Origin: Erysipelotrichaceae bacterium
Lineage (GTDB): Bacteria; Bacillota_I; Bacilli_A; Erysipelotrichales; Erysipelotrichaceae
Assembly (NCBI GenBank): GCA_022772735.1
Contig: JALEZD010000004.1
Span: 1 to 35,530, forward strand
Reading direction: 5' to 3'
DNA: 35,530 nt
Part shown: positions 1-35,530 of the stretch, one piece after another
Numbering within the stretch: the stretch's first letter is position 1
How the letters are laid out: every line of letters begins with the position of its first letter
The notes under the pieces: generated by a model
The model's input: only the letters and a program-made list of their open reading frames with translations
Databases searched by the model: none
Told to the model about the DNA's origin: nothing
Translations under genes and position numbers: made by a program

Positions 1-1
1 T

Positions 2-235
2 AAGGAATCACATGGATTAAGATACACTAGACTTAGAGGGTTAAAGAAGAATCAGAATCAGGCACTGATTATTTTTGCATGCCATAATCTGAAAAGGATG
101 GCAAAATGGAGTTGGTATTTTACACAAAAAACACCTATTTCTTTTATTTTTTACGATTATATTACTAATTTATTTGATTTAACATTTAAAAAAGTGATAC
201 TTTCATTTGAAAGTACCGCTTTGTCAACAAACTGA
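2..235 (+). mobile_element. IS1182-family transposase, C-terminal part (5' end outside window)
   Basis: An open frame enters from the left edge and runs 77 codons to TGA at 233-235. It reads KESHGLRYTRLRGLKKNQNQ near its start, followed by ALIIFACHNLKRMAKWSW. This matches the conserved end of IS1182-type DDE transposases, where a 'HGLRYTRxRGL...FACxNLK' block follows the last catalytic acid. No frame disruption is visible in this part, but the catalytic core and both element ends are not in the window or not identifiable, so activity cannot be judged. It converges on mtnN and is separated from it only by a hairpin. Family assignment is from remembered sequence pattern. Confidence 0.8.
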
Positions 236-262
236 AAAGAAGCTTATGCTTCTTTTAATTTT
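235..262 (+). terminator. Intrinsic terminator after the transposase, overlapping the mtnN 3' end
   Basis: A 9-bp perfect stem (AAAAGAAGC / GCTTCTTTT) with a TTAT loop is followed on the plus strand by a T-rich tract. The mtnN stop codon (244-246) sits in the loop, so the hairpin may also end minus-strand transcripts, although the U-tract on that side is poorer. Confidence 0.7.
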
Positions 263-930
263 TTTATAAATTTCTTACACCAAATCGCACTTCTTTTACT
301 TGCTAAAACGATATATTCTTCAAACTGCATACTATTATTTTCTTCAACAGTAATATCTGAAAGTGATCTAATGACAATAAATGGTTTATTATAATGTTTA
401 CAAACCTGCGCAACTCCTGCAGCTTCCATTTCAGCACAAAGTGCATCAGGATAATCATTTAATATTTTTTTTACTTGTTCATCAAATCTAATAAAACTAT
501 CACCTGAAGCAATTCCACCTACAAATACATTATCATTTTCACTAATTATTGATTTCATAATATCTATGTATTTTTCATCTGCTTTAAAAGCTACTTTTTC
601 AGAATCAAAACCTTTTTCCCATCCAGGAACATCTACATCATAATTAGCAACACTTTTTGAAACAATAACGTCTAAAACCTTTTCACCTGATTTTAAACCA
701 CCCGCTGTTCCAATATTGATCACACCACTAATATTATAATTCTCTAATAAAACTGTAGTAGTCATAGCTGCATTTATTTTTCCAATACCTGATTTTAATA
801 CAATACAGTTTTCACCATCCAAAATACATTCATAAAATACAACATTGCTTTTTATAACCTTTTTATAATCATCCATAAGATTTAAAAGTTCTAAAACTTC
901 TTCATCCATTGCGCCAATAAATGCAATCAT
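244..930 (-). CDS. mtnN: 5'-methylthioadenosine/S-adenosylhomocysteine nucleosidase
   Basis: Cytosolic enzyme that cleaves adenine from MTA and SAH, clearing the by-products of SAM-dependent methylation and polyamine synthesis. The 228-aa length is normal for MtnN/Pfs. Visible marks are the N-terminal GAMDEEV block with the catalytic glutamate (Glu11 here, Glu12 in E. coli numbering), SGIGKINAA (47-55), NIGTAGG (72-78), AEMEAAG (166-172) with the ribose-binding glutamate, and RSLSD (188-192) with the catalytic aspartate. It is the last gene of the yqe operon: its ATG overlaps the yqeM stop by ATGA. Placement behind a methyltransferase gene fits disposal of SAH, but that link is inference. Confidence is high because all catalytic residues are present. 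Confidence 0.96.
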   Translation of the reverse strand: MIAFIGAMDEEVLELLNLMDDYKKVIKSNVVFYECILDGENCIVLKSGIGKINAAMTTTVLLENYNISGVINIGTAGGLKSGEKVLDVIVSKSVANYDVDVPGWEKGFDSEKVAFKADEKYIDIMKSIISENDNVFVGGIASGDSFIRFDEQVKKILNDYPDALCAEMEAAGVAQVCKHYNKPFIVIRSLSDITVEENNSMQFEEYIVLASKRSAIWCKKFIKKLKEA

Positions 931-1610
931 ATTTTACCTCCTATTAAAAAATATTTTTCCCCTTTAGTTATTCCTTTTTTATCAAAATCTGTATAAACTT
1001 CTACATTAAATCCAATATTTTTCATAATAGAAATAATATCATTTATATCAAATATTGTTTGAATATGTTGCTCAAATACAGTATCATTTTCCAAATAAAA
1101 CGCAAATGTGTGATACAGCTTATTAATATCTAAACTTATTTCCCATGAATATGGAACACCTTCAACATATCCTTCTTCAATATAGCCATTTTTGAATTCA
1201 TCTATTCTATCAATACTATGTATATCAAAAATAAATTTACCGCCAAAAGTCAAACACTCATAAACAGATTTAAACATTATTTCACACTCTTCAAGTGAAG
1301 ATAAATAATTAATGCTATCACAAAAACATATTACTCCATCATAATTCCCTTCAACATGCTTCATATCCATTTTCATAACTTTTAAATTTGGATATTTTTC
1401 TTTTACAATATTTAACATATCTTCGGAAATATCTGTGGCTAATACATCATAATATTTACTTAATTTATAAGATACATCACCACTACCACAAGCTAATTCT
1501 ATAATTTTGTTACCTGTAATATTTTTTTTAACTAAGTTTACCCATTTTTCATATGATGAATTATCACTAAATAATTGGTCATAATATTTTGACAAATTTT
1601 TATAAATCAT
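927..1610 (-). CDS. yqeM: SAM-dependent methyltransferase, YqeM family
   Basis: Class I (Rossmann-fold) methyltransferase of about 227 aa. The SAM motif I is IIELACGSGDVSYKLS, followed by the acidic motif II region (ATDISEDML) and a CFCDSINYL segment. The family substrate is not known to me. A longer upstream start exists at 1631, but I chose ATG at 1610. It forms an ATGA overlap with the rsfS stop, the protein then begins MIYKNLSKYYDQLF as YqeM proteins do, and a GGGGAG sequence lies upstream. Its position directly after rsfS is the same as in Bacillus. It is translationally coupled to both neighbours. Confidence 0.88.
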   Translation of the reverse strand: MIYKNLSKYYDQLFSDNSSYEKWVNLVKKNITGNKIIELACGSGDVSYKLSKYYDVLATDISEDMLNIVKEKYPNLKVMKMDMKHVEGNYDGVICFCDSINYLSSLEECEIMFKSVYECLTFGGKFIFDIHSIDRIDEFKNGYIEEGYVEGVPYSWEISLDINKLYHTFAFYLENDTVFEQHIQTIFDINDIISIMKNIGFNVEVYTDFDKKGITKGEKYFLIGGKI

Positions 1611-1933
1611 AAAGTAGGTAAATCTCCCCAAAGTTTTTCTAGTTGATAAATGTATCTTGCTTCATTAACAAATATATGCACAACAACATCATATAAATCA
1701 ATTAATATCCAATCGCTATTTTCCTCACCCTCAATAGACCTTATTTTATATGAATTTTTTAAAACTACCTCTTTAATATATTTCACAAGAGCTACTGCAT
1801 GTTTATTATTAGAAACACTGCATATAACCGAATAATCACTAAAAGGATTTATATTTCTAAAGTCTATAATTTTTATGTCTTCAGCTAATCTTTTATCTAA
1901 TTCATTGGTTACTATTTCCAATAACTTACTCAT
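1607..1933 (-). CDS. rsfS: Ribosome silencing factor RsfS
   Basis: A 108-aa protein of the RsfS/YbeB/Iojap family. It binds ribosomal protein uL14 on the 50S subunit and blocks joining with 30S, dampening translation in poor conditions. The hallmark C-terminal block is present: DWILIDLYDVVVHIFVNEAR followed by YIYQLEKLWGDLP. It lies between the YqeK-fusion gene (8-bp overlap) and yqeM (ATGA overlap), matching the conserved nadD-yqeK-rsfS-yqeM order of Firmicutes. Nothing unusual in length or motifs. Confidence 0.96.
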   Translation of the reverse strand: MSKLLEIVTNELDKRLAEDIKIIDFRNINPFSDYSVICSVSNNKHAVALVKYIKEVVLKNSYKIRSIEGEENSDWILIDLYDVVVHIFVNEARYIYQLEKLWGDLPTL

Positions 1934-2705
1934 TTATTTCCTTCTTTCTCAAAAATTCAGTTTGTTCATTTTTTACAAAATTGAAACCTTCATCCAAATT
2001 ATTCATACAAAGCTTGATAGTTTCTTTCACATCATAACCTCTAAGAGGATCTAACTTATCCGCAACATACAATATTTTAGAAAGTGGTTTATCATCATTA
2101 CAAATAGTATGGTTAAATACTGCATCTAAAATATCTTCATCATCTATTAATAAACACTCTTTTAAAAAAATAGTTGCTGTATATGAATGATGTACAGGAT
2201 ATGGTTTACAAATCAAATCTTGAAAATAACTATTCATTATTTCATATGATTTTTCTTTATCTATTTCTTTATAAATATCATGTAAAATCCCTGCAATATA
2301 TGCTTTATTTTCATCAATACCATGTTTTTTCGCAAGCTTTACACATAAATTACTTACTGAAACACTATGCTTATATCTATAATCACTCAAAAATCTTTTC
2401 GCAATTTTACTATAATACAATCTATTTTTATAAATATAATCTACAACTTGTCTTTCTAATAAATTAAAATTACCATTCATAACCAAATCAATATCAGAAT
2501 CAACTTCAAAAATTTCAAAATTATTTTCCAATATTTCTGTTTCAACAATAATTCTTTTATCATCAATAACTAAATTTAAAATATTTTTATTTGATTTATT
2601 ATTAATTAAATATATTTTATCAAAAACACTTAAATATGTTTTTAAATTTTCATACTCAAATTTTGTTATTGGATCAAATTTGTTTTTACATACACCTATT
2701 CTCAT
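1926..2705 (-). CDS. yqeK: Degenerate NadD-like domain fused to YqeK HD-domain hydrolase
   Basis: The 259-aa protein is longer than a stand-alone YqeK (about 190 aa). The C-terminal part (about 105-259) is a complete HD domain: H113, HD at 142-143, HH at 172-173, H199 and ADKLDPLRG at 215-223. This is the YqeK pattern, a family reported to hydrolyse diadenosine tetraphosphate. The first ~98 residues look like a collapsed NadD (nicotinate mononucleotide adenylyltransferase). MRIGV...KFDPI at the start echoes the NadD MKIGIFGGTFDPI start, and VVDYIYKNRLYY (87-98) echoes the NadD C-terminus. The GGT and HxGH nucleotide-binding motifs are lost and about 100 residues are missing, so this half should not be an active adenylyltransferase. 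Its ATG overlaps the yhbY stop (ATGA). Confidence 0.85.
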   Translation of the reverse strand: MRIGVCKNKFDPITKFEYENLKTYLSVFDKIYLINNKSNKNILNLVIDDKRIIVETEILENNFEIFEVDSDIDLVMNGNFNLLERQVVDYIYKNRLYYSKIAKRFLSDYRYKHSVSVSNLCVKLAKKHGIDENKAYIAGILHDIYKEIDKEKSYEIMNSYFQDLICKPYPVHHSYTATIFLKECLLIDDEDILDAVFNHTICNDDKPLSKILYVADKLDPLRGYDVKETIKLCMNNLDEGFNFVKNEQTEFLRKKEINE

Positions 2706-2992
2706 TTTGGTAAAACTATTTTAGGATTTTTAGATTTCTTATAAAGCAAAATTACTCTCCCAATTTGTTGCACAACTTCACTTTTAGTATGCATTGCCAA
2801 ATCAAATGCAAGAGTGTCGATATCATCATCAAATGTTTTCAAAACACTTACTTTAACTAACTCTCTAGCATTTAATGCATTTATTGTTGAATCAATCAAG
2901 TTATAACTTAATCCATCTTTACCAACAATAACAACAGCCTTTTCTAAATTTCCTAATCCCCTTAAAAATCTTTTTTGTTTTCCATTCAACAT
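2702..2992 (-). CDS. yhbY: RNA-binding protein YhbY (CRM domain)
   Basis: A 96-aa single CRM-domain protein. YhbY associates with pre-50S particles and is thought to act in ribosome assembly. The sequence begins MLNGKQKRFLRGLGN and carries the GKDGLS loop near residue 24, then VVQQIGRVILLYK, all typical. It starts immediately after the yqeH stop and overlaps the next gene by ATGA, so it is part of the same coupled operon. The aroE gene that sits between yqeH and yhbY in Bacillus is absent here. Confidence 0.95.
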   Translation of the reverse strand: MLNGKQKRFLRGLGNLEKAVVIVGKDGLSYNLIDSTINALNARELVKVSVLKTFDDDIDTLAFDLAMHTKSEVVQQIGRVILLYKKSKNPKIVLPK

Positions 2993-4039
2993 TTATAACA
3001 TCGCCTTTCTTATACTTACTCTTACATTTTCTGGATAATATACACTAATATCTGTTACATCTCCATTTATACTTACAAATCCTAATCCATCAACAACAAC
3101 ATCAATTTTTTCATAATATTTATTTGTAGTATAACAATTCATATTCCCATCTATGTGTGGAATTAAGGTTTTACCCTTATTATTTTTCCATAAATTATCT
3201 GCATTTTCTAATTTACCTCTATGGATTTTTATCTCATCACTTACATAAAATACAACATTTGCTTTATCATTGCATTTAACATCAAGCCTTATCAAACCAC
3301 CAATCGCAAAACTTTGATTAGAATTTATTTGATAAATAAGTGGTTTTATTAATCTCTTAGGTATTATTTTATTTAAATCTTTTTCTCTTACTTCCATAAG
3401 CATACTATTTTCAACTTCTATTCCAGGTGTATCAACAAAATTAATACCATCTATTTTAAAACTGTTAAATTCTAAGGTTGTTCCAGGATAAATACTTCTT
3501 GTTAATACATCTTCATCATTCAACATATTTAAAAATGTACTTTTTCCTGCATTCGCTTTTCCAATTACAACTATTTCATTATTAATTGAATATTCTTTTA
3601 AAATGTTTAATATTTCATGCTTTTTATCTTTATCATTTTTACTTGTAATAAGTACTCCTTTTACATTTATTCCAAGCTCTTTTAATCTATCTTTAACAAA
3701 TAAAATAATTTTATTATTAGAAATATCTTTAGGGAATAAATCTCTTTTTGTAACAACCATTAAAATATCTCTATTGAATATATGTCTGTTTATTCCCTTA
3801 ATCATGCTTCCTTCAAAATCAAATAAATCGCATACCCAAACAATTAAACCCTTAGCTTTATTAATCTTTTCAATAATCAAATCAGAATCTATTCCTTTTT
3901 TCATAGATATAGTTAAATCATCATAATGTTTTATTCTAAAACATCTTTGACAATAATCCACATCCATTTTAGGAGAATAACCAATCATATTTTTATCAAT
4001 AAACTGAAGTGTTACTCCACACCCTTTACAATTTTTCAT
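2993..4039 (-). CDS. yqeH: Ribosome biogenesis GTPase YqeH (circularly permuted)
   Basis: GTPase needed for 30S assembly. The N-terminal zinc finger (CKGCG ... CQRC) is present. The GTPase motifs occur in permuted order: G4 (TKRDLF) comes before G1 (GKANAGKST) and G3 (DTPG), the mark of the YqeH/YlqF class. The C-terminal part is the usual YqeH RNA-binding region. A GTG start at 4048 is possible, but ATG at 4039 has an AAGGGTGAT sequence a few bases upstream and gives the usual MKNCKGCG start, so I chose it (348 aa). It overlaps yqeG by 14 bp. Confidence 0.94.
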   Translation of the reverse strand: MKNCKGCGVTLQFIDKNMIGYSPKMDVDYCQRCFRIKHYDDLTISMKKGIDSDLIIEKINKAKGLIVWVCDLFDFEGSMIKGINRHIFNRDILMVVTKRDLFPKDISNNKIILFVKDRLKELGINVKGVLITSKNDKDKKHEILNILKEYSINNEIVVIGKANAGKSTFLNMLNDEDVLTRSIYPGTTLEFNSFKIDGINFVDTPGIEVENSMLMEVREKDLNKIIPKRLIKPLIYQINSNQSFAIGGLIRLDVKCNDKANVVFYVSDEIKIHRGKLENADNLWKNNKGKTLIPHIDGNMNCYTTNKYYEKIDVVVDGLGFVSINGDVTDISVYYPENVRVSIRKAML

Positions 4040-4547
4040 AATAATCACCCTTTTTTAAACCTATAAATTTATATACAAATTTTTCTGCTATTCTAATAAC
4101 ACTACCATAAATATTATCTTTTTTACTAATTGGATTAACTAATATGGTAACTATGTTCAGCCGATTCCCTCCTAGAATATCAGTTAATATTTGATCTCCC
4201 ATTATACATATTTCACCGGCTATAACATTATATTTTTTCATAACTTTTTTAAAGCTAATATTTAATGGTTTCAAACTAAAAGAAATATATTCACAATTTA
4301 ATTTATTTGATAAATAACTTACTCTAGATTTTTTGTTGTTACTGACAATAATAGGAATTATTTTTGCACTTTTAACTTGTTTAATAAAACGTATTGCTTT
4401 TTCATCAACAACATTACTATCTGCTGGAACAAGTGTATTATCAACATCTAAAATAATAACTTTGATGCCAATGGTCTTTAAAAAATTCAAATCTAAATCA
4501 GAAAAATCTTTTATATATATATCTGGTTTAAAAATATCTTTAATCAT
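4026..4547 (-). CDS. yqeG: HAD-superfamily (IIIA) phosphatase YqeG
   Basis: First gene of the yqe operon, about 173 aa. HAD motif I is DVDNTLV, motif II is the SNN in PIIVSNN, the motif III lysine is in KPLN, and motif IV is GDQILTDILGGNR. The family acts as a phosphatase of unsettled physiological substrate, always next to yqeH. ATG at 4559 is also open, but GGAGGA lies about five bases before ATG 4547, and the protein then begins MIKDIFKPDIYIKDF as in other YqeG proteins. I therefore chose 4547. A divergent promoter region separates it from the HAD gene at 4620. Confidence 0.92.
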   Translation of the reverse strand: MIKDIFKPDIYIKDFSDLDLNFLKTIGIKVIILDVDNTLVPADSNVVDEKAIRFIKQVKSAKIIPIIVSNNKKSRVSYLSNKLNCEYISFSLKPLNISFKKVMKKYNVIAGEICIMGDQILTDILGGNRLNIVTILVNPISKKDNIYGSVIRIAEKFVYKFIGLKKGDYYEKL

Positions 4548-4566
4548 TTGTTCCTCCATTAGTTTA

Positions 4567-4572
4567 ATTATA
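4567..4572 (-). promoter_or_regulatory. Putative -10 box for the yqeG operon
   Basis: TATAAT on the minus strand lies 20 nt before the yqeG ATG at 4547. The only TTG-like -35 (TTGTAA) is 20 nt upstream, which is longer than ideal. Assignment rests mainly on the perfect -10 and its position. Confidence 0.5.
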
Positions 4573-4590
4573 CATTAATTAGAGTGTTGA

Positions 4591-4616
4591 TGTTACAATA
4601 AAAAAAGGAGAAATTA
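4591..4616 (+). promoter_or_regulatory. Putative extended -10 and RBS of the HAD phosphatase gene
   Basis: TGTTACAAT (4591-4599) fits an extended -10 (TGnTAnAAT) and is followed by AAAGGAG (4604-4610), 9 nt before ATG 4620. No good -35 is seen. Confidence 0.45.
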
Positions 4617-4619
4617 AAA

Positions 4620-5261
4620 ATGATAGAATGTGTTATTTTTGACTTAGATGGATTAATGGTAAATACTGAAGTTATCGCAAGAACAGTTTATAAAGAAGAA
4701 GCATTAAAACTAGGATACAAATTGGATGATGATTTTTTTAAAGGCATAACAGGTTCAACACTTCAGGAAAGTAAAAAATATTTTGACAAATATGATGGTT
4801 TAATTAACCACGTACAAAAAATAATGATAAAACGAAGAGAAGCAATTTTTAAAGCTTCAAATAAAAAAGGATTTTTAAATAAAAAAGGGCTGATAGAATT
4901 ATTAGATTATCTTTTTTTTAAAAATATCAAAGTATGTATTGCGACTAGTAGTGATTATGAGTATGCTAAAAAACTTTTAAACTCAATAGGAAAAGATTAC
5001 AAATTTGATGCAATATGTACTGGAGATATGGTTAAAAACCATAAACCAAATCCTGATATTTTTTTATTAGCTAAAGATAAAGTAAATATTCCAAGTGAAA
5101 ATTGTTTGGTATTAGAAGATAGTAAAAATGGAATAATTGCTGCAAAAAACGCAAAAATGAATGTTGGGTTTATATACGATACAATTGAAGAAGATGAAAT
5201 AATGAAAAATTTATATGATTTTAAATTCAATTCATTAGATGAAGTAATTAAAATACTTTAA
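4620..5261 (+). CDS. HAD family hydrolase, beta-phosphoglucomutase-like
   Basis: A 213-aa HAD subfamily IA protein. Motif I is FDLDGLMVNTE with the nucleophile Asp8 and acid Asp10. Motif II is the serine in ATSSDYE, the motif III lysine is in KNHKPNPDIF, and motif IV is LEDSKNGIIAA. An inserted helical cap follows motif I. These proteins dephosphorylate sugar phosphates or nucleotides, or isomerise beta-glucose-1-phosphate. The substrate cannot be read from sequence, and there is no maltose/trehalose phosphorylase neighbour to support a mutase role. A clear AAAGGAG site precedes the ATG. It is monocistronic: divergent from the yqe operon and closed by a hairpin shared with parC. Confidence 0.88.
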   Translation: MIECVIFDLDGLMVNTEVIARTVYKEEALKLGYKLDDDFFKGITGSTLQESKKYFDKYDGLINHVQKIMIKRREAIFKASNKKGFLNKKGLIELLDYLFFKNIKVCIATSSDYEYAKKLLNSIGKDYKFDAICTGDMVKNHKPNPDIFLLAKDKVNIPSENCLVLEDSKNGIIAAKNAKMNVGFIYDTIEEDEIMKNLYDFKFNSLDEVIKIL

Positions 5262-5285
5262 TAAGTATTACATATACAAAAAATA

Positions 5286-5317
5286 GGTTCACTTTATTTT
5301 AAGTGAACCCATTTTTT
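5286..5317. terminator. Bidirectional terminator between the HAD gene and parC
   Basis: A 9-bp perfect stem (GGTTCACTT / AAGTGAACC) with a six-base loop. T-runs follow on both strands (ATTTTTTATT on plus; TATTTTTTG on minus). It ends both convergent genes; the parC stop (5316-5318) lies at its edge. Confidence 0.85.
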
Positions 5318-7814
5318 ATTCATTGAAAAAGTTCATTTGTTCAAAATCGTTATGTACAATCTCTTCTTCAAAAATCTCATTAGGAATATCAATTATTTTA
5401 CATTCTTCTATTCCTTTTAAATAATAGAAATTACCTTCAAAATTTATTGGCATTGAAAATGTTGCATCTTTTGCCATTAAAGGAATATCTTTAGCACTTA
5501 TTGTCTTTATTCCATTATCAATAAAAACAAGTTGATCATATGCAGTTATATTTAAACAATAATTTATATCCCAAGATTTTGATTTTAATGTTTTCGCAAT
5601 TAGATCACCTTTTACAGCTCTTGAAGTTACATTTATATCTTCATTTCTAACTCGTTTCATATTACCCATACCACTTAATACAAATAAATTTTCACTAGAG
5701 TTTCTAATACTTGTGCCTGTAGCTAAAAAATCATTTTTATTTAGGTTAATTGCTTTAACACCTTGTGATTTTGTATTTGTAGATGGAATTAGATTGATAC
5801 TATATCTTAATACTTGACCATTTTTACTTATTAAGATAACTTCATCATTTTCATAAACTAAAAATGCTTTAACAAGTTCATCATTATCTTTTAACTTCAT
5901 TGCTTGATAAACCTTATTGTTTCTTGAAACAGTCCATTGATTTACAGGTGTCTTTTTAATCATGCCATCTTTACTTATGGTTATAATATACGCATGTGTT
6001 TCAAAATTTTTAACAAGTATGGTATTAATAACTTTTTCATCACTTGTAATTTTGACATTGTTATTTATATGACTACCAACATCTTTCCATTTTGCTTCTT
6101 CAATTTCATATATTGGTAAATAACCATAATTACCCTTATTTGTAAACAAAAGAAGTGTGTCAAGAGTATCAGCTTCAATATAGCCTACAAGTTCATCCCC
6201 TTCTTTTAAACCACATAAACCTTCACTTGCTTGGTATGATCGTAAAGATACTCTTTTAATATAACCATCTCTACTTACACTAACCATAACTCTTTCATTG
6301 GAAATCATACTTAATTTATCAATTACTATTTCCTCATACTCATCTTCAATAATTGATTTTCTATCATCTCCATACTCTTTTGAAACTTCTTTTAATTCTT
6401 TAATAATTGTACTTTTTAAAACATATTCATTTTCAATAATAGTTTTTATTTCTTCTATTTGATTTACAAGTTGCGCAAATTCTTCTCTTAAAGCATACAC
6501 ATCAGTATTACTTAATCTATACAATCTTAAATTAACTATTGCCTCTGCTTGTTCTTCAGAGAAATTAAATGCAGAAATTAAACCTTTTTTTGAATCTTCT
6601 TTATCTTTTGAACTTCTAATGATAGAAATAATCTCATCAAGAATAGAAACTGCTTTCATTAGTCCTTCGATTATATGACATCGTCTTTCCATCTTTTCAA
6701 GTAAGTATTTACTTCTTCTTAAAACTATTTCTTTCCTATGATTAATAAATGCATCTAAAAGTTCCAACAAACCTAATTGTTTTGGTCTTTTATCTACAAT
6801 AGCTACCATATTGTAGTTATAATACACTTGCAAGTCTGTATTTTTATATAAATAATTTAAAATTAAATTTGAATCCGCATCTTTTTTAATATCAACAACA
6901 ATTTTTAAACCGTTTCTGTCACTTTCATCACGAATATCCAATATGCCATCAATATCTTTATTTAATCTTATATCATCCATCTTTTTTACAAGATTTGATT
7001 TTATAACTTCATAAGGAATTTCACTGATAACAATTTGTTGAATAGATTTTGTTTGAATAATATCTACCTTACTACGTACAACTACTCTTCCTTTTCCTGT
7101 TTTAAATGCTTCAACAATTCCTTCTTTACCTTGAACGATACCTCCAGTTGGAAAATCAGGACCTTTTATTATTCCCATTATATCTTCAAGATTGCAATTA
7201 CTATTAGAAATTCTATATATTGTTCCTTCAATTATTTCTTTTAAATTATGAGGAGGAATATTAGTTGCATATCCAGCAGCAATACCTGTTGAACCATTTG
7301 ATAAAAGTACAGGAAATTTTGCTGGAAGTACAGTAGGTTCTAATTCGGTATCATCAAAGTTTGGTGTAAATTCAACAGTTTCATTATCAATATCTTGAAG
7401 TAAAACACTAGAAATTTTTGACATTCTAGCTTCTGTATAACGCATCGCAGCTGCTGGATCATCATCAATAGAACCATTATTACCATGCATATCTATAAGT
7501 GGATGTCTTAATTTCCAATCTTGTGATAAACGAACCATTGCATCATATACTGATGTATCTCCATGCGGGTGGTAATTACCAATTACTATACCTACTGTTT
7601 TTGCAGATTTTCTATAGGCTTTTTCAAACACATTTCCTTCATGATACATCGCATAAAGTATTCTTCTTTGAACTGGCTTTAAACCATCTCTTGCGTCAGG
7701 TAATGCTCTTTCTTGAATAATATATTTTGAATATCTTCCAAATCTATCTCCCATTATTTCTTCTAATGGACTAATTTGAATTACACTATCTTTTATTTCA
7801 TCTTTTTTTGCCAT
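5316..7814 (-). CDS. parC: DNA topoisomerase IV subunit A
   Basis: The 832-aa breakage-reunion subunit; with ParE it decatenates daughter chromosomes. The N-terminal domain carries RALPDARDGLKPVQRRIL (37-54), the quinolone-region HPHGDTSVYDAMV (82-94) and AAAMRYTEAR (121-130) with the active-site Tyr126. After a long coiled-coil stretch (about 350-500) the C-terminal beta-pinwheel begins, but no GyrA-box is apparent, which fits ParC rather than GyrA. Pairing with parE, one base upstream, supports this. The residue equivalent to GyrA Ser83 is Thr87. This may be natural variation and is not evidence of resistance. It starts with ATG in a MAKKDE context. Confidence 0.95.
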   Translation of the reverse strand: MAKKDEIKDSVIQISPLEEIMGDRFGRYSKYIIQERALPDARDGLKPVQRRILYAMYHEGNVFEKAYRKSAKTVGIVIGNYHPHGDTSVYDAMVRLSQDWKLRHPLIDMHGNNGSIDDDPAAAMRYTEARMSKISSVLLQDIDNETVEFTPNFDDTELEPTVLPAKFPVLLSNGSTGIAAGYATNIPPHNLKEIIEGTIYRISNSNCNLEDIMGIIKGPDFPTGGIVQGKEGIVEAFKTGKGRVVVRSKVDIIQTKSIQQIVISEIPYEVIKSNLVKKMDDIRLNKDIDGILDIRDESDRNGLKIVVDIKKDADSNLILNYLYKNTDLQVYYNYNMVAIVDKRPKQLGLLELLDAFINHRKEIVLRRSKYLLEKMERRCHIIEGLMKAVSILDEIISIIRSSKDKEDSKKGLISAFNFSEEQAEAIVNLRLYRLSNTDVYALREEFAQLVNQIEEIKTIIENEYVLKSTIIKELKEVSKEYGDDRKSIIEDEYEEIVIDKLSMISNERVMVSVSRDGYIKRVSLRSYQASEGLCGLKEGDELVGYIEADTLDTLLLFTNKGNYGYLPIYEIEEAKWKDVGSHINNNVKITSDEKVINTILVKNFETHAYIITISKDGMIKKTPVNQWTVSRNNKVYQAMKLKDNDELVKAFLVYENDEVILISKNGQVLRYSINLIPSTNTKSQGVKAINLNKNDFLATGTSIRNSSENLFVLSGMGNMKRVRNEDINVTSRAVKGDLIAKTLKSKSWDINYCLNITAYDQLVFIDNGIKTISAKDIPLMAKDATFSMPINFEGNFYYLKGIEECKIIDIPNEIFEEEIVHNDFEQMNFFNE

Positions 7815-7815
7815 A

Positions 7816-9729
7816 TTAATCCACCTTATAATTATCTTCTAATGTAAATGAAACATTGTTCTCAATCCAATCTCTTCTAAGATTAGCTTTATCCCCCATA
7901 AGTATAGATACTCTTCTTTCTGCCATAACACCATCTTCGATTTTAACTTGAATAAGAGTCCTTGTTTCAGGATTCATTGTTGTATCCCAAAGCTGTGTTG
8001 CATTCATTTCACCAAGACCTTTATATCTTTGAATATCAACTTTTCCAAGTCTTTTTCTAACAGTTTCAAGTTCTTCTTCACTATAACAATACTCAACAGT
8101 TTTTCCTTTTGAAACCTTAAATAAAGGAGGCATAGCTATGTAAACCATACCTTTTTCAATTAATGGTTTCATATATCTATAGAAAAAAGTTAATAATAAA
8201 ACTTGAATGTGAGCTCCATCTGTATCAGCATCTGTCATAATTATTACTTTTCCATAATTACTTTCAGTATAATCAAATCCGGCACCAACACCAGCACCAA
8301 GCGCATGAATTATTGTATTTAATTCTTCATTTTTTTCAATATCATTAAGTTTACTTTTTTCTGTATTTAATACCTTACCTCTTAAAGGTAATATTGCTTG
8401 GTATTTAGAATCTCTTCCTTGTTTTGCACTACCTCCTGCTGAATCTCCTTCTACTAAAAATAATTCTTTTTTCATACTATCTTTAGATTGAGCAGGTGAT
8501 AATTTTCCTGATAAAACTTTTTCACTTCTATTTGATTTTTTTCCTTTTCTTGCTTCTTCTCTTGCTTTTCTAGCTGCTTCTCTTGCTAATGCTGCTTTTT
8601 GCATTTTTTTAATTAAATTTAAAGCTAATTCTTTATTTTCTTCTAAAAAATAAACCATTTTTTCACTAACAATATTATCTACTGCAGTTTTCGCTTCAAA
8701 AGTTCCTAATTTACTTTTAGTTTGACCTTCAAATTGTAATAAATTCTCTGGAACACTAACAGAAATAATTGATGTTAAACCTTCTCTAACATCACTTCCA
8801 TCAAAATTTTTATCCTTATCTTTTAAAATATTATTTTTTCTAGCATACTCATTAAAAGCTTTTGTAAAAGCTGTTTTATATCCAACTTCATGTGTTCCAC
8901 CATCATTAGTTCTAACTAAATTTACAAAACTATATGTATTTTCTTGATAATCATCTGTGTATTGAAAAGCACAATCAACTTTTATATTTCCATACTCTCC
9001 ACTAATTTTTACAGGTTGCATCAAAACAGTTCTATCTTCATGTAAATACTCTAAAAATGATTTCAAGCCATCTTCGTAATAAAATTTTTCTTCTTTATTA
9101 CTTCTTTCATCTTTTAAAATCATTGTCATTCCATTTAATAAAAAGGCTTCTTCTCTTGCTCTTTCACACACTTGGTTAAAATTAAAATCAACCGTAGAGA
9201 AAATTCTTCTATCAGGCTTAAAACGAACTTTACTTCCTGTTTTACTACTTTTACCTATTTCTTCAAGTTTTCCTACAAATTTACCACCATCTTCAAAACG
9301 CATCTTGTAAAGTTTACCATCTTTACTAACTTCAACTTCAACCCATTCAGACAATGCATTAACGACACTTGCACCAACACCATGTAAACCACCAGATGTT
9401 TTATAACCACCATCAGAATTAAATTTACCACCTGCATGTAAAACAGTAAAAATTACTTCTAATGTATTTACTCCACTAGAATGTAATCCTACAGGCATTC
9501 CACGCCCTTCATCTTCAACACAACATGAACCATCTTTTTCTAATGTTATACTTATTTTTTTACCATATCCATTTAAAGCTTCATCTATTGCGTTATCTAC
9601 AATTTCCCAAATTAAATGATGTAAACCTCTACTATCAGTTGACCCAATGTACATACCTGGTCTTTTTCTAACTGCTTCAAGCCCTTCAAGAATTTGTATA
9701 CTATTTTCATTATATTGACTTTTATTCAT
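7816..9729 (-). CDS. parE: DNA topoisomerase IV subunit B
   Basis: The 637-aa ATPase subunit. The GHKL domain shows EIVDNAIDEALNGYG, DEGRGMPVG and GGLHGVGASVVNALS. The Toprim domain shows EGDSAGGSAKQGRD, then MTDADTDGAHI and the C-terminal RYKGLGEM block. N-terminal EGLEAVRKRPGMYIGSTD and the linked parC favour ParE over GyrB, which is otherwise very similar. The stop is followed after one base by the parC start, so the two are one transcript. A good promoter precedes it in the 98-bp gap shared with plsY. Confidence 0.95.
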   Translation of the reverse strand: MNKSQYNENSIQILEGLEAVRKRPGMYIGSTDSRGLHHLIWEIVDNAIDEALNGYGKKISITLEKDGSCCVEDEGRGMPVGLHSSGVNTLEVIFTVLHAGGKFNSDGGYKTSGGLHGVGASVVNALSEWVEVEVSKDGKLYKMRFEDGGKFVGKLEEIGKSSKTGSKVRFKPDRRIFSTVDFNFNQVCERAREEAFLLNGMTMILKDERSNKEEKFYYEDGLKSFLEYLHEDRTVLMQPVKISGEYGNIKVDCAFQYTDDYQENTYSFVNLVRTNDGGTHEVGYKTAFTKAFNEYARKNNILKDKDKNFDGSDVREGLTSIISVSVPENLLQFEGQTKSKLGTFEAKTAVDNIVSEKMVYFLEENKELALNLIKKMQKAALAREAARKAREEARKGKKSNRSEKVLSGKLSPAQSKDSMKKELFLVEGDSAGGSAKQGRDSKYQAILPLRGKVLNTEKSKLNDIEKNEELNTIIHALGAGVGAGFDYTESNYGKVIIMTDADTDGAHIQVLLLTFFYRYMKPLIEKGMVYIAMPPLFKVSKGKTVEYCYSEEELETVRKRLGKVDIQRYKGLGEMNATQLWDTTMNPETRTLIQVKIEDGVMAERRVSILMGDKANLRRDWIENNVSFTLEDNYKVD

Positions 9730-9762
9730 TTAATACCTCTTAGTTTTATATACTACCGTAAT

Positions 9763-9792
9763 ATTATACAAAAAGTTTCCTAAAAAAACCAA
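9763..9792 (-). promoter_or_regulatory. Promoter of parE-parC
   Basis: Minus-strand -35 TTGGTT (9787-9792), 18-bp spacer, -10 TATAAT (9763-9768), 33 nt before the parE ATG. Confidence 0.65.
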
Positions 9793-9797
9793 CACTA

Positions 9798-9821
9798 TGG
9801 TAGAATTAGCTTCATAAGGAG
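9798..9821 (+). promoter_or_regulatory. Putative extended -10 and RBS of plsY
   Basis: TGGTAGAAT (9798-9806) fits TGnTAnAAT. AAGGAG (9816-9821) lies six bases before ATG 9828. The implied leader is very short and no convincing -35 is seen. Confidence 0.45.
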
Positions 9822-9827
9822 ATAGAT

Positions 9828-10439
9828 ATGTTAAATATAACAAATATTTTATTAATTATACTTGGATACTTATTTGGCTCAATCCCATGGGCTTTAGTTA
9901 TAGGTAAAATTTTTTATAAAAAAGATATTAGAAATTTTGGTTCTGGAAACTTAGGTGGAACTAATGCTGGAAGAGTTTTAGGTAAAAAAGCCGGTGTTAT
10001 TGTTTCAGTGCTTGATGCATTAAAATCATTTTTTATTATGTTGATATGTAATTATATTAGTAAAGATGTTATGGTTTATGCAGGTCTTGCATGTTGCATT
10101 GGTCATTGTTTTCCAATATTCGCAAATTTCAAAGGTGGAAAAGCTGTCGCAACTGCAATGGGATTTTATTTGGGAATTAGTGTTTTACTAACAAATAATT
10201 TTGTTTATCAATTTTTAATGCCAGTAATTATATTTTTTGTAACACTATATATTTCAAAAATGGTTTCATTATCAAGTATTATAGCTACTTTAAGTGCTTC
10301 TATTATAAGTTTTTTAATTAATAATAATATTACACTTTCAATAGCAATGTTTATATTATGGATATTTGTTACATATAGACATAAAGAAAATATTAAAAGA
10401 ATTATTAATAAAACAGAAAAGAAAATAACATGGATGTAA
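9828..10439 (+). CDS. plsY: Acyl-phosphate glycerol-3-phosphate acyltransferase PlsY
   Basis: A 203-aa integral membrane enzyme that moves the acyl group from acyl-phosphate to glycerol-3-phosphate, the first committed step of phospholipid synthesis. The order of motifs is typical: GSIPWALVIGK in the first membrane segment, FGSGNLGGTNAGRVLG (38-52), VLDALKS (61-67), and GHCFPIFANFKGGKAVATA. Five to six hydrophobic segments are visible. It is divergent from parE, and the next gene follows after four bases, so the two are probably co-transcribed. Confidence 0.96.
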   Translation: MLNITNILLIILGYLFGSIPWALVIGKIFYKKDIRNFGSGNLGGTNAGRVLGKKAGVIVSVLDALKSFFIMLICNYISKDVMVYAGLACCIGHCFPIFANFKGGKAVATAMGFYLGISVLLTNNFVYQFLMPVIIFFVTLYISKMVSLSSIIATLSASIISFLINNNITLSIAMFILWIFVTYRHKENIKRIINKTEKKITWM

Positions 10440-10443
10440 TTAT

Positions 10444-11208
10444 ATGGGAAAAATTGAAGAATTATTTTTAGATATAAGTCCTCTAAAACAAAATCCTAGA
10501 AGTGTTTTTGTATATTTACCGACAAATTATGAAAAATCTAAAAAAAGATACCCTGTCATTTATATGTTTGATGGACAAAATTTATTTTTTGATGAAATGG
10601 CTACCTATGGTAAATCATGGGGTATGAAAGATTTTTTAGATAATTATAAAAAAGATATAATTGTTGTTGGAGTTGATTGTAATCATACTGGAAATAGTAG
10701 ACTAGATGAATATTCTCCCTTTCCATTTACAAGTACACATTATGAAGTTAAAGATGCACTAGGTGATATTAGTGCTAAGTGGTTTGTAGACTATTTAAAG
10801 CCTTATATAGACTCAAATTATAGAACACTAAAAGATAGAAAAAACACATGTATAGCTGGAAGTAGTATGGGTGGATTAATGTCATTATATTGCGTAATAA
10901 AATATAATCATATTTTTTCTAAAGCTGCATGCCTTTCACCAAGTTTATTATTTATGTTTGATGAAATGTTTAATTTAGTTAAAAATAGTACACTTGATAA
11001 AAACACAAAAATATATATGGATTTTGGAACAAGAGAATTAAGATACAAAAACAAACTTACTCACGCAATGCATATATTATTTGATTTAAATCATGAACTA
11101 CAAAATAAAGGAATAAATTGTTATCCAAATTTGATTCAACATGGAGAACATAATGAAGCCACATGGGAAAGAGTTATACCTAGATTTATGAAATACTTTT
11201 TTGAATAA
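10444..11208 (+). CDS. Alpha/beta hydrolase, esterase D/IroE-like
   Basis: A 254-aa cytosolic hydrolase of the putative-esterase fold. Visible marks are RSVFVYLPTNYE at the start, the YPVIYMFDGQNLF strand-loop, a nucleophile elbow GSSMGG, and the late HGEHNEATW block containing the catalytic histidine. These are the hallmarks of the esterase D/Fes/IroE group, which hydrolyse esters such as S-formylglutathione, feruloyl or siderophore esters. The actual substrate is unknown, and no siderophore genes lie nearby. Translation is probably coupled to plsY (four-base gap, no strong independent ribosome site). Confidence 0.82.
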   Translation: MGKIEELFLDISPLKQNPRSVFVYLPTNYEKSKKRYPVIYMFDGQNLFFDEMATYGKSWGMKDFLDNYKKDIIVVGVDCNHTGNSRLDEYSPFPFTSTHYEVKDALGDISAKWFVDYLKPYIDSNYRTLKDRKNTCIAGSSMGGLMSLYCVIKYNHIFSKAACLSPSLLFMFDEMFNLVKNSTLDKNTKIYMDFGTRELRYKNKLTHAMHILFDLNHELQNKGINCYPNLIQHGEHNEATWERVIPRFMKYFFE

Positions 11209-11210
11209 TA

Positions 11211-11241
11211 AAGGATTGATAAAATGTCAATCCTTTTTTTC
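11211..11241 (+). terminator. Terminator of plsY-esterase, overlapping the hflX 3' end
   Basis: Nine-bp perfect stem (AAGGATTGA / TCAATCCTT), seven-base loop, then a T7 run on the plus strand. The hflX stop codon lies in the right arm (11227-11229). The minus-strand side has only a weak T-rich tail. Confidence 0.82.
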
Positions 11242-12468
11242 ATATTTTGAAATTATGTTTTTTAAAGTTGAATCACAATTTAATTCTATGTGACAACCAT
11301 CTTCTTTGTTTTCTAAATCTAATATTTGATAATGATTTTTAAATTTATCCAATATATACATTTGATCATATGGTAAAACAATTTTCTCACTAAATTTTTT
11401 TGGATATAAAGTATTAATAACTTCCACTAACAACTCATTAATTCCTTCACCATTTAAACAAGAAATATATCTTAATCCATGTTCTTTTGTAACAATCTTA
11501 TCAACTTTGTTATAAACTTCAATAATTGGTATATCTTTTACACCTATTTTTTTTAGTGTAGAATATGTAATAGATTTTTGATTTTCATAATTTATATCAC
11601 TAGAATCAATTACATGGATTAAAACATCTGCCTCACTTGCAGCATTAAGTGTACTTTGAAATGCTTCAACTAGTTCATGAGGCAAATCTGATACAAATCC
11701 TACAGTATCAAAAAGTAAAAATTGTTCATTGTTATAACTTACATTTCTAACACTTGTATCTAGGGTGGCAAATAACATATCTTTTTGTAGAACAAACTTA
11801 TCTTTATTATTTAGCTTTAAAATATAATTCATTAAACTTGATTTACCCGCATTAGTATATCCAACAAGGGCAACACTTTTTAAATTAGAATTATTTCTTT
11901 TTTTTGCTCTTTCACTATTTTGTGTTTTTAAATCGTTTAATTCTCTTTTTAAATCACTAATTTGTCCTTCTATTTTCCTTCTAGCAATTTCAATTTTTGT
12001 TTCACCTGAGCCTCTGTTATGATCACTTCCACCACGCTGTCTTTCACTATCCATATCCATTAGATATAGTTTTGGCAAATCATATTTTAATCTAGCCATT
12101 TGTGTTTGAATTATTGCTTCTCTTGTTTTGGCTCTTATAGAAAAAATATCTAAAATTAAATTTGTTCTATCAATTATTTCAACTTCGCAAATTTTTGATA
12201 TTCTTGCGAGCATTGAGATACTTAAATTATTATAAAACACGACACAATCAACATTTAAACTCTCAACCATTTCTTTTAATTCTAATAGTTTTCCTTTTCT
12301 AAAGGCACTATTAGGATCAATTTTTCTACTTTTTTGAATACATCTTTCTACAACTTCTATATTACAAGCCTCACATAAATTAATTGTTTCTTCAATTAAC
12401 AAATTAAATTCATCATCTTTTTTATTTTCATTAATCCCGGCAATAATCGCCCTTTTATTCATCGTCAT
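11227..12468 (-). CDS. hflX: Ribosome-splitting GTPase HflX
   Basis: About 413 aa. HflX binds 50S and rescues stalled or heat-stressed ribosomes. The N-terminal HflX domain contains the SDHNRGSGETKIEIARRKI block, followed by a coiled coil and the G domain: GYTNAGKSSL (G1), DTVGFVSDLP (G3) and NKVD (G4). TTG at 12486 and ATG at 12462 are alternative starts. I chose ATG 12468 because a GGGAT sequence is suitably spaced before it, giving a 14-bp overlap with the preceding oxidoreductase gene. The pair is therefore translated in a coupled way, although no functional link between them is obvious. Confidence 0.94.
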   Translation of the reverse strand: MTMNKRAIIAGINENKKDDEFNLLIEETINLCEACNIEVVERCIQKSRKIDPNSAFRKGKLLELKEMVESLNVDCVVFYNNLSISMLARISKICEVEIIDRTNLILDIFSIRAKTREAIIQTQMARLKYDLPKLYLMDMDSERQRGGSDHNRGSGETKIEIARRKIEGQISDLKRELNDLKTQNSERAKKRNNSNLKSVALVGYTNAGKSSLMNYILKLNNKDKFVLQKDMLFATLDTSVRNVSYNNEQFLLFDTVGFVSDLPHELVEAFQSTLNAASEADVLIHVIDSSDINYENQKSITYSTLKKIGVKDIPIIEVYNKVDKIVTKEHGLRYISCLNGEGINELLVEVINTLYPKKFSEKIVLPYDQMYILDKFKNHYQILDLENKEDGCHIELNCDSTLKNIISKYEKKD

Positions 12469-13423
12469 AAATAATCCCACTTTCAATTCTTGCTTTTGTT
12501 AAAACTTCTAATATTTTCAAAGATAAATCATGTTTAACACATTTAGATTCTAAATTTTTTTCTTCAATATTTTGTATAAAATCATTTATTTGATATGCAA
12601 AACTACTTACTTCATCATTAGAAATTTTTATAATTTCATCTTTTTTAATTAAATTAATACCTTCCATTAAAGATATTTTATCAATTGTAATTACACCCTC
12701 TTCACCTTGTATTTCTGATTTAATAAAACTTGTAGATATTTTTGAACACATTAATACTGCGTCAAAATCTTTATATTTTAAAATCATTGTTGATAATCCA
12801 TCGACTCCTGTTTCAAGTTTAATTGATGTCGAAATAATATCACTTGGTTTATCAAAAAGTGCAATTAAAACAGATAACAAATAAACACCTAAATCCATAA
12901 GTGCACCATTAGCCAATTCTTTTTTAAATGTTGTTGGATTTTCTCCTTTTAAATATGCATCATATCTTGAAGAATATTTTTCAAACGAAAAAACAATTCT
13001 TCTAATTTTTCCTATTTTATGTAGATTATCTTTTAATTTTTTAAAATTTTCTGTATAAAGTGGAACAATTCCGTCATGTACATAAATATTTTTACTTTTT
13101 GCAAGTTCAAAAATATATTTTGCTTGTTTATCATTCACCATAAATGGTTTTTCACAAAATACATGATATCCATAATCAATCGCATATTTCACTATTTCAA
13201 AATGAGTTACATTTGGAGTCGCAACATAAACTGCATCAATTTTTTTATCATTAAACATTTCAAAATAATCTTTATATGCATAGTCAATATTATATTTATC
13301 TTTAAATTTCAAAGCATTTTCGTATTTTCCACTACAAACACCAACAACTTGACCTTTTGTATATTTAACAGCACTCATAAACATGTCTGATACAAAATTT
13401 GTACCAATAATTCCAATTCTCAT
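12455..13423 (-). CDS. Gfo/Idh/MocA-family NAD(P)-dependent oxidoreductase
   Basis: About 322 aa. N-terminal Rossmann domain starts MRIGIIGTNFVSD, with DAVYVATPNVTHFE and the family-defining CEKPF motif. The C-terminal alpha/beta domain has GALMDLGVYLLSVL, the usual tetramer/substrate-domain segment. Such enzymes oxidise or reduce sugars, inositols or related polyols; the substrate is not evident. ATG 13423 was chosen over GTG 13432 because GGGTGAT is correctly spaced before it and the Rossmann strand then begins at residue 2. It overlaps hflX and is separated from the surface cassette by that cassette's terminator. Confidence 0.9.
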   Translation of the reverse strand: MRIGIIGTNFVSDMFMSAVKYTKGQVVGVCSGKYENALKFKDKYNIDYAYKDYFEMFNDKKIDAVYVATPNVTHFEIVKYAIDYGYHVFCEKPFMVNDKQAKYIFELAKSKNIYVHDGIVPLYTENFKKLKDNLHKIGKIRRIVFSFEKYSSRYDAYLKGENPTTFKKELANGALMDLGVYLLSVLIALFDKPSDIISTSIKLETGVDGLSTMILKYKDFDAVLMCSKISTSFIKSEIQGEEGVITIDKISLMEGINLIKKDEIIKISNDEVSSFAYQINDFIQNIEEKNLESKCVKHDLSLKILEVLTKARIESGIIYDDE

Positions 13424-13459
13424 ATAAATCACCCAGTTAAATTATACTCTTTATCACAT

Positions 13460-13485
13460 AAAAAAGGCTAGTATTAACTAGCCTT
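13460..13485 (-). terminator. Terminator of the VTC-DUF4956-beta-helix cassette
   Basis: Nine-bp perfect stem (AAGGCTAGT / ACTAGCCTT) with a four-base loop, followed on the minus strand by T6. The stop of the lipoprotein gene is inside the stem. Confidence 0.88.
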
Positions 13486-15214
13486 GTCTTCTAGGTTTTC
13501 CTCCCATTGGTCCACCTTGTGATTGAGTAGCATTTATATAACTTATTTTTGAAGATAATGTTGCATTTCCAATTTCACTGTTAGAACCACTATAAGCTGT
13601 ATATGTTTCATTCGCATTTAATTTATCACTAGCGAATACTAAGTTTTGATGTGATTTGTTTGAAGAGAAATCTAAAATTACATTACCACTTGAATCTTTT
13701 AATGAAACATCTTGACCATTTGTTCCAATTACAATTGAATATACTGAAGAATTTTCAGAAACACTCATTGCCATTCCACTTGAACCACTTGCGATAAGTG
13801 TTCCTCCATTTACTGTAAAACTTCCATCATAATCAAGAGCACCATTACCGTTATTTTCTGGACCATATACAATTGTATATCCACCATTTACTGTTGCGCT
13901 TCCATTTACATCAAGCCCATCACCTTGAGCATTTACAACAATGTTTCCTCCATTAATAATTAATCCACCATTTCCACTAGAGAATGAATCTTGGCTTCCA
14001 TACATACTATCATTTCCACCAGCAATATTTATTCCGTCATCACTTGCGACAACATTTATTTCACCATCATTTATTGTTACATTTGCTGCTTCAATTCCTT
14101 CATAGCTCTTTGTAATATTAATATTACCTGCATTAATAACTATAGAACTATCTGCATGTATTCCATCATCACCACTTGCAATATTAAATATTCCACCTTC
14201 AATGCTTACACTTGCATTTGAATGAATAGCATCATCGCTTGATGAAATGTTAAATTCTCCACCATAAACATTTAGGTTAACTGTTGCCTTTAATCCTTTA
14301 TAACTATCTGCACTACTACTTTCACTTGTTGAAATATTAAATGTTCCATCTATTACTTGCAATAATGATTCAGCTTGTATCGCATCTGCTTTACTTGTTA
14401 AATTAAATGTTCCACTATTAATTAAAACATTTCCTGAATTTGTATCAGTATCATTTGATGCTTTTAAACTATCTCCACCACTGTTTACAGTAATATTTAC
14501 ATTTTCTAGTCCTAGTAAATCTTTACCTACAATTCCATCATCTACAGAATTTACAACAATTTTTGTATTAATAATTTTTAAGTCATCTTTACTTGTAATT
14601 CCATCATTGTAATTGGCATTAATATTTAATAAACCTTCACCATTAATTACTAAATTATCTTTAGAAAATAATGTTGCACTTGGTTCACCATCGGCATTCA
14701 AAGTATAATTTGCAGAATCAGTTAAAGTATTTGTTGTATTTTTTAACACTGTAATAATTGTACTTTCTGCTTCTTGAATATATATTGGCGCTGAAGATTT
14801 TGAAGTAATATCAACACCATTTAAAATAATTCTAACTGTTCCACTTGATGTAGAGTTAACGATAATTTGACCATCATTTAATTTACCAGTAAATACATAT
14901 GTTCCAGGTTTAGATATTGTTATTGTTGAACCGCTAATATCCATATCTTTGTCACTTGTAATAGAATCCCCATTTAAAGTTACATTCACTGCATTAACGC
15001 TATCATAACTTTCACTACTTTCTTCACTTGAGAATTCTAATTTTGTGTCTGTGTTTACTGTTTTAACTGCATTTGTACTTTCACTTGTTGTTTGTACACT
15101 TTCTGTTGATTGATTGTTTGATACTTCTACACTTGAAGTAGATGTTTTACTTGCACAACCAACAACAGTCGATAATAACAAGTATGTAATAATATTTTTT
15201 CTAATGTTTTTCAT
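13478..15214 (-). CDS. Cell-surface lipoprotein with Cthe_2159-type beta-helix (carbohydrate-binding domain)
   Basis: About 578 aa. It begins with a lysine-rich n-region and a lipobox ending VVGC, then a serine/threonine-rich spacer, so it should be tethered to the membrane and exported. The body has a degenerate repeat of about 20 residues built around [SG]DDGI or ADAI, followed by short strands and 'I(N)GG' turns (ASDDAIHSNASVSIEGGIFNI, GDDGIHADSSIVINAGNI, and more). This is a right-handed parallel beta-helix as in the Cthe_2159 family, reported to bind polysaccharide and calcium. The tail GGPMGGKPRRQG is typical of that family. ATG 15214 was chosen because AGGAGA precedes it. It is the last gene of a three-gene cassette with DUF4956 and VTC proteins. 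Confidence 0.85.
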   Translation of the reverse strand: MKNIRKNIITYLLLSTVVGCASKTSTSSVEVSNNQSTESVQTTSESTNAVKTVNTDTKLEFSSEESSESYDSVNAVNVTLNGDSITSDKDMDISGSTITISKPGTYVFTGKLNDGQIIVNSTSSGTVRIILNGVDITSKSSAPIYIQEAESTIITVLKNTTNTLTDSANYTLNADGEPSATLFSKDNLVINGEGLLNINANYNDGITSKDDLKIINTKIVVNSVDDGIVGKDLLGLENVNITVNSGGDSLKASNDTDTNSGNVLINSGTFNLTSKADAIQAESLLQVIDGTFNISTSESSSADSYKGLKATVNLNVYGGEFNISSSDDAIHSNASVSIEGGIFNIASGDDGIHADSSIVINAGNINITKSYEGIEAANVTINDGEINVVASDDGINIAGGNDSMYGSQDSFSSGNGGLIINGGNIVVNAQGDGLDVNGSATVNGGYTIVYGPENNGNGALDYDGSFTVNGGTLIASGSSGMAMSVSENSSVYSIVIGTNGQDVSLKDSSGNVILDFSSNKSHQNLVFASDKLNANETYTAYSGSNSEIGNATLSSKISYINATQSQGGPMGGKPRRQG

Positions 15215-15224
15215 ATATTTTCTC

Positions 15225-15890
15225 CTATAATTCCTCATTTGAAACTGCCATTCTACTTGAAATAATGCTTAAATTTCCATTTCTAACTCTAAGTTCATCA
15301 ATAAACTTCTTTTCTTCCTTGATATTTTTAAGTTTTACATCATATATAAGTTGAAACATGCTTCCTAAGTTTATTGTTTTTACAACTTTTAGCTTTGACA
15401 TATTTGTATACTTTTTAAATAAATCATCAAATACATCACTATAGTCTAAATCTTCAGGTATTGTAATTTTTAAACTTCTGTATTCACTTCCACTATCTAA
15501 AATTTCTGTATTAAACAAAATAATGTAAAGTATACCAATTACTACTGTTGCCAAAAGTGCAAAAGCTATATAACCCATTCCAGTCGCAAGTCCTATACTC
15601 ATCGCAAAAAATACTGTCGCAATATCAGAGGCTTTACCTGGAAGTGATCTAAATCTAACTAAACTAAATGCACCTGCAACAGCAACTCCTGCACCTAAGT
15701 TTCCATTGACCATCATAATTACTATTTGTACCATAAGTGGCAATAGTGCAACAGTAATCGCAAATGATTTACCTGGCTGTGCACAACATTTATAAATTAA
15801 TGAAATAATCATTCCACAAATAATACTTACTAAAATACAAATACTTACTGTATATAAACTTAATGTTGTTGATAAAATTGTATTAAACAT
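15225..15890 (-). CDS. DUF4956 membrane protein
   Basis: A 221-aa protein with three to four N-terminal membrane segments and a soluble C-terminal half of about 90 residues. The highly conserved family signature GAFSLVRFRSLPGKASDIAT then VFFAMSIGLATGMGYIAF identifies DUF4956. The C-terminal half may be a small ferredoxin-like or ACT-like domain, but I cannot confirm that. Function is unknown. It is very often found next to VTC-domain and CotH or Cthe_2159 genes, as here. GGGG lies before the ATG. It starts 17 bp after the VTC gene and ends 10 bp before the lipoprotein gene, so one mRNA is likely. Confidence 0.9.
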   Translation of the reverse strand: MFNTILSTTLSLYTVSICILVSIICGMIISLIYKCCAQPGKSFAITVALLPLMVQIVIMMVNGNLGAGVAVAGAFSLVRFRSLPGKASDIATVFFAMSIGLATGMGYIAFALLATVVIGILYIILFNTEILDSGSEYRSLKITIPEDLDYSDVFDDLFKKYTNMSKLKVVKTINLGSMFQLIYDVKLKNIKEEKKFIDELRVRNGNLSIISSRMAVSNEEL

Positions 15891-15907
15891 ATAAAATTTC
15901 CCCTTTC

Positions 15908-16621
15908 TTAATTAAATTCTTTAATATTTTTATGTTTCAAACTTTCGCTATAAATATTTCCATACTTTGAAAATGATGTTGGATATATTTTCACTTTATT
16001 TAATGCACTAGTTAACCATAATGGTAAAGTATCTTGAACCTTAACTTCCATTAAACACTGATTATCATTAAGTAAATATAAATCTTCATCACTATCCATC
16101 AAATTAATATTTTTAAATCTATATCTTATATTTTTATCAAATGTAATTCTAACTTCATTATCCATAATTCCATGAAATGCAATTCTGTCATAAGCCAAAT
16201 ACAACTTTTTAACTGGGTCATATATTTTAATCATATAGTCAATTTCTTTTTTTATTTGAGAATCATTGTCTATTGATTTTTTCAAATCTAAATAATTTAT
16301 TGCATCATGTAATTTTAAATTTATCCTTCTTTTAAATACTGTATTTTGAAACTTTTTCTTCATTTCAACAAATACATCAGAATTATCATCAACCTCCACA
16401 TAACTTCTTAATCTCAATTTTTCTTTATATATTGGTTTTTGAAGTGATGTTTGAATCATTTTACTATCTTCACTGTCATAGTATATGTTATAGACTGTAT
16501 ACTTAAAGTAATCATCTTTTTCAATATATTCATGAATATGTTTTATTAAATTTTCAAACTGTGATTGATTTAATAAATATTTTTTTTCTACTCTATTAAA
16601 CTTTTCATTGTACTTTGCCAT
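15908..16621 (-). CDS. VTC-domain (polyphosphate polymerase-type) protein
   Basis: About 237 aa; a stand-alone triphosphate tunnel enzyme domain of the VTC family. Tunnel residues are visible in order: RVEKKYLL (10-17), KLRLRSY, VFVEMKKK, VFKRRI, RITFDKNIRYR, LMEVKVQ, then PLWL. In yeast the VTC4 domain makes polyphosphate from ATP; the bacterial stand-alone proteins are annotated as polyphosphate polymerases without firm proof that I know of. ATG 16621 is preferred over ATG 16627 because AGGAGG is eight bases before the former and only two before the latter. First gene of the cassette. Confidence 0.87.
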   Translation of the reverse strand: MAKYNEKFNRVEKKYLLNQSQFENLIKHIHEYIEKDDYFKYTVYNIYYDSEDSKMIQTSLQKPIYKEKLRLRSYVEVDDNSDVFVEMKKKFQNTVFKRRINLKLHDAINYLDLKKSIDNDSQIKKEIDYMIKIYDPVKKLYLAYDRIAFHGIMDNEVRITFDKNIRYRFKNINLMDSDEDLYLLNDNQCLMEVKVQDTLPLWLTSALNKVKIYPTSFSKYGNIYSESLKHKNIKEFN

Positions 16622-16706
16622 ATTCATTACCTCCTTGAATATGTCTTAATAATAAATTGTCTATATGTATTTAAATTGATATGAATATGAACTTTAAGTG
16701 AATATT

Positions 16707-16737
16707 AAAAAAGCCAGTATTTTTTAAAATACTGACT
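16707..16737 (-). terminator. Terminator of the sseB-azlCD operon
   Basis: Eleven-bp stem with one G:U pair (AGTCAGTATTT / AAATACTGGCT on minus) and a short loop containing the azlD stop, followed by a T-run. Confidence 0.8.
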
Positions 16738-17038
16738 GTATTAAATACATATACAATGTAGTTCCTATTAGAATACTCAACAATATATTATGCTTCCATT
16801 TGTGAATAGTAATTACAGTAATAATTGAAATAAGCTCTGGTATACCTCTGTTTCCATACATAAAATTTATATCTTTTATACAATAAATTATTAATAAAAC
16901 AATTATTGATAGTGGAAGTTTATCTCCAAGTTCCTTTAAATAGTTAGGCATAGATTTGTTTTTAAAAATAATAAATGGTATTGACCTTGTAAAAAATGTA
17001 ATAACAGCCATACACATTACAACAATATAAAAATTCAT
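16724..17038 (-). CDS. azlD: Branched-chain amino acid exporter small subunit AzlD
   Basis: A 104-aa protein with three to four hydrophobic segments. TRSIPFIIF near residue 18 and LGDKLPLSIIVLLIIYCIKD are typical of AzlD. It works with AzlC as a heteromeric exporter of branched-chain amino acids and their analogues. Its start overlaps the azlC stop by four bases (ATGA). It is the last gene of a four-gene overlapping operon. Confidence 0.93.
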   Translation of the reverse strand: MNFYIVVMCMAVITFFTRSIPFIIFKNKSMPNYLKELGDKLPLSIIVLLIIYCIKDINFMYGNRGIPELISIITVITIHKWKHNILLSILIGTTLYMYLIQSVF

Positions 17039-17694
17039 TTTTTATTCCTCCAATATAAAATTATTGATGAAAATAAAATTGATGGAAGAATAAAATTATT
17101 GGCTTTAAATATTAATAAACATAAAATTCCACAAATTAACCCAATATATAATGGAAATTTATCATCATTATTTTCTGCTTGTTCAACCATAATAACCACA
17201 AATAGTGCAGTCATCGCAAAATCAATTCCTGTAGAATTAAATTTGATAAAATTACCTGCGACTACTCCTAAAATACTACCTAAAATCCAATATAAGTGAT
17301 TTAATAATGAAATACAAAACAATGTTTTCTTATCTAAAGTATCATTTAAACCTATAATAAGTGCATAAGTTTCATCTGTAAGTGAAAACATCATATATGG
17401 TTTTAATTTACCCATTTCTTGATATTTATTTATGAGTGATATACCATAAAACATTTGCCTAGAATTTATTAAAAAAGTCATTATTAAAATTGAAAATAAT
17501 TGAGTATTCTCTTTTAAAAATGATATCATTGCGAATTGTGCACTTCCTGCATAAATAAAAGTTGATGATACTATTGCTTCTAAAAGTCCATATCCTGCTT
17601 TATTTAATAATAATCCAAATGCAATTCCTAAAAACACATAACCAAGAAAAATTGGAAAAGTAAGTACTATTGCAGTTTTTATACTCTTAACCAT
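17035..17694 (-). CDS. azlC: Branched-chain amino acid exporter large subunit AzlC
   Basis: A 219-aa membrane protein with about seven segments. The family signature is clear: GIAFGLLLNKAGYGLLEAIV, then SSTFIYAGSAQFAMI, then NSRQMFYGISL. Partner of AzlD, which follows with a four-base overlap. It overlaps the preceding pyrophosphatase-like gene by eight bases. Substrate is assumed from the family (branched-chain amino acids); nothing here defines it further. Confidence 0.94.
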   Translation of the reverse strand: MVKSIKTAIVLTFPIFLGYVFLGIAFGLLLNKAGYGLLEAIVSSTFIYAGSAQFAMISFLKENTQLFSILIMTFLINSRQMFYGISLINKYQEMGKLKPYMMFSLTDETYALIIGLNDTLDKKTLFCISLLNHLYWILGSILGVVAGNFIKFNSTGIDFAMTALFVVIMVEQAENNDDKFPLYIGLICGILCLLIFKANNFILPSILFSSIILYWRNKK

Positions 17695-18319
17695 TAAACC
17701 ACTCTATCTCTAAATCTATATCCATTTCTAAATGTCCTAAATCATTAATTATTGATGTTTTATCATAACTTTTACTTTCATTAATAATCCATCTATTAAA
17801 ATCTTTATCTTTATATCTTATTATTCCAATTAAATATCCATCATACATATCAACACTTGTATATAAAGAAGATATATATGCTTCCTGCATGAAATCATTA
17901 AATTCAATATATCCTGAATTTATTTCATAAATTGTATCTGGTAAATATGCATGAATACTGCCATATGGATTATCTACAATAACTTTAAATGTTTCTCCTA
18001 ATAGTTGGCTATCTACTTCTTTTTCAAAAAGATAATTATCTTCATTTACTTTTTCTTTCATTTTAAAATTTAATTGTTTAAAAAAATTAACATCATCTTT
18101 TTTACAAAGTATTTCAAATGTTTTAAATCCCTCTTTTTTTAGCTTAATCACAAAATCATTTAAAACTTCAATATCTTTATGAAAATAAATAATTTTATTT
18201 TCATAAAATGCAATATACGAATCTTTTAAACCATAAAATTTTATATTTTCATTATTTAAAAAAGAATCTTTAACAATTAAACTTTTTCTATCTAATATTT
18301 GAAATTTATTACTTTTCAT
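17687..18319 (-). CDS. Fusion protein: GNAT-like N-terminal region plus inorganic pyrophosphatase-like C-terminal domain
   Basis: 210 aa. The C-terminal ~105 residues (LLGETFKVIVDNPYGSIHAY... to the end) resemble the short Firmicutes proteins annotated as inorganic pyrophosphatase, which read LLGKxVxVxVDRPxGSxHP...YxxNYGYIEG...QDAYILG. Matching points here are GSIHAYLPD, IYEINSGYIE, QEAYI and the final KDKDFNRWI. The first ~100 residues contain GFKTFEILCKKDDVNFFKQLNF, like the closing strands of a GNAT acetyltransferase, but without a visible acetyl-CoA loop, so this half may be inactive. Whether the C-terminal half hydrolyses pyrophosphate is unknown. It overlaps both the SseB-family gene (11 bp) and azlC (8 bp). 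Confidence 0.55.
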   Translation of the reverse strand: MKSNKFQILDRKSLIVKDSFLNNENIKFYGLKDSYIAFYENKIIYFHKDIEVLNDFVIKLKKEGFKTFEILCKKDDVNFFKQLNFKMKEKVNEDNYLFEKEVDSQLLGETFKVIVDNPYGSIHAYLPDTIYEINSGYIEFNDFMQEAYISSLYTSVDMYDGYLIGIIRYKDKDFNRWIINESKSYDKTSIINDLGHLEMDIDLEIEWFNG

Positions 18320-19058
18320 AAAATGGTATATCTGTGTCCTTTATAGAATTTTTAATAAGTTCATTATCAATATTTAAAAATACTAAATCAATTCCTTTAC
18401 TAAATTGTTGGGCAATTGTTTTCATATTTTCAAATATTTCATCATTGCAAGTTTTATCTAGAATAATCCCAAATTTAACTTGATTTTTATAAATTAAACT
18501 TTTAATATACGCTTTATTAATATCTTTATTGTTTAAACAATAATCATATAATGCATTAACCATAGAGGTTGGATAAATCTTTGGATCACTAATAATTGGC
18601 TTTTCTAAAATCTCTTCTTGTTTATCCCCATTTAATTTGTTTATTAATGATTTGTTGCATATTATATTCAAACCAAATGGATCAATCGCAACTCCTATTG
18701 CAATATTAGTAGTATTATTTAATAAATTATAAAACCCTTTGTAATCAAACATAATATTGTATACATCACTATTGTTATTTTTCCATTTATTAAATGATTC
18801 AAAATCTAAAAAAGCTGGATAGTAACTTTTTTTATTTATATCGTTTATTAGTAAAAAATTTATTTCTACATCTTTTGATAAAATAAGATTATTAGCCTTA
18901 TCAAACTTAGGTTCAGGTTTAAATTTCACAGGAACAATTACTCTGGATTTTTTAAATTCATCAAAAAATTTTTGTTCATTTTCCATACTTGGATTTTCTT
19001 TAAGTGTTTTTATTGATTCTATTAAGAGTTTATTTTCAACTTGATTTAAATTATTCAT
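18309..19058 (-). CDS. SseB-family protein (N-terminal and C-terminal SseB domains)
   Basis: 249 aa. The N-terminal half fits the SseB pattern: LKENPSMENEQKFFDEFKKS, RVIVPVKF, then FLLINDINKKSYYPAFLDFE and FNKWK, and AIGVAIDPFGLNIICNK. The C-terminal half (from about 155) with PKIYPTSMVNALYDYC fits the SseB C-terminal domain. SseB was named from enhanced serine sensitivity in E. coli; its biochemical role is unknown. GAGGT precedes the ATG. First gene of an overlapping operon that ends in the amino-acid exporter genes azlCD, which makes a role in amino-acid stress plausible (inference). Confidence 0.78.
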   Translation of the reverse strand: MNNLNQVENKLLIESIKTLKENPSMENEQKFFDEFKKSRVIVPVKFKPEPKFDKANNLILSKDVEINFLLINDINKKSYYPAFLDFESFNKWKNNNSDVYNIMFDYKGFYNLLNNTTNIAIGVAIDPFGLNIICNKSLINKLNGDKQEEILEKPIISDPKIYPTSMVNALYDYCLNNKDINKAYIKSLIYKNQVKFGIILDKTCNDEIFENMKTIAQQFSKGIDLVFLNIDNELIKNSIKDTDIPFYEK

Positions 19059-19111
19059 ATTTTTACCTCTATTTTTAGATTATAAAACTTCAATTTATTT
19101 ATATCAAGTAA

Positions 19112-19139
19112 TAAAAAAATAAACCCTTTATGGGTTTAT
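19112..19139 (-). terminator. Terminator after the DUF3955 ORF
   Basis: Eight-bp stem (ATAAACCC / GGGTTTAT) with a five-base loop, followed on minus by T7. The DUF3955 stop is in the first arm. Confidence 0.85.
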
Positions 19140-19345
19140 GAATTTAAATTTTTTACTAATGTTATAATCCAAGAAACAAATATTGTTGCAAAACCTGAAA
19201 ACAAACATAAATACCCAATTATAACTAAATAAAAATTTTCATGTAATATTCCACTTTTGTCAACATATTCCACACTATTAAACTTTATCAATAGGAATAT
19301 AACCCCTAAGACAAGTAAACTTGCACCAATAATTGTTGAAATCAT
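19136..19345 (-). pseudogene. DUF3955 membrane segment, downstream half of a frameshifted XRE-DUF3955 gene
   Basis: 69 aa with two membrane helices (about 4-22 and 42-64) around a NSVEYVDKSGILHENFYLV loop, the DUF3955 signature. Its ATG has no good ribosome site. Adding one A to the A6 tract at 19388-19393 joins the upstream XRE frame to this one through KKLIDDTSETKRARFN, the usual kind of linker before a DUF3955 segment. I therefore read 19136-19608 as one gene broken by a one-base deletion, or by an assembly error in a homopolymer. If the break is real, this half could still be made by re-initiation. Confidence 0.6.
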
Positions 19346-19383
19346 ATTAAATCTTGCTCTTTTAGTTTCACTTGTATCGTCAA

Positions 19384-19608
19384 TTAATTTTTTGTAATAT
19401 CATTCATGTTTTTTCCTCCTAAAATTAATTCATCTAAAGAGATTTCAAACACTGATGCAATTGAAATAATCATCTCAATATCTGGAAGATTTCTATTATT
19501 CTCCCAATTTGAAGCAGCTTGCCTTGTAACATTCAACTTTGAGGCAAATTCTTCTTGAGTTAAATTGTTTTTTAATCTTAAACTTTTAATTTTTTCAATA
19601 AATTCCAT
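19384..19608 (-). CDS. XRE-family HTH regulator, upstream half of the split XRE-DUF3955 gene
   Basis: A 74-aa protein with a complete Cro/C1-type helix-turn-helix: IKSLRLKNNLTQEEFASKLN, then VTRQAASNWENNRNLPDIEM and the usual LDELILGG end. It should bind DNA on its own. The frame stops at TAA (19384-19386) right after an A6 tract; see the DUF3955 entry for the evidence that the original protein continued into a membrane domain. A strong AGGAGG followed by ATG (MNDI...) lies inside the gene near its end and could start a separate membrane product if the tract had seven A. It is divergent from the rhomboid gene; an inverted repeat in the shared gap is a candidate operator. Confidence 0.88.
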   Translation of the reverse strand: MEFIEKIKSLRLKNNLTQEEFASKLNVTRQAASNWENNRNLPDIEMIISIASVFEISLDELILGGKNMNDITKN

Positions 19609-19660
19609 GTGTAATCATCCATTCGTAAAAATTTTAGAATTTAAACTTTTATTAAACAAG

Positions 19661-19714
19661 AAAGTATAACTTTACATAGCTAATTTTTTAGAAAGTAATT
19701 CTTGCGTATACTTT
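19661..19714. promoter_or_regulatory. Inverted repeat in the XRE/rhomboid intergenic gap (candidate operator)
   Basis: AAAGTATA (19661-19668) and TATACTTT (19707-19714) are exact inverted 8-mers, 46 bp centre to centre, in the 156-bp divergent gap. The right copy lies close to a TATAAT (19721-19726) for the rhomboid gene; the left copy contains TATACT on the minus strand. Autoregulation by the XRE protein is plausible but unproven. Confidence 0.35.
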
Positions 19715-19764
19715 AACTATTATAATTTATTTGTTATATTATTAAAACAGAAAGGATTTTCTAT

Positions 19765-20349
19765 ATGAATTTATTAAAAAAATTGAATATTAAATATAAC
19801 TCACCTGTTATTTTATCATTTGTATTTATAAGTGCATTGGCATTAATTTTAAATTATTTAACAAGCTATGCAAGTAATTTTTACTTATTCAGCGTTCATA
19901 AAGGTTCTCTTATTGATCCATTATTTTATATTAGATTATTTACACATGTTTTAGGTCATGCAAATTTAAGCCATTATACAAATAATATGTTGTTAATACT
20001 TTTAGTTGGACCTATGTTAGAAGAAAAATATGGAAGCAAAAACATTCTCATAATAATTATGATTGTTGGATTTATCACTGGTATGGTAAATGTTATATTT
20101 ACAAATAATATTTTACTTGGTGCTAGTGGAGTTGTATTTGCATTTATATTATTAGCATCTATTACAGGAAATACAAACGGAGGAATTCCGCTAACATTAA
20201 TTATTGTAACTGTAATATATCTTGGTGAACAAATTTATCAAGCAATTTACCTACAAGATAATGTATCGCAATTAACACATATTATTGGTGGTATAATTGG
20301 TTTAGTAATTGGCTTGTCTCTTCAAAATAAAAAGCACACAAGTGCTTAA
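19765..20349 (+). CDS. Rhomboid-family intramembrane serine protease
   Basis: 194 aa, six membrane segments. The catalytic serine lies in GASG (Ser121) and the catalytic histidine in THIIGG (His172). The early HANLSHYTNNM segment (H65-M75) matches the HxxxN loop of rhomboids. These proteases cleave membrane-spanning substrates within the bilayer. The length is that of a minimal bacterial rhomboid with no extra domain. AGAAAGGA lies before the ATG. Substrate unknown. Confidence 0.9.
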   Translation: MNLLKKLNIKYNSPVILSFVFISALALILNYLTSYASNFYLFSVHKGSLIDPLFYIRLFTHVLGHANLSHYTNNMLLILLVGPMLEEKYGSKNILIIIMIVGFITGMVNVIFTNNILLGASGVVFAFILLASITGNTNGGIPLTLIIVTVIYLGEQIYQAIYLQDNVSQLTHIIGGIIGLVIGLSLQNKKHTSA

Positions 20350-20356
20350 CTTTTTC
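20332..20356 (+). terminator. Weak hairpin after the rhomboid gene
   Basis: Six-bp stem AAGCAC / GTGCTT followed by AACTTTTT on the plus strand, overlapping the convergent zinc-ribbon gene end. Short stem, so only tentative. Confidence 0.35.
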
Positions 20357-20762
20357 TATCAAATTTATTTTTACATCTAGGGCAAGATATTTCTATTTTG
20401 CCTTTTCCTTTTGGAACTTTTACAATTTGTTTACAGTTTGGACATATAAAGTATTTTGATTTTTTATCAGTAAAATTCATTTTTATAACTTTATAATTAG
20501 CTCTAATATCTTTTGTAGCATCTAAAAATCTCATATTTTCTTTTTGTCTTGTCCATACATTTTTAGACAAGCTTCTATAAGTACAATATATTAATAAGCA
20601 ATTAATTAAAACAGCTAATGCAACATTTCTTAAAAATATATTGACAATCCAAAATATTAATGAAACTATAAGCAAAGTAAAATTTAGAAAATCATTCCCG
20701 TATCTTCCTCTTCTAAAGTTATACAATAATACTCTTAATTTATCTACAAATGATTTAATCAT
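20346..20762 (-). CDS. Membrane protein with C-terminal zinc ribbon, function unknown
   Basis: 138 aa. Two membrane segments (about 25-66) are followed by a basic stretch and a C-terminal zinc ribbon: CPNC, then about 18 residues later CPRC. The topology suggests the ribbon is cytoplasmic. I do not recognise a named family; similar two-helix zinc-ribbon proteins are common in Firmicutes. It has no clear ribosome site of its own and follows the PAP2 gene by 39 bp, so co-transcription is likely. Its end overlaps the stop of the convergent rhomboid gene by four bases. Confidence 0.75.
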   Translation of the reverse strand: MIKSFVDKLRVLLYNFRRGRYGNDFLNFTLLIVSLIFWIVNIFLRNVALAVLINCLLIYCTYRSLSKNVWTRQKENMRFLDATKDIRANYKVIKMNFTDKKSKYFICPNCKQIVKVPKGKGKIEISCPRCKNKFDRKS

Positions 20763-20801
20763 ACTTTAATTTTAAAACTAATTTAATAAATTTCAATTAT
20801 C

Positions 20802-21593
20802 TTAATCACTTTCACATATATTCACACAATCTGCCTTTAAATTAAGATAATTTAATGCTATAAAACATATAAAAGTTATCAAACTACCAAAAGTTACATC
20901 ACTTAGAAAATGCATTCCTAATATCATTCTTGATAAAGCAACACTAATTATAAATAAGACAGACAATAGTTTTGTAAATTTATTATTTTTAAAAAATAGT
21001 AATACCAAAACACAAGCAGAACTCGATGTATGTCCACTTGGAAATGACAAAATGTAATCCATATTAGAAATATTTTCAATATAACTTCCTTTTATGTACC
21101 ATGGCAAAAACTTCTGATTACTTGCTAGAATATAAATCATTCTTGGTCTTAACCAGAAAATTTTTATCAAATGAACAATAGAATATTGAAGTATTATTAA
21201 TACTAACATTAATAATACTTTTCTTAATAAATCATCATCATTTTTAAAATATTTATATAAATATATAGTTGGTATAAAATATATAACCATATTTAATAAA
21301 AATACGGTTTCAGTACTAAAATTTATACCATTTTTTTGTGCAAATTTAACAGAAAATAAATACACCAAAAATATTATCAATACACCAATAATTTTATTTT
21401 TTCTAAAATAAATTGTTAAACCAAAAAACATTAATCCAATTATAAGAGGTAATATACCATATCCTGCAAAAAATATTCCAAATAAGCTAGTTGGATTATA
21501 TAAATATTCTGCAATTTTAAAATCATAAAATGTAGCAATAAGTATTAATATTAAACTTATTGCAAAATAACCAATATTAAATTTTTTATTCAT
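20802..21593 (-). CDS. PAP2-family membrane phosphatase
   Basis: 263 aa, about eight hydrophobic segments. The three phosphatase signature motifs are visible: KIFWLRPRM (C1, shorter than the textbook spacing), PSGHTSS (C2) and SRMILGMHFLSDV (C3). Such proteins dephosphorylate lipid pyrophosphates such as undecaprenyl pyrophosphate, or phosphatidic acid and phosphatidylglycerophosphate. The adjacent FemAB-like gene (one base upstream) favours a cell-envelope role. Substrate is inference. Confidence 0.87.
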   Translation of the reverse strand: MNKKFNIGYFAISLILILIATFYDFKIAEYLYNPTSLFGIFFAGYGILPLIIGLMFFGLTIYFRKNKIIGVLIIFLVYLFSVKFAQKNGINFSTETVFLLNMVIYFIPTIYLYKYFKNDDDLLRKVLLMLVLIILQYSIVHLIKIFWLRPRMIYILASNQKFLPWYIKGSYIENISNMDYILSFPSGHTSSSACVLVLLFFKNNKFTKLLSVLFIISVALSRMILGMHFLSDVTFGSLITFICFIALNYLNLKADCVNICESD

Positions 21594-21594
21594 A

Positions 21595-22632
21595 TTAAAC
21601 CCTAATTTTACTTTTTAAAATAGGAAATAGTTTAGATAAAATAAAACTCAGTATAGGATAGGTTAACAAATCAAACTCTCCGATATAAACCTTAATAAGT
21701 GGATTAAAACTGGATTTAAATACTGTCAAACCATCATCAAGTGTACCAGATACACCTCCAAAACTAAAATATTCACAGTTTTGATTTTTTGCATACTCTA
21801 TTGCAGAAAAACGCAATGCATATGTAGAGTTATATTTTTTATATTCATCGTCATAACCAGAATAAAGTATCTCACATGTTTTTTTACATTTTACAAGCAA
21901 ACAAGAACTCACTACTTTATCATCCTTATATGCAGTTAATACACAAGAATCTTCCTTAAAACAGTTTAATAAATTTTCAAAATAAGTTTTATTTCTAAGA
22001 TTTATACTATGTCTACCTTCTGTATGATTAATCATTTCAACTAAATTATCAACATTATGATATTCATTAACTACAGTTATTCCTTTATTAAAACTTGATT
22101 TGATTTTTTTCATAGTTTTTGTTGGAATTGTATTTTCAAAATCATATGTAGGTATTTCAAGTTGAATTCGTGGTTGTATACTATCCTTCAACATCAATCC
22201 ATACCCACAATGTTTAATATTAAATTTCTTCAATAAATTAACAAGTTCATCACTTCTATAATTTTTAATTTCATCTTTTTTATCAAATGAAACTTCATTA
22301 ATAATATAATTTGGATCAAATTTTGTTAAAACAACCCTTTTACTTCTAAGTTGTTTTTTTAAATTGAAAAAGAAGAAACTTAACAATTCTTTATTTTCAA
22401 AATCAATTAATGGTCCTCTTGGAATATAGGCAAAGTTAAAGCCAAATGGTAACTTTCTTATCAAAATCATGCAAGCACAAATAAGCTTTTCGTTTTCCTT
22501 TACACCTACATACAGATTATCCCAATTACTTTTAGTTTTTGCCCAACTTGAACATTGAAAAATATTATTTAACTTATGATTCTTTGCGTATAAATCATAT
22601 TCATCTATATTTAATTTATCTATATATTTCAT
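21595..22632 (-). CDS. FemAB/FmhB-like peptidyltransferase (lipid II or surface-peptide branch)
   Basis: About 345 aa, with two GNAT-like halves. QCSSWAKTKSNWDNLYVGVK (42-61 from the longer start), then LPFGFNFAYIPRGPLID, are typical of FemX/FemAB proteins, which add amino acids to the peptidoglycan stem peptide using aminoacyl-tRNA. The second half carries EILYSGYDDEYKKYNSTYAL and FSFGGVSGTLDDGL, matching the FemAB 'hYAGT...K...GG' region. The C-terminus is hydrophobic. The longer GTG start (22680) lies in a terminator stem and is unlikely. ATG 22632 is the only plausible start and has no ribosome site; see findings. It is in an operon with the PAP2 gene. Confidence 0.85.
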   Translation of the reverse strand: MKYIDKLNIDEYDLYAKNHKLNNIFQCSSWAKTKSNWDNLYVGVKENEKLICACMILIRKLPFGFNFAYIPRGPLIDFENKELLSFFFFNLKKQLRSKRVVLTKFDPNYIINEVSFDKKDEIKNYRSDELVNLLKKFNIKHCGYGLMLKDSIQPRIQLEIPTYDFENTIPTKTMKKIKSSFNKGITVVNEYHNVDNLVEMINHTEGRHSINLRNKTYFENLLNCFKEDSCVLTAYKDDKVVSSCLLVKCKKTCEILYSGYDDEYKKYNSTYALRFSAIEYAKNQNCEYFSFGGVSGTLDDGLTVFKSSFNPLIKVYIGEFDLLTYPILSFILSKLFPILKSKIRV

Positions 22633-22639
22633 GTATTTA

Positions 22640-22645
22640 ATTATA
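22640..22645 (-). promoter_or_regulatory. -10 box of the FemAB-PAP2 operon, very close to the ATG
   Basis: TATAAT on minus with only seven bases to ATG 22632; no good -35 is seen. It implies a leaderless or nearly leaderless transcript. Confidence 0.5.
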
Positions 22646-22664
22646 ATACAAATATTAAATTTTA

Positions 22665-22695
22665 AATAAAAAAAGTTCACTTTAAAGTGAACTTT
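22665..22695 (-). terminator. Terminator of the FMN/FAD reductase gene
   Basis: Perfect 24-base palindrome (AAAGTTCAC TTTAAA GTGAACTTT, 22672-22695), then a T-run on minus. The arms resemble those of the terminator at 5286. Confidence 0.88.
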
Positions 22696-22700
22696 GAACT

Positions 22701-24560
22701 TTATTTAACATTATTAGCAGCACTTAATCCTGCAATTCTTCCAAATACTACAATATCAGCAACAGCATTACCACCAAGTCTGTTTGCACCATGCACACCA
22801 CCAGTAACTTCACCAGCAGCATATAGATTTGGGATAACAGCATCAGATGTGCTTAATACTTCAGCATTAGCATTAATTTTTATACCACCCATTGTATGGT
22901 GAACACCAGGGCTAACTTTAATTGCATAATAAGGAGCTGTGTTTAATGGGCTAGCAAATGATTTTCTTGAGAAATCTGGATCATTTTGTTTTTCAACATA
23001 ACCATTCCATTTTTCAAGTGTACTTGTTAAATTAGCAGCATCTACTTCAATAGCTTTTGCTAATTCTTCAACAGTTGCACCTGTTTTTGTATATCCTGCT
23101 TTGATATATCCTGCAATAACAGATGATTTATCAACCATTGCTTGGTCAACGATTAAATATGCATATCCACCTGTTTGAGCAATTTCAGCAGCAGAAACAG
23201 CATCTCTTGTACCTACTTCATCAGTAAATCTTAACCCTTCAGCATTAACAAGAATTGCCCCATCACCTCTTAAACCTTCAGTAATTAAAGCTTTTGATTC
23301 AAATTCAACTGTAGGGTGAATTTGGATTTGATCCATATCAACAGTTGCAGCACCGACTTTTTCAGCCATTACAATACCATCTCCAGTAATTCCAGATGTA
23401 TTTGTACTTGCAAAACCTTTAAGTTCTGGTTTATTAGCAACAACCATTTCTTCATTTCCTGCAAAACCACCAGTTGTTATAACAACTGATTTTGCATTAA
23501 CAGTGTAACCAGTTGCTTTTACTCCAACTGCTGCACCATCTTTCATTAATATTTCAGAAACTGGAGCATCATAAATAATATTAACTCCTTTTTCTTTTGC
23601 AACTTTTTCTAAAATAGGAATCAAGTAACTACCAACAGCTACAGTTTTACCTTCAGCATTAACTGGTTTGTGAATTCTTTTTACACTAGCACCACCAAAT
23701 GCACCAACTTGGTTAAGTTCAGCACCAATGCTCTTTAGCCATTCAATAGCATCTGCTGAATTACCAGCAAGAGCTTCAACTAGTTCTCTATTATTTAAAT
23801 TTTTTCCACCAACAAGTGTATCTAATACAAATAATTCTACAGTATCAAAATATCCTTCTGGCTTAGCTAAATATTCATTATATTGAGCTTCAACTTTTTC
23901 AGCTAATTCTTTTAATTCAGGGTATTTTTCTTTTGCAGTAGCAATTTTAGCTAAAACAGCTTCTCCTTCAGCAAATTCATTAGCATCTTGATAAGATGTT
24001 TTACCTGCATTCATACCACCTGTTGATAATGTACTATTACCACCAGCAATTGATTTTTTTTCAACTACAACTACTGATTTACCAGCATCTGCAGCAACAA
24101 TAGAAGCAACAAGTCCTGCTCCTCCTGCACCTACAACTACAACATCAGTATCAAGAGTTTGTTCTTCAACTTTTGCACTTTCAGATTTTGTTTTCAAAGT
24201 AGAAACATCTACACCAGCACTAACAAGTGCAGCTTCACTTGCTGCAATAATTGCTTCACTAGTGATAGTAGCTCCACTAGCAATATCAACAGCTAAACTT
24301 TGATTTTTTACGATTGCTGCTGGAACTTTTTCGATTGCTGCATCAGCAATTCCCGCAGTTTCTTCATGTTTTGTAACTTCAACTTTGTCAATAGCACTTG
24401 TTGATAATGTAACTTCAACAACTACTTCCCCGTTTCTTCCTTTTGCACTACCTGTGTAAGTACCAGCTTTATAGCTTGCAGTAGCTGCTGTTTTATTCGC
24501 ACTACATGCACTAACACTAAGAGTAAACATAAGGAATAATATTGTTAAAAACTTCTTCAT
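22701..24560 (-). CDS. Lipoprotein flavocytochrome-c-like (fumarate reductase-type) reductase with FMN-binding and FAD domains
   Basis: 619 aa. Lipobox LSVSAC (Cys19) places it on the outer face of the membrane. An FMN-binding domain (about 28-115) ends in DIASGAT (92-98), where ApbE-type transferases attach FMN to the threonine. The FAD domain begins VVVVGAGGAGL (140-150). All four residues used for fumarate reduction in Shewanella Fcc3-type enzymes have counterparts: QIHPT (His415), GTRD (Arg452), VHHTMGG (His554/555) and HGANRLGG (Arg594). This layout is that of surface reductases of gut anaerobes that take electrons through covalent FMN and reduce fumarate, urocanate or related acids. The substrate is unproven; the residues favour a dicarboxylate such as fumarate. 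AGGAGG precedes the ATG. Confidence 0.9.
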   Translation of the reverse strand: MKKFLTILFLMFTLSVSACSANKTAATASYKAGTYTGSAKGRNGEVVVEVTLSTSAIDKVEVTKHEETAGIADAAIEKVPAAIVKNQSLAVDIASGATITSEAIIAASEAALVSAGVDVSTLKTKSESAKVEEQTLDTDVVVVGAGGAGLVASIVAADAGKSVVVVEKKSIAGGNSTLSTGGMNAGKTSYQDANEFAEGEAVLAKIATAKEKYPELKELAEKVEAQYNEYLAKPEGYFDTVELFVLDTLVGGKNLNNRELVEALAGNSADAIEWLKSIGAELNQVGAFGGASVKRIHKPVNAEGKTVAVGSYLIPILEKVAKEKGVNIIYDAPVSEILMKDGAAVGVKATGYTVNAKSVVITTGGFAGNEEMVVANKPELKGFASTNTSGITGDGIVMAEKVGAATVDMDQIQIHPTVEFESKALITEGLRGDGAILVNAEGLRFTDEVGTRDAVSAAEIAQTGGYAYLIVDQAMVDKSSVIAGYIKAGYTKTGATVEELAKAIEVDAANLTSTLEKWNGYVEKQNDPDFSRKSFASPLNTAPYYAIKVSPGVHHTMGGIKINANAEVLSTSDAVIPNLYAAGEVTGGVHGANRLGGNAVADIVVFGRIAGLSAANNVK

Positions 24561-24571
24561 CTTTCCTCCTT

Positions 24572-24584
24572 GTCTAAATTAGAC
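24572..24584. promoter_or_regulatory. 13-bp palindrome at the reductase transcription start (candidate operator)
   Basis: GTCTAAATTAGAC is a perfect palindrome about a central A/T. It sits between the -10 and the ribosome site, over the expected transcription start of the reductase gene. Confidence 0.5.
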
Positions 24585-24590
24585 TAAGGA

Positions 24591-24619
24591 ATTATAGCAT
24601 ATAAAATATTCACTTACAA
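24591..24619 (-). promoter_or_regulatory. Promoter of the reductase gene
   Basis: -35 TTGTAA (24614-24619), 17-bp spacer, -10 TATAAT (24591-24596) on minus. The -35 overlaps the stop region of the upstream ATPase gene. Confidence 0.72.
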
Positions 24620-26863
24620 ATTAGATATTTTAAGTGATTTTTTAACAAGTTTGATAATCAATATATTACCTAAAATTGCAATAAAGCTAGATAAAAACAA
24701 CTGTTTTATTTCCAAAAAATTTAAAGCAGTTATACCTATAAAACTTTTGAATAAAACAAGTGTTATAAAAAATAATACTATACAAAATGATATTACTACT
24801 TTTTTGTATTTACTTGAAAAGCCATAAATTCTAATCAAAGAAAAACTATATAAAATAGATGTATAATACACTGATATGTTTTTATTGAATCCAAAATAAT
24901 TAAACAACAGTATTCCAAACACAATTATTATTCCTGTTAAAATAGAATTAACAATTAAATTTTCAAAAAAATTATTTTTAACAATTCTAAAATCATTTTC
25001 CAACTGTAATAATGCGGTAGGAATACCAACATTAAACATACTTATTATTGTAAAATGAATAGGCAAAAATGGATATTCAAATTTAAAGAATATTACAATT
25101 ACTGCGAGTAATACAGATAGAGTTGTTTTTATAAAAAACATGCTTGATGCCTTGTTAATATTATTTATTACCCTTCTTCCTTCATTTATTATTTGAATTA
25201 TGCTTGAAAAATCATCATTCATTAATATCAAATCTGCAATATTTTTTGCACCATCACTTGCAGTAAACATACTTATTCCTACATCTGCTTGTTTTAATGC
25301 TAAAATATCATTTATTCCATCTCCACACATTGCCACATGGTGATTTTTTTCTTGTAATCCTTTTATAATGAGCTTTTTTTGATGAGGTTTTACTCTTGCA
25401 AAAATAACTGTTTCTTCCAACAAATTGATTAGCTTTGAATCATCTAATTTAGAAACGTCAACATATTTTTCATATCCATTTATACCTGCTAATCTACAAA
25501 TATTAGATACAGTTATTGGATCATCACCAGAAATTATTTTCACTCTTACATCATTATTATTTAAATAATTTATTATTTCATTAGAGTTTTTTCTAAGTAC
25601 ATCCTCAATGATTATGATTGCTAAAGTTTTAAAGGTTTCTTCTTTTTTCGATAAACACAAAACCCTATATCCTTCTTTAGCGTATTTATTTATATCGTCA
25701 ATTATATTTTGTTCAAAACAAATATTTTGATATGCTCCAAGATAATATTCACTTTTGTCAAAATTTATCATGCAATATTTTAAATCTGATGAAAATGGTT
25801 TTGTATATAATTCAGATAATGTTTGCGATTCACCAAAATATTTTTTTAAAGCATCAAATGTTTGATTACCACTTTTAAATACTCTATTAAAGTTTCCAAT
25901 CAACTCAAAAATGTCTGTATCAGAGTATTTTATTAATGCTTTTACATTCATTACTCCACTTGTTATAGTTCCTGTTTTATCAAAACACACGGTATCTACT
26001 CTTGCTAAATTTTCAACACTAAATAATTTTTGAATTAAAACATTTATTTTTGATAATCTTATTGCTGCTACAGATAGAGAAATACTTATTAAAAAAACTA
26101 AACCTTCAGGAATCATCCCTACAAGTGCTGCAACAACTTTTACAATAGAATTATTAAAGCTAATATTATTAACATAATACAAATTATAAAAAAGCATAAA
26201 ACCTATTGGAATAATTACAACTGATATTATTTTTAAAATATTATCTATAGTTTTTCTTAATACTGATTCATTTTCTTTATGAAGTTTTGCTTCAATAATT
26301 AATTTATTTGAGAAACTATTTTTTCCTACATTAACAACCCTTCCAATTGCATCATTATTAACAATTATACTTCCACTATAAACTATTTCATTATCTTTTT
26401 TTAAAACAACATCACTTTCTCCCGTTAAAAGTGATTCATTTACATAAATACAACCACTAATTATTTCAACATCTACCATAACTTGTGAATTATTGTTTAG
26501 AAGTATAATATCATCAACAACAATTTCATCACTCTTTATAAGTGTTTTCTCATTATTTCTAATCACATAAACATTTTCTTTGTTTATTATTTTTAATTTG
26601 TCCAAAATATTCTTTGCTTTAATTTCTTGAAATATTCCTATTACAAGGTTTATTAAAACTGTAAATATAAATAATCCATTTTTATACTCTTTTACAAATA
26701 CAATCATTATAAAAAGAATTAAATTTATAAAGTTAAAAAAAGTAAAAATATGATATGAAAAAATTTCTAAATAACTTTTCCCAACATAGTTATCTTTATT
26801 TACTTTTCCCTCATTCATTCTTTTTTTTACTTCAAAATCATTCAAACCACTAAAATTATTCAT
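24614..26863 (-). CDS. Cation-translocating P-type ATPase (CtpE/CaxP-like)
   Basis: 749 aa. The motifs are in order: actuator TGES (147-150), the M4 motif GMIPEGLVFL (249-258), phosphorylation site DKTGTIT with Asp295, and the hinge GDGINDILALKQADVGISM. There are about eight to ten membrane segments. The MIPEG motif and the short N-terminus without a heavy-metal CxxC domain resemble the CtpE-type pumps linked to calcium (or manganese) transport in actinobacteria and streptococci. The transported ion is therefore inferred. It starts inside the end of the hydrolase gene (eight-base overlap), so they form an operon. Confidence 0.88.
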   Translation of the reverse strand: MNNFSGLNDFEVKKRMNEGKVNKDNYVGKSYLEIFSYHIFTFFNFINLILFIMIVFVKEYKNGLFIFTVLINLVIGIFQEIKAKNILDKLKIINKENVYVIRNNEKTLIKSDEIVVDDIILLNNNSQVMVDVEIISGCIYVNESLLTGESDVVLKKDNEIVYSGSIIVNNDAIGRVVNVGKNSFSNKLIIEAKLHKENESVLRKTIDNILKIISVVIIPIGFMLFYNLYYVNNISFNNSIVKVVAALVGMIPEGLVFLISISLSVAAIRLSKINVLIQKLFSVENLARVDTVCFDKTGTITSGVMNVKALIKYSDTDIFELIGNFNRVFKSGNQTFDALKKYFGESQTLSELYTKPFSSDLKYCMINFDKSEYYLGAYQNICFEQNIIDDINKYAKEGYRVLCLSKKEETFKTLAIIIIEDVLRKNSNEIINYLNNNDVRVKIISGDDPITVSNICRLAGINGYEKYVDVSKLDDSKLINLLEETVIFARVKPHQKKLIIKGLQEKNHHVAMCGDGINDILALKQADVGISMFTASDGAKNIADLILMNDDFSSIIQIINEGRRVINNINKASSMFFIKTTLSVLLAVIVIFFKFEYPFLPIHFTIISMFNVGIPTALLQLENDFRIVKNNFFENLIVNSILTGIIIVFGILLFNYFGFNKNISVYYTSILYSFSLIRIYGFSSKYKKVVISFCIVLFFITLVLFKSFIGITALNFLEIKQLFLSSFIAILGNILIIKLVKKSLKISNL

Positions 26864-27611
26864 TCAAAAACTTTCCAATCTCATGTGAAATTTCTAATAT
26901 TAAATTATAATTAGTAAATACATTAAAAATATGATCACCATCTTCAATAGATAATAACTTGGCATTTTCTTGGTTAGAAACAATATTTAATGCAACTTCA
27001 AATGGTACAACTGTATCCTTTTTACCATGTATAACTAAAACTTTTTTATCAAATGATTTAAAAATTTCTAAGATATCTATATTTAAAACATCATTTATCC
27101 ATTGCATACTGTATTTCAAAGGATTTCTCCATGTAAAATCTAACTGTAAAAAACCCTTTTCTTCTATTAATTTTAAATTAGTTTCATTAAATAAACCTTT
27201 TAAACTTGTTGCACCTGCAAGAGTAATAACCTTATCAAATAACTCTTTGTTTTTTCCAGAAGTATACATAACCATACTTCCACCTTGACTCCATCCTAAA
27301 AGACAAATTTTTTTATAACCTTTTTCTTTTAAATATTCATAACATTTTAAAATATCACTTTCTGCATTTGAAAAGTCATACAATAATGAAGATTCCTTAG
27401 AATCACCATTACCACAAAAATCAAATCTAAGTGACGAAATATTATATTCCAATAACTTGTTTGCGATTACATCATAACTATTGTTAACCTCATGTTTATC
27501 ACTACCTGTTCCATGAACCATTATCAAAGCTAAATCACTATTATCACACGAAGAAAATATTGCAGGTATATCATAAAAATCATTCTTTATTAAAATAAAT
27601 TTATCTTTCAT
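26856..27611 (-). CDS. Alpha/beta hydrolase (serine esterase/acylhydrolase type)
   Basis: About 251 aa. The HGTGSDK oxyanion turn, nucleophile elbow GWSQGG, acid loop HGKKDTVVP and final GDHIF histidine make a complete catalytic triad pattern. Related proteins include BAAT-like and feruloyl-type esterases; substrate unknown. ATG 27611 was chosen over a TTG at 27623 because GGTGAT precedes it. Coupled to the P-type ATPase gene. Confidence 0.87.
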   Translation of the reverse strand: MKDKFILIKNDFYDIPAIFSSCDNSDLALIMVHGTGSDKHEVNNSYDVIANKLLEYNISSLRFDFCGNGDSKESSLLYDFSNAESDILKCYEYLKEKGYKKICLLGWSQGGSMVMYTSGKNKELFDKVITLAGATSLKGLFNETNLKLIEEKGFLQLDFTWRNPLKYSMQWINDVLNIDILEIFKSFDKKVLVIHGKKDTVVPFEVALNIVSNQENAKLLSIEDGDHIFNVFTNYNLILEISHEIGKFLNE

Positions 27612-27628
27612 ATTAATCACCAATATTT

Positions 27629-27659
27629 ATTATATCAATTTTTTAAATAAGTTTATCAA
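27629..27659 (-). promoter_or_regulatory. Promoter of the hydrolase-ATPase operon
   Basis: Extended -10 TGATATAAT (TATAAT at 27629-27634) with TTGATA 19 bp upstream (27654-27659). The long spacer is compensated by the TGn motif. Confidence 0.55.
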
Positions 27660-28210
27660 ATCCTAAATACAACTCCAATAAATCCACATAGTATTATCAA
27701 TACTATAGGATTAATTTTAAATTTATTATATACTCCTAATAACACAAAAAATACGAGTATATTTACATATTTAAAACTATTAACTCCAAAAACTATTTCA
27801 GTATTAATAAATGTTAATATAAAGATTGGTAATGTTGCAGAAAGTATAAAGCCTATTACTGATGGTTTTATACCATAAAATATACCATTAACAATTTTTG
27901 ACTCTTTAAACTTGTCAATTGTTTTTGCAATCATACAAATAACTATTACGCTTGGTGTAACAAGTGATAAGGTTGCAATAATACCTCCAATAAATCCATA
28001 TCTTAAATTCCCAACATATGTTGCCATATTTATGCCTATTGGTCCAGGAGTACTCTCACTTACCGCAATCATAGTAGATAACATATCTAGAGTAAACCAA
28101 TTATATTTAATGCTCATTTCCTTTAAAAATGGTATTGTTGCAAGCCCTCCACCAATTGCAAATAAACCTGTTTTAAAAAATTCAAATATCAAAGTTAAAA
28201 TATCATTCAT
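27656..28210 (-). CDS. chrA: Chromate transporter (CHR) family protein, second subunit
   Basis: 184 aa, one CHR domain. FKTGLFAIGGGLATIPFLKE, then VSESTPGPIGINMATYVG and GGIIATLSLVTPS, are the typical FxxGxxxFGG and PGP signatures. Short CHR proteins work in pairs equal to the two halves of long ChrA. In organisms without chromate exposure their real substrate is uncertain. Its start overlaps the end of the partner gene by four bases. Confidence 0.9.
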   Translation of the reverse strand: MNDILTLIFEFFKTGLFAIGGGLATIPFLKEMSIKYNWFTLDMLSTMIAVSESTPGPIGINMATYVGNLRYGFIGGIIATLSLVTPSVIVICMIAKTIDKFKESKIVNGIFYGIKPSVIGFILSATLPIFILTFINTEIVFGVNSFKYVNILVFFVLLGVYNKFKINPIVLIILCGFIGVVFRI

Positions 28211-28758
28211 TTTTTAAACTCCGTTTCAAATTTATTTAAATATATTATTAAACCAAATATAGCAAACACAAAAACAAGCACAACAGTTGATATATTTGTA
28301 AAATAAGAAAGAATAAATGCAAATATAAATATACATCCACCAACCAAATCATTAACACTTCCTTTTAAAAGCTTAAATATTGAAGAACACATAAGTATAC
28401 AAACTGCAATTCTAATTCCATTTAATGCATTTTGAACAATAAGAATTTCACTAAAATTATTTAAAATATTAGCTATTATAGAAATAATTAAAAGAGAAGG
28501 AGATATTACGCCTAAAGTACTAACAATACCTCCCAAAACACCTTTTTTATAATACCCAATAAATGTTGCTGTATTAACTGCAATTACCCCAGGGGTAACT
28601 TGTCCAATCGCAAAAAATTTCATCAAGTCTTCTTCAGTTGCCCATGACTTTTTTTCAACTATTTCTTTTTCTAACATTGGAAGCATTGCATAACCTCCAC
28701 CAAAAGTAAATAATCCGATTTTAAAGAAAACTAAAAACAATTCAAAATAAATATTCAT
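28207..28758 (-). CDS. chrA: Chromate transporter (CHR) family protein, first subunit
   Basis: About 183 aa, one CHR domain: FKIGLFTFGGGYAMLPMLEK, then GQVTPGVIAVNTATFIGY and GGIVSTLGVISPS. It differs enough from the second copy to be a true heteromeric partner rather than a recent duplication. ATG 28758 was chosen because GGAG lies seven bases before it; the ATG at 28770 has no such site. Pair partner of the following gene (ATGA-type overlap). Confidence 0.9.
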   Translation of the reverse strand: MNIYFELFLVFFKIGLFTFGGGYAMLPMLEKEIVEKKSWATEEDLMKFFAIGQVTPGVIAVNTATFIGYYKKGVLGGIVSTLGVISPSLLIISIIANILNNFSEILIVQNALNGIRIAVCILMCSSIFKLLKGSVNDLVGGCIFIFAFILSYFTNISTVVLVFVFAIFGLIIYLNKFETEFKK

Positions 28759-28802
28759 AACATTCTCCATATAAATTAATTCAAAAAATATTCTAACAAA
28801 AA

Positions 28803-28833
28803 CTAAAAAAAAGAACTAGTTTTTTCTAGTTCT
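28803..28833 (-). terminator. Terminator of the opp operon
   Basis: Eight-bp stem (AGAACTAG / CTAGTTCT) with a six-base loop, then T8 on minus. The oppF stop codon is in the stem. Confidence 0.87.
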
Positions 28834-29706
28834 AACATAATGTCCTTCTTCAATTTCAACATATACATCAGTATCACTTACTTCTATATCTATTTTATTT
28901 TCAAAACCATTATCAAACATTTTTTTTGCTAAAGCAGGATCAGCAATTGGTGCAGTTGATAAAAGTTTTTTCGTATATTCATGTTGAGGATTTTCAAATA
29001 TTTGATTGGTTTTTGCAATTTCAACTATATATCCTTTATACATTACTGCAATTCTATCAGAAATGTATTTTACAACAGACAAATCATGAGAAATAAATAA
29101 ATATGTTAATTTAAACTTTTTTTGAATATCTACTAACAATTTTAAAATCTGAGCTTGGATAGAAACATCTAAAGCACTCGTAGGTTCATCACATAATATA
29201 AATTCAGGATTATTTATTATTGCTCGTGCAATGCCAATTCTTTGTCTTTGACCTCCACTAAATGCCTTAGGACGTTTATATTTTGAATCACCTTTTATTC
29301 CAACCAATTCTAAAATTTCTTCAGCTTTTTTTGTAGCTGTAGTATCATCCATATTTTTTAAAGGTTCTTTAACAATTTCAACAGCACTCATTCTAGGATT
29401 AAGTGCTGAATATGGATCTTGAAAAATAATTTGCATTTTTTCCAAATACTTTTTTTTATCTTTCTTACTTAATTTACTAATATCAACACCATTAATAAAA
29501 ACACTTCCACTATTTAAAGGTTCTAAATCTAATATACCTCTTCCTAAAGTAGTTTTTCCACTTCCGCTTTCTCCAACAAGTCCTAATGTCTCACCTTTAT
29601 TTAAAATAAGGTTAACATTATTAACTGCTATAACTTCGCTATATTTATTAAAACCTCTTTTTACAAATTTTTTATATGCATTTTCTATTTTAATAAACTC
29701 AGTCAT
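28816..29706 (-). CDS. oppF: Oligopeptide ABC transporter ATP-binding protein OppF
   Basis: About 296 aa. Walker A GESGSGKTT, Q-loop IFQDPYSALNPRM, signature FSGGQRQRIGIARA, Walker B FILCDEPTSALD and the H-loop are all present, with the OppF-type C-terminal extension ending in EEGHYVRTRKN. Energises peptide import with OppD. ATG 29706 was chosen because GGAGG is correctly spaced before it; the longer start lies inside oppD. The two genes overlap by eight bases. Last gene of the operon. Confidence 0.95.
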   Translation of the reverse strand: MTEFIKIENAYKKFVKRGFNKYSEVIAVNNVNLILNKGETLGLVGESGSGKTTLGRGILDLEPLNSGSVFINGVDISKLSKKDKKKYLEKMQIIFQDPYSALNPRMSAVEIVKEPLKNMDDTTATKKAEEILELVGIKGDSKYKRPKAFSGGQRQRIGIARAIINNPEFILCDEPTSALDVSIQAQILKLLVDIQKKFKLTYLFISHDLSVVKYISDRIAVMYKGYIVEIAKTNQIFENPQHEYTKKLLSTAPIADPALAKKMFDNGFENKIDIEVSDTDVYVEIEEGHYVRTRKN

Positions 29707-30565
29707 TTGAAACCTCCAACCAAACCTTATGTGTTTCACTAATATCAACACATTTAACATCAGCATCACTAAATGAATAATCCTCTGTTAAAATTTCATT
29801 ATTTTTATCGTCTAATTTTGCTGCATTTAACAATTGTTTTGTATATGGATGTTGAGGATTATAAAATATGTCTTCAGTAGTTCCTTTTTCAACAATTTTC
29901 CCATCGAACATAACTATTATTTCATCACTCATTCCTGCAACAACACCAAAATCATGTGTAACCAAAATAACCGTTAAATTATCATCTTTAGCAAGTTTTT
30001 TTATTGTATACAATATTTGTGCCTGTATTGTAACATCTAGAGCTGTTGTTGGTTCATCTGCAATTAACAATTTTGGTTTAATCACAAGAGCCATTGCTAT
30101 CATAACCCTTTGTCTCATTCCACCTGATAATTCATGTGGATATTGTTTTAATCTTTTATACGGTTCATTTATACCTACTTTTTCTAACTCTTTTGCTGCA
30201 ATATCAACTGCCTCTTTTTTTGAAACTTTTAAAAACCTCTGTATAACTTCGACCATATGATATTCAATAGTTCTTAAAGGATTAAGTGATGTCATTGGAT
30301 CTTGAAATATCATTGAAATAGGTAATATATCGTTTTTATTTACATCTTTATTATCAAATAAAAAGCTAGTCCATGTTGCTTCAACCTTATCTGGTAAAAT
30401 ATTCATAATGCTTTTCATACTAATACTTTTACCGCTACCACTTTCTCCAACAATACCTAATACCTTACCTTTAGATACTGCTAAGTCAATTCCTTTTACA
30501 AGCACTTTATTTTGTGGAGTATGAGTTACATACAATTTTTCTAATTTTAATAAATTTTCACTCAT
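29699..30565 (-). CDS. oppD: Oligopeptide ABC transporter ATP-binding protein OppD
   Basis: 288 aa. Walker A GESGSGKS, Q-loop IFQDPMTSLNPLRTIEYHMV, signature LSGGMRQRVMIAMAL and Walker B LLIADEPTTALDVTIQAQIL are present. The C-terminal extension with NPQHPYTKQLLNA is usual, but the cysteine-rich iron-sulfur motif seen in some OppD is not apparent (a single Cys near the end). AAAGGAGG precedes the ATG. It follows oppC by one base. Confidence 0.95.
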   Translation of the reverse strand: MSENLLKLEKLYVTHTPQNKVLVKGIDLAVSKGKVLGIVGESGSGKSISMKSIMNILPDKVEATWTSFLFDNKDVNKNDILPISMIFQDPMTSLNPLRTIEYHMVEVIQRFLKVSKKEAVDIAAKELEKVGINEPYKRLKQYPHELSGGMRQRVMIAMALVIKPKLLIADEPTTALDVTIQAQILYTIKKLAKDDNLTVILVTHDFGVVAGMSDEIIVMFDGKIVEKGTTEDIFYNPQHPYTKQLLNAAKLDDKNNEILTEDYSFSDADVKCVDISETHKVWLEVSND

Positions 30566-30566
30566 T

Positions 30567-31397
30567 TTAATCCTCCTTTAAAAGTAATTCCTGAATCATA
30601 TTACCAATATTATTAAAAGAATATATTATAAGCAATATAACAGCACCTGGAATAATAGCCATATAAGGTGCACTTTGCAATTTACTTTGTGCATTTTGTA
30701 ATAAACTACCTAGTGATGTCATAGGTTGTTGAATACCCAATCCAAGAAAACTTAATGCAGATTCAGTCATTATAGCGCTAGATATACTTGTTGTAGCAGC
30801 AACAATTAAAACAGGTAAAACTGCAGGTAAAATATGTTTAATAATTATTTTTGAATTACTAATATTAACAAATTTTGCATAAACCACATATTCTCTTTGT
30901 TTAATAGATAAGGTTTCTCCTCTTATCATTCTTGCAATAGACATCCACGAAAATCCACCAATAACTATTATAATTGTCGTAAGACCAGGTTTTAAAAATA
31001 CACTCAAAACTATTACTAATACTAACCAAGGAATAGAAGATAATACATCAACAAATCTCATAAGTATATTATCAATAACTCCACCATAATAACCAGAAAT
31101 TAAACCAATAATTGTTCCTATAAATGTTGAAGTAATCATTGCTAAAAAGCCAACTAAAAGTGAAATTCTAAGTCCATATAAAACTCTAATGAAATAATCC
31201 CTGCCAAGTTCATCTGTACCGAAAATATGATTTAAACTTGGTCCTTTAGACATGTTTGTAACATCATATTTTGAAATATCAATTGGTAAATAAGGTGCAA
31301 TAATTGCCAAAAGAATAAAAAACAATAAAACAATTACAGAAAAAGTATAAACTTTTGATGAAAGTATATTTTTAAATATCTTATTTATTCCCTTCAT
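30567..31397 (-). CDS. oppC: Oligopeptide ABC transporter permease OppC
   Basis: 276 aa, six membrane segments. N-terminal OppC domain (LAIIAPYLPID ... GPSLNHIFGTDELGRDYFIR) and the EAA-type loop (AKFVNISNSKIIIKHILPAV) that docks on the ATPase. Closely packed between oppB and oppD, with AAAGGA before its ATG. Confidence 0.95.
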   Translation of the reverse strand: MKGINKIFKNILSSKVYTFSVIVLLFFILLAIIAPYLPIDISKYDVTNMSKGPSLNHIFGTDELGRDYFIRVLYGLRISLLVGFLAMITSTFIGTIIGLISGYYGGVIDNILMRFVDVLSSIPWLVLVIVLSVFLKPGLTTIIIVIGGFSWMSIARMIRGETLSIKQREYVVYAKFVNISNSKIIIKHILPAVLPVLIVAATTSISSAIMTESALSFLGLGIQQPMTSLGSLLQNAQSKLQSAPYMAIIPGAVILLIIYSFNNIGNMIQELLLKED

Positions 31398-31411
31398 AAT
31401 TAATTTCCTTT

Positions 31412-32359
31412 CTATTGTCTTATTCTTGGATCTACAATTGAATATAAAATATCAGCCAACAAATTCCCTAAAATAACAAGTGTTGCAGAAAAAAGCATAA
31501 CAGCCATAATAACTGGATAATCAAGCGATCTTGTAGCAGTCATCAAATAAGGTCCAACTCCTGGCCACGAAAATATACTTTCTGTAATTAATGCTCCCGT
31601 AACAAGCATAGGTAGTGCCATACCAATTTGAGTAACAATAGGTATCATTACATTCCTTCCGATATGTTTAACAAATATTTCTGTTTTTGATGCATGGAAT
31701 GATTTTTGTACCATTACATAATCTTCACTTATTTGCTCAATTGCACTTGCTCTAATATACCTTGTTAATCTAGGAAAAAATGCCCATGTCAATGTTAAAT
31801 AAGGCATAACAAAGTGTGATAAAAAATCTAAAAAGTCATTTTCTTTACCAATTGTATGCATACCTATAATTGGAAACAATTTAAAATTATATCCAAATAA
31901 ATATATTATTAACATTGCAAACCAAAATGTTGGAGTTGCAATCCCAATAGATACTATTCCATCTACAATTTTATCAATAAGCTTTCCTTTATTTGCTGCA
32001 GAAATCAAACCCAAAATTACTGCCAAAAAAAGTGCTGTTATATAAGAAGGAATAACTAATTTCATTGTTGCAATTATTCTTGTAGAAAGCTCTTTTGAAA
32101 TACTAGCTTGTGTTATTAGTGAATATCCTAAATCACTTTTAAAAATATTACTTAACCATGTCCAATACTGAACAATAAATGGATCATCTAATCTGTATTT
32201 TAACCTTAGTAACTCAATTTGTTCCAAAGTCATATTTGGAGTAATCATTGTATCTAAAACATCAAAAGGAGCTATATATATCATTAAAAATACAACAAAT
32301 GAAATAACAAGAAGTAAAGGGATTGCCTGTAAAACCCTTTTTATAATATATTTTCCCAT
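31412..32359 (-). CDS. oppB: Oligopeptide ABC transporter permease OppB
   Basis: About 315 aa, six membrane segments. It begins MGKYIIKRVLQAIPLLLVIS, typical of OppB/DppB, and contains RYIRASAIEQISEDYVMVQK and the final TLVILGNLLADILYSIVDPR. ATG 32359 was chosen over the longer start because a GGGGG tract lies 10 bases before it and the family start matches. It is separated from oppA by 64 bp containing a strong hairpin. Confidence 0.95.
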   Translation of the reverse strand: MGKYIIKRVLQAIPLLLVISFVVFLMIYIAPFDVLDTMITPNMTLEQIELLRLKYRLDDPFIVQYWTWLSNIFKSDLGYSLITQASISKELSTRIIATMKLVIPSYITALFLAVILGLISAANKGKLIDKIVDGIVSIGIATPTFWFAMLIIYLFGYNFKLFPIIGMHTIGKENDFLDFLSHFVMPYLTLTWAFFPRLTRYIRASAIEQISEDYVMVQKSFHASKTEIFVKHIGRNVMIPIVTQIGMALPMLVTGALITESIFSWPGVGPYLMTATRSLDYPVIMAVMLFSATLVILGNLLADILYSIVDPRIRQ

Positions 32360-32392
32360 TAAATATTTACCCCCTTTTTTATCTAATAATAT

Positions 32393-32414
32393 GCACCATA
32401 GTAAACTATGGTGC
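32393..32414 (-). other. Intercistronic hairpin between oppA and oppB
   Basis: Nine-bp perfect stem GCACCATAG / CTATGGTGC with a four-base loop, starting 9 bases after the oppA stop. No T-run follows on the transcribed strand, so it is probably an mRNA-stabilising or partial read-through element rather than a full terminator. Confidence 0.75.
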
Positions 32415-32423
32415 AATACTAAT

Positions 32424-34001
32424 TTATTTTATTTTTAACTTAGACATATCCTTCATTGTATAAATCGGAATTAATCCAGCTGCATCAATATTTTCTATTC
32501 TATTATTTACTGCAAGAACTTTCTTATTATCTACAATAGGATAAATAAATGCTTGTTTTGAAAGTTCATTTTGTAAATTGTTATATATTTCTTTTCTCTT
32601 TGTTTCATCTAATTCTACAGCACCATCTTCAAACAGTTTATCTGTAACATCATTTTTATATTGGAAATAGTTTGCTCTTGCACCTGTTGTAAATAATGCT
32701 TTATATTGGTCAGGATCATTACCCATAATATATCCTCCTAAAAACATATTATAGAATGTTGAACCTTCTTTTCTTAATTCTGCAAATATAGCTGAACCTT
32801 CTCCACCTGCAAGCTCAACTGTAATTCCAATTTGTGATAATTGTTGTTGAATAAGAGTCGCTTGTAATGTTTGTGCTGTATCACTCGCATTAAATGCTAA
32901 ATTCAATGTTAATCCGCTAACATTTGCTTCTGCGAGTAATTCTTTTGCTTTTTCAATATTTTGTTCATATTTTTCTACATCACTTGTGTAAAAAGCATTA
33001 TTTGGAGGAAGTATAGAATAAGGTAATTGATAGTATTCTTCGCTAATATATGCAGCAGTATTCATTTCCACTTTATTTAAGGCATATAAAATTGCTTGTC
33101 TTACTTTAACATCTTTTAACGCTTCAGTTGCTGTATTTAATCCTAAATATCCAACCCTATTTTCACTATAAGCATATGTATTAATTTTACTTGAATCCAA
33201 ATCAGCAATTTCAGAAGGTAATACAAATGAAGCATCAACTTCACCTGTTTGTAATGCAAGTTTTCTTGTATCAGCATTGTTTATTATTCTAAAAATTACA
33301 TTTTTAATATTTGCAATTCCATCATAATAATTTTCGTTTGCTTCAAATGCAATGTATTCTCCTCTTTTGTATTCTTTTAATTTGTATGGTCCACTTCCAA
33401 CTGGAGATATTTCTAACTCATTAACTGAAAAATCTGCAACTGTACTATAAACGTGTTCTGGCATAATATAAGTTAATGTAGCAACATTGTTAATAGCAGC
33501 CGCACTAACACTTGGAAGTTTAAAATTTACAGTTAAATCGTCAACCTTTTCAAATTCAATTTGATTATCATTAATCCACAAATTCGAAAAATTACCATTC
33601 TCTTTTTTTGCTTTTGTATTATAAGTAAATACAACATCATCAGCATCTAATGATTCTCCATCAGACCATTTTAAGTTTTCTTTTAATTTAACAGTTACTG
33701 TTAAACCATCTTCCGAAACAGAAACACTGTCCGCAAGAACATTCTCATAAGTTCCATCACCATTAACTCTAACAAGTGGAGAATAAATCATATTTACATA
33801 TGTTAATCCCCATCTATCACTTGAAGTAATTGGATTTGTTGAAGTTGGATCTCCATCAATTGCATAAGTAAATGTATCGCTATTTAATGATGAAGTTGTT
33901 TGTGTTGTTTCAGTATTTGCTGTAGTTTTATTTGCTCCACATGCTGTTAAAAATACTGATAATGCTGCAAATGCTGCAACTAAATTTATCTTTTTAATCA
34001 T
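32424..34001 (-). CDS. oppA: Oligopeptide-binding lipoprotein OppA (SBP family 5)
   Basis: 525 aa. Lipobox SVFLTAC, then a Thr/Ser linker and the extracellular SBP_bac_5 fold: FTYAIDGDPTSTNPITSSD, LKENLKWSDGESLDADDVVF and VRQAILYALNKVEM are standard. It captures peptides for the OppBCDF importer; peptide preference cannot be read. AAGGAG lies before the ATG. It is the first gene of an A-B-C-D-F operon behind a T-box leader, so expression of the whole importer should depend on uncharged tRNA. Confidence 0.95.
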   Translation of the reverse strand: MIKKINLVAAFAALSVFLTACGANKTTANTETTQTTSSLNSDTFTYAIDGDPTSTNPITSSDRWGLTYVNMIYSPLVRVNGDGTYENVLADSVSVSEDGLTVTVKLKENLKWSDGESLDADDVVFTYNTKAKKENGNFSNLWINDNQIEFEKVDDLTVNFKLPSVSAAAINNVATLTYIMPEHVYSTVADFSVNELEISPVGSGPYKLKEYKRGEYIAFEANENYYDGIANIKNVIFRIINNADTRKLALQTGEVDASFVLPSEIADLDSSKINTYAYSENRVGYLGLNTATEALKDVKVRQAILYALNKVEMNTAAYISEEYYQLPYSILPPNNAFYTSDVEKYEQNIEKAKELLAEANVSGLTLNLAFNASDTAQTLQATLIQQQLSQIGITVELAGGEGSAIFAELRKEGSTFYNMFLGGYIMGNDPDQYKALFTTGARANYFQYKNDVTDKLFEDGAVELDETKRKEIYNNLQNELSKQAFIYPIVDNKKVLAVNNRIENIDAAGLIPIYTMKDMSKLKIK

Positions 34002-34067
34002 GCGTTTTCTCCTTTTTAATATTTGCCTAAATAAGCTTTTAAATTATATACTAATAAGTTATAAATT

Positions 34068-34103
34068 TCATAAATAATGCCCATATATACAATCATCTTT
34101 CAT
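34068..34103 (-). CDS. Possible 11-codon leader ORF containing one Cys codon
   Basis: ATG at 34103 with GGTGAT five bases upstream, then MKDDCIYGHYL and TGA. It lies between the T-box terminator and oppA and would be made only when the T-box reads through. No family; may be chance. Confidence 0.25.
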   Translation of the reverse strand: MKDDCIYGHYL

Positions 34104-34120
34104 TAAATCACCACTCTTAT

Positions 34121-34154
34121 AAAAAAACTTTCATCCTATTACAAAGGACGAAAG
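34121..34154 (-). terminator. Regulated terminator of the T-box leader
   Basis: Nine-bp stem CTTTCGTCC / GGATGAAAG (one G:U), nine-base loop, followed by T7 on minus. It competes with the antiterminator formed by the T-box sequence just upstream. Confidence 0.9.
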
Positions 34155-34383
34155 CTATACTTCGTGGTTCCACCTTAATTCAAAATAGTTTCACAACTAT
34201 TTCCTCATCGAGTACTATCATACTCTATCACTATAACGGGTGAAACCGTCGTATTCTAATGAACATTCACTTCGATACGCAACTACAAGGTCGCATTCAT
34301 TAGCTTTCATTCTCTTACTTCCACCATATGTAAGATTCTCTTTAGAACTTCCACTAACCCTTTTACCTTTTCAACATCTTTGT
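34121..34383 (-). promoter_or_regulatory. T-box riboswitch, tRNA-Cys type, controlling oppABCDF
   Basis: A complete T-box leader on the minus strand. Stem I has the AGTGGA S-turn (34350-34355), an apical hairpin TCTTAC / GTAAGA (34330-34335 and 34313-34318) with the ATATGGTGGAA loop, and a specifier loop reading GAA-TGC-G (TGC at 34293-34295, followed by the conserved purine). Further hairpins follow, including a stem II-like CGTAT/ATACG and a stem III AATAGTT/AACTATT. The T-box motif GGTGGAACCACG is at 34163-34174. Its TGGA would pair with a tRNA ending UCCA, that is discriminator U73, which bacterial tRNA-Cys has and tRNA-Met lacks. Specifier and discriminator therefore agree on Cys. When tRNA-Cys is uncharged, the terminator at 34121-34154 is avoided and opp is expressed. 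Confidence 0.9.
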
Positions 34384-34386
34384 ATG

Positions 34387-34417
34387 ATATTATTACAAAA
34401 CAGTGCTTCGATGTCAA
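34387..34417 (-). promoter_or_regulatory. Promoter of the T-box/opp transcript
   Basis: Perfect -35 TTGACA (34412-34417), then a 16-bp spacer to TAATAA (34390-34395) or an overlapping TAATAT (34387-34392) on minus. Confidence 0.75.
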
Positions 34418-34436
34418 ATAATATTATTTAAAAAAT

Positions 34437-34458
34437 AAAAAAAGCGCTTTTATACGCT
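34437..34458 (-). terminator. Terminator of the tRNA operon
   Basis: Short GC-rich stem AGCG / CGCT with an eight-base loop followed by T7 on minus, 12 bases after the end of tRNA-Phe. The stem is only four bp, so moderate confidence. Confidence 0.55.
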
Positions 34459-34469
34459 AATTTTATCAA

Positions 34470-34545
34470 TGGTGGTCCCAGCCGGGATTGAACCGGCGAC
34501 ACATGGATTTTCAGTCCATTGCTCTACCGACTGAGCTACAGGACC
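34470..34545 (-). tRNA. tRNA-Phe (GAA)
   Basis: 76 nt with encoded CCA. Acceptor GGTCCTG / TGGGACC (with G:U pairs), D-loop AGCTCAGTCGGTAGAGC, anticodon loop CTGAAAA, T-arm GGTTCAATCC. Last of seven tRNAs. Confidence 0.97.
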
Positions 34546-34547
34546 AT

Positions 34548-34624
<77 letters not shown>

Positions 34625-34635
34625 ATGTTAAATAA

Positions 34636-34726
34636 TGGCGGAGGAACTGGGATTCGAACCCAGGCGCCAGTTTCCCGACCTACCGGTTTTCAAGACCGGA
34701 CCCTTCAACCACTTGGGTATTCCTCC
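34636..34726 (-). tRNA. tRNA-Ser (TGA)
   Basis: 91 nt, class II with a long variable arm. Acceptor GGAGGAA, anticodon loop CTTGAAA, discriminator G, encoded CCA. Confidence 0.97.
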
Positions 34727-34737
34727 AATATTTAAGA

Positions 34738-34814
34738 TGGTGGACCCTGTAGGACTCGAACCTACGACCAACCGGTTATGAGCCGGTAGCTCTGACCAAC
34801 TGAGCTAAGGGTCC
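34738..34814 (-). tRNA. tRNA-Ile2 (CAT, lysidine-modified) likely
   Basis: 77 nt with CCA; anticodon loop CTCATAA. The body (GGACCCTTAGCTCAGTTGG ... GTAGGTTCGAGTCCTAC) resembles the Bacillus tRNA whose CAT is converted to read AUA isoleucine by TilS, not elongator Met, which is the neighbouring gene. Position after Met and before Ser agrees. Confidence 0.8.
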
Positions 34815-34827
34815 GCTGTAATTTAAA

Positions 34828-34904
34828 TGGTAGCGAGGGTGGGAGTCGAACCCACGACCTTCCGGGTATGAACCGAACGCTCTGACCAACTAAGCTACCT
34901 CGCC
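34828..34904 (-). tRNA. Elongator tRNA-Met (CAT)
   Basis: 77 nt with CCA. Acceptor GGCGAGG / CCTCGCT, anticodon loop TTCATAC as in Bacillus elongator Met. Confidence 0.93.
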
Positions 34905-34909
34905 ATAAA

Positions 34910-34986
34910 TGGTCGGGATGGCAGGATTCGAACCTGTGACCCCTTGATCCCAAATCAAGCGCTCTACCAAGCTGAGCTACATCCCG
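34910..34986 (-). tRNA. tRNA-Pro (TGG)
   Basis: 77 nt with CCA. Acceptor CGGGATG / CATCCCG, anticodon loop TTTGGGA. Confidence 0.97.
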
Positions 34987-34987
34987 A

Positions 34988-35064
34988 TGGCGCGCCCAGC
35001 AGAAATCGAATCCACAACCTTTTGATCCGTAGTCAAACGCTCTATCCAGTTGAGCTATGGGCGC
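34988..35064 (-). tRNA. tRNA-Arg (ACG)
   Basis: 77 nt with CCA. Acceptor GCGCCCA / TGGGCGC, anticodon loop CTACGGA; A34 is normally deaminated to inosine. First tRNA of the operon. Confidence 0.97.
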
Positions 35065-35093
35065 ATACTCACTAAAATTCACAGTGCTTAATT

Positions 35094-35122
35094 ATAATAT
35101 CAAATAACTTTAATAAATGCAA
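35094..35122 (-). promoter_or_regulatory. Promoter of the tRNA operon
   Basis: TTGCAT (35117-35122), 17-bp spacer, TATTAT (35094-35099), about 30 nt before tRNA-Arg. An overlapping TATAAT (35091-35096) is an alternative -10. The rest of 35065-35331 is AT-rich (T- and A-runs) with no gene that I can see. Confidence 0.55.
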
Positions 35123-35331
35123 GATAATTATAAAAATATTTAACTTTTGAAAATTGCAATAGTTAAATTAATATTTTTTTCAATTTTTTAAGTTTTTTCA
35201 TTAAAATGACAATAAATTAGTATTTAAAATGATTTTTGTAATATTTTTTTAATATTTTTATGTTTTTAAGCATTATAAAAACATCTTTCTATTTTTTTAT
35301 TTGAATTTTAATTAAACACTCTATTTATTAT

Positions 35332-35530
35332 TTATTCAATTAATTTCATTTCTTCTAAATATAATTGTTGTGATGTTCTTACATTAAATATTTTTCTAGG
35401 ATAATTATTCATAAAATCTTCTATCTTTTTAAAATACTCTTCAGGATAACTATCAAAACAAGTAAATTTAGGTATGTATCTTCTTATAAATCTATTATTT
35501 ACTTCATTGCTTCCTCTTTCCCATGATGAA
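35332..35530 (-). mobile_element. IS30-family transposase, C-terminal part (5' end outside window)
   Basis: A frame enters from the right edge and runs 65 codons to TAA at 35332-35334. It begins SSWERGSNEVNNRFIRRYIP, matching the IS30 core SSWERGxNExxNGLIRxYxPK around the catalytic glutamate, and continues FKKIEDFMNNYPRKIFN as in IS30 members. The usual NGL is NRF here. No disruption is visible in this part. The element end and target site are not identifiable in the AT-rich flank. Confidence 0.85.

Follow-up and report, generated by a model that had tools for sequence, protein, structure and literature searches.

In the 35,530-nt window, i.e. the whole stretch of DNA that was analysed, an oppABCDF operon is located on the minus strand (34001-28816). 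It encodes an SBP_bac_5 binding protein, two BPD_transp_1 permeases and two ABC ATPases with oligo_HPY domains (Table 1). Between oppA and oppB lies a 10-pair hairpin (32415-32392, minus strand) without a strong T-run, which may determine how much binding protein is made relative to permease. A cmscan search detected a single T-box in the window, a full-length match (1-219) to RF00230 above the gathering threshold of 93 bits. The initial annotation had placed a T-box at 34121-34417 in front of oppABCDF. This was borne out by the model match and, for the genes on the same strand downstream, by open reading frames and domain matches; the proposed span rightly covers promoter and terminator as well. 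The leader promoter (34417-34389) would set the transcription start right at Stem I. The leader is preceded by a tRNA cluster (35064-34470). Because this cluster ends in its own terminator-like hairpin (34458-34443), the leader represents a separate unit. The contig end next to the tRNA cluster (35344-35530, minus strand) resembles, by eye, the C-terminal part of an IS30-type transposase.

Table 1. Features of the opp locus and of the former cysteine synthesis sites in the window.
Feature	Position	Strand	Basis or remark
Sigma-70-type promoter of leader	34389..34417	-	TTGACA-17 nt-AATAAT + extended TG, 11/12 matches
T-box leader RNA	34141..34383	-	RF00230, 106.4 bits, E 9.4e-23
Part of Stem I with 5-bp closing helix	34287..34369	-	Fold; AAGGU (34369-34365)/ACCUU (34291-34287)
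Specifier TGC (Cys), favoured register	34293..34295	-	After GAA (34298-34296), before purine G34292
Antiterminator with T-box bulge	34142..34176	-	Sequence and RF00230 alignment; TGGA at 34172-34169
Intrinsic terminator	34126..34156	-	12 pairs + T-run; -14.9 kcal/mol, z -5.5
oppA, family 5 substrate-binding lipoprotein	32424..34001	-	Closest solved relative Listeria CtaP (Lmo0135, 5ISU)
oppB, permease	31412..32359	-	Likely ATG start; mechanical ORF begins at 32416
oppC, permease	30567..31397	-	Domain matches
oppD, ATPase	29699..30565	-	Domain matches
oppF, ATPase	28816..29769	-	Domain matches
Terminator-like hairpin closing the opp operon, right after oppF	28812..28833	-	Hairpin prediction
Gap between esterase and hflX genes, cysK site of both genus sisters	11209..11226		18 nt, terminator-like repeat inside
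Overlap of hflX and oxidoreductase ORFs, cysE site of both genus sisters	12455..12486		Synteny; genes abut directly

The best PDB match of OppA is Lmo0135 (5ISU, E 6.7e-95). Lmo0135 is CtaP, which was first annotated as an oligopeptide-binding protein and has since been linked to high-affinity cysteine transport; low cysteine does not support the growth of mutants in ctaP and in its two permease genes (PMC10269559). CtaP is thus the nearest characterised relative of OppA. OppA scored under the cut-off of every named NCBIfam Opp/Dpp/Nik/Gsi equivalog, the best being Opp4A with 189 vs 650 bits. The homology suggests that opp encodes a CtaP-like oligopeptide/cysteine importer and, by analogy to CtaP, its substrate may be cysteine itself instead of peptides in general. 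Gamma-glutamyl transpeptidase was not found in three genomes of the genus, and therefore glutathione as a substrate is neither favoured nor disfavoured.

The leader contains an antiterminator with a UGGN bulge (AAGGTGGAACC...CTTTCGTCCTTTG) that competes with the intrinsic terminator. The two structures are mutually exclusive, and CUUUCGUCC is common to both. The host genome carries 17 T-boxes, among which the score of the opp leader is typical. In Stem I of this leader the AGTA box is lost and the kink-turn GAG reads TAG, so that some decay is possible; AGTA is also missing from several of the 16 other host T-boxes. Furthermore, a promoter-like site (34071-34043, 10/12 matches) lies 3' of the terminator and could bypass T-box control. 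Taken together with the altered Stem I bases, this site would fit a decaying T-box without regulatory function, opp being transcribed from 34071-34043. We consider this very unlikely: the terminator, antiterminator, T-box bulge and Stem II region all remain intact, as does the upstream promoter, and promoter-like sites are about as frequent as expected by chance (5 found vs 3.0 +/- 1.8 in shuffles). Between terminator and oppA, an 11-codon ORF (MKDDCIYGHYL, 34103-34068, minus strand) with a ribosome-site-like sequence contains one Cys codon. It may be a leader peptide or the remnant of an earlier downstream gene.

Some of the other elements of the host genome deserve mention in their own right. 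In the argS T-box (L007, G000:C20:3706-4011; specifier CGA), a tRNA-Arg(ACG) gene lies between the terminator and argS. By this gene order, the T-box may govern both the synthetase and the production of its own effector tRNA. A T-box with the Arg codon CGC (L005, G000:C23:75989-76190) precedes a gene for an amino-acid binding protein, and one with the Trp codon TGG (L013, G000:C26:7552-7793) a gene resembling trpX. Close to the metN T-box, on its upstream side, a contig end carries two CRISPR-DR22 repeats (L009 positions 39-140, G000:C6).

The initial annotation had read the specifier as TGC at 34295-34293 and the T-box sequence as TGGA, and both are present as described, TGGA at 34172-34169. 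In the RF00230 alignment, however, the codon columns hold not TGC but GCG (Ala; 34294-34292), which overlaps TGC and lies one base apart. We calibrated the specifier position on the 17 host T-boxes, most of which are found before synthetase genes or before transporters whose specificity is evident. In nearly all of them the codon ends 9 nt before the conserved GAG, and the same rule gives GCG in the opp leader (GAATGCGACCTTGTAG). Nearly all T-boxes of the family share this spacing relative to the GAG equivalent; the family spacing counts took the codon nearest to 9 nt, which makes this statistic slightly circular, whereas the statistic on the T-box base is not. Read in this way, the leader would sense tRNA-Ala.

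Structural and comparative arguments favour TGC. In the own metN T-box (L009), the nearest paralogue, the helix below the specifier loop reads AAGG/CCUU, vs AAGGU/ACCUU in the opp leader. The added pair U34365-A34291 has a probability of 0.975 in the fold, and UGC and the following G are unpaired. The shift of TGC by one nucleotide from the model column is explained by this extra U-A pair, which lengthens the helix. TGC-G therefore restores the codon-purine-helix pattern of the family, while GCG leaves no spacer before the helix. A stacking purine 3' of the specifier is conserved, and the specifier makes three Watson-Crick pairs and nearly always ends in C, the "C rule" (PMC7583486). TGC fits both this rule and the host tRNA-Cys(GCA), which is present in the genome. 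GCG breaks the rule; the one Ala tRNA identified carries the anticodon UGC together with A73, so that GCG would need a wobble pair and TGGA would face A73. The host's own alaS T-box, moreover, combines GCT with TGGT. We therefore regard an alanine specificity as highly improbable.

Further support for TGC is provided by the cysS T-box of the same family (L207), which reads GAA-TGC-A-[CCTTT] and carries TGGA; its GAA-TGC is identical to that of the opp leader. A scan by pattern for Cys T-boxes in 392 genomes gave one match, the cysS leader of G054. Across the 315 genomes of the order in which OppA was sought, no orthologue of the opp T-box was found that would allow co-conservation of TGC and TGGA to be followed. 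Cys T-boxes of Clostridium perfringens, located at cysK-cysE, cysP1, cysP2 and ubiG, likewise have a TGC specifier together with GTGGAACC (PMC2940859).

Among 31 host tRNAs typed, U73 (a UCCA end) was found only in Cys and Gly; the Ala and Met tRNAs have A73, which would not pair with TGGA. TGGA had been put forward as an independent indicator of cysteine. The U73 of the host tRNA-Cys agrees with this, but the argument was overstated: 20/22 His T-boxes of the family also use TGGA although the host tRNA-His has C73, and TGGA alone is thus weaker, non-specific evidence. In these His T-boxes (CAC; L133, L143, L147, L160, L165 and others), position N of UGGN pairs non-canonically, judged by the host C73. 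Histidine itself was discarded as the sensed amino acid, as the specifier loop of the opp leader contains no CAC. The same applies to glycine, for which the loop contains no codon; the earlier remark that Gly shares U73 and that TGC is no Gly codon was correct. The amino acid sensed is very probably cysteine, the best-supported candidate. The assignment made by the initial annotation is upheld on wider grounds, namely helix register, the cysS T-box, the C rule, the discriminator base and the homology to CtaP. Another codon in the specifier position had been named as the observation that would speak against it; the Rfam alignment does give such a codon, GCG, but these same grounds overturn it.

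We consider it highly likely that a transcriptional, tRNA-Cys-specific T-box controls the CtaP-like oppABCDF importer. From the leader sequence we infer the following response to tRNA. When cysteine is short, uncharged tRNA-Cys(GCA) would bind the leader at two sites, pairing with the specifier TGC and, through its UCCA end, with the TGGA bulge, so that the antiterminator forms. The terminator (34156-34126) would be avoided and oppABCDF transcribed. When cysteine is plentiful, charged tRNA-Cys could not stabilise the antiterminator and transcription would stop.

The relatives of OppA with 60-67% identity are found in Enterococcus, Gemella and Streptococcus, beside methionine genes. In the Enterococcus gallinarum/casseliflavus relatives (L018, L021), homologous opp genes (OppA 64-67% identical) are part of a metA-metB-metQ-oppABCDF-osmC row. 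This row also lies downstream of a T-box, which differs in being methionine-specific (ATG, TGGT) and in standing before metA. In Gemella, a Met T-box and a gene with a methionine-synthase domain are located upstream of opp; in S. suis the opp neighbours are metE/metF and an NlpA lipoprotein gene. Because its relatives adjoin methionine genes, this opp type is tied to sulfur amino acids by evidence other than the RNA. A motif search in 80 relatives revealed no T-box directly before oppA, the Enterococcus and Gemella Met T-boxes lying further upstream. With the nearest opp homologues near Met T-boxes, methionine could be the transported need.

The opp T-box itself is related to Met T-boxes. It shares 76% identity with the host's own metN T-box, and in the T-box tree it groups with this and with the Met T-boxes of metB/metN in the sister genome G066 (SH-aLRT 92, not starred). 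This descent, together with the Enterococcus gene row, would suit a leader that in effect still responds to methionine, via the overlapping ATG (34296-34294), and governs the import of Met-containing peptides as in Enterococcus. We rate this as the least probable reading. ATG would overlap GAA and leave two nucleotides before the helix, all three host Met(CAT) tRNAs have A73, a mismatch to TGGA, and TGGT is present in 38/38 family Met T-boxes counted. Rather, the opp T-box seems to have arisen by duplication of one of the Met T-boxes in the genus and re-specification to cysteine. Duplication and specificity change of T-boxes before transporters have been proposed by Wels et al. (PMC2494555); the terms 'peptide' and 'opp' are absent from the text of that 2008 paper.

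The cysteine metabolism of the host was examined in the assembly, which is 97.5% complete. The genome has no match to the CysK family and no real CysE (best 37 bits vs a cut-off of 211). A full-length PLP enzyme of Cys/Met metabolism (transsulfuration, metB/metC-type) was likewise not found in it, the best score being 51 bits vs 428 in sister G066. Both genus sisters (L224, L225) possess cysK and cysE, flanking hflX. The flanking genes are kept in the window (esterase 10444-11208, hflX 11227-12486, oxidoreductase 12455-13432). The loss is no assembly gap, because it is seen inside the contig between intact flanking genes. By synteny, both genes have been lost from the host, which appears to rely on imported cysteine; cysteine synthesis appears to have been swapped for import on demand.

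The arrangement of T-box and opp was observed in one genome only. No OppA of this similarity was found in the rest of the 315 genomes of the order, the next best having about 31% identity. In the OppA tree the protein forms the outermost branch beside sequences of Gemella, Lactobacillales and Actinomycetota (support 81). This is consistent with a lateral acquisition of the opp operon. In sister G017 a homologue of the femX gene that lies at 21595-22680 in the window comes immediately after the tRNA cluster, and in sister G066 a phage-type integrase (L202 659-1774) is located at the same cluster. The site is therefore variable, and the integrase of G066 would mark it as an integration hotspot. 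We find it moderately probable that one lineage exchanged de novo cysteine synthesis for regulated import. By this account, cysK and cysE were excised at two places 1 kb apart, an acquired CtaP-like opp was inserted by the tRNA cluster ~22 kb away, and a duplicated Met T-box was turned to cysteine by a one-base register shift, a new U-A pair and a change from TGGT to TGGA.

Known systems share single traits with this locus. The C. perfringens T-boxes control cysteine supply including transporters (PMC2940859), as proposed here, and a plasmid-borne transporter T-box of L. paracasei (PMC6004538) has a TGC specifier and also serves cysteine supply. Their targets are biosynthesis, NhaC-type symporters or a polar amino acid ABC transporter, whereas here the target is a CtaP-like opp in a host without cysK/cysE. 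Unlike them, the opp leader appears to derive from Met T-boxes, with a shifted register. A T-box before opp, instead of its usual targets, had been presented as exceptional; it is indeed present here, but the Enterococcus row is one precedent and a His T-box of Lactobacillus parabuchneri another. The latter likewise lies on an acquired island, where it precedes the gene of a peptide-type substrate-binding protein, but is histidine-specific and part of a histidine decarboxylase island (PMC5313534). In Listeria monocytogenes, CtaP-CtpP1-CtpP2 (lmo0135-0137) comprises a related family 5 binding protein and two permeases, needed in low cysteine by a cysteine auxotroph (PMC10269559). It differs in that the passages of PMC10269559 on the adjacent cluster name no ATPase genes, and the sources consulted report no T-box there.

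The mechanism itself is already known; what appears new is the regulated system and its evolutionary setting. The register of the opp leader illustrates that fixed-column specifier predictors can err by one base if an additional pair lengthens the helix below the specifier loop. Cysteine supply would also provide a functional label for a poorly assigned opp family, whose Enterococcus, Gemella and Streptococcus members adjoin methionine genes. Riboswitch re-specification would have taken place on the same contig from which the biosynthetic genes vanished, and its combination with importer gain and syntenic cysK/cysE loss raises the locus above an ordinary T-box in interest. The locus would thus show how a horizontally acquired transporter can become part of host physiology when a resident riboswitch is copied and given a new specificity.
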